In this document: piece by piece, positions 1 to 64,000 of the stretch
Numbering within the stretch: position 1 is the first letter of the stretch
Layout: every line of letters starts with the position of its first letter
Assembly (NCBI GenBank): GCA_020630435.1
Contig: JAHDBJ010000014.1
Location: forward strand, 62,001-126,000
Source of the DNA: Saprospiraceae bacterium
GTDB lineage: Bacteria > Bacteroidota > Bacteroidia > Chitinophagales > Saprospiraceae
Direction: 5' to 3'
Length of the DNA stretch: 64,000 nucleotides
Program-made: the position numbers and the translations under genes
The notes under the pieces: model-generated
Seen by the model: only the letters and a program-made list of their open reading frames with translations
Told to the model about the DNA's origin: nothing
Database searches by the model: none

Positions 1-11
1 TATAGATTCTA

Positions 12-791
12 ATGGATTTTTATAAATATCAAGGAACGGGAAACGATTTTGTCATGATTGATAATCGGGCAAAACGATATTTGACTAGAGCTGACGTTGA
101 AAAAATTGAACGACTATGTGATCGAAAATTTGGAATAGGTGCGGATGGTTTAATTCTCTTAGAAAATCATGCAGATTATGATTTTGAAATGATTTATTTC
201 AATGCAGATGGTAGAGAAAGCTCCATGTGTGGTAATGGAGGGCGTTGTATCGTGGCATTTGCAAATTTTTTAGGTGCGATCCAAAAAGATACACGTTTTA
301 TAGCTATCGACGGAGTTCACGATGCTTGTATAGAAGATGGAAATGTAGAATTGAAAATGAGCGATGTTGCTTCCGTAGAAATAGGAGAAGACTATTTCTT
401 ACTCAATACAGGCTCTCCTCATTATGTTATTTTCGTGGAAGATATAGATGATATAAATGTGTTTGAATTAGGGAGAACCATCCGATATTCCAATCGTTTT
501 CGAGTAGAGGGTGTAAATGTCAATTTTGTAGAAATCGTTGAAAATGGGATAAAAGTAGCGACTTATGAAAGAGGTGTTGAAGATGAAACCTTATCCTGTG
601 GAACAGGCGTTACAGCAGCAGCGATTGCGTATTATTTAAAATTCCCTAATGCGAATAATCAAAAAGTAGCGATTGAAAGTAAAGGAGGAGCATTAAGTGT
701 TAAGTTTGAAGCGAAGGAAAATAACCAATTTGAAAATATATGGCTTTGTGGTAATGCCCAGCAAGTCTTTCAAGGGAAGATAAATGTATAA
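12..791 (+). CDS. dapF: Diaminopimelate epimerase DapF
   Basis: DapF interconverts LL- and meso-diaminopimelate, the last step before meso-DAP is used for lysine and peptidoglycan in the cytoplasm. The 259-residue protein has the family's usual length. Both catalytic cysteines are visible: Cys73 in the SSMCGNGGRC motif and Cys196 in LSCGTGVTAA. The early NDFVMID block that binds substrate is also present. The ATG at 12 puts the YQGTGNDF motif at the expected distance from the N terminus. The gene is alone on its strand here; what lies upstream is outside the window. The assignment is secure. Confidence 0.97.
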   Translation: MDFYKYQGTGNDFVMIDNRAKRYLTRADVEKIERLCDRKFGIGADGLILLENHADYDFEMIYFNADGRESSMCGNGGRCIVAFANFLGAIQKDTRFIAIDGVHDACIEDGNVELKMSDVASVEIGEDYFLLNTGSPHYVIFVEDIDDINVFELGRTIRYSNRFRVEGVNVNFVEIVENGIKVATYERGVEDETLSCGTGVTAAAIAYYLKFPNANNQKVAIESKGGALSVKFEAKENNQFENIWLCGNAQQVFQGKINV

Positions 792-812
792 AATATAAAC
801 CATTTCTTTGTA

Positions 813-989
813 TCAACTATTTCCTAACACTTTATGAATAGTTGGTTCTGATTTTTTATCTTTTAAAAAAGAAAAACCACCAACACCTAATTTGGGATAA
901 TCTAAATCGTTGATTACATAATATTCTAAATATTGGTCTTCATTCTCTAAGTCAACCAAAAGACATTGAAGATAGTGTTCTTTGTTTTT
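813..989 (-). pseudogene. Decayed C-terminal gene fragment
   Basis: On the minus strand an open frame of about 58 codons runs from near 989 to a TGA at 813-815. It reads like real protein (for example YLECYV-like and DLDYPKLGVGGF-type stretches rich in D, E, Y and L), but it has no ATG and meets three in-frame stops just upstream. I read it as the remaining C terminus of an otherwise lost gene. I do not recognise the family. A chance open frame is possible in AT-rich DNA. Confidence 0.35.
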
Positions 990-1012
990 CTATCTTTATT
1001 ATTGTTTATCCA

Positions 1013-1051
1013 CTTATAAATAATTGAGCATTCTATTTTTTAATAGCTTCA
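1013..1051 (+). repeat. Degenerate right half of the palindromic element family
   Basis: This stretch matches the right end of the palindromic element found complete at 36335-36479 (shared core TTCTATTTTT followed by an AGCTTCA end). It lacks the left half and has several substitutions. It sits between the decayed fragment and the HD-domain gene. Confidence 0.55.
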
Positions 1052-1117
1052 AGGGCAATTTCTCCAAGTGTGTATCTCCAATTGATTTTTTTTAAGCATG
1101 ACAAGTATACTTTTATA

Positions 1118-1753
1118 ATGATAGAAAAGCTAAAACAACGTTGGCATCAGTTAGTACAAAAATACACAAATGATAGTGAGTTAATTGAGATAGCGTGGAT
1201 AGAAATAGAAAATCAGTATGGTCAAAAGAATCGAGCCTACCATAACCTCAAGCATTTGGAGAGTATGTTTTTTGAGTTGGAAAAATTTGTTATTGAAATA
1301 GATGATATGGAAGCAATATGCTTTTCGATTTGGTACCATGATTTGGTATATAATCCGTTAAAAAAAGATAACGAATTGAGAAGTGCCGAAAAAGCTCGAA
1401 TCTGGTTAAATAAATTAGGTGTTGATACTCAATTAATCGAAAAGTGTTTTCAACAGATAGTATTAACCCAACATCATAACCCAGAAGAAGATGCACCAAT
1501 GGACGATAAATATTTAATGGATTTTGATTTGGAAATATTGAGTCGAAAGGAAGAAGATTATTTAATGTACTGTCAACAAATAAGAAAAGAATATTGGATG
1601 TATCCCGATTTTATATATAAAAAGGGACGAGCGAAGGCGATGCAAAAATTTCTAGAACGTCCCTATATTTACCAAACATCATTTTATAGAATAGAAAAAG
1701 AAAAACGGGCTAGAGAAAATATTTCAAGAGAAATAGCTGCTTTATTGAAATAG
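1118..1753 (+). CDS. HD-domain metal-dependent phosphohydrolase (COG4339-like)
   Basis: A 211-residue soluble protein resembling the predicted metal-dependent HD phosphohydrolases of COG4339. The metal-binding pattern is visible: a histidine in RAYHNLKHLE near residue 45, the HD pair in the WYHDLVYNP motif near residue 84, histidines in the TQHHN segment, and a later aspartate in the MDFDLEIL segment. The natural substrate of this family is not known. I chose the ATG at 1118 (MIEKLKQRW) over a GTG at 1070, because the extra 16 residues are hydrophobic and overlap the degenerate repeat. The next gene starts 33 bases downstream. Confidence 0.8.
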   Translation: MIEKLKQRWHQLVQKYTNDSELIEIAWIEIENQYGQKNRAYHNLKHLESMFFELEKFVIEIDDMEAICFSIWYHDLVYNPLKKDNELRSAEKARIWLNKLGVDTQLIEKCFQQIVLTQHHNPEEDAPMDDKYLMDFDLEILSRKEEDYLMYCQQIRKEYWMYPDFIYKKGRAKAMQKFLERPYIYQTSFYRIEKEKRARENISREIAALLK

Positions 1754-1786
1754 CAAGAAAGATTTTTTAATATTGATATATGAAAA

Positions 1787-2374
1787 ATGATTAGAAATTT
1801 ATTATTTATAATAAATTTTCTATCCAATAGGAGTTACATTATTCGAAGAACACCAAATCGCATTTTGACAAAAGACTTTAGACATATATTCAACACCTAT
1901 TATTCTCCTTTGTGTAACTATGCTACAAAGATCATCCATGATGATAATAAGGCTGAAGATATTGTACAGGCTTTGTTCATTCAATTATGGGAAAATAAAA
2001 AATTAGAGACTGTAGATAAACTAGAGCCTTTTTTATTACGCAGCACTAAATTTAAATGTATCGATTTTTTACGTTCTAAAACACGCCAACGAGAGGTGAA
2101 TGTTCAAGAATTACCAGAAGCTATAAATGATACAGATTCTTCAATCGGAGAAGAAGATATAGAACCCTTATTGCATTTTTTTGCTGCCAAACTCCCTCCA
2201 AAAACACGTCAAGTTTTTTTACTAAGCAGAGAAAAAGGACTTTCCTATAAAGAAATTTCTGCTCAATTAGGGGTGTCAACAAAAACGGTTGAAAATCAAA
2301 TGGGCACTGCCTTGAAGAAGATGAGAGTACTTCTAAAAGAACACAAATTTTTCTCCTTAATACTTTTTTTATAA
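1787..2374 (+). CDS. ECF RNA polymerase sigma factor (FecI/Bacteroidota type)
   Basis: A 195-residue sigma-70 family factor of the extracytoplasmic-function class, with region 2 followed by region 4. Region 2 begins around FRHIFNTYYSPLCNYA (residues 32-47) and includes the DDNKAEDIVQ and LWENK segments. Region 4 is the C-terminal helix-turn-helix around YKEISAQLGVSTKTVENQ. It probably directs RNA polymerase to the uptake genes downstream and is held by the FecR-like protein encoded at 4921. Three genes lie between the two, whereas fecI and fecR are usually adjacent. The first 25 or so residues are not conserved-looking, so the true start may lie further in. Confidence 0.88.
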   Translation: MIRNLLFIINFLSNRSYIIRRTPNRILTKDFRHIFNTYYSPLCNYATKIIHDDNKAEDIVQALFIQLWENKKLETVDKLEPFLLRSTKFKCIDFLRSKTRQREVNVQELPEAINDTDSSIGEEDIEPLLHFFAAKLPPKTRQVFLLSREKGLSYKEISAQLGVSTKTVENQMGTALKKMRVLLKEHKFFSLILFL

Positions 2375-2530
2375 AAAAAATTAGGACGCCATTAGGGGTA
2401 GCCTTTCTTTTGTTCGACATATAGTTGTACAGAACATAATGCTATTTGTTTTACTAAACTTAAAAAATGTTCTGAGTTTGATCAAGACTTTTAATAAGTA
2501 CACTTTTTAAAAACAAAAGAAAATAGAATA

Positions 2531-3235
2531 ATGAAAAAGGTAATAAGAATATTAATACTTACAGTATGTAGTCCGATGCTATTATGGGGACAAGAATCAA
2601 ATCCTAGAGCGATTAAATACGGGGTACATTATAGTCAAAACTTTGCCCAACAACTTTATCATTCGCCATCAAATAAAGAATATGGAAAATCTATAACACG
2701 GACTTTGTATACTTTTGGCGTAGGAGTTAATGCCGAAAAACCAATAAACGATCAATTAAGTTTGAACGCAGCGATAGGGTATCAACAGAAAGGAAGTCGA
2801 GATTATGCACCTTCTTTTAATGCTGAAACAGATGGTATAAAAATGCGAAATAGATTTGATAATATAACCCTATCTTTTAATCCTATATTATACCTTAATA
2901 AAAAAACAATAAGACCTTATATACTAGGGGGATTATCCGCTAATTTATTACTGAATCGTAGAGCGGATGAATCTAATGATGATTATATCAATTCAAGATT
3001 ATATTATCATATCCCCACCAACGGAGGACTTTCAGAAGAAACAGAATCCTTCAAACGACTAGTATTGGGTTATGAAGGTGGTTGGGGGCTTAGAATAAAA
3101 AATCGATTTGCGATTGAGGGAAAAATACAATATGACATAAATCCTGCGTATAGTTCTGATAATCTAGAAATTAAAAACTTGCTTTGGACGATTAATCTCA
3201 AATTTGATTTACAAGGGATATTGCCCAGAAGTTAA
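2531..3235 (+). CDS. Small outer-membrane beta-barrel protein
   Basis: A 234-residue protein with a signal peptide ending near WGQES (residues 1-21), followed by alternating hydrophobic/polar strands typical of an eight-stranded OmpA/OmpW-like barrel (for example LNAAIGYQQKG, PYILGGLSANLLL, WGLRIKNRFAIEGKIQY). No catalytic motif is visible. It is the first of three small envelope genes placed between the sigma factor and its presumed anti-sigma factor. This suggests, but does not prove, a role in the same signalling or uptake locus. Confidence 0.65.
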   Translation: MKKVIRILILTVCSPMLLWGQESNPRAIKYGVHYSQNFAQQLYHSPSNKEYGKSITRTLYTFGVGVNAEKPINDQLSLNAAIGYQQKGSRDYAPSFNAETDGIKMRNRFDNITLSFNPILYLNKKTIRPYILGGLSANLLLNRRADESNDDYINSRLYYHIPTNGGLSEETESFKRLVLGYEGGWGLRIKNRFAIEGKIQYDINPAYSSDNLEIKNLLWTINLKFDLQGILPRS

Positions 3236-3322
3236 AATAATAAACAAACATTCATTTATGATCTCCCCAAAAAAGCCCCTTAAACCTACGTAATTATTTC
3301 AGTCACATAAACAAAGAATATC

Positions 3323-3937
3323 ATGAATCCATTAAAATTGATTTTATTGGGCCTGGTCGCCCTATGCACATTATTTACAAGTTGTGAAGAAGAAAACTTA
3401 CAATTTCAAATCGAACCAAGACCGCCATCACCTTTTCAACTAGAATATTCTACTATCACACCTCAAGGTACATATTCAAAAATATTAGAGTGTCCACACT
3501 TAGTATCAGTTACGATGAGGTGGGAAGAAAAAGATGATGGTATTTTATTAGAAAAAACAACATACTATCAAGATGTATTAGACAACAATCAAAAGGTTCA
3601 GTTTAGGATTGGTTATGTAAAAAAAGAATCAAATAAAGATTTATTAGAGCTTAAAGAAGCGACTATTGAAGGACGCTCGTCTGGTTCTGAATGGGCATAT
3701 AAAGACAAACAAGATGAAGTCAATAGATTTTATAAAGACTATGAACGTGTTATTATTCAAATTGAAGATGAATCCAAGGTATATACTATCAATGATAATA
3801 TGTTCACGGTAGAGAGTGTACAAGTCGCCAGTAATGATGAAATTCGATTATGGTTGACGATGGATGTTGAGGCTGGTACTAGAGACGGTAGAGGATATTA
3901 TCAGCTTGTAGGAAGATTTATACAATCAAATTTATAA
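3323..3937 (+). CDS. Hypothetical lipoprotein
   Basis: A 204-residue protein with a short hydrophobic leader and a lipobox-like LFTSC at residues 17-21, so Cys21 is likely lipidated. The mature part is rich in beta-strand-like segments and charged residues and resembles no family I recognise. It lies between two small beta-barrel genes in the sigma/anti-sigma locus, on the same strand with gaps of about 90-150 bases. A surface or periplasmic accessory role is an inference from position only. Confidence 0.6.
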   Translation: MNPLKLILLGLVALCTLFTSCEEENLQFQIEPRPPSPFQLEYSTITPQGTYSKILECPHLVSVTMRWEEKDDGILLEKTTYYQDVLDNNQKVQFRIGYVKKESNKDLLELKEATIEGRSSGSEWAYKDKQDEVNRFYKDYERVIIQIEDESKVYTINDNMFTVESVQVASNDEIRLWLTMDVEAGTRDGRGYYQLVGRFIQSNL

Positions 3938-3979
3938 TTAACCACATTTACGAGTTCCTTAAAAAATCAAACACCTTTT

Positions 3980-4061
3980 AAGCAATTATCTCCTAAATCA
4001 AAATAGAGATATGATTGAGTCGTATGGAATAACATTTTGAGGTAGGAGAAATTGCTTTTTT
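3980..4061 (+). terminator. Possible long-loop hairpin terminator
   Basis: AAGCAATT..CTCC near 3980-3994 can pair with GGAG..AATTGCTT near 4045-4056, followed by a T run to 4061. The loop is long (about 50 bases), so termination is only a suggestion. It lies between the lipoprotein and the next barrel gene. Confidence 0.35.
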
Positions 4062-4089
4062 AGAAAATTAGTTTAAAAAATTAAAAATT

Positions 4090-4773
4090 ATGAGACACGT
4101 ATTAACTTTAATTATTTCAATACTTTTTATTAACACCAATTTTGCACAATTATCAATAGGGATTAATATTGGGTCAAGTATGCCACAAGGTATATATGCT
4201 AAGAATAATCTAGATGAAGAAAATGCTAGATTTGCTAAGATAGGCTTTACTGGAGAATTGGACTTTAAATGGTATTTATCCAAAAATTTTGGATTGCAAA
4301 GTAGAATGGGACATACGGTACATGGATTTGATATAAAAGGACTAGAGTCAGATGACGAAACAATGATTATAGCGAATAATATGGATCCATACCGATATAC
4401 TTACCTTACTTTAGGACCATCTATTAGAGTCGGCGAAAATAAATTAGCACTCAGTATAAATCCATTTATAGGTACAGTTTTAAATCATGGGTACTCTTGG
4501 AATCTTGATGATGCTGATTTTCCAGAATATGGTTTTGAAGCTGATTTTGAAAGTCAAACCTTATTGTATTTTGGAGGATATATTGATATTTCTTATGATA
4601 TAAAGGATAAATTTTTTCTTAATCTTTCTGGAGGATATAAAACAACAAAATCAATAGATGAAAGAGCTTATATCAAGCATAATAATGAAAATATAGGAGA
4701 AGTCGACGCAATGGAAGATATTGGTACACGAAATAACTTTGATGTATTAATAGGGATAGGGTATAGATTTTAA
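4090..4773 (+). CDS. Small outer-membrane beta-barrel protein
   Basis: A 227-residue protein with a signal peptide (residues 1-19, ending TNFAQ) and a pattern of amphipathic strands ending in the aromatic C terminus GIGYRF, as expected for proteins inserted by the BAM machinery. Segments such as FKWYLSKNFGLQSRMGH and LSINPFIGTVLNHGY resemble the PorT/OmpW-like barrels common in Bacteroidota. The substrate is unknown. It precedes the FecR-like gene by about 150 bases and is separated from it by a hairpin. Confidence 0.65.
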   Translation: MRHVLTLIISILFINTNFAQLSIGINIGSSMPQGIYAKNNLDEENARFAKIGFTGELDFKWYLSKNFGLQSRMGHTVHGFDIKGLESDDETMIIANNMDPYRYTYLTLGPSIRVGENKLALSINPFIGTVLNHGYSWNLDDADFPEYGFEADFESQTLLYFGGYIDISYDIKDKFFLNLSGGYKTTKSIDERAYIKHNNENIGEVDAMEDIGTRNNFDVLIGIGYRF

Positions 4774-4787
4774 ACCCTTTTATCAAT

Positions 4788-4827
4788 AGAGAGATAGGAT
4801 AGAAGCCTTCTACTTTATCTCTCTTTA
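4788..4827 (+). terminator. Hairpin after the second small barrel gene
   Basis: AGAGAGATA at 4788-4796 is complementary to TATCTCTCT at 4816-4824, with a 19-base loop and a short T run. This would be a modest intrinsic terminator separating the barrel gene from the FecR-like gene. Confidence 0.45.
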
Positions 4828-4920
4828 CCAATAAATACTTAGAATTGAAATTTTTTTTATAGAAAACTTGCCAAGATGAAATTAGAGTATATTATTGATT
4901 AAAACCTTATCTTGTGGAGT

Positions 4921-5841
4921 ATGGATATTTATAGTTTATTGTCTAAATATTTTCTAGGAGAAGCAACAGAAAAAGAGAAAGAAGCAGTTGAATCGTTCAA
5001 AAAGAACAATTCAAAAGAGTTTACTCTATTGTCTAAAGTTTGGGAAAGAGACAATATCAAGGTAAAAGCATTTAATACACAAAAGGCTTGGAATAAAATG
5101 GGCTTAGATGTATCTGTTGAATCAAAGCCTAAAGTTGTTCCCATAGGTACTATCCTTAGAAGTGTTGCTGCAATTGGTCTATTACTCCTAGGGGCTTTTT
5201 TGGTTTATCGACAGTTCGCAGCTCCTGAGACTATTGAAATGCTACTAGCTCAAACAAGCACTGAAGAGCGGAATAGACAAGTAAAATTATCAGATGGTAC
5301 GACTATTTTTTTAAATAGAAATTCAAAATTACACTATCCTAAAACATTTGCGTCGGATGGAAGAAGGGTATCTCTAGAAGGGGAGGCATTCTTTGATGTC
5401 GCAGAAAATCCTAAAAAACCTTTTATTATAGAAACGACTCATTCTAAAATAACTGTACTAGGCACATCATTTAACGTTAATAGTAACCAACAAAAAACGA
5501 AAATTTCCGTAAAAACAGGAAAGGTAAAAGTGAATTCTGTCTATAATCGGAAATTTGTAACCTTAACAGCAGGGGTATCTGCCGTTTCTTCTTCCAAGGA
5601 GTTAATTGCATTTAAAACGCAAGATAATAATGTTACAGCATGGAAAACTGGAAATTTTGTATTCAAAGAAAAACCAATAAATGAAGTTATTCAAGCATTG
5701 AATACATACTACAATGGGCAAATTGAATCCTTGAAACAAAATGCGAATTGTTCTTTTACGGGGACATTTAAAGAAGCAGCCTTACCTGAAGTGCTTAAAG
5801 TTATTCAATTAAGTTGCGGGATCAAACTCAAAACAAAGTAA
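4921..5841 (+). CDS. FecR-family anti-sigma factor
   Basis: A 306-residue inner-membrane anti-sigma factor. The N-terminal cytoplasmic part (residues 1-75, starting MDIYSLLSKYFLGEATEKE) would bind the sigma factor. One transmembrane helix follows near residues 80-98 (SVAAIGLLLLGAFLVY). The periplasmic FecR domain contains the typical RQVKLSDGTTIFLNRNSKL, EGEAFFDV and VLGTSFNVN blocks, and the C-terminal STN-like end (FTGTFKEAALPEVLKVIQ) contacts the receptor. I preferred the ATG at 4921 to a TTG nine bases earlier. The stop lies 3 bases before the receptor start, so the two are co-transcribed. Confidence 0.93.
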   Translation: MDIYSLLSKYFLGEATEKEKEAVESFKKNNSKEFTLLSKVWERDNIKVKAFNTQKAWNKMGLDVSVESKPKVVPIGTILRSVAAIGLLLLGAFLVYRQFAAPETIEMLLAQTSTEERNRQVKLSDGTTIFLNRNSKLHYPKTFASDGRRVSLEGEAFFDVAENPKKPFIIETTHSKITVLGTSFNVNSNQQKTKISVKTGKVKVNSVYNRKFVTLTAGVSAVSSSKELIAFKTQDNNVTAWKTGNFVFKEKPINEVIQALNTYYNGQIESLKQNANCSFTGTFKEAALPEVLKVIQLSCGIKLKTK

Positions 5842-5844
5842 AAA

Positions 5845-8652
5845 ATGGGAAATTATTTTACTAGAAATAAAAAGTGTATATGCTTTTTATTCCTAATGCT
5901 ATTTGCTTTTGTTGGCATTGCTCAAGAGTCATTAGAACAGCCGATTACTATCACGTTCAATAAAATAAAACTAAAAAAGGCCTTATCGAAGTTAGAACAG
6001 CAAACGTCCATGACCTTTGCGTATAATAATATCCATTCGCTTAGTCAAAAAGTTAAAAAATCATATACTAATAAACCGCTTAAAACCATACTCAATGATT
6101 TGTTGACGCCCAAAGGATTGGGATACCAAATAATAGGAAAACAGGTCGCTATCTTTAAGTTAAAAACATTAGTACCATCATCGAAAACAACGCAAGAGGA
6201 AATAGGGCATCTCCCCAACATTAAGTTACAATTTTCGGGCTATATATATGATACCGATACACAAGAACCCATCATTGGAGCAAGTGTCTATGATAAGAAA
6301 ACACAAGCAGGAAATTCTACAGATATAGCAGGTTTTTTTGAGCTAACATTACTAGGAGATGGGAGGCATATAATTGTAGTTTCCTATATTGGCTATCGTT
6401 CCAAAGAAATAGAAGTAACAAAGGAAGAAGAAATTATAATTTTATTGGAACCAGATACCGAAACGTTATCTGTTGTAGAAGTAACAGATAACGAAAAAGT
6501 AGATCGTTCTATACATAATACACAAATGGGGGTTAGTGCCTTAGCACAAGAGCAGTTAAAAGATATTCCTAGTATGGCTGGAGAGACAGACATTATAAAA
6601 GGATTGACGTTATTACCAGGAATAGGTACAGGACAAGAAGGGACAGCAAATTTATATGTTAGGGGAGGAAGTATTGATCAAAACCTAATCCTATTAGACG
6701 GGATTCCACTGTATAACCCCTATCATCTTTTCGGTGTTTTATCAGCATTCAATGTCGATGCAATTGGTGGTGTAGAAATTTCAAAAGGAGGATTTCCTGC
6801 TCGTTATAGTGGACGACTATCATCCGTATTGGATATGTCTATGAGTGATGGGGATATAGGGAAATGGGAGACAAAAATTGACATTGGTATATTAGCAGCT
6901 AAAGCTATGGTTCGTGGGCCTATCTATAAAGATAAGAGCAGCATTTTATTTTCAGTACGGCGTAGTTATATAGAAGGCATACTAGCAGGCTTAGATGGGT
7001 TATATAATATCTTTGAAGACGAAGATTTAAAACTAAGATATAGTCTGACAGATTATAATTTGAAATGGGATTATAAAATTTCGGATAACGATAAATTATC
7101 GATTAATAGTTATTTCAGCCAAGATCCATTGCTATATAAGCAAAATTACTATACAGACAATGAGAGGTATGAATATAATAACGATTTTGTGAATTTAGAT
7201 GCAAAATATAATAACGGATTAATCGGGATACATTGGGAACATATTTTTAATGCAAAATTTTTTTCAAAAACAAGTCTTTACTATACACACTATAGCTATA
7301 ATTATGATTTTTTATCTGCAACTAGAAAAAAACAAATAAGGGGGGCTGAAAGACATGATGAAATATATAGATACTTCCGTTCATCAATAGACGATATTGG
7401 ATTTAAATATGATTTTCAATACCACCCTAATGATAAGCATCAATTTCGATTTGGTATTAATACAATCACCCATTTATATAACTTAGGTGTTGATGCTTAT
7501 TCGATTAGGCAAAATAGAGTGCAAGAAGGAAATAGATACCTTGTAACAGATGGCGATAGGGAAGTGCTAGAAACGAGTTTGTATATTGAAGATGAATGGG
7601 AATTGAGACCAACGCTCAAGGTGAATGTCGGGGTAAATGCAACAGCCTTTTGGGTAAAAGGAAAAGCATACTTTTCTCTTCAACCTCGTCTAAGTGGACG
7701 ATACTTACTTAATGACAAGTCTTCTGTTAAGTTATCGTATACAAGGATGGCACAAAATACACACTTGCTTTCTAGTGGAGAATATATATTGAAAACCGAT
7801 TTCTGGGTGCCTACAACAGCTAGAATTCAACCAGAGACTTCGGAGCAGTTTGGGCTTGGATATCACACGAAATTGGGGAATCAATTTGCAGTTGAAATGG
7901 AAACTTATTATAAAACTATGGATAATTTAACCGAATATCGTCCAGGAAGAAGTCTACTGTTACACAATGGAAATTGGGAAGATATTATTCTGATAGGTGA
8001 AGGAGAGTCCTATGGAGCTGAGTTTCTAATAAGAAAAACAAAAGGGAAATTGACGGGATGGCTTGCTTATACTTTATCATGGTCTTTTCGACAATTTGAT
8101 GAACTGAACTTCGGCAAAAAATACTATGACGTCTATGATCGCCGACACGATATTTCAATTAATCTCAATTACCAATTGAATAAAAAATGGTCATTCAATA
8201 CAACTTGGGTTTTTAACTCTGGAGGATTTACAAACTTAGCCTATGAAGCCTACCTACCTCTTGATACCTCAAATGAATTTTTAAACGGTACATATGGTAA
8301 TATTAATTTTAGCTCAAATGGTATCCTTATTGAAGATTTGGGGACTTCTAGTGCATTCGATTTTATTCCAAGCAGTTACTTAATTGTAGCATCGTATTTA
8401 AAAAATAGCTTTAGACTACCAGACTATCATAGGATGGATATTGCTTTTATACGTAAAAAGACGACAAAAAGAGGCAATACAACAGAACTTACCTTAGGTA
8501 TATCCAATGTTTATAATAAAAAAAATCCAACCTTTTTTACGGAAAATAGAGGGAATTTCCAATATAATGGGGTGAATTATGTTAATGTAGAATATGAAGG
8601 ATTTGCCTTATTTCCATTTTTACCTTCCGTAAATTATTCAATTACTTTTTAG
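5845..8652 (+). CDS. TonB-dependent outer-membrane receptor with STN signalling domain
   Basis: A 935-residue energy-coupled receptor. After a signal peptide (about 26 residues) comes an STN secretin/TonB short N-terminal domain (roughly 35-105), the module that contacts FecR in transducing receptors. A CarboxypepD-regulatory-like beta-sandwich (about 130-205, ending IIVVSYIGYRSKEIEV) follows, then the plug (NLYVRGGSIDQNLILLDG near 270) and a 22-strand barrel ending in NYSITF. Together with the adjacent FecR and the upstream ECF sigma factor it forms a cell-surface signalling and uptake system. The ligand cannot be read from sequence. The DUF4249 lipoprotein gene starts 41 bases downstream. 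Confidence 0.93.
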   Translation: MGNYFTRNKKCICFLFLMLFAFVGIAQESLEQPITITFNKIKLKKALSKLEQQTSMTFAYNNIHSLSQKVKKSYTNKPLKTILNDLLTPKGLGYQIIGKQVAIFKLKTLVPSSKTTQEEIGHLPNIKLQFSGYIYDTDTQEPIIGASVYDKKTQAGNSTDIAGFFELTLLGDGRHIIVVSYIGYRSKEIEVTKEEEIIILLEPDTETLSVVEVTDNEKVDRSIHNTQMGVSALAQEQLKDIPSMAGETDIIKGLTLLPGIGTGQEGTANLYVRGGSIDQNLILLDGIPLYNPYHLFGVLSAFNVDAIGGVEISKGGFPARYSGRLSSVLDMSMSDGDIGKWETKIDIGILAAKAMVRGPIYKDKSSILFSVRRSYIEGILAGLDGLYNIFEDEDLKLRYSLTDYNLKWDYKISDNDKLSINSYFSQDPLLYKQNYYTDNERYEYNNDFVNLDAKYNNGLIGIHWEHIFNAKFFSKTSLYYTHYSYNYDFLSATRKKQIRGAERHDEIYRYFRSSIDDIGFKYDFQYHPNDKHQFRFGINTITHLYNLGVDAYSIRQNRVQEGNRYLVTDGDREVLETSLYIEDEWELRPTLKVNVGVNATAFWVKGKAYFSLQPRLSGRYLLNDKSSVKLSYTRMAQNTHLLSSGEYILKTDFWVPTTARIQPETSEQFGLGYHTKLGNQFAVEMETYYKTMDNLTEYRPGRSLLLHNGNWEDIILIGEGESYGAEFLIRKTKGKLTGWLAYTLSWSFRQFDELNFGKKYYDVYDRRHDISINLNYQLNKKWSFNTTWVFNSGGFTNLAYEAYLPLDTSNEFLNGTYGNINFSSNGILIEDLGTSSAFDFIPSSYLIVASYLKNSFRLPDYHRMDIAFIRKKTTKRGNTTELTLGISNVYNKKNPTFFTENRGNFQYNGVNYVNVEYEGFALFPFLPSVNYSITF

Positions 8653-8693
8653 GAATAGAGGGGCTGTTTTTCATCAAATTAAAAATAAATAAT

Positions 8694-9662
8694 ATGAAAT
8701 ATAAATTCGTTTTTTTATCTATTTTAATGCTCTGTTTGTTAGCGTGTGAAACAGCACTAGAACTAAATGGACTAGGGGATAGAATTGTTGTAAACGCCTT
8801 TGTTGAAGAAAATAAGCCCCTGCAAGTACAAGTACAACGTTCTATTAATTCAATCGGAAATGTACGTTCTGAGGATCTCAAAAGAGCAGATGTATCGATA
8901 TATGAAGAGGGTATTTTTAAAACAAAACTAAAGTATGAAACCACAACAGAGCCTAATTATGGTTTTTTTAATAGTGGAAATTTTCTATCAGAAGTAGGAA
9001 AAGAATATACAATCAAAGTTATTGATGAATCATTAGGAGAAGTACAAGCTAAAACGATAGTACCTAAAACGGCAAGTTTATCAAATGTTTCTTTTAAAGA
9101 AGTTCCTTGGGGAATAGAAGAAGAATTTATTGAACCAGATGATCTTTCTACTAATTTTAAAATGGAATTTACGCTTTCTTTGTCGGAGTCGGGAACAGAG
9201 AAAGATTATTATCATTTAAAAATGTTTATACCCGTATATGAAAGTTTTAATCAAACTACTCGATTTTATGGATATAGCCCCGTAGAGATTGTACCAGAAA
9301 ATTTATCCGATAGTCAGCTATATATGGAAAATGGATTGCTGTTTACATCAGATAATTTTGAAGAGGCATCAGAACGTAAAGTAAAGGGGATTGCTAAAAC
9401 ATTTAAAAAACTAAAAAGAGGGTATGTTATAACTGAATTTTCCAATGCCCACTATAACCTCTCCTTGGATACGAGTGAAATTATTATTAAATTAGAAACA
9501 CTTTCAAAAGAAAGTTATGAATACTATAAAAGTTATAATTTTTATATTAGAAACTATGACGATGCCTTTACCCAACCTACATTGATATATAATAATGTAG
9601 AAAATGGACTAGGGCTATTTGGGGGACGTTCTGTCATGGAAGCATCTTATCCAATTGAATAG
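8694..9662 (+). CDS. DUF4249-family outer-membrane lipoprotein
   Basis: A 322-residue lipoprotein with lipobox LLAC at residues 15-18 (CLLACETALEL). The mature part begins with a beta-sandwich typical of DUF4249 (RIVVNAFVEENKPLQVQVQRS, then the DLKRADVSIYEEG segment). DUF4249 proteins are regularly encoded directly after CarboxypepD-type TonB receptors in Bacteroidota and are thought to act as surface partners of the receptor. The short spacing here fits that. Exact function is unknown. Confidence 0.85.
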   Translation: MKYKFVFLSILMLCLLACETALELNGLGDRIVVNAFVEENKPLQVQVQRSINSIGNVRSEDLKRADVSIYEEGIFKTKLKYETTTEPNYGFFNSGNFLSEVGKEYTIKVIDESLGEVQAKTIVPKTASLSNVSFKEVPWGIEEEFIEPDDLSTNFKMEFTLSLSESGTEKDYYHLKMFIPVYESFNQTTRFYGYSPVEIVPENLSDSQLYMENGLLFTSDNFEEASERKVKGIAKTFKKLKRGYVITEFSNAHYNLSLDTSEIIIKLETLSKESYEYYKSYNFYIRNYDDAFTQPTLIYNNVENGLGLFGGRSVMEASYPIE

Positions 9663-9734
9663 TAGTAGAAAACGAATAGCAGCGTTTAATTTTTTCTTTT
9701 TTTACCTGAACTTTTTCGTTCCAAAGATAGTTAC

Positions 9735-9742
9735 TACCTTTG
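9735..9742 (+). promoter_or_regulatory. -7 box of the ssrA promoter
   Basis: TACCTTTG matches the Bacteroidota sigma-A -7 consensus TAnnTTTG exactly and lies 20 bases before the mature tmRNA 5' end at 9763. That leaves a short leader for RNase P to remove. The -33 element is not clear. Confidence 0.7.
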
Positions 9743-9762
9743 AACATTTACGACATCTCAAA

Positions 9763-10141
9763 GGGGGTGTACTGGAATCGACAGGAGAGATTCTTGACGT
9801 AGTATAAGCATGTCGGAGAATGATAGTTTACTCCGTTAATAAATGACTACCAAAACAATTTAATTGGCGAACCACGTTTTGCCATGGCTGCCTAATTCAA
9901 GGAATTAGAAGCCTTTGTGTCGTGCGCTTGATGCCTGATACACAGCGTGCCACACATCAAACAAACCCTCAGGCTAGTTGTATAGACCTTTCCTGACTAT
10001 ACAGCGAAACTTTAAGGAATACGGTAGTAGATCGATTGGTCTTTTGTTCTGCCCACTACCCGACAATCTAACAGGAGACTAAGCATGTAGAAGGCTCTTC
10101 AAAGCTTTGACTGGACGAGGGTTCGACTCCCTCCACCTCCA
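9763..10141 (+). ncRNA. ssrA: tmRNA (one-piece), tag GEPRFAMAA
   Basis: tmRNA rescues stalled ribosomes together with SmpB, whose gene lies at 51802. The acceptor stem pairs GGGGGTG (9763-9769) with CACCTCC (10134-10140), with one G-T pair. The TACTGGAATCGACAGG 5' domain and the T-arm GAGGGTTCGACTCCC are both present. CCA is not encoded after the discriminator A at 10141. The resume frame reads GEPRFAMAA from GGC at 9866 to the TAA at 9893-9895. It has the shape of Bacteroidota tags, which start GE and end in A(L/M)AA. Pseudoknots fill the rest but I did not fold them. Confidence 0.95.
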
Positions 10142-10223
10142 CTTCGTGAGACTATGAGACATTTCTAATATTGTTTCATAGTCTCTTCTTTTTGAGGAGA
10201 TTGCAGCGATTACACCATTAAGT
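10138..10223 (+). repeat. 86-bp direct repeat, copy A (candidate attachment site)
   Basis: This segment starts in the last four bases of ssrA, covers its terminator and continues into the recombinase C-terminal coding sequence. A second copy lies at 16614-16699 in the same orientation. By eye the two differ at 8 of 86 positions. The pair brackets the 6.5-kb island and is the best candidate for left and right junctions of an element integrated at the 3' end of ssrA. Confidence 0.7.
10148..10192 (+). terminator. Intrinsic terminator of ssrA
   Basis: GAGACTATGA at 10148-10157 pairs with TCATAGTCTC at 10176-10185, extendable by three further pairs, and is followed by TTCTTTTT. It sits just after the tmRNA 3' end. 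The same DNA, read on the minus strand, encodes the C terminus of the recombinase remnant. Confidence 0.8.
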
Positions 10224-10784
10224 AAAGGTGTTCGACAAGTCTGAGTTTCTTGGTCTATATAAAAACCTAATGGAAAGATAGCTTTTAGCAATTTTGATTT
10301 AATTTCAGAACTGCTTTTTTTATATAATTCATCCAAATTTAAAAGAAAATCCATTACTTGATTGATAATAACACCTTGATTATCAATTGTTCTTCGTAGT
10401 TCTAATAACTTTCCCTTTTTTTCACTAATCCTCTTATTTACAGCGTTAGACATTCTATTGAAATCTTTCAGGCTCAAATCCTCCAAAAGTAAATTACCGA
10501 AATCATTATCCAACAACTCGCTCAACAAGTCAATGCCCTTATCTTCCAAACCATCGCTCAACACACTATGCAGAATTTGGTGATGGGAATGAGGGGTTTT
10601 TAGTATATTAACTATGTCACATTTTTAAATTCTGTTATTTTTTTTACTTTGAAAATTACTTGTAATTGTCAATATAAAAAGAAACTTCTTGTTTTTCTTC
10701 CCCCTAATTTTTCCAAATTGATTTTTTGCTAGTGCTTTTGTGTAAATAATGAAAGCTAGACTTATTATTTAAAATTTTAATGTT

Positions 10785-12629
10785 ATGAGAAGAGAAATTA
10801 TTACTGCTATTGCTTTTATTTTATACTTTACTAATATCGCATTTTCAGCAGATTATATCCTTAACAGTACTGCCAATGGCTCTACTGTTAATACTTGTTC
10901 AGGGAATTTCTACGATTCAGGTGGATCTTCAAGTAATTATACCAACAATCAAAATTATACAATGACTTTTTGTGCTGATAATGGTGGAGAAATTATCTTT
11001 AACTTCTCTGGTTTCAGAATAGAAAGTGGATATGATTATTTATATGTCTATGATGGAACGAGTGATTCATCTCCTGCCGTATCTGGAAGTCCTTTTACAG
11101 GACAACAACTTCTTGGTAGTACAATACAATCTACAAATGGATGTTTAACCTTTAAGATTATCACAGATTATAGTACTACTCGTTCAGGATGGGCAGCAGC
11201 AATTTCCTGTACCTCTCCGCCAATACCTGGTACAACATCATTTTTATGGTATGATGGCTCAAGTGGTCAAGTATGGAACGCCACAGATACTGAAAAATCA
11301 TATAAGTTACCTTTTTCTGATGGAGCTACAACTCAAGAACTTGGAGTTACTATGAAAATAATTGATACAGATAATAGAAATGGTGATCCTGATTTACATG
11401 ATACTCATCCTTTTGATACTGGTTCAGGCTGTTTACCCTATCCAGGGTCTACGGGTGACACTGTATCTGGGGATGGTTCTATTACTGACCCTTGGGATTC
11501 TGATTGTGATCCTCTATTTACAGAAACGGACGGTGGATATGGACTAAGTTACCTTACTTTTGGTATAAAAACGGAAGATCACTTAGAAGAGGTTACGATT
11601 GAATATACTTTTTCAAGACCTGTTTTCTTAGAAAATTATACTGTTTCAGATATTGATTATACAGGTTTACGCTATGATCTTGCCACCTTGGACGCTTATG
11701 AACGACCAGGAAATTCTTTCCAAGATGAAGTTGTTTTTTCTGCTTCTGGTTTATCTGGTAATGTTCCAATTACCTTCAAGCAAATTGGAAGTGGTCTTAC
11801 TCAAAATGGACAGTCTATTATTTCTGATTATGATATTAATTTAAATGGAAACCTGTCACCTGATAATTTAGCTGGAACGGTTCAAGTTTCAACAAACTCT
11901 CCTATAACAAAACTATCAATTACATACAAAAATGGTATAGATGATGCAAATGCCGAGCAAAATAATGCTAGCGATTATAATTGGTGGTCAGCATCTAATG
12001 GTGCAACGAATGGAGTATCAGATGATCAAGGAGTAAGAATTTCAGGGTTTAATGTAAGAGTTGATCTAACACTGCCTGTTGAATTAGAGAATTTTCACGC
12101 TATTCAAAAAAATTGCAAAAGCTTACTGCGATGGGAAACTGTCTCCGAGATTGATAATGATTATTTTTTAATTGAACACAGTATAGATGGTTCTAATTTT
12201 AGTAGTATAGGTAAAGTAGATGGAGCAGGTACAAGTACAAAAAGAAATTGGTATTCTTATATATTGGAGAATGAAAAGGAGTCTTGGGGCTATTATAGGT
12301 TAAAACAAGTAGACTACGATGGAGCTTTTGAATATTCTGAAGTCATAACCCTCTCGAATTGTAGAACCTATAAAGTTAATGTATTCCCTAATCCTGTAAT
12401 AGACAAACTAAACATCAAGTTAGCCCATTATGATGATTTAAGTGATACTTTTGTTAATATCCTAATTTACAATGCTCTTGGACACTTAGTCTTACAAGAA
12501 GTAAAAAACATTGCTGAGTTATCGGCCATAAATGTTGATAACCTAGTTGATGGTTTATACACTTTAGTTATAAATTCAGAAAGCAACAATAATATCATAA
12601 CACAAAAAATAGTAAAAAGAAATTTTTAG
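10785..12629 (+). CDS. Secreted CUB-domain protein with T9SS sorting domain
   Basis: A 614-residue exported protein. A signal peptide (about 1-22) is followed by a CUB domain (roughly 25-145) with the typical GGEIIFNFSGFRIE, YDYLYVYDG and GCLTFKI segments and paired cysteines. A middle region (150-430) is rich in Gly, Asp and Thr with no family I recognise. The C-terminal part (about 530-614) has the VFPNPVIDKLNI and NLVDGLYTLVI signatures of the type A T9SS cargo domain, which is removed or anchored at the cell surface. It is the only plus-strand gene of the island. Adhesion or extracellular binding is likely, but the target is unknown. Confidence 0.85.
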   Translation: MRREIITAIAFILYFTNIAFSADYILNSTANGSTVNTCSGNFYDSGGSSSNYTNNQNYTMTFCADNGGEIIFNFSGFRIESGYDYLYVYDGTSDSSPAVSGSPFTGQQLLGSTIQSTNGCLTFKIITDYSTTRSGWAAAISCTSPPIPGTTSFLWYDGSSGQVWNATDTEKSYKLPFSDGATTQELGVTMKIIDTDNRNGDPDLHDTHPFDTGSGCLPYPGSTGDTVSGDGSITDPWDSDCDPLFTETDGGYGLSYLTFGIKTEDHLEEVTIEYTFSRPVFLENYTVSDIDYTGLRYDLATLDAYERPGNSFQDEVVFSASGLSGNVPITFKQIGSGLTQNGQSIISDYDINLNGNLSPDNLAGTVQVSTNSPITKLSITYKNGIDDANAEQNNASDYNWWSASNGATNGVSDDQGVRISGFNVRVDLTLPVELENFHAIQKNCKSLLRWETVSEIDNDYFLIEHSIDGSNFSSIGKVDGAGTSTKRNWYSYILENEKESWGYYRLKQVDYDGAFEYSEVITLSNCRTYKVNVFPNPVIDKLNIKLAHYDDLSDTFVNILIYNALGHLVLQEVKNIAELSAINVDNLVDGLYTLVINSESNNNIITQKIVKRNF

Positions 12630-12662
12630 TTCAGATCTCCTCTTGCTCCCCTAAAAAATGGA

Positions 12663-12721
12663 GGTATTCACTACAGCTCAATTCCGTTTTAAAAAGGCGG
12701 AATTGGGCTGTAGTGAATACC
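12663..12721. repeat. Large near-perfect palindrome
   Basis: Two 24-base arms (12663-12686 and 12698-12721) are inverted copies with one mismatch, around an 11-base A/T-rich spacer. The left arm begins GGTATTCACTACAGC and the right arm ends GCTGTAGTGAATACC. There is no long T run after it, so a terminator is less likely than a relic of a mobile element or a junction. It lies between the CUB gene and an orphan coding fragment. Confidence 0.75.
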
Positions 12722-12724
12722 AAT

Positions 12725-12847
12725 AAACTGACCGATGGTTTTAAAAATGCACTTAAGGAAATGCCGACCCCTCAAGTGGATGTCAAGAAGATTACGAATG
12801 CTCAAAATGAGATTGAAGTGCTGAAGAATAATGCTCGGGGGAGGTAG
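12725..12847 (+). pseudogene. Orphan C-terminal coding fragment
   Basis: Directly after the palindrome a frame of 40 codons ends at TAG 12845-12847. It reads like the end of a real protein (KLTDGFKNALKEMPTPQVD, then a lysine/asparagine-rich helix). It has no start of its own; upstream the frame runs into the palindrome. I do not recognise the parent family. It suggests a rearrangement that joined the palindrome to the 3' end of a lost gene. Confidence 0.4.
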
Positions 12848-12869
12848 GGGACTTTTTCAGGTTTTTATG

Positions 12870-13838
12870 TTATTTGATAATTCCAAGATGCAAAATTCTC
12901 CCTCCAGCCTGATTTACAGGGTTAACACTTTTACCAATAACTATCCCTTTTTCAGGAGAAAAATACTCTTTTATAACATCCCCAAAAACATTTCTAATGG
13001 TTGCTATCTTTTCACCTTTTTTTACAACTTTAGTAACATCTGGATAAACTGTAAGTAAGCCTCCTGTATCTGTATAAATCCAATAGGACTTTTTACAAAG
13101 AATAGTATCATTAGGTGATTTTTCTTCAATTTTTGAATTTGTGATCTCCAAATATCCCAACAAATTGCGTATTCCTATAAGCCCATCATTTATCATCCCT
13201 TTTTGGAATAAGTTAGGATTTCCTATTTCAAGTGTTATAGCAGGAATATCAAGTTCATCGGCTGTGCCTCTTAATGTTCCATCACTTGGAGGATTATGCA
13301 CAATTATTTGAGCATTTTGCAAAAGTGCCATTTTACGTACAACTTCATCGCTCATATCTGCTCTTACATAGTATGAGTTTATTCTTCCATTACTTGCCGT
13401 GTGTAAATCTACTAAAAAGTTAAATTGTTTAATTATCTTATTGACCACACGCCAAGCATAGACTTCACTTGCTTTTCCATTCGGTTTACCAGGCATTATG
13501 TGGTTTAAATCTGTTCCGTCCAAAAATCGTCTTTTCTTTCTTAAAAATGAAGGCACATTTACTATTGGAATTCCTACAATTGTCCCTTTCAATTTTTTAA
13601 CATCAATTTCATTAAAAAATTTTTGAATCACAGGAATACCATTTAATTCATTTCCATGAACAGCAGCTGTAATTCCTAAAACTTTACCCTTCTTTTTTCC
13701 TTTAGCCACTATAATTGGTATATAAACAGGGACTCCCATTCCATCTTTCACAATTTCCAACCAGCATCTACTTATCTGTTTGCTCGGAATTTTTTTGAGA
13801 TTTAATCTTTTTATAATCTTTATAGGTTCTCTTTCCAT
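12870..13838 (-). CDS. Succinylglutamate desuccinylase/aspartoacylase-family deacylase
   Basis: A 322-residue M14-like zinc amidohydrolase of the AstE/ASPA family, which removes an acyl group from an N-acyl amino acid. The zinc ligands are visible as His and Glu in AAVHGNELNG (near residue 60) and His in the FLVDLHTA segment. A catalytic glutamate is plausible in PAITLEIGNP. The C-terminal beta domain (TGGLLTVYPDVTKVVKKGE) has the lipoyl-like fold usual for this family. It is the last gene of the three-gene operon, starting 9 bases after the GshB-like gene. The substrate is unknown. Pairing with a RimK/GshB-type ligase suggests trimming or recycling of a ligated amino-acid conjugate. Confidence 0.85.
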   Translation of the reverse strand: MEREPIKIIKRLNLKKIPSKQISRCWLEIVKDGMGVPVYIPIIVAKGKKKGKVLGITAAVHGNELNGIPVIQKFFNEIDVKKLKGTIVGIPIVNVPSFLRKKRRFLDGTDLNHIMPGKPNGKASEVYAWRVVNKIIKQFNFLVDLHTASNGRINSYYVRADMSDEVVRKMALLQNAQIIVHNPPSDGTLRGTADELDIPAITLEIGNPNLFQKGMINDGLIGIRNLLGYLEITNSKIEEKSPNDTILCKKSYWIYTDTGGLLTVYPDVTKVVKKGEKIATIRNVFGDVIKEYFSPEKGIVIGKSVNPVNQAGGRILHLGIIK

Positions 13839-13847
13839 TTTAATACA

Positions 13848-14855
13848 TTATTGAAGTTTAGAATGTTTTAAAAAATACCTCCATATTAAATCAATAGCTT
13901 CTTCTACTAAAGGCAATTTTTTTAAACTTGCTATTTGGGGTAGTCCTCCTACACTGGTAGTATTGATTTCTGACAAAACCCTTTCTCCTTTATCTCCAAC
14001 CAATGTATCTACACCATACATTGCAATACCCATTTTTCCTAAAATAGGGTTAATTTGTTCAATCATTTGATATTCATTTTTCTCAACTTTTGTGATATGT
14101 GAAGTCCCTCCCATTGCTACATTACAAACCCAAGAATTTTTAGGAGGCAATCTTAAAGATGCTCCTAATACTTTTCCATTTACTACTACAATTCTCTTAT
14201 CACCTTCAGCTACATTTTTTAAGTATTTCACTCCTAGTAGTGGTAAATCTTTAATTTCCAGCCTACTTATATAATTTCTAAAACTCAATTGATCATTTCC
14301 TATTAAAACTTCGTCATTCTCTATTTTAACAATACCTCTTCCTCCATATCCCTTCAAAGGCTTTAGAACTATAGGAAACTTTTTTTTAAATGTTATAATA
14401 TCCTCTTTTGATAGACAAATTTTCATTGGAGGACAAAATTTTTCAAAATTCATTAAAAATGCTTTACTCCCAGTTTCATAAATCCCCTTAGGATTGTTAA
14501 TAATGATAGTTTCTTTAAAAGTATTTTCTATAAAATACAAAAAAGATTTACTCAAAGGAGGAGGCAATCTAAGCCAAATTAGGTCATAATTGGAGTATGA
14601 TGCTTCCTTAAGATTTTTAGTTAAATAATATCCATTTTTAGTAAATTGAAAATCCTCCTTCACTTGATTCACAAATAACTTAGATAATGGCTTTTTATTA
14701 AAGAAACTTATATTCTCTTTATTTCCTCTTGAGGCTATATCTATTTTTTGGGTCAATGAATGACCTAACATTACTCTCATAAAAGGATATAATGAATTTT
14801 CTTCGCTATGGTTTGTATGATCTGTTAGCACTAAAACATTATACTTTTTTTTCAT
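13848..14855 (-). CDS. GshB/RimK-like ATP-grasp ligase
   Basis: A 335-residue protein with a glutathione-synthetase-type ATP-grasp fold. The ATP-binding lysine and glycine-rich loop are in PIVLKPLKGYGGRGIVKIE (about residues 165-183). The segment EGDKRIVVVNGKVLGASLR follows, and the metal-binding end LSEINTTSVGGLPQI has the Glu-x-Asn pair. Such enzymes join a carboxylate to an amine through an acyl phosphate. I chose the ATG at 14855; a TTG one codon upstream is also possible. Its start overlaps the previous gene's stop by one base (TGATG), which indicates translational coupling. GshB itself is not implied: no gshA is nearby, and sequence alone cannot give the substrate. Confidence 0.8.
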   Translation of the reverse strand: MKKKYNVLVLTDHTNHSEENSLYPFMRVMLGHSLTQKIDIASRGNKENISFFNKKPLSKLFVNQVKEDFQFTKNGYYLTKNLKEASYSNYDLIWLRLPPPLSKSFLYFIENTFKETIIINNPKGIYETGSKAFLMNFEKFCPPMKICLSKEDIITFKKKFPIVLKPLKGYGGRGIVKIENDEVLIGNDQLSFRNYISRLEIKDLPLLGVKYLKNVAEGDKRIVVVNGKVLGASLRLPPKNSWVCNVAMGGTSHITKVEKNEYQMIEQINPILGKMGIAMYGVDTLVGDKGERVLSEINTTSVGGLPQIASLKKLPLVEEAIDLIWRYFLKHSKLQ

Positions 14856-16294
14856 CAACTCAGCTTTATTTCATCTAATAGGTTCTTATCATTATTTAGG
14901 CTCTTAAAGAGCCGCATTCTAAATTTACCTTGAGTATTCATCAACATCTTAGCCATTTTATCGATAGCAACCATAGATAACACTGTTTGAATATATGCTT
15001 CGATTAAATCGTCTAATCCAACTCCAAGTTTATTAAAATCTCTTCTATCCATTAATACCAATCTATTCGTATCACTTCCCCATGTCCCATCACTATTTTT
15101 ATAGGACAAATTGGTACCTAGCATACCCCAACTATCTGTTCCATTTTCTATATTATCAACTAATGGCTTTTTAGCTCTACGAGCATAAGTACATAATGGC
15201 TTTATCCCAGCTTCTGTTGCGCTGACCATCATTCGGATGTCTGCAACAAAGGTTTGATTCTTTTGATTAGGGATAGTGCCGACATGATATAATTTCCCAG
15301 AGGAAGTAATACTACTCCAATTGGAATTCCCTATTAAACTTTGAACAATAAATAAATCGTATTCAAATTCTAATTCCATAAATTTATTCAGTTCATCTTC
15401 TGTAACGATAGTATAAACCCCCTGCCCCGCATTACTGTAAGGCACTTTTATTACAGCATGACCGCCCATTTTTTTTACCCAAATAGGCACTTCATTTTTT
15501 CGAACATCCCATATAGTTTCAGGTACATTTATTTTTAAACCGTATTCTTGTATTTCAGAATTAAATATATCATATGCCTTTGCTGCCACCATTTTGTTTC
15601 TACCTCCTGCTAAACATGCTATAACAGGGTTTAATATTTTAGTTTTTGAATAGAGAGGCAAGCGATTCCAAGGCTTTTGGGTAAGATAACGAAAGGCAGC
15701 TCGTATTGGAATTAGTTGTTCTTGTTCATCCCTAATATACATAATACCATCCTTAAAAAGAACTCTAGGGTTTGGATCATCTTTATAAAAATCGATATAA
15801 TACACAGGCTCTTTCATAACATCTGCAATTACCTTTGCATATCCAGATGCCTCCATTGGGTTTTTGTCATAAATTACTGCTAGTCCACCTTTTATTTTAT
15901 TTCTAAGATTTTTTAGATAGGGTTTAAAAGTTCGTTCAATCATTAGTTTATAACTTCCCTGTTCTTGATTATCATCAATTAAGGGCATAGATTTTTGTCC
16001 AGAAGGACAGGAGTTATTTTCTATGACAACCATCTGCCTCTTTCCTCCAGCTGAGGTGACATTCAGTAAGTCAGCTCCTGCCCATAGAAAATATTTGGAT
16101 TTATAGTTTAATATCTCACGTAATTTACCTTTATCAACTTTAGGGTGCATATGACAATACCGAGTGATAAGTCTTTCTTTGTCTAAGTTTAAAAAGAAGT
16201 TAATCATTGGATGAATTGTAGCATTTAAAGCTTTTGGATACCAGTGATTATGAGCTTCAAACTCATTAGGGTTAATGATTCTTAGATTACTCAA
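14855..16294 (-). CDS. ATP-grasp-like protein, first gene of the operon
   Basis: A 479-residue soluble protein. The C-terminal two thirds look like an ATP-grasp: AVIKVPYSNAGQGVYTIV (near residue 285-300) resembles the ATP-binding lysine and glycine loop, and DLFIVQSLIG resembles the following hinge. The N-terminal part (IENNSCPSGQKSMPLID) is conserved-looking but I cannot name its family, and I do not see a clear Glu-x-Asn metal site. The apparent start is TTG at 16292-16294, with no in-frame ATG until residue 30. It is the promoter-proximal gene of the operon and is coupled to the GshB-like gene. I infer a second ligase acting in the same short pathway. Confidence 0.65.
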   Translation of the reverse strand: MSNLRIINPNEFEAHNHWYPKALNATIHPMINFFLNLDKERLITRYCHMHPKVDKGKLREILNYKSKYFLWAGADLLNVTSAGGKRQMVVIENNSCPSGQKSMPLIDDNQEQGSYKLMIERTFKPYLKNLRNKIKGGLAVIYDKNPMEASGYAKVIADVMKEPVYYIDFYKDDPNPRVLFKDGIMYIRDEQEQLIPIRAAFRYLTQKPWNRLPLYSKTKILNPVIACLAGGRNKMVAAKAYDIFNSEIQEYGLKINVPETIWDVRKNEVPIWVKKMGGHAVIKVPYSNAGQGVYTIVTEDELNKFMELEFEYDLFIVQSLIGNSNWSSITSSGKLYHVGTIPNQKNQTFVADIRMMVSATEAGIKPLCTYARRAKKPLVDNIENGTDSWGMLGTNLSYKNSDGTWGSDTNRLVLMDRRDFNKLGVGLDDLIEAYIQTVLSMVAIDKMAKMLMNTQGKFRMRLFKSLNNDKNLLDEIKLS

Positions 16295-16491
16295 TTCTAT
16301 TCTTGTTTCGTAAAAAATATAATTTTTAAATTACTTATTCAAAGCTAGTCTTTATGGTTAAAAGTATTTATTTTTTCATGGATTTTTTAATGAAAAATTT
16401 AGACAGTAGAGAAAAAAAACTGTCCAAAAAGTTCGGACAGATATTGCACTTAGGGGGAGCAAAGGTGAGAAAGTCCTTGTAATATTACTGT

Positions 16492-16625
16492 ATGGCAAAA
16501 AAAAAGGCGACAGCAGGTATTAATTCTAAATTTAGAAAAGATACCGCAAGTATTTAGACCATATTGATGCGTATATGCTGCGTCCGATGAGGATTGATTT
16601 TTATCACCTTTTGTCCATTTCGTGA
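16492..16625 (+). pseudogene. Small gene remnant with frameshift
   Basis: An ATG at 16492 opens MAKKKATAGINSKFRKDTAS and then hits a TAG. A one-base shift continues as YLDHIDAYMLRPMRIDFYH and ends at TGA 16623-16625. Both halves look protein-like, which suggests one short gene broken by a frameshift. I do not recognise it. Confidence 0.3.
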
Positions 16626-16699
16626 GCCTATGAGGCATTTCTAATATTGTTTCATAGTCTCTTTTTTTTGAGGAAATTGCAGCAATTATACCCTTAAGT
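16614..16699 (+). repeat. 86-bp direct repeat, copy B (candidate attachment site)
   Basis: Second copy of the repeat at 10138-10223, beginning at TCCATTTCGTGAG. The hairpin that terminates ssrA in copy A is present here with one stem mismatch. The minus strand again encodes the recombinase C-terminal peptide. It marks the distal end of the island, about 100 bases before hsdM. Confidence 0.7.
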
Positions 16700-16796
16700 T
16701 TTTTATTCCCAAATATCAAAAAACGCACATATAATTTTCAGGTTATAAATGGGTTTTGTAGTTTTAGGGGTTTACTACTTTTAACAAAACTACCCA

Positions 16797-18344
16797 ATGG
16801 CAAAAAACAACAATCAAAGTTTTGAGAAAAAACTCTTTAAAGCAGCAGACAAGCTCCGTAAAAATATTGACGCTGCGGAATACAAACACGTCGTACTCGG
16901 TTTAATCTTTCTAAAATTCATCTCCGAAGCCTTCCAAGAGTTGTACGACAAACTAGAAGCAGAGGACTGGTCAGACCCTGAAGATAGGGATGAGTACATT
17001 GCCGAAAATGTCTTTTTTGTACCGCCTACAGCTCGTTGGTCGTACATACAGGCACAAGCCAAACTTCCTAATATTGGTGTGACCATTGACCAAGCAATGG
17101 AAGCCGTAGAAAAAGAAAATAAAAACCTCAAAAACGTACTGCCTCAAGTCTATGGTAAAGCCAACCTTGACAAAACAGCTCTAGGAGAACTCATCGACCT
17201 AATTTCCAATACAGAACTACAAGCAGAGAATGAAAACTCCAAAGATTTATTTGGTCGAGTGTATGAATATTTTCTAGGAGAATTTGCGAGTGCGGAAGGT
17301 AAAAAAGGCGGTCAATTCTATACGCCAAAAGCCATCGTCAAACTCATGGTGGAGATGATCCAACCTTTCAAAGGTAGAGTCTATGACCCTGCAAGTGGCA
17401 GCGGGGGAATGTTTGTAATGAGTGAAAAATTCGTGACCAAAAATAAAGGAAACATTAAGGACATCACGGTCTATGGACAAGAGAGCAACCAAACCACTTG
17501 GAAACTCTCTCGAATGAACCTAGCCATTCGGAGCATCAACTCCAAGTTTGTCCTTTGGAACACGGAAGGGAGCTTCCTCAATGATGCTCATCCTGACCTC
17601 AAAGCGGATTACATCCTAGCCAATCCACCCTTCAATCAAAAAGAATGGGGTGTGGACATCTTACAAGAAGATGGACGCTGGAAACATGGCATCCCCCCAA
17701 AAGGAAATGCCAACTTTGGTTGGATGCAACACATGCTCTACCATCTATCGCCTCGGGGCGTGATGGCTACGGTTCTATCCAACGGTTCTTTGAGTTCCAA
17801 TACTTCTGGTGAAGGCGATATTCGGAGCAACTTAGTAGAAAAAAATCTAGTAGAGTGCATCGTCGCTCTGCCCAAACAACTTTTTTATAATACAGGCATC
17901 CCTGCTTGTATCTGGATTTTGAGACGAGAGAAAGACCGTGCCGAAACCCTCTTTATTGATGCTTCCGAAATGGGCTATATGAAAGACCGCACGCATCGAG
18001 GACTGTCGGATGATACGGACGAAAAAAAGCAAGGCAACTTCCACGAAAACGGCATGGGCGACATTCAAAAAATAACGAACACCTACCTCAATTGGCGAAA
18101 CCAAGAAGACTACGAAGACATCAAAGGCTATTGCAAATCGGCTAGCCTAGAGGATATACAAAAACACAGCCACGTCCTCACCCCAGGGCGATATGTGGGC
18201 ATACCTGATGAAGAAGACGATGGCATCCCCTTCGAGGATAAAATGGCGGACTTGACGGCTACTCTCAAAACTCAAATGGAGAAAGAAGCTGCTCTAAATA
18301 CTGAAATCAAAACGCAACTTGCTAAAATTGGATTTAAACTATGA
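16797..18344 (+). CDS. hsdM: Type I restriction-modification DNA methyltransferase subunit HsdM
   Basis: A 515-residue N6-adenine methyltransferase of the type I M subunit family. It has an N-terminal HsdM_N helical domain (about 8-135) and the SAM-binding motif YDPASGSGGMF (residues 196-206). The catalytic NPPF motif is at 276-279 and the family's GGQFYTPKAIV segment at 171-181. With HsdS it protects host DNA; with HsdS and HsdR it forms the restriction complex. Its stop overlaps the hsdS start (ATGA). Base composition is visibly richer in G+C than the neighbouring island genes, consistent with separate acquisition. The length is normal and all motifs are intact. Confidence 0.96.
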   Translation: MAKNNNQSFEKKLFKAADKLRKNIDAAEYKHVVLGLIFLKFISEAFQELYDKLEAEDWSDPEDRDEYIAENVFFVPPTARWSYIQAQAKLPNIGVTIDQAMEAVEKENKNLKNVLPQVYGKANLDKTALGELIDLISNTELQAENENSKDLFGRVYEYFLGEFASAEGKKGGQFYTPKAIVKLMVEMIQPFKGRVYDPASGSGGMFVMSEKFVTKNKGNIKDITVYGQESNQTTWKLSRMNLAIRSINSKFVLWNTEGSFLNDAHPDLKADYILANPPFNQKEWGVDILQEDGRWKHGIPPKGNANFGWMQHMLYHLSPRGVMATVLSNGSLSSNTSGEGDIRSNLVEKNLVECIVALPKQLFYNTGIPACIWILRREKDRAETLFIDASEMGYMKDRTHRGLSDDTDEKKQGNFHENGMGDIQKITNTYLNWRNQEDYEDIKGYCKSASLEDIQKHSHVLTPGRYVGIPDEEDDGIPFEDKMADLTATLKTQMEKEAALNTEIKTQLAKIGFKL

Positions 18345-19576
18345 GTGAAATAGATAATATACCAGAAGGTTGGGTGGAGACTGAAATTGGAAACATTCCT
18401 ATAGATTGGAAATGTGTAAATTTTATTGAAGTAGGGGATGATAATGTAAAACGACCATTTATTTCTGGTCCTTTCGGCTCAAATATTTCTTCAAAATTTT
18501 TTGTAGAATCTGGTGTTCCTGTTATTAGAGGAAATAATTTAAAGTTAGGAATTGATAATAAATTTAATGATGAAGGATTTGCTTATTTAACTAAAGAAAA
18601 AGCTAATGAACTTGGAACTTACGCAGAAAAGGATGACATCATTTTTACTGCTGCGGGTACAATTGGGCAGGTCGGTATTATTGAAGAAAAAAATAAGTAT
18701 AGTAAATATATTATATCAAATAAGCAGTTAAGAGCAAGGCTTAACAAAAAAAATGTTTTACCTATATATTCTTACTATTGGTTTTCATCTCCTATTATGG
18801 AAAAGATTCTAAAAAAAAGAAATACTGGTAGTACAATTCCATTAATTAATTTAACAATATTAAAAACTTTACCATTACCACTTCCCCCTCTCCCAGAACA
18901 AAAAGCCATAGCCTCTATTCTCACATCATTTGATGATAAAATAGAACTCCTACAAGCCCAAAATAAAACCCTAGAAACCATCGCTCAAACCATTTTTAAA
19001 GAGTGGTTTGGAAAATATCAAATTGGGGATGATTTGCCTGAAGGGTGGAGAGTTGGGGAATATTCCGATTTAGTTAAATTATCTTCAGGAAAAGGAGTTA
19101 AAAAATCTGATTATATAAAGGATGGAAAATATCAAATAATTGGAGCAAATGGTAAAATAGGTAGATTAAATAAATTTTTAATTAATGAAAAGGTTATTTT
19201 AACAGGACGAGTTGGGACACTTGGGACAGTTTTTATGTTAAATAAACCTGCTTGGATATCAGATAATGTATTAATTAATAAGCCATGTATTGAAAATTCT
19301 TTTTACTTCACATATTTTACTTTAAAAGGATTTAATTTTTTTGCTTTAAATACTGGTAGTACACAACCTTTAATAACGCAAAGAGACTTAAAATCTGTTA
19401 ATATCATAATTCCTGAATCAATTATTTTAAAAAAATATGAAGAAAAATCTAATATACTATTTTCTAAAATAGAAATCAATACTGCACAAATCCAAACCCT
19501 CAAAAAAACAAGAGATACCTTATTGCCTAAGCTAATGAGTGGGCAGCTACGAGTACAAGATAATGATATAAGATGA
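18341..19576 (+). CDS. hsdS: Type I restriction-modification specificity subunit HsdS
   Basis: A 411-residue specificity subunit with two target-recognition domains. The first runs about 5-180 and ends in LPLPPLPEQKAIASIL. A conserved helical spacer follows (FDDKIELLQAQNKTLETIAQTIFKEWF, about 203-230). The second domain, starting LPEGWRVGEYSDL, is followed by the distal helix ending LPKLMSGQLRV. The recognition domains are markedly more A+T-rich than the spacer and than hsdM, the usual sign of exchange of these domains. The recognition sequence cannot be predicted by eye. It overlaps hsdM by 4 bases and the transposase gene downstream by 4 bases. Confidence 0.95.
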   Translation: MSEIDNIPEGWVETEIGNIPIDWKCVNFIEVGDDNVKRPFISGPFGSNISSKFFVESGVPVIRGNNLKLGIDNKFNDEGFAYLTKEKANELGTYAEKDDIIFTAAGTIGQVGIIEEKNKYSKYIISNKQLRARLNKKNVLPIYSYYWFSSPIMEKILKKRNTGSTIPLINLTILKTLPLPLPPLPEQKAIASILTSFDDKIELLQAQNKTLETIAQTIFKEWFGKYQIGDDLPEGWRVGEYSDLVKLSSGKGVKKSDYIKDGKYQIIGANGKIGRLNKFLINEKVILTGRVGTLGTVFMLNKPAWISDNVLINKPCIENSFYFTYFTLKGFNFFALNTGSTQPLITQRDLKSVNIIIPESIILKKYEEKSNILFSKIEINTAQIQTLKKTRDTLLPKLMSGQLRVQDNDIR

Positions 19577-20133
19577 ACCGATACCATCCCAAAATACATC
19601 ATCGGCGATCGATTCGATTAAAAGGCTATGATTATGCACAGGCAGGATTGTATTTTATAACCATTTGTGTACAACATCGGGTGCATTTGTTTGGCAAAAT
19701 AGAAAACAACAAATTGCAATTAAACCCCGCAGGAAAAATGATTGATAAATGGTATTGGGAATTGGAAAATAAATTTAAAAATATCAAATGCCATGAATAC
19801 ATCATCATGCCAAATCATTTCCACGCCATCATCGAAATCGTAGGGTCAGACCTACGTGTCTGCCCTGAAAAATTGAACGAACACGAAACCAAACCATTGG
19901 CCGAACACACAGGTTCGCCCCTACATCGGGTGGTACAATGGTTTAAAACAATGACGACCAATGAATATATTCGGAATGTCAAAAACAAGGATTGGAAACG
20001 ATTTGATGGTAAATTATGGCAACGTAATTATTGGGAACACATCATCCGTAATGAAAAATCATACCATAATATTTCCAATTATATCATTAACAATCCTTTA
20101 AAATGGTCGGAGGATAAACTTTATTCAAAATAA
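19573..20133 (+). CDS. REP-associated tyrosine (Y1) transposase, RAYT
   Basis: A 186-residue HUH endonuclease of the IS200/RAYT type. The metal-binding HUH motif is PNHFHAII (near residue 80). The likely catalytic tyrosine is in the SYHNISNYIINNP helix near residues 156-165, and the C-terminal NPLKW is typical of RAYTs. The start overlaps the hsdS stop as ATGA and hsdR begins 10 bases after the stop, so it sits inside the restriction operon without breaking it. Two REP-like palindromic repeats lie within the coding sequence (19840-19865 and 19901-19924), encoding the insert between the HUH motif and the tyrosine. It appears intact. It may mobilise short palindromes rather than itself. Confidence 0.88.
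   Translation: MNRYHPKIHHRRSIRLKGYDYAQAGLYFITICVQHRVHLFGKIENNKLQLNPAGKMIDKWYWELENKFKNIKCHEYIIMPNHFHAIIEIVGSDLRVCPEKLNEHETKPLAEHTGSPLHRVVQWFKTMTTNEYIRNVKNKDWKRFDGKLWQRNYWEHIIRNEKSYHNISNYIINNPLKWSEDKLYSK
19840..19865 (+). repeat. REP-like repeat inside the RAYT gene, forward copy
   Basis: A 26-base unit starting GTAGGGTCAGACCTACG and ending TGCCC. It resembles the widespread GTAGGGGCGAACC..GTGTTCGCCC type of repeat, with internal self-complementarity. A second, inverted copy lies 35 bases downstream. Confidence 0.65.
19901..19924 (-). repeat. REP-like repeat inside the RAYT gene, inverted copy
   Basis: Read on the minus strand this unit starts GTAGGGGCGAACCTGTG and ends TTCGG. It matches the consensus of the forward copy at 19840-19865 at most conserved positions. 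Together the two form an imperfect inverted pair within an open reading frame. Confidence 0.65.
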
Positions 20134-20142
20134 TAATCCAAT

Positions 20143-23100
20143 ATGCTCAACGAAGACCACATAGAACAATCCTTTATCCAGCAATTAGTTGCTAAGGGGT
20201 ACGACTATTATACAGGAGCGTCCATTGCTCCATACAGTGATAACCCACAGCGAGAGACCTATGATTCCGTGTTATTGGAGCAGCAATTCAAAGCAGCCTT
20301 ACGACGGCTCAATCCTACATTGCCCGAATCCGCAAGAACAGAAGCCTACCAGAAAATATTGAACCTTGGTACAGAAAATCTCATGGAAAACAACGAGCGT
20401 TTCCATACCTTTTTGAGTACAGGTGTTACCGTAGAATATACCAAAGACGGTCGTACCAAAGGCGTAAATGTTCGTCTACTTGATGTAGAGCATCCAGAAA
20501 AAAATCACTTTTGGGTGGTGAATCAGTTGGTCGTTAAAGAGAACAATAACGAGGCGAGGTTTGATGTCGTCATATTTGTGAACGGGCTGCCGTTGGTGTT
20601 TGTAGAACTAAAAAATGCCACCGATGAAAAAGCGACCTTAAGAAAGGCCTATACCCAAATACAAAATTATAAAAAAGCCGTTCCTAGCATTTTTTATTAC
20701 AATGCCCTCTGTATCATCTCCGATGGTATTGACGCAGCAACATCGAGTGTGTCCGCTCCTTTTTCTCGATTCCTAGCATGGAAGTCACCCACTCCAACTG
20801 CCAATGAAGTTAGAACACCGCTACAAATATTGATCGAGTATTTATTGGATAAAAAAGTACTGGTAGAGTTGATTCGTTACTGTACCGTTTTTGAACAAGA
20901 AGAAAAAAAGGACGAAAAGACAGGCTTAATCTCACAAGTCAAAATCAAAAAAGTAGCCGCCTATCATCAATATTATGCCGTTCAAAAAGCCGTAGAACAA
21001 ACCATTCGAGCCACACACGGCATAGATGGAGATAGAAAAGTAGGCGTGATTTGGCATACACAAGGAAGTGGTAAGTCTTTGTCTATGGTTTTTTATTGTG
21101 GACAAATCATTACCCATCCAAAGATGGAAAATCCAACCATCGTGATGCTGACCGATAGAAATGATTTGGATGATCAATTGTTTGGTACATTTGGCAATTG
21201 TATCAGTTTGCTACGACAAAAACCCACACAAGCACAGAGCAGAGAGCATATCAAGGAATTGCTCAAAGTATCGGGAGGAGGTGTGATATTTACGACCATT
21301 CAAAAGTTTTCACCCAAAGAAGGAAATGTATATGATACCCTTTCGGAGCGTACCAATATTGTCGTGGTTGCCGATGAAGCACACAGGAGTCAATATGGTT
21401 TTAAAGGACGTGAAACCACAATTAAGGATGAGCATGGAAATGAAATTGGTTCAGAAACCAGATATGGAAATGCCAAGTATCTACGAGAAGCTTTACCCAA
21501 TGCTTCCTATATCGGATTTACAGGCACGCCCATAGAGAAAGAAGATAAATCGACTCCAAAAGTCTTTGGAAAATATATTGACATTTACGACATCAAACAA
21601 GCCGTAGATGATGGAGCAACCGTACCGATTAATTACGAATCTCGACTCATCAAAGTCAAACTTGATCCAAAAACGGCAGCAGCCATAGACGAAGAAATCG
21701 AAGCGATAGAAGGAGCAACCCCCGAGCAATTAGAAAAAGCCAAGAAAAGAACCGCCAATATAGATGCCGTTGTTGGGCAAACCGATCGGATGAAAGATGT
21801 TGCCAAAGATATAGTGGCCCACTTTGAGGCAAGGCAAAAAGTGTTTGAAGGCAAAGCGATGATCGTTGGAATGACTCGTTTGATATGTGCCAAACTCTAC
21901 AATGAGATTATCGCTTTACGTCCAGAGTGGGATCATGCAGACAAGGATAAAGGCGTGATAAAAATCATCATCACCAGTTCTTCGGACGATGATCCCATCC
22001 TCCAACCGCATCACACCACCAAGCAACAACGAAAGGATTTGGCAGTTCGGATGAAAGACCCCAATGACGAATTAAAGCTGGTCATTGTTCGGGATATGTG
22101 GCTGACAGGCTTCGATGCTCCAAGTATGCACACGATGTATATTGATAAAAAAATGAAAGGAGCAAATTTGATGCAAGCCATAGCAAGAGTCAACCGAGTC
22201 TATAAAGATAAACCAGGAGGATTGATTGTTGATTATATCGGAATTGGTCAAGACTTGCGAGATGCAATGGCAGTCTATCTACAAAGCGGTGGCGAAGGCA
22301 CACCCATTGTTGACATCAAAGAAGTCATTGTAGGGATGAAAGAAAAGTTTGAAGTCGTAGAGCAGATGTTCAATGGCTACGATTATTTGGCTTATTTTAA
22401 GGTGGATGTCTCCCAAAAATTGCAAGTATTGCTAGGAGCTCAAAACTTCATTTTAGCCAACGAACAATTAAAAGATCGCTTTTTAAAAGAAGTGACGATT
22501 TTGTCCAAGCTTTTTGCGATGGCAATTCCAAGTAAAGAAGCCGATGTCCTAAGAGAAGGTGTTGCTTTTTTCCAAGCCGTCAAAGCTAGGATTAATAAAT
22601 TTACTGGTACAAGTGTCAAATCAGATTACGAAGTCGAAACCGCTATTAAGCAAATTATAGATGATGCTTTAGCAAGTGATGGTGTGATTGATATATTCGA
22701 AGCGGCTGGAATAGAAAGTCCATCCGTTAGTATTTTGTCCGATGACTTTTTATTGGAAGTCAAAAATATGCGGCAAAAGAACCTAGCCTTTGAATTGCTC
22801 AAAAAACTACTCAGCGATGAAGTCCGAGTTCGAAAATCAAAGAACATTGTACAAGGAAAACGATTTTCAGAAATGCTAGAATCGGTTGTCAAACGTTACC
22901 ACAGTAATCAAATTGACTCTGCCCAAGTCATACACGAACTTTCAGAGGTAGCCAAAGAAATGCGACTCGAAGACAACAAAGCCGTTGACTTGGGATTGAC
23001 TTCTGAAGAATACGCTTTTTATAGTGTCCTTACGGAAAATGATTCTACCAAGATGTTAGACGATGATAAAATGAAAGAGTTGATTCATGTCATTGTAAAT

Positions 23101-23286
23101 ATTATCCGTAAAAATGCCACCGTGGATTGGAGCAAAAGAGACGATGTAAAAGCCAAACTAAGGCTAACTGTCAAAAAGGTTTTGATGCGTTACGGTTACC
23201 CTCCAGACTTAGCAAGACTAGAAGCCGATAAAGTATTGGCTCAAAGTGAGCAATTGGCGGATCGGTTTAGTCAGGAGGAACAATGA
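20143..23286 (+). CDS. hsdR: Type I restriction enzyme endonuclease/translocase subunit HsdR
   Basis: A 1047-residue restriction subunit. The N-terminal PD-(D/E)xK nuclease is seen as RFDVVIFVNGLPLVFVELKNA (about 140-160). The SF2 translocase has Walker A TQGSGKS (near 306-312), the DEAH box VVADEAHRSQ (near 409), motif III GFTGTPI, and the later motifs LTGFDAPSM and QAIARVNRV. The C-terminal part (about 780-1047) is helical and should bind the methylase core. The length is normal and there are no interruptions, so the restriction system looks active. It is the last gene of the hsdM-hsdS-RAYT-hsdR operon. The convergent gene ends 98 bases downstream. Confidence 0.96.
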   Translation: MLNEDHIEQSFIQQLVAKGYDYYTGASIAPYSDNPQRETYDSVLLEQQFKAALRRLNPTLPESARTEAYQKILNLGTENLMENNERFHTFLSTGVTVEYTKDGRTKGVNVRLLDVEHPEKNHFWVVNQLVVKENNNEARFDVVIFVNGLPLVFVELKNATDEKATLRKAYTQIQNYKKAVPSIFYYNALCIISDGIDAATSSVSAPFSRFLAWKSPTPTANEVRTPLQILIEYLLDKKVLVELIRYCTVFEQEEKKDEKTGLISQVKIKKVAAYHQYYAVQKAVEQTIRATHGIDGDRKVGVIWHTQGSGKSLSMVFYCGQIITHPKMENPTIVMLTDRNDLDDQLFGTFGNCISLLRQKPTQAQSREHIKELLKVSGGGVIFTTIQKFSPKEGNVYDTLSERTNIVVVADEAHRSQYGFKGRETTIKDEHGNEIGSETRYGNAKYLREALPNASYIGFTGTPIEKEDKSTPKVFGKYIDIYDIKQAVDDGATVPINYESRLIKVKLDPKTAAAIDEEIEAIEGATPEQLEKAKKRTANIDAVVGQTDRMKDVAKDIVAHFEARQKVFEGKAMIVGMTRLICAKLYNEIIALRPEWDHADKDKGVIKIIITSSSDDDPILQPHHTTKQQRKDLAVRMKDPNDELKLVIVRDMWLTGFDAPSMHTMYIDKKMKGANLMQAIARVNRVYKDKPGGLIVDYIGIGQDLRDAMAVYLQSGGEGTPIVDIKEVIVGMKEKFEVVEQMFNGYDYLAYFKVDVSQKLQVLLGAQNFILANEQLKDRFLKEVTILSKLFAMAIPSKEADVLREGVAFFQAVKARINKFTGTSVKSDYEVETAIKQIIDDALASDGVIDIFEAAGIESPSVSILSDDFLLEVKNMRQKNLAFELLKKLLSDEVRVRKSKNIVQGKRFSEMLESVVKRYHSNQIDSAQVIHELSEVAKEMRLEDNKAVDLGLTSEEYAFYSVLTENDSTKMLDDDKMKELIHVIVNIIRKNATVDWSKRDDVKAKLRLTVKKVLMRYGYPPDLARLEADKVLAQSEQLADRFSQEEQ

Positions 23287-23307
23287 TGACAAATTGAGCG
23301 CTAAAAA

Positions 23308-23371
23308 TAGCTTAAATATTGAGATACAATGACTTGTAAATAATTCATCATTCTATTTTTAAACAGCTTCA
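23308..23371 (+). repeat. Solo right half of the palindromic element
   Basis: A 64-base segment matching 36415-36478 of the complete element at all but three positions by eye (shared stretch AAATATTGAGATACAATGAC). The left half is missing. It sits between the convergent ends of hsdR and the cytochrome-like gene. Confidence 0.8.
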
Positions 23372-23383
23372 TTATGTGTTCGT

Positions 23384-24832
23384 TTAATTCCTATTCAATA
23401 TATCCTTAATGTTTATAGTTTGAGAACTATTAGGCGTTATAATAAGAGGAATACTTTTACTTGTAATATCTCCTTTTGATACATAACCATCTTGATTTAA
23501 GTCAGCGAGAACTGTGATATAGTATTGTCCAGGGTGGAGATAGTCAAACGTAAAGGAACGAGTATTAGGAGCAAGATCGGGGAATAGGAAGATACTATCA
23601 AATAAATCTTGTTTGAGCTGTCCATATTCAAGGTGGAGTTTTCCGTTATTATCAGTAAGTGCGTTCTGTGATAAATAAATGATAAGAGGATAATTTTTGA
23701 TTTGAGCGTTTTGTTCTATATCTACGGCTAATCTAGCTAGATAAGGGATTTCACTGATATTATAAGGATCTCCAGCAAGTTCACCCAATGTTTTTAAATC
23801 CAAGGAAGTGTCTCGGTGCATATAACTAGCGGAGGTAATGGTCGGATACGCATTACCCCAGTTGGGCTTGGGGAAGCCTGTAGAAAAGTCTTTATCTACT
23901 ATATTTTTTGGATAGTTTAGTTGTTGAGCTGTGGCTTTAGCGATGCCAGAATGCTTTCTTACAGCATCGAATTTCATATGCTGTTTGGGCTTGCCTTTAA
24001 GACCAAATCGACTAGTGTAAGAATTGAAACTAAGTCGATCGTCTTTAAAACTTAGCTCCATCCACATAATCTCTTTTCCACCATAGGCATCAACAAAACG
24101 AAAGTATTGTTCTGTGCCAGTCTGTTCAACATGGTCTAATACAAAATAACTCATCCTATAGATTCCATTTAAAATACCACCATTACGAGCCATAATCGTC
24201 CGTTTACCATTATAGTTACTAATAAAAAAGGACGTCAATAAATTTCCTACTGTTCCACCTTCGTAGATTCCATGAATGTGGGAAGGTGCAATTGGTCGAT
24301 AGTCAAATGAAAACCAGTCGTATTTTTGTCCCATGATATTCATTTTGCCAATCCAATGTCCTTGCATGAGCTCGAAAAAATCAAAGCCCTGATAATTAAT
24401 ATCTATAGGAACAATTTTAGGTGGCGTAAATTCGTGTTTTTCCATTGTTTGGGAAGTTGATGTAGTAATCGTAGTATGTTGTTTGAAACCATTTTCTGCC
24501 CATTTTTGTATAGCTTGCCTTAGAGCAACAGGCATAAGCCCGTCTGTGGGCATTGGCTCATATCTATCATTAATTCTTTGGAGTAGTTCTCCTTTTTCAG
24601 TTTGTCGGCGAACAGCCTCATAAGTGTTTAGAACAAAGTCGGCGGCAGGATTTTCTCCCGAATGGCAAGTAATACAATAACTTTCTATTATGGGTTTTAT
24701 AGTATTTGTATAAGAAATATTATTTGTTTTGAGCTCCTCATTTGCAGAAGCAAAATCTTTGATATTGCCACAGTTAACTACTAAATAGAAACTTAGAAAT
24801 AATAGTAAATATGTAGTACATCTTGTCGTCAT
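23384..24832 (-). CDS. Lipoprotein with cytochrome c-like heme motif
   Basis: A 482-residue exported protein. The leader ends in a lipobox-like VVNC (Cys22). A small cytochrome-c-like domain (about 38-115) contains CITCHSG, a CxxCH heme-attachment motif, with a later Met (MPTDGLMP) as a possible axial ligand, as in planctomycete-type cytochrome domains. The middle (about 130-300) is a beta-rich lipocalin-like region beginning FELMQGHWIGKMNIMG. The C-terminal third includes a DLNQDGYVSKGDI loop that could bind calcium. I do not know the function. An electron-transfer or redox-sensing envelope protein is a reasonable guess. It is monocistronic by spacing. Confidence 0.6.
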   Translation of the reverse strand: MTTRCTTYLLLFLSFYLVVNCGNIKDFASANEELKTNNISYTNTIKPIIESYCITCHSGENPAADFVLNTYEAVRRQTEKGELLQRINDRYEPMPTDGLMPVALRQAIQKWAENGFKQHTTITTSTSQTMEKHEFTPPKIVPIDINYQGFDFFELMQGHWIGKMNIMGQKYDWFSFDYRPIAPSHIHGIYEGGTVGNLLTSFFISNYNGKRTIMARNGGILNGIYRMSYFVLDHVEQTGTEQYFRFVDAYGGKEIMWMELSFKDDRLSFNSYTSRFGLKGKPKQHMKFDAVRKHSGIAKATAQQLNYPKNIVDKDFSTGFPKPNWGNAYPTITSASYMHRDTSLDLKTLGELAGDPYNISEIPYLARLAVDIEQNAQIKNYPLIIYLSQNALTDNNGKLHLEYGQLKQDLFDSIFLFPDLAPNTRSFTFDYLHPGQYYITVLADLNQDGYVSKGDITSKSIPLIITPNSSQTINIKDILNRN

Positions 24833-25133
24833 TACAATAAATATTTTAACTAATGACTATGTTTTATAGTATTGGTTGCAAGTTGTTTTTATTATAGAGT
24901 TTTTTAATAGCAATCACACTCAACTATTTAGGATAAAAATGCCAAATGTTAAACAACAGATATATAAAATGATGCAAATCATTTTTATACTCCAGTAAGG
25001 AGTTTTAGAAACGATTAAATTTTGAATAACTTCTAAATAGCCAACCCTTTGAATATATCAAAAGGTCAGCTATACGAATATTGTCTATACACCCTTAATT
25101 ACAAATTTTTTATACTTAATGTTCCATCAGTTT
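24833..25133. other. Intergenic stretch with a hairpin at 25037-25074
   Basis: About 300 A+T-rich bases between two minus-strand genes. The only structure I see is an imperfect hairpin at 25037-25074 (ATAGCCAACC against GGTCAGCTAT with TTTGA/TCAAA inside). It could end transcription of the upstream lipoprotein gene but lacks a clear T run. No coding sequence is visible. Confidence 0.5.
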
Positions 25134-26009
25134 CTACAACATACATTTAGTATTGTCAGGTCCCATAGGACAGCCGTTGGGACAAGTTCCATATACAGTA
25201 GGACAATCATCATAAATATCTAGAACACCGTCATTATCAGAGTCATTAACCACGCAGCCTTGGCCACCAGGTGTTCCTGCTTCATTTGGGCATGGATCAT
25301 AAATATCAATAATGCCATCACCATCAGTATCAGTAGTATCTAGACGATGTACTGTTACATTTATACAGCCAGAATTATTATTGTAATACCAATTTTCCTC
25401 ACCATCAGAACTCTTGACATCATTGGCATAAAAATAGAGTACTCCTGAATTAGCAGGGGATAGATAACCATAACTACCAATTTTTTTATCATCTGTTTGG
25501 TCAACAGAAGCCACCAAGGTTAACCAATTTGCACCACTAAATCGTTTTAGACTATTCCATAAGTTCATATAAAGATTTGTAAATCCATCGGCATCTGTTT
25601 CTTTTTTCCAGTCATTCCAATTGCCAGTAGCACTAATTGTGTAGGTTGCATTTTTTTCTACCCAAAGTTGAGTATCGTTCCAATATTGATTTGCACATAT
25701 ACTAAAGGTCATATGTTCTCCTAGATCTAACTCTAAGTAATCTTGTTTCATATTTGTATTGCCTAGATTTTTATCTTGTATAGCTGCACTTTGTTCAGCT
25801 TCTATTAAAGTTTTGTTATCTAATAAGTATTGAAGAAATGCTTCTTGTGTATCTAGGGGCAATTCTTGAACTTGTTGAGTATTGAGATCTAATTCAAGCT
25901 CTTGAATAGTTTTTAATAAGGTAGTTGTAGATTGTTTTTCATCAAAGGTATCCTCCTGACAAGATACCATTCCTACAATAAAAATGAAGAATAAAATTTT
26001 TTTAAACAT
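25134..26009 (-). CDS. Lipoprotein with thrombospondin type 3 calcium-binding repeats
   Basis: A 291-residue protein with lipobox MVSC (Cys17). Residues 90-215 form a lectin- or jellyroll-like beta domain with many Trp and Asn (ANQYWNDTQLWVEKNATYTI). The C terminus carries two TSP3-type repeats, DTDGDGIIDIYDPCP and DSDNDGVLDIYDDCP, which bind calcium through their Asp residues, followed by a short cysteine cluster. It is probably surface-exposed. Ligand and function are unknown. It is followed by about 300 bases without genes. Confidence 0.7.
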   Translation of the reverse strand: MFKKILFFIFIVGMVSCQEDTFDEKQSTTTLLKTIQELELDLNTQQVQELPLDTQEAFLQYLLDNKTLIEAEQSAAIQDKNLGNTNMKQDYLELDLGEHMTFSICANQYWNDTQLWVEKNATYTISATGNWNDWKKETDADGFTNLYMNLWNSLKRFSGANWLTLVASVDQTDDKKIGSYGYLSPANSGVLYFYANDVKSSDGEENWYYNNNSGCINVTVHRLDTTDTDGDGIIDIYDPCPNEAGTPGGQGCVVNDSDNDGVLDIYDDCPTVYGTCPNGCPMGPDNTKCML

Positions 26010-26037
26010 AGTGATATAAAGTTATATTGAATAATAT

Positions 26038-26079
26038 GAAGTTGTTTAATAATTCATCATTCTATTTTTAAACAGCTTC
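26038..26079. repeat. Shrunken copy of the palindromic element
   Basis: The left arm GAAGTTGTTTAAT is joined directly to the right-end sequence AATTCATCATTCTATTTTT and the right arm AAACAGCTTC. The central part found at 36350-36430 is missing. It lies just upstream of the TSP3 lipoprotein start, so it may sit in that gene's 5' region. Confidence 0.75.
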
Positions 26080-26184
26080 TATGTATACCAATAGATAGAA
26101 TATTGATAGTACGCTCTCATACTAGAAAGTATTTAAGAGGGGTGATGTGACGAGAAAGAATGGAATTGGTTTTATATTTTATTG

Positions 26185-27477
26185 CTATCCTAGCAATAAT
26201 AACTGTAAAAATCCAGCAATCATTCCTAGAACGGCTCCTGTAAGAATGAGTTTCCATTCATCTTCTTCAAAAACGGGATGCATGAAGCCAACAAATTCAC
26301 TAGGTGATAGGTTAGACATTTTTTCTCTAAAGGTATCTTCAATGGCTAAGGCACTTTCAGCATAATCAAATATTTCACGAATAGAGTTGGGGAGTTCTTC
26401 TCGGAAACGGTCGACGGCAATTTGTTTGATGCCATTATAGGCTTTAGTACCTGATGTGATTTGTATCAAAGAGCGATTGAATCCAGCCGTTTTATCAACA
26501 GCTTGATTGACATTTTTTTCTACGAGATCTACGATTTTATCTGAAGCCTTACCATGAATAATATATTCAAATATATTTTCCATAGTGAAGAGTTTTTCTG
26601 AGACGATTTTAGCATATTCGGCAGCGACTTCTTTTTGTCTTTTTATGAATAGGCCTTGAAAGGTAACAACACCAAGTTTTATAGGGTTCTCAGGTTTGAA
26701 AATCAATTTTAGTGCAATTACATTGGTCAAATATCCAATCACTAAGCCGCCTAGTGGGAGCGTTACCCATGCCCAACTGTAGCCTTGAATAAAATACCAA
26801 AGCACCATCTGCAATACACCAAACAAAAATCCAAAATAAAAACCAGAACGCTCAATAAATTTAAACTCTGCTCGACCACATTCTAGAAAAAGCTCATTCA
26901 CAATTTCTTTATGTTTTATAATCTCGGTAATAACCATATGTTTTACATCCCAGAGTTCATTGATATTTTCTTTAAGTTCTTCCATCATTTCTTCAACCGC
27001 ATTCGGAAATTCATTGACCGCATCTTTGATAATAGCTTCTTTTCTACGATTCGGTAGTGCTTTCCAAATTAAAGGAATTTCATGTGTCATTGCTTCCTGT
27101 ACAACTTCTCGTGCAATTCTTTCTACATTGGACTCCATTTCTTGCGCTATGATTTTAGGATCGAGTCGATTAAATTGCTCTTTAACATCGATTAGTTTAT
27201 TCATCATTAAATCAACAGAAATACCTGCCATCTTACCAGCTTTACTCGGAATAATTCCTTGCCAACCAAGAACAGGCTGTATGTTTTTAAAACCTACTGC
27301 ATCAAAAATCTTGACAAGACGAACCCCTTTCATCTCAAGCGGATAAAAGGTCATTTTAATAGCTAAAGCATTAGTGAGCCAACCAACGATAGCGGCAGAG
27401 ATAGGGATGATAAGGTATAACCAAGCATCGGGATTGTTATTCCAAAATTCTAGAATATGCTGCTGAATTGTTTCCAA
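26185..27477 (-). CDS. DUF445-family inner-membrane protein
   Basis: A 430-residue membrane protein of the DUF445/YheB type. Hydrophobic segments lie near the N terminus (WLYLIIPISAAIVGWLTNALAIK), in the middle (FGFLFGVLQMVLWYFIQ and LGGLVIGYLTNVIALKLIF) and at the extreme C terminus. The repeated G(W/Y)LTN(A/V)(L/I)A(I/L)K motif is the family hallmark, and the second half repeats the first. Function is unknown. The start appears to be TTG at 27475-27477, since no in-frame ATG fits. A TAnnTTTG box lies 44 bases upstream at 27521-27528. Confidence 0.85.
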   Translation of the reverse strand: METIQQHILEFWNNNPDAWLYLIIPISAAIVGWLTNALAIKMTFYPLEMKGVRLVKIFDAVGFKNIQPVLGWQGIIPSKAGKMAGISVDLMMNKLIDVKEQFNRLDPKIIAQEMESNVERIAREVVQEAMTHEIPLIWKALPNRRKEAIIKDAVNEFPNAVEEMMEELKENINELWDVKHMVITEIIKHKEIVNELFLECGRAEFKFIERSGFYFGFLFGVLQMVLWYFIQGYSWAWVTLPLGGLVIGYLTNVIALKLIFKPENPIKLGVVTFQGLFIKRQKEVAAEYAKIVSEKLFTMENIFEYIIHGKASDKIVDLVEKNVNQAVDKTAGFNRSLIQITSGTKAYNGIKQIAVDRFREELPNSIREIFDYAESALAIEDTFREKMSNLSPSEFVGFMHPVFEEDEWKLILTGAVLGMIAGFLQLLLLG

Positions 27478-27520
27478 AGTGTATGTTGTTTTTTCAAAAC
27501 TAAGGATATTTTTGATACTA

Positions 27521-27528
27521 CAAAAATA
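27521..27528 (-). promoter_or_regulatory. Putative -7 box for the DUF445 gene
   Basis: On the minus strand the sequence is TATTTTTG, matching TAnnTTTG. It would place transcription initiation about 35-40 bases before the TTG start. No clear -33 box is seen. Confidence 0.45.
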
Positions 27529-27605
27529 AAAATTCTTAAAAAGGAACTTCCAGACTAAGAATAAGGTTCTATCCTATTATCAACACATCACAAAACAGCA
27601 AAGGA

Positions 27606-28853
27606 ATGATAAAAAGTATCTTTGACACCTACTTAAAATCCTTTCAAGGACTTTCCAGAGACATTTGGCTGCTTTCGTTGATTACTATGATTAACCGTGC
27701 GGGATCTGTCGTTTTTCTATTCTTGACTATCTACTTAATTAAAGAACTAGGGTTTACCCCAATACAAGCAGGAGCTATAATGAGTATCTATGGTACAGGC
27801 TCATTAGCTGGAGCTTTCCTAGGAGGAAAACTTACTGATCGTTTTGGATATTATCCTGTTATGTTTTGTACCTTGATTGGAGCTGGTTGTATTTTTTTAA
27901 TCCTCATGTGGATGAAAACATTTGTCATCTTTGCAATAACTACCTTTTGTTTAAGTTTGGTATCGGATGCCTTTCGTCCAGCGTCTATGGCAGCAATTGG
28001 TGCTTATAGCCAATTAGAAAATAGAACCCGCTCCGTAGGTTTAGTACGTTTGGCAATAAACTTAGGTTTTTCTCTAGGCTCTGGGCTAGGAGGAATTCTT
28101 GCTGCAGGATATGGTTACCATTTATTATTTATTATTGATGGGACAACCTGTATATTAGCAGGGATAGCATTTCTTTTATTATTAAAAAATAAACCTCATA
28201 CAGATATTGAAGAAGAATCCAAGGATACGTTAGAAGGTGAACAGAAACAAGTTTTATCTCCTTATCAAGATAGATTTTATATTATATTTATTCTTTCAAA
28301 TGTTTTGTTAGGAATTGCCTTCATGCAAGTTATTTACACCATGCCAATTTATTATGTAAATCATTTTGGTCTTGAGGAATCTTTTTATGGAATGATGATG
28401 ATGTTTAATGGTTTATTTATTGCATTTACAGAAATGCCTATCATATACTACTTAGAAACAAGATATCACAAATTGAAAGTAATGGGCATTGGAGCATTAT
28501 TGATTGCACTATCATTTTTACTTTTTAATTTGTTTGGATTTTGGTGGGGGATTACGATGTTTTCTATCCTTTTGGTAACAGTTGGGGAAATTGTTAATTT
28601 CCCGTTTAGTAATGCTGTTGCGATCGATAGAACAGTTCCTAAAAATAGAGGAGAGTATATGGGTTTATACACAATGGGTTGGTCATTTGTTAATATTATA
28701 GCACCTAGTTTGGGAATGTTTTTTATGGAGAAATTTGGCTTTTCAGGTTTATGGTACTTAGCAACACTATTAGGGATTTGTTCATTCTTAGGACTTACGT
28801 TCCTAAGAAAAGTCTATCCTCATTTGGGAGGAGTTACAATAAGAGCGACTTAG
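27606..28853 (+). CDS. Major facilitator superfamily transporter
   Basis: A 415-residue inner-membrane carrier with about 12 hydrophobic helices in two halves joined by a charged loop (residues 197-220, rich in Glu and Lys). The family motif A between helices 2 and 3 appears as GGKLTDRFGYYPVM (about 74-87). The sequence resembles drug/H+ antiporters of the DHA1 type, but the substrate cannot be told. It is divergent from the DUF445 gene and is followed 47 bases later by a GNAT gene on the same strand, possibly one operon through coaX. Confidence 0.85.
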   Translation: MIKSIFDTYLKSFQGLSRDIWLLSLITMINRAGSVVFLFLTIYLIKELGFTPIQAGAIMSIYGTGSLAGAFLGGKLTDRFGYYPVMFCTLIGAGCIFLILMWMKTFVIFAITTFCLSLVSDAFRPASMAAIGAYSQLENRTRSVGLVRLAINLGFSLGSGLGGILAAGYGYHLLFIIDGTTCILAGIAFLLLLKNKPHTDIEEESKDTLEGEQKQVLSPYQDRFYIIFILSNVLLGIAFMQVIYTMPIYYVNHFGLEESFYGMMMMFNGLFIAFTEMPIIYYLETRYHKLKVMGIGALLIALSFLLFNLFGFWWGITMFSILLVTVGEIVNFPFSNAVAIDRTVPKNRGEYMGLYTMGWSFVNIIAPSLGMFFMEKFGFSGLWYLATLLGICSFLGLTFLRKVYPHLGGVTIRAT

Positions 28854-28900
28854 GCGGTAAAGTCGGTTAGAGAGACGGAATCTTAATTTGAAAATAAAAA

Positions 28901-29440
28901 ATGTTTGTTATGCTTACAGTAAGAGAAATTAAAGAAGAGGATATTCCATATATTTGTGAATATTGGATGGGGGCAACGAGTGAACATTTGTTAGGGATGG
29001 GAGCTGATCCTGCTAAAATCCCTAGTCGTGAAGTATTTCAAAATATGCTTGAAAATCAGCTAAAAACTCCTTATCCTAAAAAACAGGGTTATTGCATAAT
29101 TTGGGAATTAGACGGTCAAGCTGTGGGGCATTGTAACACAAATAAAATTATTTTTGGACAGGAAGCTTATATGCACCTTCATCTTTGGAATAGCCCTCAT
29201 AGACGTAAAGGTATGGGAGAGCAGTTGGTTCGAAAATCTTTATTTTATTTTTTTAAAAATCTAGAAATCAAAGTCTTATATTGCGAACCCTATGCGCTTA
29301 ATCCTGCTCCCAATAAAACACTCAAAAAGGTTGGTTTTAAGTTTGTCAAAGAATATTTAACAATACCAGGCAGTTTGAATTTTGAACAGATTGTTAGTCG
29401 CTGGGAAATGCCTCTAGAAAAATTCAATCTAATTCAGTAA
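28901..29440 (+). CDS. GNAT-family N-acetyltransferase
   Basis: A 179-residue acetyl-CoA-dependent acyltransferase of the RimJ/RimL-like GNAT group. The acetyl-CoA binding segment is HRRKGMGEQLVRKSLFYF (about 97-114), matching the R/Q-x-x-G-x-G/A signature. The following beta-bulge (EIKVLYCEPYALNPAPNKTLKKVGF) is typical. The acceptor is unknown. Either ATG (28901 or 28910) may be used; the second gives MLTVREIKEED, which starts closer to the first strand. The gene ends 2 bases before coaX. Confidence 0.85.
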   Translation: MFVMLTVREIKEEDIPYICEYWMGATSEHLLGMGADPAKIPSREVFQNMLENQLKTPYPKKQGYCIIWELDGQAVGHCNTNKIIFGQEAYMHLHLWNSPHRRKGMGEQLVRKSLFYFFKNLEIKVLYCEPYALNPAPNKTLKKVGFKFVKEYLTIPGSLNFEQIVSRWEMPLEKFNLIQ

Positions 29441-29442
29441 TT

Positions 29443-30186
29443 ATGAATCTTACCATTGATATTGGGAATACTAGGAGTAAACTTGCTATTTTTCATCAAA
29501 AAAAAATTTTAAAAAAGGCGAATTACCCCAATCCACTTGATAAAGAAAGACTCCTCCTTTTTTTAAAAGATATACCAACAAAAACACCAAAAAATCTTAA
29601 TGTAATCCTATCGGCAACTTCAGAGATTGATAAAAGTTTGGAGAAATACCTTCAAGACCATTTCTTTTATATAAATTTGTCGGCTGAAACGGATTTGCCC
29701 ATCCAAAATCATTATAAAACACCCAAAACACTTGGAAAAGATAGAATCGCAGCAGCCGTCGGAGCACAAGTTTTATATCCCAAAGAAAACTGCTTAGTAG
29801 TAGATGCAGGAACTTGTATTACTTATGAGTTAGTTTCAGCGAAAGGGATTTATCTAGGAGGAAATATCTCTCCAGGAATTGATATGCGGCTTCAAGCCAT
29901 GAACCACTTTACAGCAAAGTTACCCTTGGTTAAAAAGCAGCGTTTAGATACTAACATTGGTTATAATACCGAAACAGCTCTGAGGGTAGGTGGACAACTA
30001 GGAACAATCCAAGAAATAAAAGGATTTATACAGTTGTATAATGAAGAATATCCTAAGCTCCATGTCCTCTTTACAGGAGGGGATGCAGCTTTTTTAGGGC
30101 AACAGTTTGATAATGTAGTTATAAACAATGATTTGGTTCTAATTGGACTGAATGAAATACTAAAATATAATGTCAATAAACAGTAA
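29443..30186 (+). CDS. coaX: Type III pantothenate kinase
   Basis: A 247-residue ASKHA-fold kinase that phosphorylates pantothenate, the first step of coenzyme A synthesis. The phosphate-1 motif is LTIDIGNTRSKLAIF at the N terminus. The phosphate-2 motif is VVDAGTCITYELV (about 124-136), followed by GGNISPGIDMRLQAM, and the adenosine motif is VLFTGGDA (about 206-213). The length is normal. The 3' end overlaps the next gene by 17 bases. In many Bacteroidota coaX is followed by an outer-membrane protein gene as here. Confidence 0.95.
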   Translation: MNLTIDIGNTRSKLAIFHQKKILKKANYPNPLDKERLLLFLKDIPTKTPKNLNVILSATSEIDKSLEKYLQDHFFYINLSAETDLPIQNHYKTPKTLGKDRIAAAVGAQVLYPKENCLVVDAGTCITYELVSAKGIYLGGNISPGIDMRLQAMNHFTAKLPLVKKQRLDTNIGYNTETALRVGGQLGTIQEIKGFIQLYNEEYPKLHVLFTGGDAAFLGQQFDNVVINNDLVLIGLNEILKYNVNKQ

Positions 30187-31525
30187 TAGTATTAAATTTC
30201 AAGTTTTCAGTATTAAATTTTTATCCCTTATCCCTATTCTTTTTTTACTTAGTACAGTATCAATTGCTCAACCCAAAGATAATGATCCTTTTTCTAGGAT
30301 AGGCTTAGGAACATTACTTTCTCAAGAAGCTAATACGTCTGCAGCTATGGGAGGATTAGGAGCCGTCTACCACGATAAATTTTACCTCAATATGGTCAAT
30401 CCTGCTTCTGTTGCTTTTTTGAAACTAACATCGTTTGAAGTAGGAGGGTATGCAACTTATAGTAAGCTTCAAGGACAAACGACAAATACAGAGGCATGGG
30501 GGGGCAATATATCAAATATATCTCTAGGTTTTCCAATACAAAATCCACTCAATAAACTAACCGAAAGAAAAGTCTCACCAGTGACTTGGGGAATGGGACT
30601 GGCACTGCAACCATATTCACAGGTTGCTTATGATATTACGTATCAATTAACAGCGCCAGATACGATTAATGTTTTTAATGAAGGGACTGGAGGAACGTAC
30701 AAAGTAGCTTGGAATAATGCTTGGAAGTACAAAAACTTTTCTGTTGGTATTGGTTTAGGATATATGTTTGGCAAAATTAACAATGTCAGAGTCGAAAGTT
30801 TTGAAAATTATCCTCTTGGATACGATAATCGCTTGGAAGATGCCATGAGTATTGGAGGTGTCGTTTGGAATGCGGGCTTGATGTATGAACATATCTTTAA
30901 ACAAACAGATGAAGAGAAGAAAAATAATAAACCCAAACAACGTTTAACAATTGGGATCTACGGAAATTCAGGTTCTACGATTAATTCTGAGACCAGTGCA
31001 ACGTATATGAGAGTGAGCCTGTTTTCTGGGAATGATACTTTAGTAACAACTTCTGATGTTGAAGGTGAAATTCAACTTCCTGCTGAGTTTGGTGCTGGTT
31101 TGATGTATGTGAAAGACAATAGGTATAGGTTTGGCATAAATTATCAGTCTGCGGCATGGAGCAATTACAAAAATGATGCTCGACCAGATATTTTTGAAAA
31201 TGCCTTCAAGTTTTCTGTAGGAGGAGAAGTTACACCAGATTATCGTGCGTTTAATAACTATTTCAAAAAAATAAGTTATCGTTTTGGGCTATTCTATGGA
31301 AAGGATCCACGTAATGTTAATGGTCAACTTAATTCAGTTGGGGGAACTATTGGCTTTGGTCTTCCACTTAAAGTACAAAGAGGAGTACCTTCATTTCTTA
31401 ATTTAATGCTGGAGTTAGGAAAACTAGGAGGAGATGAAAACCTCCTTTCTCAAAATTATGGCAGAGTTTCTCTTTCCTTTACTTTAAATGATAACTCTTG
31501 GTTTTATCGTCGTAAATTTGAATAA
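30170..31525 (+). CDS. Outer-membrane beta-barrel protein linked to coaX
   Basis: A 451-residue protein with a long signal peptide (about residues 1-33, ending TVSIAQ). The mature part begins DPFSRIGLGTLLSQEANTSAAMGGLG, typical of Bacteroidota FadL/PorV-like barrels in which an N-terminal plug segment precedes about 14 strands. The start overlaps coaX by 17 bases, so translation is probably coupled. The substrate is unknown. A bidirectional terminator follows at 31547-31586. Confidence 0.75.
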   Translation: MSINSNSIKFQVFSIKFLSLIPILFLLSTVSIAQPKDNDPFSRIGLGTLLSQEANTSAAMGGLGAVYHDKFYLNMVNPASVAFLKLTSFEVGGYATYSKLQGQTTNTEAWGGNISNISLGFPIQNPLNKLTERKVSPVTWGMGLALQPYSQVAYDITYQLTAPDTINVFNEGTGGTYKVAWNNAWKYKNFSVGIGLGYMFGKINNVRVESFENYPLGYDNRLEDAMSIGGVVWNAGLMYEHIFKQTDEEKKNNKPKQRLTIGIYGNSGSTINSETSATYMRVSLFSGNDTLVTTSDVEGEIQLPAEFGAGLMYVKDNRYRFGINYQSAAWSNYKNDARPDIFENAFKFSVGGEVTPDYRAFNNYFKKISYRFGLFYGKDPRNVNGQLNSVGGTIGFGLPLKVQRGVPSFLNLMLELGKLGGDENLLSQNYGRVSLSFTLNDNSWFYRRKFE

Positions 31526-31546
31526 AAGCCTAAGATGTAATTGTAT

Positions 31547-31586
31547 AAAAAAGAGGCTATCTTTAGATGCGATAGCCTCTTTTTTA
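31547..31586. terminator. Bidirectional intrinsic terminator
   Basis: AAGAGGCTATC (31551-31561) pairs perfectly with GATAGCCTCTT (31571-31581) around a 9-base loop. A runs lie on the left and T runs on the right. It serves both the outer-membrane protein gene (+) and the convergent nucleoside transporter gene (-). Confidence 0.9.
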
Positions 31587-31594
31587 TAATAAAA

Positions 31595-33361
31595 TTATCC
31601 AATAATCATCCCTGCGATTGTAGCAGATAACAAGGATGCTAAGGAACCACCTATCAATGCTTTCATGCCAAACTCTGATAAAGTTTTACGCTGGCCAGGT
31701 GCTAGTGATCCAATACCTCCAATTTGAATGCCTATAGAAGCAAAATTTGCAAATCCACAGAGCATATAAGTTGCCATAATGACCGATTTTTGATAATTAA
31801 GATGAATAAGATTCGTTGGGTTTTTAAGCTCTGCCAGTTGTACATAACCCACAAATTCACTTGCAACTAGCTTGATACCTAGTAGTTGTCCCATCATCAT
31901 AGTATCTTCTTTTGCAACGCCAATAAGCCACATTAATGGTGCGAATATCGTTCCTAGAATTGCCTTCAATGAAATTTTAGGATAGGATGTGTATTCTGCT
32001 ACTAAAGCATTGAGTTGAGTCCAATCACCTATCCATCCCAAAACACCATCAATTAAATCAATAAATGCAAAGAAAACCAAGAGCATCGCAGCAACATTAA
32101 CAGCTAGTTTTAAACCTTCTGTTGTCCCATTGGAGATGGCATCAAGTATATTGCTTCCTATTTTTTCTTGAGAAACTTTAACCTCCGTATTTATTTTATC
32201 AATTTGGGGATAAAGAATTTTAGAAACAACAATTGCACCAGGTGCTGCCATAACAGAAGCCGCTAGAAGGTGCTTTGCAAAAGCTAAGCGCATTACTGGA
32301 TCATCGCCCCCTAAAAAACTAATATAAGCGGCTAGTACTCCTCCCGCTACAGTCGCCATTCCTCCAATCATTACTAGGAGCATCTCAGAACGTGTCATTT
32401 TTTCTAGATAGGCTTTTATCATTAAGGGGGCTTCTGTTTGCCCTAGAAAAATATTTCCAGCAACGGATAAACTTTCGGCACCAGATATGCCTAGTAATTT
32501 AGTCATGACCAATGCTAAACCTTTGACGACTTTTTGGATAATCCCCAAATAAAAAAGGACAGATGTCAAAGCTGAAAAGAATATAATAGTCGGTAGCACT
32601 TGAAAAGTAAAAATGAAACCATAAGAATTAACATCTAATAGGCCTCCTAGCAAAAACTCACTTCCCACTCTGGTATAATCCAATATATTGACAAAAACTT
32701 GCCCTACAGCCTCAAATATTTTTTGTATAAAAGGCACTTTAAGTACGCCCAATGCTAGGGCTAATTGAATAGCTAATCCAATAGCCACAACTCGCCAATT
32801 GATAGCCTTCCTATTTGAGCTAAATAAAAAAGCAATAAGAATCAAGGTAACCATTCCCAAAACACCTCGCCATAAAGAATGAATCGAAAAACCTTTACTT
32901 TCATAAATAGTTCCTTCTTTGAGTTCACTCTCTACATAATTCGGGTGCACAGAAGAAACAAAAGAATAGGTTTTATCTCCACTCCTAAGGCTTAACGTGG
33001 TATTATCAAAGTCTATAATCTGATAATCACGCTCTAAGGTCAATGGAATTTTTTCTTTTAAAAAAAGTAGATGTTGGTTTCTTAACCATAGCCCTTTTGT
33101 AAACTTACCGTTAATAACAGAAGTATAGCTTCCATCATTATTAAAATTTAAAAAACTGCTTCCCTTCTCAACTGCTGTTTCTGTAGTTTTACCATCAATG
33201 GTAGTAGAGATCATGTGGAGTTGCCATCCTTGTGTGATGCTTTCAAAATCTAAAACCTGTTCTTTAACCGTAGTTGTTGCTGTAGAATCAGTCATTGTTC
33301 CTTGAGCAACTGCTCCTAGTGTTAAGAAAAGGCAGCATAAAGAAAATAATAGTTGCTTCAT
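31595..33361 (-). CDS. Concentrative nucleoside transporter with periplasmic lipocalin-like domain
   Basis: A 588-residue protein in two parts. Residues 1-20 are a signal peptide. Residues 35-145 look like a small beta-barrel of the lipocalin-like type (GWQLHMISTTIDGKTTET, then GSYTSVINGKFTKGLWLR). Residues 160-588 are a CNT-family sodium/proton-nucleoside symporter with its gate, nucleobase-binding and core regions, for example FFSALTSVLFYLGIIQKVV, GAESLSVAGNIFLGQTEAPL and CGFANFASIGIQIGGIGS. Bacterial NupC-type carriers are about 400 residues and lack the front domain. The extra module would sit in the periplasm. What it binds is unknown. Confidence 0.88.
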   Translation of the reverse strand: MKQLLFSLCCLFLTLGAVAQGTMTDSTATTTVKEQVLDFESITQGWQLHMISTTIDGKTTETAVEKGSSFLNFNNDGSYTSVINGKFTKGLWLRNQHLLFLKEKIPLTLERDYQIIDFDNTTLSLRSGDKTYSFVSSVHPNYVESELKEGTIYESKGFSIHSLWRGVLGMVTLILIAFLFSSNRKAINWRVVAIGLAIQLALALGVLKVPFIQKIFEAVGQVFVNILDYTRVGSEFLLGGLLDVNSYGFIFTFQVLPTIIFFSALTSVLFYLGIIQKVVKGLALVMTKLLGISGAESLSVAGNIFLGQTEAPLMIKAYLEKMTRSEMLLVMIGGMATVAGGVLAAYISFLGGDDPVMRLAFAKHLLAASVMAAPGAIVVSKILYPQIDKINTEVKVSQEKIGSNILDAISNGTTEGLKLAVNVAAMLLVFFAFIDLIDGVLGWIGDWTQLNALVAEYTSYPKISLKAILGTIFAPLMWLIGVAKEDTMMMGQLLGIKLVASEFVGYVQLAELKNPTNLIHLNYQKSVIMATYMLCGFANFASIGIQIGGIGSLAPGQRKTLSEFGMKALIGGSLASLLSATIAGMIIG

Positions 33362-33791
33362 AGTTTTTATTATAGATTGGTTTTTCTAATGATTTGCTTG
33401 TAAACTCACAAAGTAATAAAAATAATAGAATTAATAATGAAATGATACAGTGATAAACAGAGTTTTTATACATTATGAAAATTATAAAATTAGAAATAAT
33501 TAGAATATATTATTTAGCAACTAGATTTTATAAAGAAAACATATTTTAAAATAATTATATATTATTTAGTTTTCTTACTAAAAAATATTGAGACTTATAG
33601 GATTTTATCACCTTAAATCATATATAGTAAAATACACGACATGTTTTCTTTTTTTATCGTAAAAAGCGTGACAAGTGAGACGGGTTTGTGTCTATATTTT
33701 CGAAAATACTATATCATTTATGATTTTATAGGAATATTCAATGACATTTATATTTCTAAAATTTCCTTTTTTAAAAAAACACTAGAAAATT
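33362..33791. other. 430-base intergenic region, no gene seen
   Basis: Very A+T-rich divergent region between the nucleoside transporter and the multi-barrel protein. Promoters for both must lie here, but I see no exact TAnnTTTG box. Short open frames in it have no protein-like composition. I see no repeat or strong hairpin. Confidence 0.5.
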
Positions 33792-36260
33792 ATGAACAAA
33801 ACAAAATTAATAACAGTAGTTGCGTTACTACTGTTTTGTAGCAGTTTTGTATTCTCACAAGTGAGAGGTATTAGTTATACACTGTCTCCTTCAGGTGAAT
33901 ATACTTGGTGGGGAGATAAAGCAGGATTAAAAGATGGGTATTCTTGGGGAGGTAAGTTAGGATTTGGATTTGGCCAATATCTAGAGCTTCGTGGAGAATA
34001 CCAAAAAATGATTGACCTAGAAACGGACTTCAGTTCTTTTGGCTTTGCTAATAGTATGGATACTCTACTTAGTGGCAGACCTGTAGACTTAGAACGTTGG
34101 GGAGGTGAATTAAAAGCTAATATTAGCCGAGGTAAATTTTTACCATTTTTAACAGTAGGAACAGGTATTCAATCTATAACTTTAGATACATTTGATACCA
34201 ACAAACAGATTTATATTAGTTATGGAGGAGGGGTTAAGTTTAGTTTGGCAGATCGTTATACTATTACATTGTCGGCTAAAAATACAAACTTCCGCTTTAA
34301 TACAGGAAGACATTTATTGAGTCCTGCTGATAAAGCAGCCTTAGGTATGACAGATAGCGATTTTGAAGTAGAAGAACTAACAAAAAACTGGTCTGCAGGT
34401 GCAGCAATACAGTTTTATTTAGGAGGACGGAGACCTAATAAAATGTCTGACTTGGATAGAGCCTATTTTAATAGTTTAACTGGTGGGTTTAGAGGTCTAG
34501 GAGGAACTTTAGAGCCAACTGTTGGTAAAATTGAATTCCATGAAGATTTAGATTTTAGAGATACGTGGTTTGCAGGAGGTAGTGCAGGTATTGATTTTAA
34601 TCAGTATGTTGGGCTTCGGGGGTTCTATTATCAAGCCTTAGAAGATGGAGAAACAACAAAGTTTGATGATTTAGCGATATATGGAGGAGAATTAAGAATG
34701 AAACTAAATGCAGGTAAAGGACTGACACCCTTTTTACTTTTAGGAGGTGGATATATTAATGCTAAAGATTCAGTTTATGTAGGTCGTGATACATTAGCAC
34801 TTAATGTTGATGACAAGGCATTTGCGATGGGAGGGGTAGGCATTACACTTCCCGTTTTAGATAATCTGAATATATTTGGTAGTGCTAGAGCGATGTTGAC
34901 TTCATCAGATTTAGATAATGCTCAAAATACAGATGACATTCAGGTGAGTTGGATGTATAGTGCGGGCTTTAGATTTGCATTTGGTAAGAAGAGTCGTCCA
35001 GACAAAATTGTACAGTCTAGAATTGATGATGCCTTGAAAAGACAACAATTAGAAGCTACAGAGGAAGCAGCGGCAGCGGCGCAAGAAGCAGCTATAGCGG
35101 CAGAAGAAGCAGCTATAGCGGCACAATCAGGAGATACTGAAGCGGCAGCAATTGCTTCTGCTAAAGCAGCAGAAGCGGCAGCAGACGCAGCAGACGCAGC
35201 GGAAGAAGCCGACGAAAAAGCAGCAGCAGTAATAGAGCAGGAAAGAGCAAATGCTATCATTCAAAGCAATAGTTCAAATTCAAACCGTGGTAGTGAAATC
35301 AGAATGACACCTGCTGAGTTTGAAGGAATTATTGAAGAGATAATAGAAAATATGGGTAACAAAGGAACAAATGTTGCTCCAACAGTAAACGATATTCAAT
35401 CTAAGATTCAAGCGGAAAGAGATAGAACTGAGACTAGATTGAAAGAACAAGAAATGTCTAGAAGAATAGATGACTTGGAAAGACTAGTACTTGAAATTCA
35501 GTCAGAACAAGCTAAAAATAATGCAGCACTTAGAGAGGATATTAAATCGGATTTAGAAGTGTTTACTAGAATGTTGACAGAGAAGATTCAATCTATGGAC
35601 AGAAAAATGGATCAAATGGATAGAAAGATTGATTCTAAGATAGATCGTATGCAAAATAGAATGGATTCTAAGATGGATAACATCGAGGATGATATTGATG
35701 ATATGAATGATAGTGGAGATAACTATGATGGTAGACGTGATCGTAATGACGATTGGGTAATGACTGAAGAGGAGGATGAAGAATGGAATGGCCCTAGAAT
35801 CTTTAAAAAAAAGAAAAGGAAGGATCGTTCAAAAAAAAAGTCTAGTAGCTTAGGTTCGAACATGGCTTACAAAAACTCTTCAGGTTTTGTAGGGTTAGGA
35901 ATGTCGAATAATGTTTCTGCTAACTTTGGAGCAAGATTACATTATGCTTTCAAAAATACAGAGCGTTTTGAAGCAGCCCCAGAAGTTTTTGTAGGTTTAG
36001 GAGAAAATACTTCTTTTGGACTTATGGGCAATGTTTTGATGCCCGTAAAAATAAAAAGTCTTACAAAAGCTAGCCCTTATTTGGGAACAGGTGTAGGACT
36101 GATGAATGGCTTAGATAATGATAATTCTATCAAAGGGGTTTTCAATATTTTACTAGGAGCAAGACTGAATGTGTGGAAGGGAAACCTTTACGCCGATTGG
36201 ACAGGACGAAACCTATTTAAATACAATCAATTGACACTAGGATATTTACTGTCGTTTTAA
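33792..36260 (+). CDS. Large outer-membrane protein: barrel segments around an alanine-rich coiled coil
   Basis: An 822-residue exported protein (signal peptide 1-22). Residues 25-210 and 230-400 are two similar OmpA/PorT-like beta-barrel segments; note the parallel phrases FGQYLELRGEYQ and FNQYVGLRGFYYQ. Next come an alanine/glutamate-rich helical stretch (about 412-490), a long charged coiled coil (about 540-655) with repeated MDRKMDQ/IDRMQNR units, and a lysine-rich basic patch (about 675-690). A third barrel-like segment (about 695-822) ends GYLLSF. Multiple barrels and a coiled coil in one chain are unusual. It may be an envelope-spanning tether, but this is inference. A terminator follows. 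Confidence 0.75.
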   Translation: MNKTKLITVVALLLFCSSFVFSQVRGISYTLSPSGEYTWWGDKAGLKDGYSWGGKLGFGFGQYLELRGEYQKMIDLETDFSSFGFANSMDTLLSGRPVDLERWGGELKANISRGKFLPFLTVGTGIQSITLDTFDTNKQIYISYGGGVKFSLADRYTITLSAKNTNFRFNTGRHLLSPADKAALGMTDSDFEVEELTKNWSAGAAIQFYLGGRRPNKMSDLDRAYFNSLTGGFRGLGGTLEPTVGKIEFHEDLDFRDTWFAGGSAGIDFNQYVGLRGFYYQALEDGETTKFDDLAIYGGELRMKLNAGKGLTPFLLLGGGYINAKDSVYVGRDTLALNVDDKAFAMGGVGITLPVLDNLNIFGSARAMLTSSDLDNAQNTDDIQVSWMYSAGFRFAFGKKSRPDKIVQSRIDDALKRQQLEATEEAAAAAQEAAIAAEEAAIAAQSGDTEAAAIASAKAAEAAADAADAAEEADEKAAAVIEQERANAIIQSNSSNSNRGSEIRMTPAEFEGIIEEIIENMGNKGTNVAPTVNDIQSKIQAERDRTETRLKEQEMSRRIDDLERLVLEIQSEQAKNNAALREDIKSDLEVFTRMLTEKIQSMDRKMDQMDRKIDSKIDRMQNRMDSKMDNIEDDIDDMNDSGDNYDGRRDRNDDWVMTEEEDEEWNGPRIFKKKKRKDRSKKKSSSLGSNMAYKNSSGFVGLGMSNNVSANFGARLHYAFKNTERFEAAPEVFVGLGENTSFGLMGNVLMPVKIKSLTKASPYLGTGVGLMNGLDNDNSIKGVFNILLGARLNVWKGNLYADWTGRNLFKYNQLTLGYLLSF

Positions 36261-36298
36261 AGAGAACAAAACACTAAACAGTAACACCCAAAACTTAC

Positions 36299-36331
36299 GC
36301 CAGTCTAAATTTATTTTAGGCTGGCTTTTTT
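36299..36331 (+). terminator. Intrinsic terminator of the multi-barrel gene
   Basis: GCCAGTCTAAA (36299-36309) pairs with TTTTAGGCTGGC (36314-36325) with minor mismatch, followed by TTTTTT. It lies 38 bases after the stop codon. Confidence 0.85.
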
Positions 36332-36334
36332 ATG

Positions 36335-36479
36335 TTGAAGCGGTTTAAATTTTAGTTATATTTCAAGATGAAGCTCCATCCTTTTTTCGTAGCCTTAGCT
36401 ACGGTAAAAAGAATTAGCTGAAATATTGAGATACAATGACTTGTAAATAATTCATCAGTCTATTTTTAAACCGCTTCAA
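36335..36479. repeat. Complete palindromic element (about 145 bp)
   Basis: The outer arms TTGAAGCGGTTTAAA (36335-36349) and TTTAAACCGCTTCAA (36465-36479) are perfect 15-base inverted repeats. Inside are ATATTTCA/TGAAATAT and a central hairpin CGTAGC..GCTACG (about 36388-36403), giving a nested cruciform. Related sequences occur at 1013-1051, 23308-23371, 26038-26079, 55600-55746 and, more loosely, 37711-37793. It has no coding capacity. It looks like a miniature, non-autonomous mobile element or a REP-type structure. Confidence 0.85.
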
Positions 36480-36501
36480 TATAAAAAATAGGTTTTAAAA
36501 A

Positions 36502-36536
36502 AAATACCACTTCATATGTTTTGTGAAGTGGTATTT
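36502..36536 (-). terminator. Intrinsic terminator of the mlaD-like gene
   Basis: AAATACCACTTCA (36502-36514) pairs with TGAAGTGGTATTT (36524-36536). On the minus strand the stem is followed by a run of T, and it lies 30 bases after the stop of the minus-strand MlaD gene. Confidence 0.85.
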
Positions 36537-36566
36537 CTATTTATAATCATAGATTGGTATAAGAAG

Positions 36567-37622
36567 TTATTTTTCATCTAACTGCTTATCATATTTCTCT
36601 ACTTTACGTTTACTTTTTAAAGGAACATAACGATAAGGATGGTCTTTCAAATCATTGGCAAGCTTATCTATGCTTTGAAGTGTTTTATTCAATTCAATAT
36701 AAAGCCCATCATCCTCTATGAGTTTCCCTAAAGTACCATCACTACTATTGAGTTTCGTAATTAAGGCTTTCATTTCATTCAAGGCGGCATCTGCATTTTC
36801 CATTGTTGTACTAGCAGAAGAAACGGTAGATTTTAATCCTGATATAGCATTCGTAGCTTCATCAATAGCCCCGTTAGCTTTAGTGAGCGTTGTATTTAGA
36901 TCAGTAGTTTTTAATTGATTGGTAAAATCAGAGGCATTTTTAATAATGTTATTGATTTCCGCATTACTATTTTTCAAATTATTAGAAATACTATTGGCAT
37001 TCGAAAGGATACCACTCAATTGACCTGAAGAATTATCCATTAACTTATCCAATTTAAAAGTAGTACGCTTTAAGTTGTTTAGGATGACCTCAAGATCTCC
37101 TAGGCTTTTTCCAATCTGCTTGTCAGGAGATAGAAGCGAGTCTACTAGACTTTTAGCAGTCCCTTTAAAGTCTTCAACATAAGTATTAACATCCAATTCT
37201 TTTCCTATCATAGATTCAAACATTCCTGCAACTCTCCCTTTTATCAAAGAACCACTAGGCGCACAATCTGTACCTTGGCACGGATTCGGAAACTCAAGCA
37301 CAATACCTTTCCCTCCCAATAAGCCGATAGACACAATCTTTGCTACCGCATTTTTAGGGATATTGACACCGTTATTTATATCTAATTCTACAAGAATACT
37401 ATTTTGCTTATCTGTTTGTAAGGTAAGATTACTAACAATACCTACAGGATAACCATTAATACTGACAGGAGAGGAAGTTGCTAAACCATCAATATGAGTA
37501 TACTCTACATAATAAAAATTTGAGGAAGTAAGCAAGTTTTTTCCTTGAATAAACTTAAATCCCCAAACCGATAATGCAATAGCTACTACCGTTAATATCC
37601 CTATTTTTGTTTCGTTTGACAT
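36567..37622 (-). CDS. mlaD: MlaD/MCE-family lipid-transport protein
   Basis: A 351-residue protein with one N-terminal transmembrane anchor (about 8-24) followed by a single MCE domain (about 37-115, YYVEYTHIDGLATSSPVSINGYPVG). A long helical tail follows (about 165-335), rich in Asn, Leu and Lys with heptad-like NSISNNLKN repeats. MCE proteins shuttle phospholipids between the inner and outer membranes through a ring and a helical needle. The ABC partners MlaE and MlaF are not in the window. In Bacteroidota this gene commonly lies next to the amidase gene, as here. Confidence 0.88.
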   Translation of the reverse strand: MSNETKIGILTVVAIALSVWGFKFIQGKNLLTSSNFYYVEYTHIDGLATSSPVSINGYPVGIVSNLTLQTDKQNSILVELDINNGVNIPKNAVAKIVSIGLLGGKGIVLEFPNPCQGTDCAPSGSLIKGRVAGMFESMIGKELDVNTYVEDFKGTAKSLVDSLLSPDKQIGKSLGDLEVILNNLKRTTFKLDKLMDNSSGQLSGILSNANSISNNLKNSNAEINNIIKNASDFTNQLKTTDLNTTLTKANGAIDEATNAISGLKSTVSSASTTMENADAALNEMKALITKLNSSDGTLGKLIEDDGLYIELNKTLQSIDKLANDLKDHPYRYVPLKSKRKVEKYDKQLDEK

Positions 37623-37710
37623 ACTTTTGAAGTTTCGATTGATATTTGATAAGACGTTTAATAGGATTTTAGAGCAGATTTAAATTCAACACTTTAGGCT
37701 AAAAATCCCC

Positions 37711-37793
37711 TTTTTTTGCTTAAACGGCGTTCTCAAAAAGCTCATTTAGCTATGGCTAAACTCCGCCTTTTGAGCCTTGTTTAACCCAAAAAA
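37711..37793. repeat. Nested palindrome, diverged relative of the element family
   Basis: The arms TTTTTTTGCTTAAAC and GTTTAACCCAAAAAA enclose CTCAAAA/TTTTGAG and a centre TTTAGC-TATG-GCTAAA. The design (arms, inner stem, AGCTA(C/T)G centre) copies the elements at 36335 and 55600, but the sequences differ. It lies between the amidase and mlaD genes, so a transcript across both would fold it. Confidence 0.65.
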
Positions 37794-37875
37794 TGATTCT
37801 CTTTATCTCCAAAAGCCAATTTTAAACATACTCTTAAAATAACTTCAGTTGTAAACGCCGCAGCAAACATAGTAA

Positions 37876-39180
37876 TTATTGCCCAATTTCTTCTAGGGCG
37901 GTCTTCAAATTTATTCGTTGTCCATTTTTATAAGCCACTACAAAGGCTCCCTTAAAGCCTAATGCTCTAACAGCATTCTGCTTTTTTATAGTTTTTTGAT
38001 AATCTTTATATCCAGAAGTCATGTATTTAAACGAACTTCCATATTGTTCTATTTCGATTAATCCTACTTTTTTCCATATTCCTAATTGAGTATTAATCGT
38101 TTTGTCTGAAGCTGCCAATTGAATTTTAAACTCGTAGTGATTTGCTAGTGCTGCTTTATCAACTGTTTTTATGGCAGGGGGGGGAGTCGCTTGACTTATA
38201 GGTTTAGGCTTTACTTGTGGTTGAGGTTTATGGAGAGGAAGCGTACCATCTAATTCTAATTTATAGGCTTTAAAGGCTTCAAAAACACTTTTGGCAACCT
38301 GTGTTTGACCTTTATATGATTTTAGATAAGCGGCATCCTGTGAGTTGGTAAGGTAGCCTGTTTCTACTAATACACTAGGCATCGTTGTCGCACGCAACAC
38401 AACAAAACCGGCCTGTTTTACACCTCTACTTTTTCTCTTTTCAACATATTGGAACTGGTCTTCTACTTTTGATGCAAAATTGATGCTTTGCTCTAGATAG
38501 GCATTTTGATACATAGATAGTAAAATGTGGCCCTCTGGAGATTCAGGATCATACTTACTGTACGTTTGTTTATAATTTTCTTCTAGCAAAATAGCTTCGT
38601 TTTCTCGCTTCACGACTTCTAAATTTTCATCAGCTTTAGTTAGTCCCATAACATAGGTTTCCGTCCCCCTGATTTTTTTATTTTTACTCAAAGCATTGCA
38701 ATGTAATGATATGAACAAATCTGCTTCGTTTTCATTTGCAAGTTTTGCTCGTTTTTCCAAAGGAACAAAAACATCAGTTGTTCGTGTATAAATCACTTGT
38801 ACATCAGGGTAAGCATTTTGTATATATTGTCCCAACAGTTTAGTCATAGAAAGTGTAAGGTTTTTTTCTTTATAACTTTTACCGTATGTTCCATAGTCTT
38901 TTCCCCCGTGTCCTGCATCTAGGACGACTGTTTTCAAGGTGTTTTGTTCAAAATAAGAACTATTATCCTTTAGATGTTTCGCTAAGTCTGCGCCAAATGC
39001 TAAAGTGGTATTACCTTTGTGCAATTGACAAGTATGTGAAGACATCTCAGTAGCATTAGATGTAGAATGACATCCAGTATGAGAATGATGTTTTGATGTT
39101 TCAAAAATGTTAAAATCAGCTATTTGAAACGGCAGAATTAAGAAAAAATACGTTTTAAGCAGCAGTATAGTTTTAAACAT
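37876..39180 (-). CDS. N-acetylmuramoyl-L-alanine amidase with SPOR-like tail
   Basis: A 434-residue zinc amidase (Amidase_3, AmiC type) that cuts the peptide from muramic acid during cell separation. Zinc ligands and catalytic residues are visible: His in VVLDAGHGGKD (near 90), Glu in YKEKNLTL, His in ISLHCNA, and Glu in VLVETGYLTN. The C-terminal 85 residues (YEFKIQLAASDKT onward) resemble a SPOR domain, which binds denuded glycan at the septum. Unusually, residues 31-54 after the leader carry six histidines and two cysteines (HHSHTGCH, then HTCQLH). It is divergent from lptD. Confidence 0.92.
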   Translation of the reverse strand: MFKTILLLKTYFFLILPFQIADFNIFETSKHHSHTGCHSTSNATEMSSHTCQLHKGNTTLAFGADLAKHLKDNSSYFEQNTLKTVVLDAGHGGKDYGTYGKSYKEKNLTLSMTKLLGQYIQNAYPDVQVIYTRTTDVFVPLEKRAKLANENEADLFISLHCNALSKNKKIRGTETYVMGLTKADENLEVVKRENEAILLEENYKQTYSKYDPESPEGHILLSMYQNAYLEQSINFASKVEDQFQYVEKRKSRGVKQAGFVVLRATTMPSVLVETGYLTNSQDAAYLKSYKGQTQVAKSVFEAFKAYKLELDGTLPLHKPQPQVKPKPISQATPPPAIKTVDKAALANHYEFKIQLAASDKTINTQLGIWKKVGLIEIEQYGSSFKYMTSGYKDYQKTIKKQNAVRALGFKGAFVVAYKNGQRINLKTALEEIGQ

Positions 39181-39665
39181 AATCTAATTTTATAGTTTGT
39201 AACATCGAGTACGTTTTGCACATATTTTAGCGTGTTGAAAAAACACAATTTTATAAATGATGTTTTTTAAATCTTGGTCAAAAATAATGTCTAATAATAT
39301 TAGTAATGAGTGTATTCTTAAAATTAACACTTTCACCTATTACAGAACTTTACCCCCCGTATAAGAGGGGAGATAATTGCTAAAATGTTCATTTAGTTAT
39401 AATTGATTTTTGATTTTGTTGTTTTGTTTGAAAAAGTCGCTTATACATGATTATAAAAAGCTAAACTTAAACATACTATTATTACTAAAAAAATTATTAG
39501 AATTTAATTAGAAATAAATACTTTAGGTTTTTTCTCAAAAAACTATTTCAAAATAAAGTCTAATAAATTAAACTATTTTGATACTTTGGCGGTGTGCTTT
39601 GTGCGTATTTTAATACTTGGATTCTCGTTTAGAGAACAATTTTACAAAAAAAATAGCAAAATCGT
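39181..39665. other. 485-base divergent promoter region, no gene seen
   Basis: A+T-rich region between the amidase gene (-) and lptD (+). The only promoter-like feature is GATACTTTGG near 39577-39586, close to but not exactly TAnnTTTG, on the strand of lptD. A G/C patch CCCCCCGTATAAGAGGGG near 39354-39371 could form a small hairpin. No coding sequence is visible. Confidence 0.45.
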
Positions 39666-42506
39666 TTGTATAGAACACTTCAAATATTATTCCTTTTTTT
39701 TATAATGCTCTTTTTGAGTAGTGTTCTGCTTGCTCAAAAAGGTATCAATAAAAAAGAAAAAGTTCTAAGCGAAAAAACTACTAATCAGACTATTGAAGCT
39801 GTTCAAAAAGATACTTTACCAAAAAATGAAGTAATAGAACCTCCAACGCCAAACCTAAAAACATCTTCTCTTAATCAGATCAACTTGTCAAAAGATACGC
39901 TGAATGCAAAAATTGAATACAATGCCGATTTTCAGCGTCTAGACAATGTAAATAAAAGGGTATTATTAGTTGGAAATGGAAGCGTCAAATATCAAACCTT
40001 ATCGATAACCGCAGATTCCATTATTTTCGATTGGGGTAAAAACGAAGTTATTGCTACGGGCAGACGAGATAGTCTAGGACAACTTGCAGGAATTCCACAG
40101 TTCACGGACAAGGAAGAATCATTCACCGCCAATAAGATTCGGTATAATTTTAAAACCCAAAAAGGGATAATCTATGATGTGACGACGCAAGAGAATGACT
40201 TGTTTGTACACAGTGGAAGGGTGCGTTATGAAGCGAACGCCATCAAAAAAGATACCTCTGGGCATGATGTTGCTTATAGTGCAGATGCCTTGATTACGAC
40301 TTGCGATCATGAGCATCCCCATTTTGGTATTCGTAGTAAAAAAATCAAAGTCATCCCCAATAAATTAGTCGTTGTAGGGCCATCTAGTTTAGAGATTGCG
40401 GGGATTAAGTTGCCTGTTGGTCTACCTTTTGGGTTTTTCCCAATTACAAAAGGACAGCGTTCAGGCGTTTTGTTTCCAAGAGATTATGAATTTTCAGAGG
40501 CACTAGGTTTTGGATTGAGTGGAATTGGTTATTATTTCGCACTAGGTGAATATTATGACTTGAGCATTACAGGGGATATCTTTACAAGGGGAACATGGCG
40601 TCTAGGAGTTGCTTCACAGTACAAAAAACGATACAAATTTAGAGGTAACCTGAATATTCGATATAGCCACAATGTGACAGAAGACGTGAATACAGGAATT
40701 GAATCTGCCCAAAAATCGTTTGCAGTAATATGGTCACATAACCAAGACAGAAGTGCGCATCCGTCTCAAAATTTTTCAGGAGGAATTAACTTCCAAACAA
40801 ATGATGATAGAAGCCGTAATTTTAACGATGCTAACAGTGTTTTGAATACGCAGCTAAGTTCAAATCTAAATTATAATAGAACCTTTCCAGGAAAGCCTTA
40901 TAACCTCTCTGCCTCATTGACGCACTCACAAAATACTAGGACAAGAGACGTAACGATAAGTTTCCCAAAGATTAACTTTAATATGAATCGAGTTACTCCT
41001 TTTAAACGAAAGATTCGAAAAGATGGCAAAGAGCGATGGTATGAGAAAATAGGGATAGACTATCGGTTTGAAGGATTGGCAAGGGTCAATGCCAAAGATT
41101 CGGTATTATTTACACAGGAAACCTTAGAAAACCTTCAATACGGGACACAACATTCAACCAATATAGACGCAAATTTTAAATTGTTTAAATATTTCAATGT
41201 ACGACCAAATGCGCGCTATTCTGAAAAATGGTTTTTTAAGACCTTAAAGCGTTCTTTTGATACGACACCCGTTGTCGATACGATTACGACGACAAGCCCT
41301 GACGGGACAGAAGAAATCGTGACCTATGATACATTAAGTTATGGAACACAATCCGAAGATTTTGTAAATGGATTTCAGCCTTTGCGAGAGTTTAGTGCGG
41401 GTATTTCTGTCAATACGCAAATCTTCGGAACAATGAAGTTTAAAAAAGGCTTCATACGAGGGGTGCGCCACGTCATTCGCCCTACATTTTCGCTCAATTA
41501 TACCCCCGATTATACCAATGATTCTTGGGGCTATTTTGATTATGTAGATACGGACTCTAGAGCCGAAGAGAATAACCCCCAACGCTATTCTATTTTTCAA
41601 AATGGAATATATTCTGGTCCTTCTAGTGCGGGCAAATCGATGGCATTAACCTATAGTTTTGCCAATCTTTTTGAAGCAAAATATTTTTCTAAAAAAGATA
41701 CCATCAATTCTATTAAAAAAATAAAACTCATTGATAATTTGGGGATAGGAGGAAGCTATAACTTTGCAGCCGATTCCTTGAACTTTAGTCCAATAAGGGT
41801 AAATACGGCGATACGACTATTTAAAAACATAAGTACTGTTTCGTTTAACGCAACCTTCGATCCCTATGCCTCTAATGAAGTAAATGGACGGCATCAACGA
41901 ACGAATACCTTTATGTGGGAAAAGGAAAGGAAGTTATTGCGATTTGATAATTTTACAACGACTGTTCGGACAGGGTTTACCCTAGCTCGAATCAAAGAGA
42001 TGTTAGGGTTTAAAAACAATGATCGAAAGAGTGATTCCAGACAATCTAGAGGACAGCAGCGAGATAATGAAACGGCATTTGGGCGTTCATCAGGACAAAA
42101 CCCTCTAGGCGGTCGAGAGGAACGGAATAGCGGTGTAGATGATAACGGTGCAAGTGATCTATTTTCGGATTTCAACATCAGTCACAATATTGTTTTTCGG
42201 CGTTCCATTAGAGACGGGAAGGGTGTCACAGAAATCACCACCAATAATATAGCCATGAGAGGGACGCTCAACTTATCAGAGAAATGGAAATTGACGGTCG
42301 GCAATATCAGTTACGACTTTAAGAGCCAACGTTTAGTTTATCCCGATTTGAGCTTTTATAGGGATTTGCATTGTTGGGAGATGGGGATGAATTGGCAGCC
42401 TGAAAGAGGAACATATGCCTTTTTCATTCGGGTGAAACCCTCGTCATTAGATTTTCTTAATATTCCTTATAATAAAAATAATTTCGACACCAACTTTGGG
42501 CGATAA
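39666..42506 (+). CDS. lptD: LPS-assembly outer-membrane protein LptD
   Basis: A 946-residue protein of the Bacteroidota LptD type, which inserts lipopolysaccharide into the outer leaflet with LptE. A signal peptide (about 1-24) precedes an OstA/LptA-like beta-jellyroll (about 75-240, KRVLLVGNGSVKYQTLSITADSI and onward). The family block LPVGLPFGFFPITKGQRSGVLFPR follows near 255-278, then a large barrel to the C terminus. The start looks to be TTG at 39666; the next in-frame ATG falls inside the signal peptide. The gene neighbours an amidase and an MCE gene, an arrangement common in Bacteroidota. Confidence 0.92.
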   Translation: MYRTLQILFLFFIMLFLSSVLLAQKGINKKEKVLSEKTTNQTIEAVQKDTLPKNEVIEPPTPNLKTSSLNQINLSKDTLNAKIEYNADFQRLDNVNKRVLLVGNGSVKYQTLSITADSIIFDWGKNEVIATGRRDSLGQLAGIPQFTDKEESFTANKIRYNFKTQKGIIYDVTTQENDLFVHSGRVRYEANAIKKDTSGHDVAYSADALITTCDHEHPHFGIRSKKIKVIPNKLVVVGPSSLEIAGIKLPVGLPFGFFPITKGQRSGVLFPRDYEFSEALGFGLSGIGYYFALGEYYDLSITGDIFTRGTWRLGVASQYKKRYKFRGNLNIRYSHNVTEDVNTGIESAQKSFAVIWSHNQDRSAHPSQNFSGGINFQTNDDRSRNFNDANSVLNTQLSSNLNYNRTFPGKPYNLSASLTHSQNTRTRDVTISFPKINFNMNRVTPFKRKIRKDGKERWYEKIGIDYRFEGLARVNAKDSVLFTQETLENLQYGTQHSTNIDANFKLFKYFNVRPNARYSEKWFFKTLKRSFDTTPVVDTITTTSPDGTEEIVTYDTLSYGTQSEDFVNGFQPLREFSAGISVNTQIFGTMKFKKGFIRGVRHVIRPTFSLNYTPDYTNDSWGYFDYVDTDSRAEENNPQRYSIFQNGIYSGPSSAGKSMALTYSFANLFEAKYFSKKDTINSIKKIKLIDNLGIGGSYNFAADSLNFSPIRVNTAIRLFKNISTVSFNATFDPYASNEVNGRHQRTNTFMWEKERKLLRFDNFTTTVRTGFTLARIKEMLGFKNNDRKSDSRQSRGQQRDNETAFGRSSGQNPLGGREERNSGVDDNGASDLFSDFNISHNIVFRRSIRDGKGVTEITTNNIAMRGTLNLSEKWKLTVGNISYDFKSQRLVYPDLSFYRDLHCWEMGMNWQPERGTYAFFIRVKPSSLDFLNIPYNKNNFDTNFGR

Positions 42507-42519
42507 AAGAGACACGTAT

Positions 42520-43506
42520 TTAGGCTAATTTTCCTTCTTTCACCATACGGGCATAGGCTTTTGCAAAATACGTTAGGATGATATTGGCTCCAGCTCTATG
42601 GATAGATAGCAGGGTTTCGGGCATCGCTTTTTCGAATTCCAACCAGCCATTTTGACAAGCTGCAATTAACATCGCACACTCGCCACTCACATGATAGGCC
42701 GCAATCGGCAGCTCAAAATTTTCACGCAAAAGATGAATCACATCTAAGTAATTCAAGGCAGGTTTAACCATCATATAATCCGCACCTTCCTCATAATCCA
42801 AGAGTGCTTCTCTCAAAGCTTCTCGCTTATTAGCAGGATCCATTTGATAGGTTTTTTTATCGCCAGCCTTAGGTGCAGAATCTAGCGCATCCCGAAAAGG
42901 ACCGTAGAAAGCACTCGCATATTTGGCAGTATACGATAGGATACCCGTATCTGTAAAACCAGCCGCATCTAGAGCCGTGCGGATATATCCGACACGCCCG
43001 TCCATCATGTCGGAAGGACCAAGTATATCGAAGCCTGCTTGGGCTTGTGCGACCGCCATTTTGGCTAGGATGGGGAGTGTCTTATCGTTTAGGATTTTAC
43101 CCTTTTCGACATAGCCATCATGCCCATCGGAGGAGTAGGGATCCATCGCTACATCGGAGATGAGACAAGCCTCTGGAAAACGCTTTTTGATTTCGGCGGC
43201 ATAGTTTAAATAATAATTATCAGGGTTAGAACCGTAGGTGGCAACTTTATCTTTTAATGCCTCATCTACCGCAGGAAATAATATAAAACTCCGTAAGCCA
43301 AGCTCCATACATTCCTCAAGCTCTGGCAGTAGTTGATCTAAAGACCAACGATAATTACCAGGAAGAGAAGTTACTTCTACTTTTTGATTGTTGCCGTCCG
43401 TCAAAAAAAGTGGATAGACAAGATGGTCAAGGGATAAACGATTTTCACGGAGCATGGCACGATGAGCAGCAGCTTGTCGGTTTCTTCTTGGTCTTGAAAG
43501 CATCAT
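42520..43506 (-). CDS. hemB: Delta-aminolevulinic acid dehydratase (porphobilinogen synthase)
   Basis: HemB condenses two 5-aminolevulinate molecules to porphobilinogen in heme synthesis. With a start at the ATGATG of 43501-43506 it has 328 residues, the family norm. It begins LSRPRRNRQAAAHRAMLREN, the usual HemB N terminus. Two Schiff-base lysines are plausible, in the MVKPALNYLDVI motif (near 250) and about 50 residues earlier in LDSAPKAGDKKTYQMDP. The metal/substrate region DVAMDPYSSDGHDG is also present. The open frame continues upstream without a stop for 70 codons, which I treat as a fused remnant of another gene. Confidence 0.93.
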   Translation of the reverse strand: MMLSRPRRNRQAAAHRAMLRENRLSLDHLVYPLFLTDGNNQKVEVTSLPGNYRWSLDQLLPELEECMELGLRSFILFPAVDEALKDKVATYGSNPDNYYLNYAAEIKKRFPEACLISDVAMDPYSSDGHDGYVEKGKILNDKTLPILAKMAVAQAQAGFDILGPSDMMDGRVGYIRTALDAAGFTDTGILSYTAKYASAFYGPFRDALDSAPKAGDKKTYQMDPANKREALREALLDYEEGADYMMVKPALNYLDVIHLLRENFELPIAAYHVSGECAMLIAACQNGWLEFEKAMPETLLSIHRAGANIILTYFAKAYARMVKEGKLA

Positions 43507-43798
43507 TGTTTTCGTATTTTTAGAATAAGTAGGTTGACTTACTTTTTTTATTTGCAAAGTGCAAGATATATTTTTAATTACTTTAAAAATAATTTCTCCT
43601 TCTTCAATGTTTTTATATCTGTAATCAACTGGTTGATGGAAGTTGTGTTCAAGCCGTTGTAAATACCACGAATGTGCCTGTTTTTTATCAACTAAAACAA
43701 AATTCTCAGTATGCAAAAATTCATAGTCTTCTTTTTTCGATACCTAAGTCTTCTTCGATAAAGTAAGCTTGACATTTATGTTCTCTTATTTTTTCAAC
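43507..43798 (-). pseudogene. Frameshifted small-gene remnant fused in frame to hemB
   Basis: Upstream of the normal HemB start, the same frame encodes about 70 protein-like residues (for example AHSWYLQRLEHNFHQPVDY). Further upstream another frame encodes VEKIREHKCQAYFIEEDLG and then stops. The two join smoothly if one base is shifted in the A6 run near 43731-43738. This suggests an approximately 95-residue gene broken by a homopolymer slip and without its own stop before hemB. I do not recognise the family. Confidence 0.45.
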
Positions 43799-44133
43799 TG
43801 GATTAAAAAAAGAGAAAAAATATACTTATTTCAACTCCAAAACACTAATTTTTATCAAAACAAAAAAATTATCGTTAAAACTGAAATAATATTTTCATTT
43901 GGTTTCTATTTTATAAAAAAAATACTTTCTTTTGTGACTAATATTTTTCAATGAGGTAGTATCGTGTCTGCTTTTCAAGATGCTTGAAGACTTTTCCCAA
44001 TCTCTAACTATACATAACCTTAGTAAAAACAATTTCTAATACTTTATTTGTTCATAGGTGAGCAAATAGGTGAAAGTGGAAAATATCAAGTCTAAAACAC
44101 TCAGTTTTGGACACGATTATCAAAAAAACAGGA
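43799..44133. other. Divergent region upstream of the mre cluster, no gene seen
   Basis: A+T-rich spacer between the hemB-side remnant and mreB. It should contain the mre promoter, but I see no exact TAnnTTTG box, only a weak TTTATTTG near 44043-44050. The plus-strand open frame through 43769-43954 is almost all Phe, Lys and Ile, as expected from A/T runs, and I do not call it. Confidence 0.45.
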
Positions 44134-45165
44134 ATGAAATTATTTAGCTTTTTTAAATCAGAAATAGCAATTGATTTGGGTACAGCAAATACCCTAATCA
44201 TACAAGATAATAAAGTGGTGGTAGATGAGCCTTCTATTGTGGCGATTGATCGTAGAAATAATGAGGTGATTGCGGTAGGGCGTAAGGCAATGCAGATGCA
44301 TGAGAAAACGCATGAACATATCAAGACCATTCGTCCACTGAAAGATGGTGTGATAGCAGATTTTCAAGCAGCGGAACATATGATTCAAGGACTTATCAAT
44401 ATGATGGACAACCGTAGAAAGTTGTTTACCCATCTCAAAATGGTAATTTGTATTCCTTCGGGGATTACAGAGGTCGAAAAGAGAGCCGTTTTTGATTCTG
44501 CGGATAGGGTAGATTCTAAAGAAACGTATTTGATACATGAGCCAATGGCTGCTGCGTTGGGGATTGGCTTAGATGTAGAAGAACCGATTGGGAATATGAT
44601 TATTGACATCGGTGGGGGGACAACAGAAATTGCGGTTATTGCCTTGTCAGGAATTGTATGTGATCAATCCATCAGAATCGCGGGAGATGAGTTTACGATG
44701 GATATTATTAATTTTATGAAGCGTCAACACAATATCTTGATTGGTGAGCGAACGGCGGAGCAAATCAAAATCAATGTTGGCTCGGCATTGCATGATTTGG
44801 ATGAGCCGCCAGAGGATTATGCAGTAAATGGACGAGATTTGATGACGGGTATTCCAAAACAAATAAAGGTGTCCTATGGCGAGATCGCCCATTGTTTAGA
44901 TAAATCTATTTCTAAAATAGAAGAAGCAATATTAAAAGCCCTTGAAAATACACCACCTGAGTTAGCATCTGATATTTACACAACAGGATTATATTTAACA
45001 GGTGGTGGGGCTTTGCTTCGAGGTTTAGATAAGCGAATTGCACAAAAAACAAAGTTGCCTGTTCATGTAGCAGAAGATCCTTTAAGGGCTGTTGTAAGAG
45101 GAACAGGGATTGCTTTGAAAAATACTGATAGATTTTCATTTTTAATTGATCGAAAGCATATTTAA
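44134..45165 (+). CDS. mreB: Rod shape-determining actin homologue MreB
   Basis: A 343-residue bacterial actin that organises sidewall peptidoglycan synthesis. The actin-fold motifs are intact: phosphate-1 IAIDLGTANTLI at the N terminus, connect-1 near residues 130-145, phosphate-2 MIIDIGGGTTEIAVI (about 158-172), and the adenosine motif LTGGGALLRGLD (about 290-301). I chose the ATG at 44134 (MKLFSFFKSEIAIDLG) rather than a TTG 27 bases earlier, because MreB proteins begin in this way. It heads the cluster mreB-mreC-mreD-mrdA-dacB on one strand. Confidence 0.96.
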   Translation: MKLFSFFKSEIAIDLGTANTLIIQDNKVVVDEPSIVAIDRRNNEVIAVGRKAMQMHEKTHEHIKTIRPLKDGVIADFQAAEHMIQGLINMMDNRRKLFTHLKMVICIPSGITEVEKRAVFDSADRVDSKETYLIHEPMAAALGIGLDVEEPIGNMIIDIGGGTTEIAVIALSGIVCDQSIRIAGDEFTMDIINFMKRQHNILIGERTAEQIKINVGSALHDLDEPPEDYAVNGRDLMTGIPKQIKVSYGEIAHCLDKSISKIEEAILKALENTPPELASDIYTTGLYLTGGGALLRGLDKRIAQKTKLPVHVAEDPLRAVVRGTGIALKNTDRFSFLIDRKHI

Positions 45166-45247
45166 TATTTTTTAGTTAACCAAGATTCAACTGATTCAAT
45201 CGATTTGAACATTGGTTGTTTTTTATCACTCATTTCAACGCCAATCG

Positions 45248-46078
45248 ATGCGAGGGATTATACAGTTTATATTGCGTTATAATGGGTTCTTCCTTTTTCT
45301 CATATTGGAAGTCATTTGCTTTTTTTTGATTATCCGTTTCAATGAATCTCAAAACCGCATTTATTTTTCTTCCGCCAATTTTTTCACAGGTCTAGCGTAC
45401 GACAAATACTATAACTTTAAACAGTATGTTAATCTATCAGGAGTAGCAGATAGTCTAGCAAAAGAGAATGCTATTATTTATGAACAGTTGGAGCGTTCAA
45501 AATTTAACAATAAAGTACTGATTGATACAGCACTAGCAAAAAATATTATACAAAAATATACCTATACTCCTGCACGTGTTATCAATAATACAACACAGCT
45601 TCACAATAATTATATTACGTTGGATAGGGGGGCAAAGCATGGAATAAAACCACATAGTGGTGTTATTGGAGAAAATGGTTTAGTTGGTATTATTACGAAT
45701 ACATCAAAATACTATTCTTTAGCGATTTCTTTGCTCCATCGTCAGACAAAAATAAGCGTCAAAATTAGACGTAATAATGAGTTGGGCTCTTTAGTATGGG
45801 CAGGTACAGATGCTCGGTTTATGTCGCTTGAAGCCGTACCAAACTATGTCCCTATTGTAGAAGGAGATACTATAGAAACGAGTGGCTATTCAAGTATTTT
45901 TCCTGAAGGTTTAACTATAGGTTTGATAGATACTTTTTGGATAAATCCAGGGAGTAGTTTTTATCATATAGATGTTAGGTTAAATAATAACCTCAGAAAT
46001 ATTCAATATACTCAGATAGTCCGAAATTTATTTCAAGAAGAGCAAATGACACTAGAAGAACAAGGCAAAAATGAATAA
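45248..46078 (+). CDS. mreC: Rod shape-determining protein MreC
   Basis: A 276-residue protein with one N-terminal transmembrane helix (about 9-27), a coiled-coil segment (about 55-85) and the periplasmic MreC beta domains (about 100-250). The latter contain the family segments NNYITLDRGAKHGIKPHSGVIGENG and GDTIETSGYSSIFPEGL. It links MreB and MreD to penicillin-binding protein 2. The ATG at 45248 (MRGIIQFILRYNG) gives the usual short cytoplasmic tail; an upstream TTG at 45212 is less likely. The 3' end overlaps mreD by 8 bases. Confidence 0.93.
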   Translation: MRGIIQFILRYNGFFLFLILEVICFFLIIRFNESQNRIYFSSANFFTGLAYDKYYNFKQYVNLSGVADSLAKENAIIYEQLERSKFNNKVLIDTALAKNIIQKYTYTPARVINNTTQLHNNYITLDRGAKHGIKPHSGVIGENGLVGIITNTSKYYSLAISLLHRQTKISVKIRRNNELGSLVWAGTDARFMSLEAVPNYVPIVEGDTIETSGYSSIFPEGLTIGLIDTFWINPGSSFYHIDVRLNNNLRNIQYTQIVRNLFQEEQMTLEEQGKNE

Positions 46079-46592
46079 TGTTACACTAACAAATATTTTT
46101 AGATTTTTCATATTTGTCCTTATCCAAGTTTTTATATTAAAAAATATTGACTTAGGGGAAGGGGTGTTGAACTATTTACTCTTTTATATATATCCTCTAT
46201 TTATTATTTTATTGCCTTCAAAGATTCCCCATGTGTATTTGATATTATTGGGCTTTTTGATAGGTATTTCTATTGATCTTTTTTACAATAGTTATGGCAT
46301 CCATGCGAGTGCGGCGGTATTTACAGCTTACATCCGTCCTTATGTTTTATCGTTTTTAGAGCCACGAGGTGGATATGTTTCTGGAGAAGGGTTGACAAAA
46401 TATCGCTATGGGGAGACTTGGTTTTTACAATATTCTGCTTTTTTACTAGTAATACATTTATTATTTTTGTTTTCAGTTGAGGCATTTACATTTATTTATA
46501 TAAAAGAAATACTACTGAGAACATTTTTTAGTTTTATGGGTTCATTTTTATTAGTTATCATCTATATCTTCTTGTTTAATCCAAAAGATTAA
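46071..46592 (+). CDS. mreD: Rod shape-determining protein MreD
   Basis: A 173-residue integral membrane protein with five or six hydrophobic helices and very few charged residues outside loops. MreD sequences are poorly conserved, so the call rests on size, topology and place. The gene overlaps mreC by 8 bases and shares its last base with the mrdA start (TAATG). It is part of the elongasome in the inner membrane. Confidence 0.88.
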   Translation: MNNVTLTNIFRFFIFVLIQVFILKNIDLGEGVLNYLLFYIYPLFIILLPSKIPHVYLILLGFLIGISIDLFYNSYGIHASAAVFTAYIRPYVLSFLEPRGGYVSGEGLTKYRYGETWFLQYSAFLLVIHLLFLFSVEAFTFIYIKEILLRTFFSFMGSFLLVIIYIFLFNPKD

Positions 46593-48451
46593 TGGCAGAT
46601 AATTTTCGGCATAGACAATATATTATACAAGGCGTTTTTTTACTCCTTGCTATTGCACTCATTATACCTTGTTTTCGCCTGCAATTAACGGAAGGAACCT
46701 TTCAAGAAAAAGCACGTTCTACGGCAGTAGGTAAAATAACAATATACCCAGCAAGGGGCTTGGTGACCGATCGTCATCATAAATTATTGGTTAATAATAA
46801 AGCAATGTATGACCTCATGGTTACGTATAAAGAGGTCAAAGATATTGACACCTTAAAATTTTGTAACCTTTTAGGGATTTCTGTAGAAGAATTTGAAGAA
46901 CGTTTAAATAAAGATTTCGATAGAGATTTTCGGTTCTCTCGTTCTAAGCCCTTTGCCTTTATGAAGAAAATCCCAATTGAAATGTATGCTCGTTTTCAAG
47001 AAAGTATGTATGAATTTCCAGGTTTTTTTGCGCAACTAAGGAATGTACGAAATTATCCTTACAGAGTGGGAGCACACGTGTTAGGTTATCTAAGGGAGGT
47101 CAATAGACAAGAAATATCTGTTGAAAATTCACCGTATCAAAGAGGAGACTATATTGGAGTACAAGGACTAGAATACGCTTATGAAGAAGAACTTAGAGGA
47201 AAGAAGGGCGCCAAATATGTTTTAAAAAATAACTTAGGAAGAATTGAGGGCGCATATAAAAATGGAGAAAGAGATATTCCAGCAGAATCGGGTATGACAC
47301 TTGTCACGGGTATGGATGGAGAATTACAAGCCTATGGTGAAAAACTTATGCGAAATAAACGAGGAAGCGTCGTAGCGATAGAACCCAAAACAGGAGACAT
47401 TTTGGCCATGCTCAGTACCCCAACCTATGATCCCAATCTTCTAACCATCAATAAGAATAGGGGGCATACTTGGAAATACTTAGTTACAGATACACTAAAG
47501 CCTCTTTTTGATCGCTCCATTCGTGCAGAATATCCACCAGGATCAATTTTTAAAACCGTCATGTCGCTTATCAGTATGCAAGAAGGCATCTGGTCTGCTA
47601 ACAGAGGATTTGGTTGTGGTGGTGGTTATAATTATGGAGGGAGTCGTAAGTTAGCTTGTCATGGACATATTTATCCATCTAGTGTAAAAGTTGCGCTTCA
47701 ACATTCTTGCAATTCCTATTACTGTGAAATGTTTCGTAAAAATGTTGATCGATATGGCTATAAAAATCCCTATGAAGGATTGGATACTTTAGTTTCTAAA
47801 CTTACTAAATTTGGATTAGGTAAAAAATTGAATGTTGATCTTTATGATGAAAAAAAAGGCAATATACCCGATGCAGCATACTATAACCGTATCTATTCAA
47901 AAGAGAAAGGCAGTTGGCGTTCGCCTACTATCATATCAGTATCTATAGGACAAGGAGAAGTACAAATGACGACCTTACAAATGGCAAACCTTGCTGCAAT
48001 CATTGCAAATAAAGGTTACTATTACCAACCACACCTTGCTAAATATTTTGTTGGGGAGGACAGGGTGAAAAGAGTAAACCAATATCCTAAACATACGGTG
48101 GGGGTAGAGGAAAAATATTTCCAACCTGTTATTGATGGGATGGAGTTGGCGGTCTTAGCGGGGACAGCTCCTAGAGCGAAAATAAAAGATATAGAAGTCT
48201 GTGGCAAAACAGGAACATCTGAAAATAGTGGTACTGATCACTCTGTATTCTTTGCTTTTGCTCCCAAAGATGATCCGAAAATTGCTATTGCTGTTTTTGT
48301 AGAAAATGCAGGTTTTGGAGGAACTTATGCTGCGCCAATTGCAAGCCTTATGATCGAAAAATATTTAAAAGGAGATATTGATAGAGACGATCCTTTAACC
48401 ATCGCTAAAGAAAAACGAATATTGGATACCGATTTACTCGGAGCAGATTAG
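46592..48451 (+). CDS. mrdA: Penicillin-binding protein 2 (elongasome transpeptidase)
   Basis: A 619-residue class B PBP that cross-links sidewall peptidoglycan. It has an N-terminal transmembrane helix (about 12-28) and a dimerisation domain with the YPARGLVTDRHHKLLVNN segment. The transpeptidase domain has the active-site SxxK motif in PPGSIFKTVMSL (Ser near residue 316), an SxN-type motif SCNSYYCEM (near 370) and KTGTSENSGTDHS (near 537). It overlaps mreD by one base. dacB starts 53 bases after its stop. Confidence 0.96.
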   Translation: MADNFRHRQYIIQGVFLLLAIALIIPCFRLQLTEGTFQEKARSTAVGKITIYPARGLVTDRHHKLLVNNKAMYDLMVTYKEVKDIDTLKFCNLLGISVEEFEERLNKDFDRDFRFSRSKPFAFMKKIPIEMYARFQESMYEFPGFFAQLRNVRNYPYRVGAHVLGYLREVNRQEISVENSPYQRGDYIGVQGLEYAYEEELRGKKGAKYVLKNNLGRIEGAYKNGERDIPAESGMTLVTGMDGELQAYGEKLMRNKRGSVVAIEPKTGDILAMLSTPTYDPNLLTINKNRGHTWKYLVTDTLKPLFDRSIRAEYPPGSIFKTVMSLISMQEGIWSANRGFGCGGGYNYGGSRKLACHGHIYPSSVKVALQHSCNSYYCEMFRKNVDRYGYKNPYEGLDTLVSKLTKFGLGKKLNVDLYDEKKGNIPDAAYYNRIYSKEKGSWRSPTIISVSIGQGEVQMTTLQMANLAAIIANKGYYYQPHLAKYFVGEDRVKRVNQYPKHTVGVEEKYFQPVIDGMELAVLAGTAPRAKIKDIEVCGKTGTSENSGTDHSVFFAFAPKDDPKIAIAVFVENAGFGGTYAAPIASLMIEKYLKGDIDRDDPLTIAKEKRILDTDLLGAD

Positions 48452-48504
48452 TATCAAAATTGTTTAATCGAATTCTACCCATCATTTTTAACCTTATAAT
48501 ACTT

Positions 48505-49965
48505 ATGCAACACCGCCTGTTTATAGTTTTTATACTACTATTTTGCTTTTGTTTTGCTCAGAGCCAATCAGATTTACAAAAGACTATCAATACTTTTGTA
48601 AAAACGGAAGGATTAAAAAATGCTAGTATTAGTATTAATATTGTTGATACCAAAACGGGGAAAACACTAGGAAAATATGAGCCACATCGAAGTTTAAGTC
48701 CTGCTTCGTCTATTAAAATAATCACAACAGCCACCGCTCTTGCGGTGTTAGGAAATGATTTTAAATTTAGGACTTCATTAGAGTATGATGGACAAATTAA
48801 TGATAATATATTAAATGGGAATTTATATATCAAAGGATATGGTGATCCTACGCTCGGAACAGACCAACGTAGTGAAATTCCTGATATTGAATCCATCATG
48901 AACAAATTTACGGAAGCAGTCCAAAATCAAGGTATTAAAGAAATCAATGGGTTAGTTGTAGGTGATGGTACATACTTTAACAGTCAAGTTAATGCGCCAA
49001 CCATTCAATGGAATGATATGGGGAATTATTATGGAGCAGGAGTACATGGCTTAAACATTCATGAAAATTTATACCATTTGCGTTTTATCCAATCGACTAA
49101 GATTGGTACAAAGCCTAAACTTAAATCGACTGATCCTTATATCCCAAACCTTATGCTTGTTAATCAAATAAAATCAGCAGCAGCAGGGACTGGTGATAAC
49201 GCCTATATTCATGGTGCCCCATTTAATTACTATTGTTTTATAAGAGGGACAATACCAGTAGGGCAAGGTATTTTCTCTGTGAAAGGTGCAATCCCAGATC
49301 CACCCTTATTTGCTGCACAATATTTTCTAAAAAAATTAGATGCGGTAGGTGTTCAGACACAACGATTGGCAAGCAGCCAACTTGAATTACTTCGAGAAGG
49401 AACTGCATTGACACAACGTACTTCTTTTTTTAGCCATTTTTCACCGCCTCTGAATAAAATAGCTAAAATAGCAAATCATAAGAGTGTCAATTTGTATTGT
49501 GAAGCGATGCTTCGAGCTATAGGAGCGAATCAATCAGAAGATGGCTCACCATCTGCTGGAATAGAAGCGATTTATAAATATTGGGAAGAAAAAGGACTCT
49601 CAACAGAAGGTTTCTACTTAGAAGATGGTAGTGGTCTTTCTGCTAGGAATGCTATCTCAGCCTACCATTTTACTAAAATTCTTCAGTTGGCAACAAACAG
49701 CAAGACTTTTGAGGCTTTTTATGATTCTTTGCCCATAGCTGGAAAAAGCGGCACGGTTCGGAATTTGCTTAAAGGTACCAGCGCAGTAGGGAAGGTTCGA
49801 GCCAAAACAGGCTCTATGCGTCGAGTTCGTTCTTATACAGGTTATGCAAAGACGAATTCAGGCAAATTACTTGCTTATTGTATTATTGTCAATAATTACG
49901 ACTGTTCTACTTGGACACTAGTAAAGAACATGGAAAAAATTATGTTGTCGATGACAAAGAGTTAA
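48505..49965 (+). CDS. dacB: D-alanyl-D-alanine carboxypeptidase/endopeptidase (PBP4, DacB)
   Basis: A 486-residue class C PBP (S13 family) that trims or opens peptide cross-links in the periplasm. The signal peptide spans about residues 1-20 (ending CFAQS). Active-site motifs are SxxK in PASSIKIITTATAL (near 66), an SxN-type motif in DGSGLSARNAIS (near 377) and KTG in RAKTGSMRRVRSYTGY (near 432). I chose the ATG at 48505 over a TTG at 48460 because it begins a clean signal peptide. The 3' end overlaps the convergent M28 gene by 4 bases. Confidence 0.92.
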   Translation: MQHRLFIVFILLFCFCFAQSQSDLQKTINTFVKTEGLKNASISINIVDTKTGKTLGKYEPHRSLSPASSIKIITTATALAVLGNDFKFRTSLEYDGQINDNILNGNLYIKGYGDPTLGTDQRSEIPDIESIMNKFTEAVQNQGIKEINGLVVGDGTYFNSQVNAPTIQWNDMGNYYGAGVHGLNIHENLYHLRFIQSTKIGTKPKLKSTDPYIPNLMLVNQIKSAAAGTGDNAYIHGAPFNYYCFIRGTIPVGQGIFSVKGAIPDPPLFAAQYFLKKLDAVGVQTQRLASSQLELLREGTALTQRTSFFSHFSPPLNKIAKIANHKSVNLYCEAMLRAIGANQSEDGSPSAGIEAIYKYWEEKGLSTEGFYLEDGSGLSARNAISAYHFTKILQLATNSKTFEAFYDSLPIAGKSGTVRNLLKGTSAVGKVRAKTGSMRRVRSYTGYAKTNSGKLLAYCIIVNNYDCSTWTLVKNMEKIMLSMTKS

Positions 49966-50945
49966 AATTCCTGTATTGATTCTTTATATAAAATATTTAA
50001 AACCAACTTACCTACTGCTTTCATTGTATTTGGGTCAATAACATCCATATTATCTTTATGGGTATGCCAATAATGACCAAATTTCCTGTTTTCAGGACGA
50101 TTGATTATATCTATCATAGGTATTTTAGCAACGGTGTTGACAAAGTAATGATCATCTGTAACACCTGGCGTATTGACATCTGCGAAGTAATTAGAATAAC
50201 CTAGATTCTTAGCCAAAGTCCATATTTTATTTAACGTAGTTGGTGCATAAGTTCGTGAAACTTCTTCTTTTGTAAATCGGGCATTTTTTGCTCCTACCAT
50301 ATCCAGTAGAATACCATATTTTGCTCGATAACTATTTACATGGGGATTATTGCTCCAATGTTGAGCGCCTATACACCAAGTGTTAATAACAGAAGCATCG
50401 TCCGAATTATTTCCTTGATCCTCTGCATCAAATAAAATTATGTCAACTCCTAAGTTGATGGGATTGGCTTTTATTTGTCTAGCGATTTCTAATAGTACTG
50501 CAACGCCACTCCCTCCATCATCGGCACCTAGGATAGCTTCTTTCTGCTTTGTCTCGTCTTTCTCCTCATCTGCCATAAAACGGGTATCCCAATGTGCTGC
50601 TAATAAAATTCTCGTTTTAGTTTCAGGATTAAATGAAGCAATAATATTTTTAGCTTCCAAAACTCCACCATGATAAGCCTGTGCTTTAAAATCCTGTTCT
50701 ATGACTTTTGCACCATATTTTTTAAATTCTTTTACTAGCCAAGCACCACAGGCTTTATGTGCTTCTGTACTAGGGACTCTAGGCCCAAATTCTACTTGTT
50801 TTTTGACGTAAGTGTATGCAGAATCTTTATTAAAGGGCGGAATTGTAACCGTTTGAGGTTTTTCTTCACTGGTCTTTTTATCGGTTTTACAACCAATTCC
50901 TACAAAAAAAAGAATACTACTAAATAAAAATACTTTTTTAAACAT
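49962..50945 (-). CDS. M28-family lipoprotein, glutaminyl-peptide cyclotransferase-like
   Basis: A 327-residue lipoprotein (lipobox VGIGC, Cys19) with an M28 zinc-hydrolase fold. Visible metal-site elements are LLAAHWDTR, the Asp in LGADDGGSGVAVLLE, the Glu in ILFDAEDQG, and His in FGHYWHTHKDNMDVID. The FDAEDQG block and the WHTHKD end resemble bacterial glutaminyl cyclases more than aminopeptidases. Such enzymes cyclise N-terminal Gln of exported proteins to pyroglutamate in T9SS bacteria. An aminopeptidase role cannot be excluded from sequence. It is convergent with dacB. Confidence 0.78.
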   Translation of the reverse strand: MFKKVFLFSSILFFVGIGCKTDKKTSEEKPQTVTIPPFNKDSAYTYVKKQVEFGPRVPSTEAHKACGAWLVKEFKKYGAKVIEQDFKAQAYHGGVLEAKNIIASFNPETKTRILLAAHWDTRFMADEEKDETKQKEAILGADDGGSGVAVLLEIARQIKANPINLGVDIILFDAEDQGNNSDDASVINTWCIGAQHWSNNPHVNSYRAKYGILLDMVGAKNARFTKEEVSRTYAPTTLNKIWTLAKNLGYSNYFADVNTPGVTDDHYFVNTVAKIPMIDIINRPENRKFGHYWHTHKDNMDVIDPNTMKAVGKLVLNILYKESIQEF

Positions 50946-50954
50946 AACTGAATC

Positions 50955-50969
50955 TTAAACAACTTCAAT
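50955..50969 (+). repeat. Solo arm of the palindromic element family
   Basis: TTAAACAACTTCAAT matches the right arm of the elements at 36465 and 55734 but stands alone. It is 10 bases before the minus-strand M28 gene start. It is short, so it could be chance. Confidence 0.35.
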
Positions 50970-50992
50970 GTATAAATATTAGCAAACAAAAA

Positions 50993-51691
50993 TTATATAC
51001 CAACTAGAAAAAAACAAGTTGCAGTCATGGCTACTAGGTTGATAACAACCAAAAACCAGAACCATCCTTTCGATGCGCCTATAATTTCTTCTTTGATATA
51101 ATTGTCGACACTCAACTCTACACGTTCTTTTATTATACTTAAATTTTGAACGTCCAGAGCTATATCGTTTCCTATTTCTTGAAATGTTTTTCTTATAGGG
51201 ATTTTTTTAAAAAATCTAGATAAAGTCCATTGAAAAGCTCTAGGTACTTTTATATCTAATTTTTTAATTATTGTACCAACACCCCGAATTCCTTGCCCTA
51301 CAAATTGGGGACTTTTATCTATAGCATCATCGCTTTTTATCACAGCTTCAGTAAAAACGCCGATTACTTTTGAGGTTACAAAATCACTGCTATCGTAGAT
51401 ATATTCTAGGCAACGTTTTAAGGCATATCCTCTAGCCAACCAAAAGTAAAGTAAAGGGAAACCGACCAAAAAAATACCAAACAGTACAACTGTAAATATG
51501 CCTGAGTAATAATTTTCAGTATACACCAACCAAGCTGTAAGAAAAACAAGTGCAAAAAGGGCATTTAATATAATTCCAAATAAAAAAGGCAATAACACTC
51601 TTAGAATAAAAGAAAAAGTAGCTCCTACCGAACTAGTTAATTTATCCCTTGTTTTATGAAACCAAGATTTCTTTTTGGGTGTTACCTCCAT
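50993..51691 (-). CDS. Hypothetical inner-membrane protein
   Basis: A 232-residue protein with two adjacent long hydrophobic segments (about 22-52 and 60-88) and one at the C terminus (about 208-230). Between them is a polar helical region. I recognise no family. The ATG at 51691 lies only 4 bases after a perfect TAnnTTTG -7 box on the same strand (51696-51703), so the message is probably leaderless. It is divergent from smpB. Confidence 0.6.
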   Translation of the reverse strand: MEVTPKKKSWFHKTRDKLTSSVGATFSFILRVLLPFLFGIILNALFALVFLTAWLVYTENYYSGIFTVVLFGIFLVGFPLLYFWLARGYALKRCLEYIYDSSDFVTSKVIGVFTEAVIKSDDAIDKSPQFVGQGIRGVGTIIKKLDIKVPRAFQWTLSRFFKKIPIRKTFQEIGNDIALDVQNLSIIKERVELSVDNYIKEEIIGASKGWFWFLVVINLVAMTATCFFLVGI

Positions 51692-51695
51692 AGTA

Positions 51696-51703
51696 CAAAG
51701 GTA
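51696..51703 (-). promoter_or_regulatory. -7 box giving a leaderless start for the hypothetical membrane protein
   Basis: On the minus strand the sequence TACCTTTG is a perfect TAnnTTTG match. It ends 4 bases before the ATG at 51691, so transcription should begin at or next to the start codon. Confidence 0.55.
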
Positions 51704-51801
51704 AAACTAAATTCATTTGAATTAGACTATTTGTTTATTAGTTTTTAAAACTTATTTTTGAATATCTTAATTTGAAGATTAAACCAAACAACCTATAAGT
51801 A

Positions 51802-52275
51802 ATGAGTAAAGCTGATCAGGATAATATTACAATTATTTCAACCAATAAAAAAGCAAAATTTGAATATCATTTTTTGGCAGAATTTGAAGCAGGTATTGTT
51901 CTAACAGGAACAGAAATCAAATCTATAAGAGCAGGTAAAACTAATTTATCTGATGCCTATTGTTATTTTCAAGATGGCGAATTGTATGTCAGAAGTATCT
52001 ATATAGGGGAATACGACTTTGGAACGTACAATAACCATGAACCAAGGAGAACTCGAAAGCTATTGTTGAAAAGAAATGAATTAAAGAAATTAGAGCGAAA
52101 GGCCAAAGAAAAAGGGTTTTCAATCATTCCTTATCAAATTTATATAACGGACAGAGGCATTGCTAAAATACTAATTGCATTGGGACAAGGAAAAAAATCA
52201 TACGATAAGCGAAATACAATAAAAGAACGAGATGATAAACGTCAGATCGATCGAATGAAGAAACTGTATAGTTAA
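51802..52275 (+). CDS. smpB: SsrA-binding protein SmpB
   Basis: A 157-residue RNA-binding protein that delivers tmRNA to stalled ribosomes. The family blocks are clear: KKAKFEYHFLAEFEAGIVLTGTEIKSIR near the N terminus, the NLSDAYC segment, YNNHEPRRTRKLLL, and the basic tail (KSYDKRNTIKERDDKRQIDRMKK) that enters the decoding centre. Its RNA partner ssrA is encoded at 9763 in the same window, about 42 kb away. The length is normal. Confidence 0.97.
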   Translation: MSKADQDNITIISTNKKAKFEYHFLAEFEAGIVLTGTEIKSIRAGKTNLSDAYCYFQDGELYVRSIYIGEYDFGTYNNHEPRRTRKLLLKRNELKKLERKAKEKGFSIIPYQIYITDRGIAKILIALGQGKKSYDKRNTIKERDDKRQIDRMKKLYS

Positions 52276-52519
52276 TAGATGATATTAAATCATATGATAT
52301 AAATACCTAGTTTTGTGTGAAAAAGAATCATTGACTTTAAAACAAAATATTTTCACAGTTACGTTATAGTAGTTACTGTTTTATTAACACTATCAACTAA
52401 TAAATTTTCAATGTTTTTTGTTGTTTTTTGTGTCTTTATAAGCATATTTGCGTCCTATAATTAGATTGACTATTATTTAAATATTTACTACCTTATAATT
52501 TTTAAAGACACCGTTAATT

Positions 52520-53326
52520 ATGGACACCTATATTGAACTCTTTTTAACAAAAATTACTGAATATGGGCCAAAAGCTATTGGAGCTATTATTGCTTTAGTT
52601 GTTGGTTTTTGGGTTATTGGTTGGTTAACCAAAGTTTTCAGTAGAATGCTCAACAAGCAAGGCGTTGATGTCTCGCTTTCTAAATTCCTCGTTTCTTTAT
52701 TCAATGGATTATTAAAAATCATGCTTCTGGTCAGTATCGCTGGAATGTTTGGTTTTGATACAACTGCTTTGGTAGGAATTTTAGCAGCTATGGCTTTTGC
52801 TGTTGGTATGGCACTTCAAGGAAGCCTTGGAAATTTCGCAAGTGGCGTTTTAATCCTAATTTTTAAACCTTATAAAGTTGGAGATTTAGTTACTTTGGCA
52901 GGGCACACAGGAGTAGTGGATGCTATCGAAATTTTTAATACCATCCTAATTACGCCAGATAATAAAAAAATAATTATTCCTAATGCTACAGTAACGGGAA
53001 GCCCTATGGTCAATATTTCTGGTCAAGGTGAAATTAGAGTAGATATGACTTATGGCATTGGATATAGTGATGATATAGATAAAGCAAAAGAAATTATTCA
53101 AAAAGTATCGGATGGATGTCCGCATTTAGTGAATGATAAACCAACGGATATATTTGTTACAGAATTAGCAGACAGTTCTGTTAATTTTGCAGTACGTCCT
53201 TGGTGTAAGAGTGAACACTATTGGGATACTTATTTTTATTTCCATGAAAATATTAAGAAAGCTTTTGATAAAGCAGGACTTAATATCCCATTTCCTCAAA
53301 TGGATGTTCATGTACACAACAATTAA
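52520..53326 (+). CDS. mscS: Small-conductance mechanosensitive channel (MscS family)
   Basis: A 268-residue inner-membrane channel that opens on hypo-osmotic shock. Three transmembrane helices lie in residues 18-110. The pore helix TM3 matches the family closely (LAAMAFAVGMALQGSLGNFASGVLILIFKPYKVGD, about 90-124), with the Gly/Ala packing pattern and the lining residues intact. The cytoplasmic beta domain and cage follow (about 128-265). It is a minimal MscS with no extra domains. A perfect palindromic terminator follows at 53423-53457. Confidence 0.94.
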   Translation: MDTYIELFLTKITEYGPKAIGAIIALVVGFWVIGWLTKVFSRMLNKQGVDVSLSKFLVSLFNGLLKIMLLVSIAGMFGFDTTALVGILAAMAFAVGMALQGSLGNFASGVLILIFKPYKVGDLVTLAGHTGVVDAIEIFNTILITPDNKKIIIPNATVTGSPMVNISGQGEIRVDMTYGIGYSDDIDKAKEIIQKVSDGCPHLVNDKPTDIFVTELADSSVNFAVRPWCKSEHYWDTYFYFHENIKKAFDKAGLNIPFPQMDVHVHNN

Positions 53327-53422
53327 GAAAGATTTCGTTTCTTAGAGAGTATATGAGAGCAGGTGTGGCGGTATTTTGTGTGGGAGGTTCGTCACCTTGC
53401 TCTCTTCATTAAAGACAAGTTA

Positions 53423-53457
53423 AAAGGCTAGAATTTTAAAATTCTAGCCTTTTTTTG
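53423..53457. terminator. Perfect palindromic terminator after mscS
   Basis: AAGGCTAGAATTTT is followed directly by its complement AAAATTCTAGCCTT and a T run to 53457, with A residues at the left end. It is a strong intrinsic terminator. Confidence 0.9.
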
Positions 53458-53540
53458 TATGGTTTTTGATATTAATATCACATACATCATGCTTTAGTGA
53501 TTTTCCTAAGGTTAAACTGGATAAATCTATAAAAACTATT

Positions 53541-53548
53541 TACTTTTG
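53541..53548 (+). promoter_or_regulatory. -7 box immediately before the BatA-like gene
   Basis: TACTTTTG fits TAnnTTTG. It ends 6 bases before the ATG at 53555, so the message would start at or next to the start codon. Confidence 0.55.
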
Positions 53549-53554
53549 CATCCT

Positions 53555-55588
53555 ATGGAATTTTTGTATCCGAGTTTTTTATGGGCTTTAGCTGCAATTG
53601 CCATCCCAATTATTATACACCTGTTTCATTTCCGTCGTTTTAAAAAAGTATATTTTACAAATGTGCGGTTTTTAAAGGAGGTAAAAGAAGAAACAGCTAA
53701 TCGTAATAGGCTCAAAAATTTATTGGTATTACTGTCCCGTATATTAGCGATTACGGCACTAGTATTTGCATTTGCCCAACCGTTTATACCGCAAGATGTA
53801 GCCGTCAAACAAGGCGAAAAAATCGTTAGTATCTTTATTGATAACTCGTTTAGTATGAGTTCCAGAAGTCAAGAGTTGCCCCTTTTAGAAAAAGCAAAAC
53901 AAAGAGCCAAGGAGATTGTCGAAGCCTATCAGGTAGAAGATCGATTTCAAATTCTTACAAATGATTTTGAAGGCCGCCATCAACGTTTAGTCTCCAAAGA
54001 AGATGCACTTTCTTTAATCGATGAAGTGACAATTACACCTGCTGTAAAAGCATTGAGTAAAGTTAATGCTCGACAAAAGCAATTGCTCAATAATTCCACT
54101 GTTGAAAATAAGACAATTTATCTAATCTCTGATTTTCAGAAAAATATTACAGATATAAAAGCCGAAATAGATACAACCTTTGAAGTCAATCTTATCCCCT
54201 TACAATCTGTTCAAAAAACAAATATTAGCATTGATTCCGCTTGGTTTGAAGCGCCTGTTCAAATGATGAATCAAGCAAACCCTTTGGTGATAAAAGTTAG
54301 AAACCACAGTGATGAAAAAGCTGAAAATATCCGTTTAACTCTAAATCATCAAGGACAAATAAAACCTATTGGTTCTTTAACGATACCACCTCGCTCTTAT
54401 GCTATTGATACAGTTAATGTTTCAGTTATTAAAGCAGGTTGGCATGAAGCAGAATTAGAGATTACAGATTTTCCTGTGCAGTTTGATGATAAATACTTTT
54501 TTACATTCAATGTTCCAGAACAAGTCAATATATTAGTTATCAATGAATCTAGTAGTAATCGTTATTTGGATGCTGTTTTTAGTAGTTCATCAACCTTCAA
54601 GATAACCAATCTTTTGAGTAAGAATTTAGATTATTCTAAATTTTCCTCATATCAATTGATAGTTACAAATGATTTGAGAAGCATTTCGTCGGGTTTGGGA
54701 TTTGAACTAGCTCAATATGTCAAGAATGGGGGCAACCTCTTAGTCTTTCCTAATAAAAATGCAGCTTTAGATTCATATAATAATTTTCTAAACGGCTTCC
54801 CTGCAAATAATTTAGGGAGTTTTGAACAAATTCCTCGGGAAGTCGGACAGATTAATATCGAAGAGTTTATCTTTAAAAATGTATATGAAAATACTCGCTC
54901 CAATCTAAAACTTCCCAAAACAAAAGGCAATTTCAAAATCAGTAATTTTGGCAGTCGAGGAGAGGAAACACTGCTTAGGTACAGAGATGGAGGTACTTTT
55001 GTGGGTAAGTATCGGATTGAACAAGGACATCTTTTCCTTTCATCAGCACCATTAAACGATGAGTTCAATGACTTATCTAGAAATGCAGAAATTTTTGTTC
55101 CTATGATATATAAAATGTCTATATCGACAGGGAAAGATCGGAAAATAGCCTTTACAATAGGAAAGGATGAAGTAATAGAAACGGATAATAAGGTTTCAGG
55201 TGCAGAAACCGTTTATAAATTAAAAGGAAGAGCAGAGGAATTTATTCCAGAGCAAAAAACGTATGGTGCTAAAGCTATTTTAAGCACGAATAACCAAGTC
55301 AAAGAAGCTGGTTATTACAACCTGTTTCTCGACGAAGAACAAGTATTGGAAAAATATGCCTTTAATTTTGATAGGAAAGAATCCGATTTGCGTTATCTTT
55401 CTGAAGATGAACTCAAAACAAAAGTGGGGCAAAATATAAATGTCATTAGTGCCAATGCAGAGACAGATTTCACTACACTAATTGGTGAACGAAGCCAGGG
55501 AGTTATTTTATGGAAATGGTGTTTGATTGCTGCACTAGGTTTCTTGTTACTAGAAATTCTATTATTAAGGCTTTGGCCAACAAGATAG
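53555..55588 (+). CDS. BatA-domain membrane protein with VWA domain
   Basis: A 677-residue membrane protein. The N-terminal BatA module (about 1-78, FLYPSFLWALAAIAIPIIIHLFHFRRF) contains two membrane helices. A von Willebrand factor A domain follows (about 88-200), with the metal-binding DxSxS in FIDNSFSMSS. The middle is beta-rich and one helix lies at the C terminus (about 655-672). Related proteins accompany aerotolerance/MoxR operons, but no MoxR or Bat genes are adjacent here. I chose the ATG at 53555, not a TTG nine bases earlier. The -7 box at 53541-53548 implies a leaderless transcript. Confidence 0.85.
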   Translation: MEFLYPSFLWALAAIAIPIIIHLFHFRRFKKVYFTNVRFLKEVKEETANRNRLKNLLVLLSRILAITALVFAFAQPFIPQDVAVKQGEKIVSIFIDNSFSMSSRSQELPLLEKAKQRAKEIVEAYQVEDRFQILTNDFEGRHQRLVSKEDALSLIDEVTITPAVKALSKVNARQKQLLNNSTVENKTIYLISDFQKNITDIKAEIDTTFEVNLIPLQSVQKTNISIDSAWFEAPVQMMNQANPLVIKVRNHSDEKAENIRLTLNHQGQIKPIGSLTIPPRSYAIDTVNVSVIKAGWHEAELEITDFPVQFDDKYFFTFNVPEQVNILVINESSSNRYLDAVFSSSSTFKITNLLSKNLDYSKFSSYQLIVTNDLRSISSGLGFELAQYVKNGGNLLVFPNKNAALDSYNNFLNGFPANNLGSFEQIPREVGQINIEEFIFKNVYENTRSNLKLPKTKGNFKISNFGSRGEETLLRYRDGGTFVGKYRIEQGHLFLSSAPLNDEFNDLSRNAEIFVPMIYKMSISTGKDRKIAFTIGKDEVIETDNKVSGAETVYKLKGRAEEFIPEQKTYGAKAILSTNNQVKEAGYYNLFLDEEQVLEKYAFNFDRKESDLRYLSEDELKTKVGQNINVISANAETDFTTLIGERSQGVILWKWCLIAALGFLLLEILLLRLWPTR

Positions 55589-55599
55589 GAGTAATAGAG

Positions 55600-55746
55600 T
55601 GAAGTTGTTCAAGAATGACTGCTGAATTTATTAAAATTGAATTTTTGTTTCCATTGCACTTTTTTAGAGCTACGGAGCGAAAAAAAGTAAAAATGGAAGC
55701 AAAAAGGCTTTTTCAGAAGCCAGTAAGTTATTTTTGAACAACTTCA
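55600..55746. repeat. Palindromic element, second complete copy with different arms
   Basis: The arms TGAAGTTGTTCAA (55600-55612) and TTGAACAACTTCA (55734-55746) are perfect inverted repeats. An inner pair TTTTTGTTTCCATT and AATGGAAGCAAAAA and a centre around AGAGCTACGGAGCG complete the nested fold. The overall length (147 bp) and layout match the copy at 36335-36479, although the sequence differs. It fills the gap between the BatA-like gene and the dihydroorotase homologue. Confidence 0.8.
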
Positions 55747-55774
55747 GTATTTAAAAACGTATCCATTCTAAGAA

Positions 55775-57040
55775 ATGAATGTCGTATTAATTAAAAAAGT
55801 CCAAATTATTTCCCCTGAATATAATTCAAGTTCTAGTCCTTTAGATGTATTAATAAAAAATGGGATTATAGAAAAAATAGGGCAGAATATTAATGTAGAT
55901 GCAGATACTATCTTTGAAGAAGAAGGACTAAGTCTTTCTATAGGATGGACGGATATAGGTGTTCAAGTTTGCGATCCAGGATACGAACATAGAGAAGACC
56001 TTCATACTGTAAGTATGGCAGCAGCAGCAGGAGGATTTACAACGATTGCTTGCCAACCTAATACAAATCCCTGCATTCATTCCAAATCGGAAGTCCAATA
56101 TGTACAGCGTAATACAGGAGATGCGATAGTTGATATATTACCTATAGGAGCTGTTTCAGAAAATTGCGCAGGCAAAGACATTACTGAAATGTACGATATG
56201 CACAAAGCTGGAGCAATTGCTTTTTCAGATGGAGATCAGCCTATACAGGATAGTGGACTAATGATGCGTGCTTTGCAATATGTAAAAACAATTAATGGTA
56301 TCATTATTAACCAACCGTTTAATTCAAGTATTGCTCAAAATGGGCAAATGAATGAAGGGTTTATGAGTACAACATTAGGAATGAGAGGGATTCCTCATAT
56401 AGCTGAAGATTTGATGGTTCAACGAGATATTTATTTGGCAGAATACACAGCTTCAAGACTTCATCTCTCCAATGTTTCTACTACAGAAGCGGTGCGTTTA
56501 ATTCGTATAGCAAAGCAAAAAGGCATTAAAGTAACAGCTTCTGTACCTATCATCAACCTCATTTTGACAGATTCGGTACTAGAACGTTTTGAGACGAATT
56601 ATAAAGTTTCGCCTCCTTTAAGGCATCAAGAAGATATAGACGCTTTATTAAAAGGTCTTTCGGATGGGACAATTGATTTTATCAACTCTAATCATACACC
56701 CTTAGACGAAGAAGATAAGAAAAAAGAATTTACCTATGCCAAATTCGGTGTAATTGGTTTGCAAACTACTTTTCCATTATTAAATACCTATCTAAAACAA
56801 TTTCAATTAAAAGAAGTTATAAATTTTTTAGCGTATCAACCTAGAAAAATATTCGGTATTGATATTCCAAAAATTGTAGAAGGAGAAATAGCAAACTTAA
56901 CACTTTTTAATCCAAAGATAGAATGGACGATGCAAAGGGAAAATATACAGTCTAAATCAAAAAACACCCCGTTTATAGGAAAACGTTTTAAAGGAAAAAT
57001 AAAAGCCGTTTTTAATAAAAAGCAATCTATTTTCTTTTAA
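55775..57040 (+). CDS. Dihydroorotase-family protein lacking the HxH metal motif
   Basis: A 421-residue amidohydrolase of the multifunctional-complex dihydroorotase group. The overall fold blocks are present (GWTDIGVQVCDPGYEHREDL, GGFTTIACQPNTNP, SNHTPLDEEDKKKEF). At the position of the usual metal-binding His-x-His after the first strand it reads GVQ. The later histidine sites are partly replaced too. Active dihydroorotase makes dihydroorotate in pyrimidine synthesis. This copy may be a non-catalytic partner of aspartate transcarbamoylase, or use a divergent site. Bacteroidota often carry such divergent copies, so it is not simply a broken gene. Confidence 0.8.
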   Translation: MNVVLIKKVQIISPEYNSSSSPLDVLIKNGIIEKIGQNINVDADTIFEEEGLSLSIGWTDIGVQVCDPGYEHREDLHTVSMAAAAGGFTTIACQPNTNPCIHSKSEVQYVQRNTGDAIVDILPIGAVSENCAGKDITEMYDMHKAGAIAFSDGDQPIQDSGLMMRALQYVKTINGIIINQPFNSSIAQNGQMNEGFMSTTLGMRGIPHIAEDLMVQRDIYLAEYTASRLHLSNVSTTEAVRLIRIAKQKGIKVTASVPIINLILTDSVLERFETNYKVSPPLRHQEDIDALLKGLSDGTIDFINSNHTPLDEEDKKKEFTYAKFGVIGLQTTFPLLNTYLKQFQLKEVINFLAYQPRKIFGIDIPKIVEGEIANLTLFNPKIEWTMQRENIQSKSKNTPFIGKRFKGKIKAVFNKKQSIFF

Positions 57041-57105
57041 ATAAAGATTTTTATATTATATATTGGGTACTCTTATTCGATTCTCTAACCATAAATTATT
57101 TTAAT

Positions 57106-57618
57106 ATGACAAATCATTGGATGAAATATGGTATGCTAGCAGGATTAGTTACGGTCGTGCTATATATGATAATTTATTTTGTGAATGCTAAAACAATGCT
57201 AGGACCATTAGTTCAATGGGGGTCACTTTTGATCTTTATAGGAGCTATGGCAAAGGCAGGTATCGATAGAAAAAATGATAATGGAGGCTATCTAAGTTTT
57301 ATGGATACCTTTTTAGAAGGATTTAAAACATATGCTATAGCAGCCATAATATATTATATTTTTTACTATATCCTTTTTAACTTTATCGACCCAGGGCTAA
57401 CAGAATTATTAAAAGAACAGGCAATTGAAGCAATAGAAAAAATGGCTGGTCTAGTAGGAGGAGATGGAATGGAAGCAGCCATGGATGCCATAGAGTCACA
57501 AGACTTTTCTATAGGAATTGGTTCTGCTTTAATGTCTCTTTTTATGAGTATTTTAGGTGGCGGTATAGTAGCGTTAATTGTAGCTGTGTTTATTAAAAAA
57601 GATCCACCTCAAGCTTAA
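57106..57618 (+). CDS. DUF4199 family membrane protein, copy 1
   Basis: A 170-residue protein with four hydrophobic helices and the DUF4199 layout: a GYLSFMDTFLEGFKTYAIAAIIYYIFYYILFNFIDPGL block in the middle (about 62-100) and a C-terminal helix. It is the first of three tandem paralogs. Function is unknown; neighbours in other Bacteroidota are often the GT2 glycosyltransferase found here downstream. It may sit with it in one transcript. Confidence 0.8.
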   Translation: MTNHWMKYGMLAGLVTVVLYMIIYFVNAKTMLGPLVQWGSLLIFIGAMAKAGIDRKNDNGGYLSFMDTFLEGFKTYAIAAIIYYIFYYILFNFIDPGLTELLKEQAIEAIEKMAGLVGGDGMEAAMDAIESQDFSIGIGSALMSLFMSILGGGIVALIVAVFIKKDPPQA

Positions 57619-57645
57619 TGTTTAATCCTTAAAATCTTTTCAATT

Positions 57646-58236
57646 ATGAATGATGTATTAGACAATAATTTTATCGATCCAAGTACGGTATCTCCAAGAG
57701 GTACAGGAATGAAATATGGTCCCATATGGGCGGTATTAATTATCATTATTAGTCTAGCAATGTATTTATTGGGTTTCAATGATCTTAGTAGATATACTAA
57801 CCCTTCAGGAGCAGGTAGTGCTATGGGAATGAGCGCTCTAACTACTTTATTAACTTATGGAGTTGGATTCTATATTATATACTTAGCAATTAAACATCAT
57901 AGAGATAACGAACTTGGTGGTTATATTTCTCTAAATCGATGTGCAGGGGTAGGATTTTGGACGGGTTTAATCTATGGACTAATCATTATGGTATGGACAT
58001 ATATTTTCCTTACTTTTATTAGTCCGATGAGTGAGATGACGGATCAAATAGAAGCAATGTATGAGGCACAAGGGATGGATGAAGAGCAGATAGAAATGGC
58101 AATGGGAATGGTTGGATGGATGATGAGTCCTCTTTTTATGAGTATTAGTCGTTTATTTAGTGCGATTATTGGTGGTGTTATCTTTGCTTTAATTGTAGGA
58201 ATTTTTACTAAAAAAGAACTGCCCCATAGGACATAG
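57646..58236 (+). CDS. DUF4199 family membrane protein, copy 2
   Basis: A 196-residue paralog with a longer N terminus and four helices. It has the same central pattern (GGYISLNRCAGVGFWTGLIYGLIIMVWTYIFLTFISP). It carries a methionine- and glutamate-rich loop (MTDQIEAMYEAQGMDEEQIEMAMGM) between the third and fourth helices, a feature shared with copy 1. It starts 27 bases after copy 1. Confidence 0.8.
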   Translation: MNDVLDNNFIDPSTVSPRGTGMKYGPIWAVLIIIISLAMYLLGFNDLSRYTNPSGAGSAMGMSALTTLLTYGVGFYIIYLAIKHHRDNELGGYISLNRCAGVGFWTGLIYGLIIMVWTYIFLTFISPMSEMTDQIEAMYEAQGMDEEQIEMAMGMVGWMMSPLFMSISRLFSAIIGGVIFALIVGIFTKKELPHRT

Positions 58237-58252
58237 TAGACAAGGAATCTTA

Positions 58253-58768
58253 ATGAATAAAATCATACTCACTTGTGGCTTTATATCTGGGATATTAACA
58301 AGTTTGTTTGTCCTAGGATTCTACTATATTGATCCGAGCATAATGTTAGGGCTTAAGGTTCAGTATAGTTCAATGCTGATTGTAATTATAATGATGTTTT
58401 TTACAGGTTATAAAGTGCGAAATAGCTTGGGGGGATGGATTGATTTTAAAACAGTACTAAAAACAGCTTTTGGAGTTTATTCTATTAGTATAATTTTATA
58501 TTATATTTTCTATTACGTGTTATTTAATTTTGTTGACCCTAGTTTAATAGAAGTACAAAGAACGATCCAAATTGAAAACTTTGAAAGCGCTGTTGAGGCT
58601 GGATTTATGGATTCGTTGATGGCTAAAGAGATTGCGGCTATCAAAGAAGGGATCTTGAACGAAGATTTAAGTGTGACATTTGTTGTTTGTTGTTATGGTA
58701 TTGCCAAAAGTTTAATATTTGGTTTTATTTTATCCCTGATTGTATCAATAATTTTGCGTAGGCATTAA
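58253..58768 (+). CDS. DUF4199 family membrane protein, copy 3
   Basis: A 171-residue paralog, clearly the closest to copy 1: the central block GGWIDFKTVLKTAFGVYSISIILYYIFYYVLFNFVDPSL is nearly collinear with it. It has four predicted helices. It starts 16 bases after copy 2 and ends 46 bases before the glycosyltransferase, so all four genes are probably one operon. Confidence 0.8.
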   Translation: MNKIILTCGFISGILTSLFVLGFYYIDPSIMLGLKVQYSSMLIVIIMMFFTGYKVRNSLGGWIDFKTVLKTAFGVYSISIILYYIFYYVLFNFVDPSLIEVQRTIQIENFESAVEAGFMDSLMAKEIAAIKEGILNEDLSVTFVVCCYGIAKSLIFGFILSLIVSIILRRH

Positions 58769-58814
58769 AACCAATTAATTGTTTTGATTTTTTATAAAAA
58801 ATTGAATTAATACT

Positions 58815-59753
58815 GTGGATATATCCGTAGTCATTCCGATGTACAATGAAGAAGAATCCATCTCTGAACTCGTAGCATGGATACATAAAGTTATGGGAGC
58901 AAATAGTTTTTCCTATGAAATTATGCTTATTGATGATGGAAGTACAGATAATTCTTGGAAAATTGCCAATCAACTTTCTCAGCAAAATGCTACGGTTAAA
59001 GGCGTAAAATTCCAACGGAATTATGGGAAATCCGCAGCACTCCATGTTGGTTTTCAAGAAGTACAAGGAGATGTTGTCATTACAATGGATGCAGATTTGC
59101 AAGATAGTCCTGATGAAATCCCAGAATTGTATAGGATGATTCAAAAAGAAGGCTTTGATTTAGTATCAGGCTGGAAGAAAAAACGGCACGACCCACTTTC
59201 TAAAACTATCCCCACAAAACTGTACAATTGGGCAACTCGAAAATTAAGTGGAATTTACTTACATGATTTCAATTGTGGCCTAAAAGCCTATCGGAAAAAT
59301 GTCGTCAAAAGTATAGAAGTCTACGGAGAAATGCACCGATATATCCCTGTAATAGCCAAATGGGCCGGCTTCAAGAAAATAGGAGAAAAAGTCGTCCAAC
59401 ACCAAGCTAGAAAATATGGTGTTACTAAATTTGGTGGACTTGAACGCTTTATCAATGGACCATTAGACTTACTTTCTATTACCTTTGTAGGTAGATTTGG
59501 AAAACGTCCAATGCACTTATTTGGTTCTATTGGTTCTTTTTTCTTCTTTATAGGGTTTATGATATTATTCTATTTGGCTTTCGCCAAATTTTACTACGAA
59601 GAATATGGTATGACTGATAGACCTATTTTCTATCTTGGTATACTTGCAGCAATACTAGGAACTCAACTTTTTCTAACAGGTTTTTTGGCAGAATTAATTT
59701 CTAGAAATAACCCTAATCGAAATCAATACCTTATTGAAAAAAAGATTGTTTGA
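58815..59753 (+). CDS. GT2 glycosyltransferase, DPM1/GtrB-like
   Basis: A 312-residue family 2 glycosyltransferase that probably transfers a sugar from a nucleotide donor to polyprenyl phosphate. Motifs visible are VVIPMYNEEESI at the N terminus, IDDGSTDNSW (about 38-47) and the metal/nucleotide motif ITMDADLQDSPDEI (about 90-103). The two C-terminal transmembrane helices (about 232-252 and 268-292) are typical of the GtrB/DPM1-like group. The start is GTG at 58815. It follows the DUF4199 triplet. Confidence 0.9.
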   Translation: MDISVVIPMYNEEESISELVAWIHKVMGANSFSYEIMLIDDGSTDNSWKIANQLSQQNATVKGVKFQRNYGKSAALHVGFQEVQGDVVITMDADLQDSPDEIPELYRMIQKEGFDLVSGWKKKRHDPLSKTIPTKLYNWATRKLSGIYLHDFNCGLKAYRKNVVKSIEVYGEMHRYIPVIAKWAGFKKIGEKVVQHQARKYGVTKFGGLERFINGPLDLLSITFVGRFGKRPMHLFGSIGSFFFFIGFMILFYLAFAKFYYEEYGMTDRPIFYLGILAAILGTQLFLTGFLAELISRNNPNRNQYLIEKKIV

Positions 59754-59830
59754 AATCTCTTATAAAAAAGAATATTTCAATAAGCTTAAATTTTTCTACG
59801 GCTACCAGAATATACCAACTTGAAAAGTAT

Positions 59831-59838
59831 TATCTTTG
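59831..59838 (+). promoter_or_regulatory. -7 box of the lepA promoter
   Basis: TATCTTTG matches TAnnTTTG and ends 6 bases before the ATG at 59845, so the lepA message appears leaderless or nearly so. This also argues against the TTG at 59836 as a start, because it lies inside the box. Confidence 0.6.
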
Positions 59839-59844
59839 CACACT

Positions 59845-61641
59845 ATGAAGCATATAAGGAATTTTTGTGTCATTGCCCATATCGATCATGGGAAAAGTAC
59901 CTTGTCAGACAGATTATTAGAATTTACCCAAACAATATCGGAAAGAGAAATGCAAGACCAAGCATTGGATGATATGGATTTGGAAAGAGAACGAGGAATT
60001 ACCATTAAAAGTCATGCGGTACAATTGTACTATAATCATACAGATGGAAACCAATATACATTCAACTTAATCGATACACCAGGCCACGTAGATTTTTCCT
60101 ACGAAGTTTCCCGCTCTATTGCTGCTTGTGAAGGAGCATTATTATTAGTTGACGCTTCACAAGGAATTCAAGCTCAAACGATTTCAAATCTTTACCTTGC
60201 TATTGAACAAGATCTAGAAATTATTCCTGTCCTCAATAAAGTAGATATGGAAAGTGCTATGATTGAAGAAGTTCAGGATCAAGTAATGGAATTGATTGGG
60301 TGTGATAGAGAAGAAATTATTTTAGCTAGTGGTAAAACAGGTATTGGTATCCAAGATATAATGGATGCTGTCGTCGAAAGGATACCACCTCCAAAAGGCG
60401 ATCCCGAAAGTGCTGTTCAAGCCTTGATATTTGATTCGGTATTTAATTCTTTTAGAGGAGTAATTACCTACTTCCGAATATACAATGGTACAATACGAAA
60501 AGGAGATAAAATTCGCTTTGTTAATACAGGAAAAGATTATCAAGCAGATGAAATAGGGATTTTACAAATTAATCAAGTTCCTAAACAAGAGCTTAAAGCA
60601 GGAGATGTAGGTTATATTATCACAGGAATTAAAACCAGTAAAGAAGTAAAAGTAGGAGATACGATAACTTTAAAAGATAATCCATGCTCTGATTCTATCG
60701 CAGGATTTGAGGATGTAAAGCCAATGGTCTTTGCAGGAATATTTCCTATAGATAATGATGACTATGAAGACTTGCGTGATAGTTTAGAAAAACTTCAACT
60801 CAATGATGCTTCTTTAGTCTATGAGCCAGAAAGTTCTGCTGCACTTGGTTTTGGTTTTCGTTGTGGATTTTTAGGAATGCTACACTTAGAAATCGTTCAA
60901 GAACGACTTTCTAGAGAGTTTAATATGGATGTTATTACGACGGTACCAAATGTATCTTATCATGCTTATGATAAAAAGACGAGTACAAAACTTATTGTCA
61001 ATACCCCTCAAGATTTACCCGATCCTACAGTTTTAGATAGAGTCGAAGAACCGTTTATTGAAGCTCAAATTATTACTAAGCCAGATTATATTGGTTCTAT
61101 TATGAATTTGTGTATAGAAAAGCGAGGGTACATGACGAAACAACACTACATCACGCAAGATAGAGTCGAAATGACTTTCGAATTGCCTTTGGCCGAAATT
61201 GTATTTGATTTTTATGATCGTCTAAAATCTATATCTAGAGGGTATGCTTCTTTTGATTATGCACCTCTAGATTATCGTCCTTCTCAATTGGTGCGGATGG
61301 ATATGAAACTGAATGGTGAAAACGTCGATGCTCTTTCAGCACTAATCCATAAAGATAAAGCGGCTTATTTTGGTAGAAAATTGTGTAAAAAGCTTAAAGA
61401 ATTATTACCTCGACAACAGTTTGTTATTGCTATCCAAGCGGCTATTGGAGCAAAAATTATTGCTAGAGAAACCATTTCTGCTCTTAGAAAAGATGTAACT
61501 GCAAAATGTTATGGAGGGGATATTACCCGTAAGCGGAAATTATTAGAAAAACAGAAAAAAGGGAAACGAAAAATGCGCCAAATTGGAAATGTAGAAGTGC
61601 CTCAAAAAGCATTCCTTGCTGTTCTGAAATTGGACGACTAG
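59845..61641 (+). CDS. lepA: Translation elongation factor 4 (LepA)
   Basis: A 598-residue ribosome-bound GTPase that back-translocates or remodels stalled ribosomes. The G domain has [15 protein letters not shown] (G1), [10 protein letters not shown] (G2), [10 protein letters not shown] (G3) and VLNKVDM (G4). Domains II, III and V follow, and the LepA-specific C-terminal domain ends in [22 protein letters not shown]. The length is normal. I chose the ATG at 59845. A strong hairpin terminator follows at 61681-61721. Confidence 0.97.
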
Positions 61642-61680
61642 TCCAGCATTATTAAAAATAAATTTTATACAAACCAAATA

Positions 61681-61721
61681 AAAAATTCCCATCTTGCTTA
61701 TCCATCAAGATGGGAATTTTT
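61681..61721. terminator. Intrinsic terminator of lepA
   Basis: AAAAATTCCCATCTTG (61681-61696) is perfectly complementary to CAAGATGGGAATTTTT (61706-61721) around a 9-base loop. It is 39 bases after the lepA stop and can act in both directions. Confidence 0.9.
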
Positions 61722-61887
61722 GTTGATAACCTCTACCTACAATGATACAATTTCATATTTTAAAATCTTATTAAAGATCAGGAGATACTGTGACGATTAC
61801 AAAATTTAAGCGTTCTATTATCGTTATAGGTTTCTATTCTATTCACCACTAGACCTGTAAAGGTTAATTGCTAAAATGTGCTTTATT

Positions 61888-63909
61888 ATGTACAAAAACA
61901 TCATTTTAATATTAGTTTTTTTCTTTAATATCCAAAATATATCTGCTCAAGCATACGAGACTAAAAAAACAGTATCTAGTAAAATTCTAAAAAACTACAA
62001 TGAAGCGGTTAACCTAATACGGAAAGGAGATGATAAAAAAGCATTACAGCTTCTTGATAAAGTATTAAAAAAAGAACCAACCTTCATAGATGCTAAAATA
62101 GAACGTTCAGGAATATTCTATCGGGAAGGAGATATTGCGACTTCAGAAAAAATATTAGATGAAGTTGTAGCCGTAGATCCAAACTATAATAATAGATTAT
62201 TGTATACGCTAGGAACAATTAAATATTATAATGATAAATATGACGAAGCCGCTTCTTTGTTAAAACAATTTCTAAAAACAGACAATATTTATAAAACAAC
62301 AAAAGTAAAAGCGGAGAAGCTGCTTAAAAAAGCGGAATTTGCAGCTCTTGCTGTTAAAAATCCAGTTCCTTTTAAGCCTGAAGCGCTAGGGAATTTAGTC
62401 AATACCTACAATTCAGAATACCTCCCTTCCATAACAGCTGATGGGGAATTACTGATTTATACTACTCGAATTTGGGGACAAGAAGATTTTTATGTTAGTA
62501 AAAATGTAGATGGCGTATGGCAGCGCGGCAAACCGATTGGGGAGCCTGTCAATACAGAATACAATGAAGGGGCGCAAAGCATATCTGCTGATGGAAAAAT
62601 GTTGGTTTTTACAGCTTGTAATCGGAAAGATACAGGGTATGGAAGTTGTGATATTTATTATTCAGAAATAAAAAATGGCGAATGGATGCGTCCTAGGAAT
62701 ATTGGAAAAGCTATCAATACGGCAGGTTGGGAATCTCAACCTTGTTTAACACCAGATGGTAAAGCAATCTATTTTGCAAGTGAACGAGAAGGAACTAAAG
62801 GGTCTAAAGACCTTTGGGTAAGCTATAAACAAGAAAATGGTCGATGGGGAAAACCTAAAAATTTAGGAGATGTTATTAATACACCTGACGAAGAGCAATC
62901 TCCATTTATTCACCCCGATGGACAAACATTGTATTTTATGTCTAGAGGACATGAAGGAATGGGAGGACACGATTTATTTATGAGTCGTAAAGATGCTAAT
63001 GGGAAGTGGATGAAACCCGTAAATCTTGGCTATCCGATCAATACTAAAGCCAGTGAAGGGAGTATATTTGTAAGTCTTGATGGTAAAACAGCTTACTTTG
63101 CCACCGATAGGCAAGAAAAAGGCGTGGAAGGATCAGCTTTTGATAAAAAGGATAGCAATAAAAATACTGATCTGTATAAGTTTGAATTATACGAAGCAGC
63201 ACGCCCACAGCCTGTTACTTATGTAAAAGCCACAGTATTTGATGAAATAACTAAAAAAAGATTAAAGGCAAAAATTGATTTTGTAAACCTGACTACTGGA
63301 AAATCACACATTTCAGCAGTCACAGATGAAAACGGTGAATTCCTTGTCTGTCTCCCAATGGGACAAAACTATGCCCTAAATGTCAATAAAAAGCAATATC
63401 TTTTTCACTCCGAGAATTTTGAATTAACTGAATTAAGAGATTTAGAGAAACCATTTATATTAAAAATTGGTTTACAAAAAATTAAAATTTCTTCACCACT
63501 AATTGTCTCAAACAAGCCAAAACCTGTACAAAAACCTGAAGAAAATAAACCTTTACCTTTACCGAAGGCGAAGCCGATCATTCTAAAAAATATCTTTTTT
63601 GAAACTGCCAAAGCAACACTTCGCCCTGAGTCTATAACCGAATTGAATCAACTCAAAAAACTTCTAGAAGATAATCCTACCATGAAAATTCAAATCAATG
63701 GGCATACGGATAATGTAGGTTCAGATAGTGATAATCAACTATTATCAGAAAATCGTGCTAAAGCAGTTAGAGACTATCTTATTCAAAATGGTATCACATC
63801 CACCCGTATTAGTTATAAAGGATATGGAGAAAGTCAACCTATTGATACAAACGATACTTCAGAAGGGAGACAGCTAAATCGTAGAACAGAGTTTATTGTG
63901 ATTGAATAA
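61888..63909 (+). CDS. PorE-like OmpA-family protein (TPR, beta-propeller, CRD, OmpA)
   Basis: A 673-residue periplasmic or outer-membrane protein with four modules: TPR helices (about 25-150, LIRKGDDKKALQLLDKVL), a PD40-type beta-propeller (about 160-430, repeated ITADGELLIYTTR and SADGKMLVFTACN blades), a CarboxypepD-regulatory-like domain (about 445-520) and a C-terminal OmpA peptidoglycan-binding domain (about 560-673, INGHTDNVGSDSDNQLLSENRAKAV). This order is that of PorE of the type IX secretion system, although paralogs exist and the lipobox of P. gingivalis PorE is not seen. I preferred the ATG at 61888 to one four codons earlier because it starts a clean signal peptide. Confidence 0.8.
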   Translation: MYKNIILILVFFFNIQNISAQAYETKKTVSSKILKNYNEAVNLIRKGDDKKALQLLDKVLKKEPTFIDAKIERSGIFYREGDIATSEKILDEVVAVDPNYNNRLLYTLGTIKYYNDKYDEAASLLKQFLKTDNIYKTTKVKAEKLLKKAEFAALAVKNPVPFKPEALGNLVNTYNSEYLPSITADGELLIYTTRIWGQEDFYVSKNVDGVWQRGKPIGEPVNTEYNEGAQSISADGKMLVFTACNRKDTGYGSCDIYYSEIKNGEWMRPRNIGKAINTAGWESQPCLTPDGKAIYFASEREGTKGSKDLWVSYKQENGRWGKPKNLGDVINTPDEEQSPFIHPDGQTLYFMSRGHEGMGGHDLFMSRKDANGKWMKPVNLGYPINTKASEGSIFVSLDGKTAYFATDRQEKGVEGSAFDKKDSNKNTDLYKFELYEAARPQPVTYVKATVFDEITKKRLKAKIDFVNLTTGKSHISAVTDENGEFLVCLPMGQNYALNVNKKQYLFHSENFELTELRDLEKPFILKIGLQKIKISSPLIVSNKPKPVQKPEENKPLPLPKAKPIILKNIFFETAKATLRPESITELNQLKKLLEDNPTMKIQINGHTDNVGSDSDNQLLSENRAKAVRDYLIQNGITSTRISYKGYGESQPIDTNDTSEGRQLNRRTEFIVIE

Positions 63910-64000
63910 AAATTGAGGGTAATGAATGGCTATTCCAAGTAGTGGGCAAAATATATTTTGATAGTAAATTAGTATTATATTTAGTTTGAAATCCTTTCAA

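Follow-up and report, generated by a model that had tools for sequence, protein, structure and literature searches.

The window analyzed here, a stretch of 64,000 nucleotides from a Saprospiraceae bacterium, carries three intact minus-strand frames, genes A, B, and C, placed head to tail. Gene A (14855..16294) encodes 479 aa from a TTG start, gene B (13848..14855) encodes 335 aa from an ATG at 14855 or 336 aa from a TTG at 14858, and gene C (12870..13838) encodes 322 aa. The TGA stop codon of A and the ATG of B have one base in common (TGATG), and a 9-base gap lies between B and C. The triplet, together with one gene with CUB and Por-secretion-tail domains, is enclosed by 86-nt direct repeats. 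The left copy (10138..10223, plus strand) lies at the 3' end of ssrA and starts within the final five bases of the tmRNA gene (9763..10142, plus strand), whereas the right copy (16614..16699, plus strand) is 91% identical to it. Because of this direct repeat, we infer that a small island was integrated at ssrA, its presumed integration site. The three minus-strand genes, the one-base overlap, the 9-base gap, and the position inside the repeats had been described in an earlier, sequence-only reading and are all seen in the sequence. A type I restriction system adjoins the triplet. A defense role for A, B, and C was considered and dropped, since for none of the three did PADLOC return a family at E ≤ 0.001. 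Searches for mobile relatives of A found none in plasmids and phages (tblastn, E ≤ 0.01); when viral contigs were scanned with a pattern, three stretches fitted it, none of them a relative.

The triplet is a conserved unit in many other genomes of one bacterial group. At the 80 loci with enough sequence downstream of A, both B and C follow in 66, C without B in 5, and B without C in 1, while neither is present after A in 8. The absence of B from the 5 loci that keep A and C indicates that A does not require a nearby B. At locus L112, C is present and overlaps A. Since the set is conserved in many genomes and A falls in no named family, neither of the two outcomes that the sequence-only reading had held would speak against a three-gene system, namely confinement to this genome and membership of A in a well-known family of unrelated function, was obtained.

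The lack of an obvious family for A, pointed out in that reading, is borne out by profile searches: there is no Pfam match at E values up to 1 and no accepted NCBIfam match (best 15 bits, cut-off 143), and phmmer and profile searches of the PDB gave nothing usable. The NCBIfam search also returned a weak RimK-family match for residues 254–327 (E 0.012). The structure prediction that had been proposed as a check (AlphaFold2; pLDDT 88, pTM 0.92) yielded a permuted ATP-grasp fold, its Foldseek and VIA fold matches being ATP-grasp ligases. The solved structures matched include a putative gamma-glutamylcysteine synthetase, glutathione synthetases, LysX/ArgX, and glutathionylspermidine and peptide–spermidine ligases. 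Of the Foldseek matches, 29 reach E ≤ 0.001, every one of a type that we take to be ATP-grasp, and the list is headed by the glutathione synthetases of yeast and human and by a putative glutathionylspermidine synthase; the TM-scores are low (roughly 0.23–0.52, about 0.4). The best VIA match is the putative gamma-glutamylcysteine synthetase 3k1t (Z 17.9, 333 residues, rmsd 4.1), 4 Z units over the next and absent among the best 50 Foldseek matches, whereas E. coli YjfC, homoglutathione synthetase, E. coli Gss, and YgiC are matched with Z of 13.8, 13.5, 13.3, and 13.2, respectively. On this confident model, A is predicted to be an ATP-grasp ligase of an unnamed family.

Two conserved stretches of A are consistent with such a fold. 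In all 42 rows of alignment A1, D75 and E92-x-N94 (within residues 73–104; 15983..16078, minus strand) are invariant and resemble the invariant D102 and E115-x-N117 of YgiC, YjfC, and Gss; by this pattern, after GspS/GSS structures, we take D75, E92, and N94 to be candidate metal ligands, probably for Mg. A glycine-rich candidate ATP-grasp loop (residues 280–296; 15407..15457, minus strand), its role likewise assigned by pattern, contains K283, S287, N288, G290, Q291, G292, and V293, which again do not vary among the 42 rows of A1. The hhalign probability of A1 against a three-row profile of YgiC, YjfC, and Gss is 1.3%, and A has no match at E ≤ 1 to PF03738, which we take to be the glutathionylspermidine synthase family.

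Gene B had been described as a GshB/RimK-like ligase, and it is the first half of that label that holds: PF02955 (GSH-S_ATP) is matched at 103 bits (cut-off 23) versus 31 bits for RimK (cut-off 21), and E. coli GshB (1gsa) at 6.9e-19. The GshB residues K125, K160, D208, K209, R210, R225, N235, D273, E281, and N283, which include its catalytic residues, are retained in 72 or 73 of the 73 B rows. B scores below the curated GshB equivalog cut-offs (146.5 bits against 272 and 136.1 against 299). Judged from these profiles and residues, B is a GshB-type, not a RimK-type, ligase.

One unlikely account builds on this similarity to glutathione enzymes: A and B would be a noncanonical gamma-glutamylcysteine ligase and a glutathione synthase producing a glutathione-like thiol or gamma-glutamyl tripeptide, which C would degrade. 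Consistent with it are the 4 Z units by which 3k1t leads the VIA matches of A, the GshB-type B with its catalytic residues, the failure to find the glutamate-cysteine ligase families PF04107 and PF04262 in the window's genome by a search that detected its controls, and glyoxalase- or FosB-like proteins near A in L111–L114, L116, and L044 (L111 alone HMM-checked). However, A and C occur without B in 5 of 80 loci, a thiol leaves the polyamine genes considered below unaccounted for, and A has no match at E ≤ 1 to PF08886 (GshA), presumably the family of 3k1t. PF08886 was found in 0 of 20 relatives at E ≤ 0.001 (controls 0 of 14), and among 395 genomes of the phylum it gave weak matches at E ≤ 1 in 35, 0 of them over the cut-off (controls 3 of 14, none over the cut-off).

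For C, Pfam identifies the catalytic domain PF24827 (AstE_AspA_cat; 107 bits, cut-off 25). Its sequence matches are 3cdx, 3na6, and DoeB (6twl/6twm), and the same structures are matched by fold, with Z of 31.6–33.8 for DoeB and similar proteins (32.9 for DoeB itself), 27.7 for CphZ, and only 16 for mammalian aspartoacylase. The putative zinc ligands H61, E64, and H146 are present in all 77 rows, as are R103, N112, and E204; H61-G-N-E64 (13647..13658, minus strand; 77 of 77 rows) is the motif that we take, from the AstE/ASPA class, to bind the metal. Scores lie under the curated cut-offs for DoeB (61 against 403 bits), aspartoacylase (29 against 180), and AstE (26 against 306). C is assigned on these grounds as an AstE/ASPA-class zinc amidase, near DoeB. 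The proposed content of the operon, two ATP-grasp-type ligases and an AstE/ASPA-class hydrolase, is thus upheld by Pfam for B and C and by the fold model for A, whereas the comparison with animal RimKL and aspartoacylase turned out weak, B being GshB-type and C nearest DoeB. The last residue of a DLNH/DLNR motif in C, which we take to lie at the position of the Arg that binds the carboxylate of the leaving group in ASPA and AstE, reads His in 63 of 74 rows and Arg in the other 11 (the 77 minus three paralogous rows), and this variation implies that the specificity of C may vary. With B present, C has 62 His and 4 Arg; without B, 7 Arg and 1 His. Among 6 independent pairs, an average of 3.8 differ the same way and 0 the opposite way (median p 0.125), making a link between the Arg change and the presence of B suggestive, and we do not claim it.

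The strongest clue suggesting a substrate lies in the gene neighborhood of relatives. Clustering of neighboring ORFs at the 80 loci returned A (78), B (67), and C (62), followed by arginine decarboxylase (ADC; 20), a DHS-like protein (15), and agmatinase (15). Among 96 loci (80 scanned, 20 of them with a polyamine gene; 15 added, with 4; and the window, with 0), 24 have a polyamine gene in the flanks at an identity of at least 50%, and the decarboxylase is there in every one; the chance expectation for a gene present once per 5 Mb is about 0.18, the loci not being independent. These genes stand upstream in the same direction (5 loci), divergently (6), between A and B (11), or after C (2), and the linkage, found in many clades, involves 14 or more changes along the A tree. 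In L039 and L046, A-ADC-AGM-DHS-B-C form a tight series whose neighbors overlap or lie no more than 21 bases apart, and in L020, ADC alone lies between A and B. No polyamine gene is present in the available flanks, some of them short, of the other 72 loci, including the window; in the window's genome, ADC is on another contig, and a search run without a control turned up no DHS-like gene. By curated NCBIfam models, agmatinase passes (201 bits, cut-off 174), whereas the decarboxylase (178 against 369) and the DHS-like protein (DHS/SpeY-like; 110 against 450) fall below the cut-offs for the enzymes most similar to them.

The same neighborhood could reflect arginine storage or salvage, with the ligases making an arginyl dipeptide from which C frees arginine for consumption by ADC and agmatinase. 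The fold of C closely matches that of CphZ (Z 27.7), a hydrolase that acts on beta-Asp-Arg, and none of the 24 polyamine-linked loci lacks ADC, which in L020 is by itself between A and B. Nevertheless, we regard this account as improbable: in 63 of 74 rows, C has His at the site where Arg presumably holds the carboxylate of the leaving group in ASPA and AstE, the genes for the DHS-like protein and agmatinase lead beyond arginine to polyamines, and cyanophycin synthetase is matched by B at 16 of the required 850 bits and by A not at all (NCBIfam).

A small protein, S106, is encoded less than 1 kb from A in 8 of the 96 loci, 6 of which have no polyamine genes in view, and adjoins ADC in the window's own genome. 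The acidic tail that it has in most cases and its travelling with A would make it a possible target if A or B extended a protein C-terminus that C trims, in the manner of RimK and RimB, and at L110 the neighbors of A–C do include RimK itself (360 bits, exceeding the cut-off), a protease resembling RimB (under its cut-off), and another AstE-like protein. Such protein or peptide tagging is hardly probable, however, given that B is GshB-type rather than RimK-type, that S106 is that close to A in only 8 of 96 loci, and that its C-terminus is not conserved (14 rows). An MscS-like protein (recognized by eye) follows C in L110, and MscS-type channels come right after A in L061, L062, and L064, which would fit a compatible solute, a dipeptide osmolyte, as the product; but the association is confined to few loci and zero osmolyte genes occur among the 30 largest neighbor clusters (judged from sequence starts), so that we consider an osmolyte very improbable.

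The reading we favor, tentatively and at slightly less than an even chance, is that A and B make an amide of a polyamine with an amino acid or peptide and that C cleaves it, as a Bacteroidota counterpart of glutathionylspermidine synthetase/amidase. A and B, acting in a presumed order and on a presumed acid partner, would spend ATP to form an amide bond between a polyamine (agmatine, putrescine, spermidine, or homospermidine) and either an amino acid or a short peptide; C, a zinc amidase presumably working in the hydrolytic direction, would split the amide and return the polyamine. The triplet would then be a reversible conjugation module serving storage, inactivation, or protection. This reading builds on the observed operon and its conservation, and counting for it are the predicted ATP-grasp fold of A, the retained catalytic residues of B and of C with its predicted AstE/DoeB fold, the polyamine neighbors, from which the substrate is deduced, S106, and published precedents. 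Counting against it are the 72 of 96 loci without a polyamine gene, the location of ADC in the window's genome, and the DHS-like gene missed there by the search without a control; the annotation of 3k1t, the best VIA match of A, as a gamma-glutamylcysteine rather than a polyamine ligase; the low Foldseek TM-scores of A and its hhalign result against YgiC/YjfC/Gss; the scores of the decarboxylase and DHS-like protein under curated cut-offs; the 8 of 80 loci without B and C; and the His/Arg variation in C, with which its specificity may vary. A bolder form, which we hold to be somewhat unlikely, is that many Bacteroidota of the Saprospiraceae/Lewinella kind, without canonical glutathione synthesis, use a new ATP-grasp family to make a peptide–polyamine not seen before, from which a metallo-amidase frees the polyamine when it is needed; the product might be spermidine, homospermidine, or agmatine bearing a dipeptide in amide linkage, in a trypanothione-like or polyamine-buffer system.

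The sequence-only reading is therefore partly supported: its idea of a small conjugate that is made and recycled is still the most fitting type of explanation, whereas the polyamine clue, absent from the window, had been missed. Family A, which has neither a Pfam nor an accepted NCBIfam match and is conserved across many Bacteroidota, now has a place in the ATP-grasp superfamily and a link to polyamine metabolism, and a module found between repeats at ssrA in one genome becomes interpretable from its relatives. If the polyamine conjugate is real, it would represent a new class with its own synthesis and release pathway, and the three-gene set can be directly expressed and assayed.

Compared with known systems, A shares with Gss and with YgiC and YjfC, which RefSeq names peptide--spermidine ligases, a permuted ATP-grasp of similar fold (Z 13.2–13.8) and the D...E-x-N pattern, but no sequence or profile similarity. 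Gss fuses its ligase to an amidase, and the triplet would likewise pair the two activities; however, the amidase of Gss is a cysteine amidase, whereas C belongs to the AstE class of metallo-enzymes, the triplet includes a second, GshB-type ligase, and, set against the Gss system, two glutamate-cysteine ligase families were not found in the window's genome. In the favored reading, the module would thus combine a new ATP-grasp family with an amidase unrelated to that of glutathionylspermidine synthetase/amidase. The top VIA match, 3k1t, resembles A in fold but not by HMM, and its own function is putative; bacterial GshB shares PF02955 and the catalytic residues with B, which at 146 bits stays under the equivalog cut-off of 272. 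DoeB, an N-acetyl-diaminobutyrate deacetylase, and CphZ resemble C in fold (Z 32.9 and 27.7) and in the retained active-site residues, although C reaches 61 of 403 bits for DoeB and has DLNH in place of DLNR in 63 of 74 rows. No description of the triplet or of its polyamine link was found in the titles and abstract openings of the mostly open-access literature searched. In the available part of one source, the fungal ATP-grasp Cp1B of the E-64 pathway is described as having no detectable sequence kin, with homoglutathione synthetase and YgiC/YjfC among its nearest folds, and E-64 as an acid-leucine-agmatine amide (PMC12568646). By that published description, Cp1B resembles A in being an ATP-grasp without sequence kin and in belonging to a pathway whose product carries a polyamine, but the pathway is fungal and its second amide bond is formed by an ANL enzyme (PMC12568646). 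A second source, in the part available, reports that, in a phage as well as in beta-proteobacteria, the genes for glutathionylspermidine synthetase are found clustered with the one for homospermidine synthase (PMC9992855).

Our analysis points to the three-gene operon in the window as a combination of ATP-grasp ligase and amidase acting on a small conjugate, a known kind of system; what is new is a ligase family without a name and its link to polyamine genes in relatives. The genes for A (a 479-residue protein modelled as a permuted ATP-grasp ligase), B (a GshB-type ligase) and C (an AstE/ASPA-class amidase) are intact and lie on the minus strand, with the TGA stop of A overlapping the ATG of B by one base and a gap of 9 bases between B and C, confirming the operon as described in the sequence-only reading. 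The operon and one further gene, whose product has CUB and secretion-tail domains, are enclosed by an 86-nt direct repeat (copies from 10138 and from 16614, 91% identical), the left copy being at the 3' end of ssrA. An ORF spanning that end (10079-10564) looks by eye like a remnant of a serine recombinase C-terminus, with no confirmation from Pfam. Immediately beyond the right repeat, at 16797-23286, are the genes of a type I restriction-modification system (hsdM, hsdS and hsdR), with a protein weakly resembling IS200 (Y1) transposases between hsdS and hsdR. Direct repeats of 71 nt are spread over 13 kb (23305-23375, 26014-26084 and 36412-36482); relative to the first copy, the second shows 63% and the third 93% identity.

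A scan of 84,980 species, one genome each, with patterns drawn from the window's protein alone and thus biased to close kin, uncovered 147 stretches encoding relatives of A. The best 80 of the 147 were retained, and all their titles indicate Bacteroidota, chiefly Saprospiraceae and Lewinella types. Counting the window's own genome (5.1 Mb, 70 contigs; a single match), A is present in 8 of 296 genomes drawn evenly from the phylum and in 16 of 395 from the class, and is therefore patchy. These 80 stretches, the surroundings of A in 15 further genomes (the 16th, G614, was excluded) and the window make up 96 loci (L-numbers below), which are not independent: L076 and L120 hold the same A, and L003/L010 and L026/L032 each come from one assembly. 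Eighty loci reach 2.5 kb or further past A on its downstream side (16 on short contigs were excluded): 66 of these carry both B and C, 5 carry C alone, 1 carries B alone and 8 carry neither. The A-C pairs lacking B suggest that A and C form the core couple and B an extension. Among the 8 loci with neither, a C-like gene lies upstream of A in L052; B precedes A in L109 and is duplicated in L118. In L061, L062 and L064, where B and C are absent from the locus, an MscS-type channel immediately follows A. L110 (1-5062) combines its A-C pair with a true RimK, a RimB-like retropepsin, a second AstE-like protein, CorA and, judged by eye, an MscS-like protein, so that two ligase/hydrolase sets are neighbors there. 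A glyoxalase/FosB-like (VOC) protein is found near A in L111-L114, L116 and L044, between A and B in L111 and L113; an HMM check covered the copy in L111.

When neighboring ORFs of 80 loci were clustered without preselecting genes, the largest clusters were A (78), B (67), C (62), arginine decarboxylase (ADC, 20), a deoxyhypusine-synthase-like (DHS-like) protein (15), agmatinase (15), the small protein S106 (11) and a DksA-like protein (11). The L028 copies exceed the Pfam cut-offs for Orn_Arg_deC_N, Arginase and Deoxyhypusine synthase. In NCBIfam the agmatinase passes its cut-off of 174 with 201 bits. The best matches of the other two, biosynthetic arginine decarboxylase for the decarboxylase (178 of 369 bits) and a homospermidine biosynthesis protein for the DHS-like one (110 of 450 bits), stay under cut-off, so that the exact reactions of both are only putative. 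At least one of the three occurs at 50% identity or more in 24 of the 96 loci, ADC among them every time; for a single-copy gene, about 0.18 of 96 flanks would be expected by chance, assuming 5 Mb genomes and with loci that are not independent. By our own sorting, the polyamine genes are upstream and co-directional (5 loci: L006, L014, L112, L114, L122), divergently (6: L007, L016, L036, L042, L043, L077), between A and B (11: L020, L027, L028, L029, L034, L037, L039, L044, L045, L046, L049) or after C (2: L033, L116). On a quick tree of A, with SH-aLRT supports alone and short flanks scored as absence, the trait changes at least 14 times and is present also in clades distant from that of the window. 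In L039 and L046, the six genes A-ADC-agmatinase-DHS-B-C overlap or lie at most 21 bases apart. This recurrent proximity in varied arrangements argues for a functional tie, and we regard the polyamine link of A-B-C in relatives as strong. In L122, a protein that combines an acetyltransferase domain with a carbon-nitrogen hydrolase domain is encoded between the polyamine genes and A (4231-5751); proteins in L007, L032 and L053 cluster together and are similar by eye.

By analogy with the precedents below, we propose that A-B-C carries out synthesis and cleavage of a conjugate on a polyamine: A and B would assemble an amino-acyl or peptidyl polyamine and C would split it, with the acid, the amine and the sequence of reactions all inferred. 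The earlier suggestion of two ligases and a hydrolase making and recycling a small conjugate is partly supported, and sharpened by the polyamine genes in relatives. However, 72 of the 96 loci, the window among them, have no polyamine gene in the available flanks, and the 8 of 80 loci in which A is followed by neither B nor C also speak against this proposal.

Protein A has no accepted family in Pfam or NCBIfam, and the PDB holds no relative of it by sequence; its structure model is confident. Foldseek matches are led by yeast glutathione synthetase and a putative glutathionylspermidine synthase, with human glutathione synthetase nearby, at low TM-scores (~0.4). The best VIA-align match is instead 3k1t, a putative gamma-glutamylcysteine synthetase (Z 17.9, 333 residues, rmsd 4.1), which is absent among the 50 Foldseek matches listed and would suggest gamma-glutamylcysteine rather than a polyamine conjugate as the product. 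In the own-genome search, the glutamate-cysteine ligase families PF04107 and PF04262 were not found and their controls were detected; PF08886 gave no match in a search where no control was detected either. The next VIA-align scores are ties: ArgX and YjfC (13.8), homoglutathione synthetase and LysX (13.5), E. coli Gss (13.3) and YgiC (13.2). D75 and E92-x-N94, invariant in all 42 aligned rows of A, form a pattern similar to that of D102 and E115-x-N117, which are invariant across Gss, YgiC and YjfC, and are putative metal binders; profile comparison detected no sequence kinship between A and these proteins. Precedents for ligation to polyamines exist: E. coli YgiC and YjfC are peptide--spermidine ligases by RefSeq name, and glutathionylspermidine synthetase genes are reported to be clustered with homospermidine synthase in beta-proteobacteria and one phage, and the DHS-like SpeY produces homospermidine (PMC9992855). 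A study of the fungal pathway to E-64, an acid-leucine-agmatine amide, describes an ATP-grasp enzyme that shares no detectable sequence identity with other members; homoglutathione synthetase and YgiC/YjfC are among its nearest folds (PMC12568646).

Assignment of B as GshB-type rests on PF02955 (103 bits), a match to E. coli GshB at 6.9e-19 and ten GshB core residues retained in 72 or 73 of 73 rows; B scores under the GshB equivalog cut-off, and PF02955 matches one further gene in the own genome, on contig C22. C carries the AstE/ASPA domain, and its model (pLDDT 91) is nearest to 3cdx (Z 33.8), DoeB (32.9) and similar entries, then CphZ (27.7), with gamma-proteobacterial and Chromobacterium "succinylglutamate desuccinylase" (17.4-18.5) and mammalian aspartoacylase (16) lower. 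H61, E64, R103, N112, H146 and E204 are conserved in 77 of 77 rows, three of which are paralogues. At the position that we equate, by motif, with the carboxylate-binding Arg of ASPA/AstE, C has His in 63 of 74 rows and Arg in 11, which counts against the proposal; the residue tends to track the presence of B, with independent pairs short of significance.

In the own genome, the polyamine genes lie on another contig, C59, which encodes ADC with S106, a carboxynorspermidine decarboxylase over the curated cut-off, a carboxynorspermidine-synthase-like gene under cut-off and a divergent arginase-family gene slightly under the agmatinase cut-off. A search of the own genome, run without a control, found no DHS-like gene, so the triamine here is likely spermidine rather than homospermidine. 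S106 (~85-130 residues, mostly with an acidic tail) adjoins ADC or lies within 1 kb of A; copies are found at L108:8313-8648 (the own-genome C59 stretch) and in L006, L015, L051, L111, L113, L114, L119 and L121, and the three scanned had no Pfam match. Eight of the 96 loci have it 1 kb or less from A, and 6 of these show no visible polyamine genes. S106 thus links the two gene sets indirectly, beside ADC here and near A elsewhere, and may be a regulator or partner.
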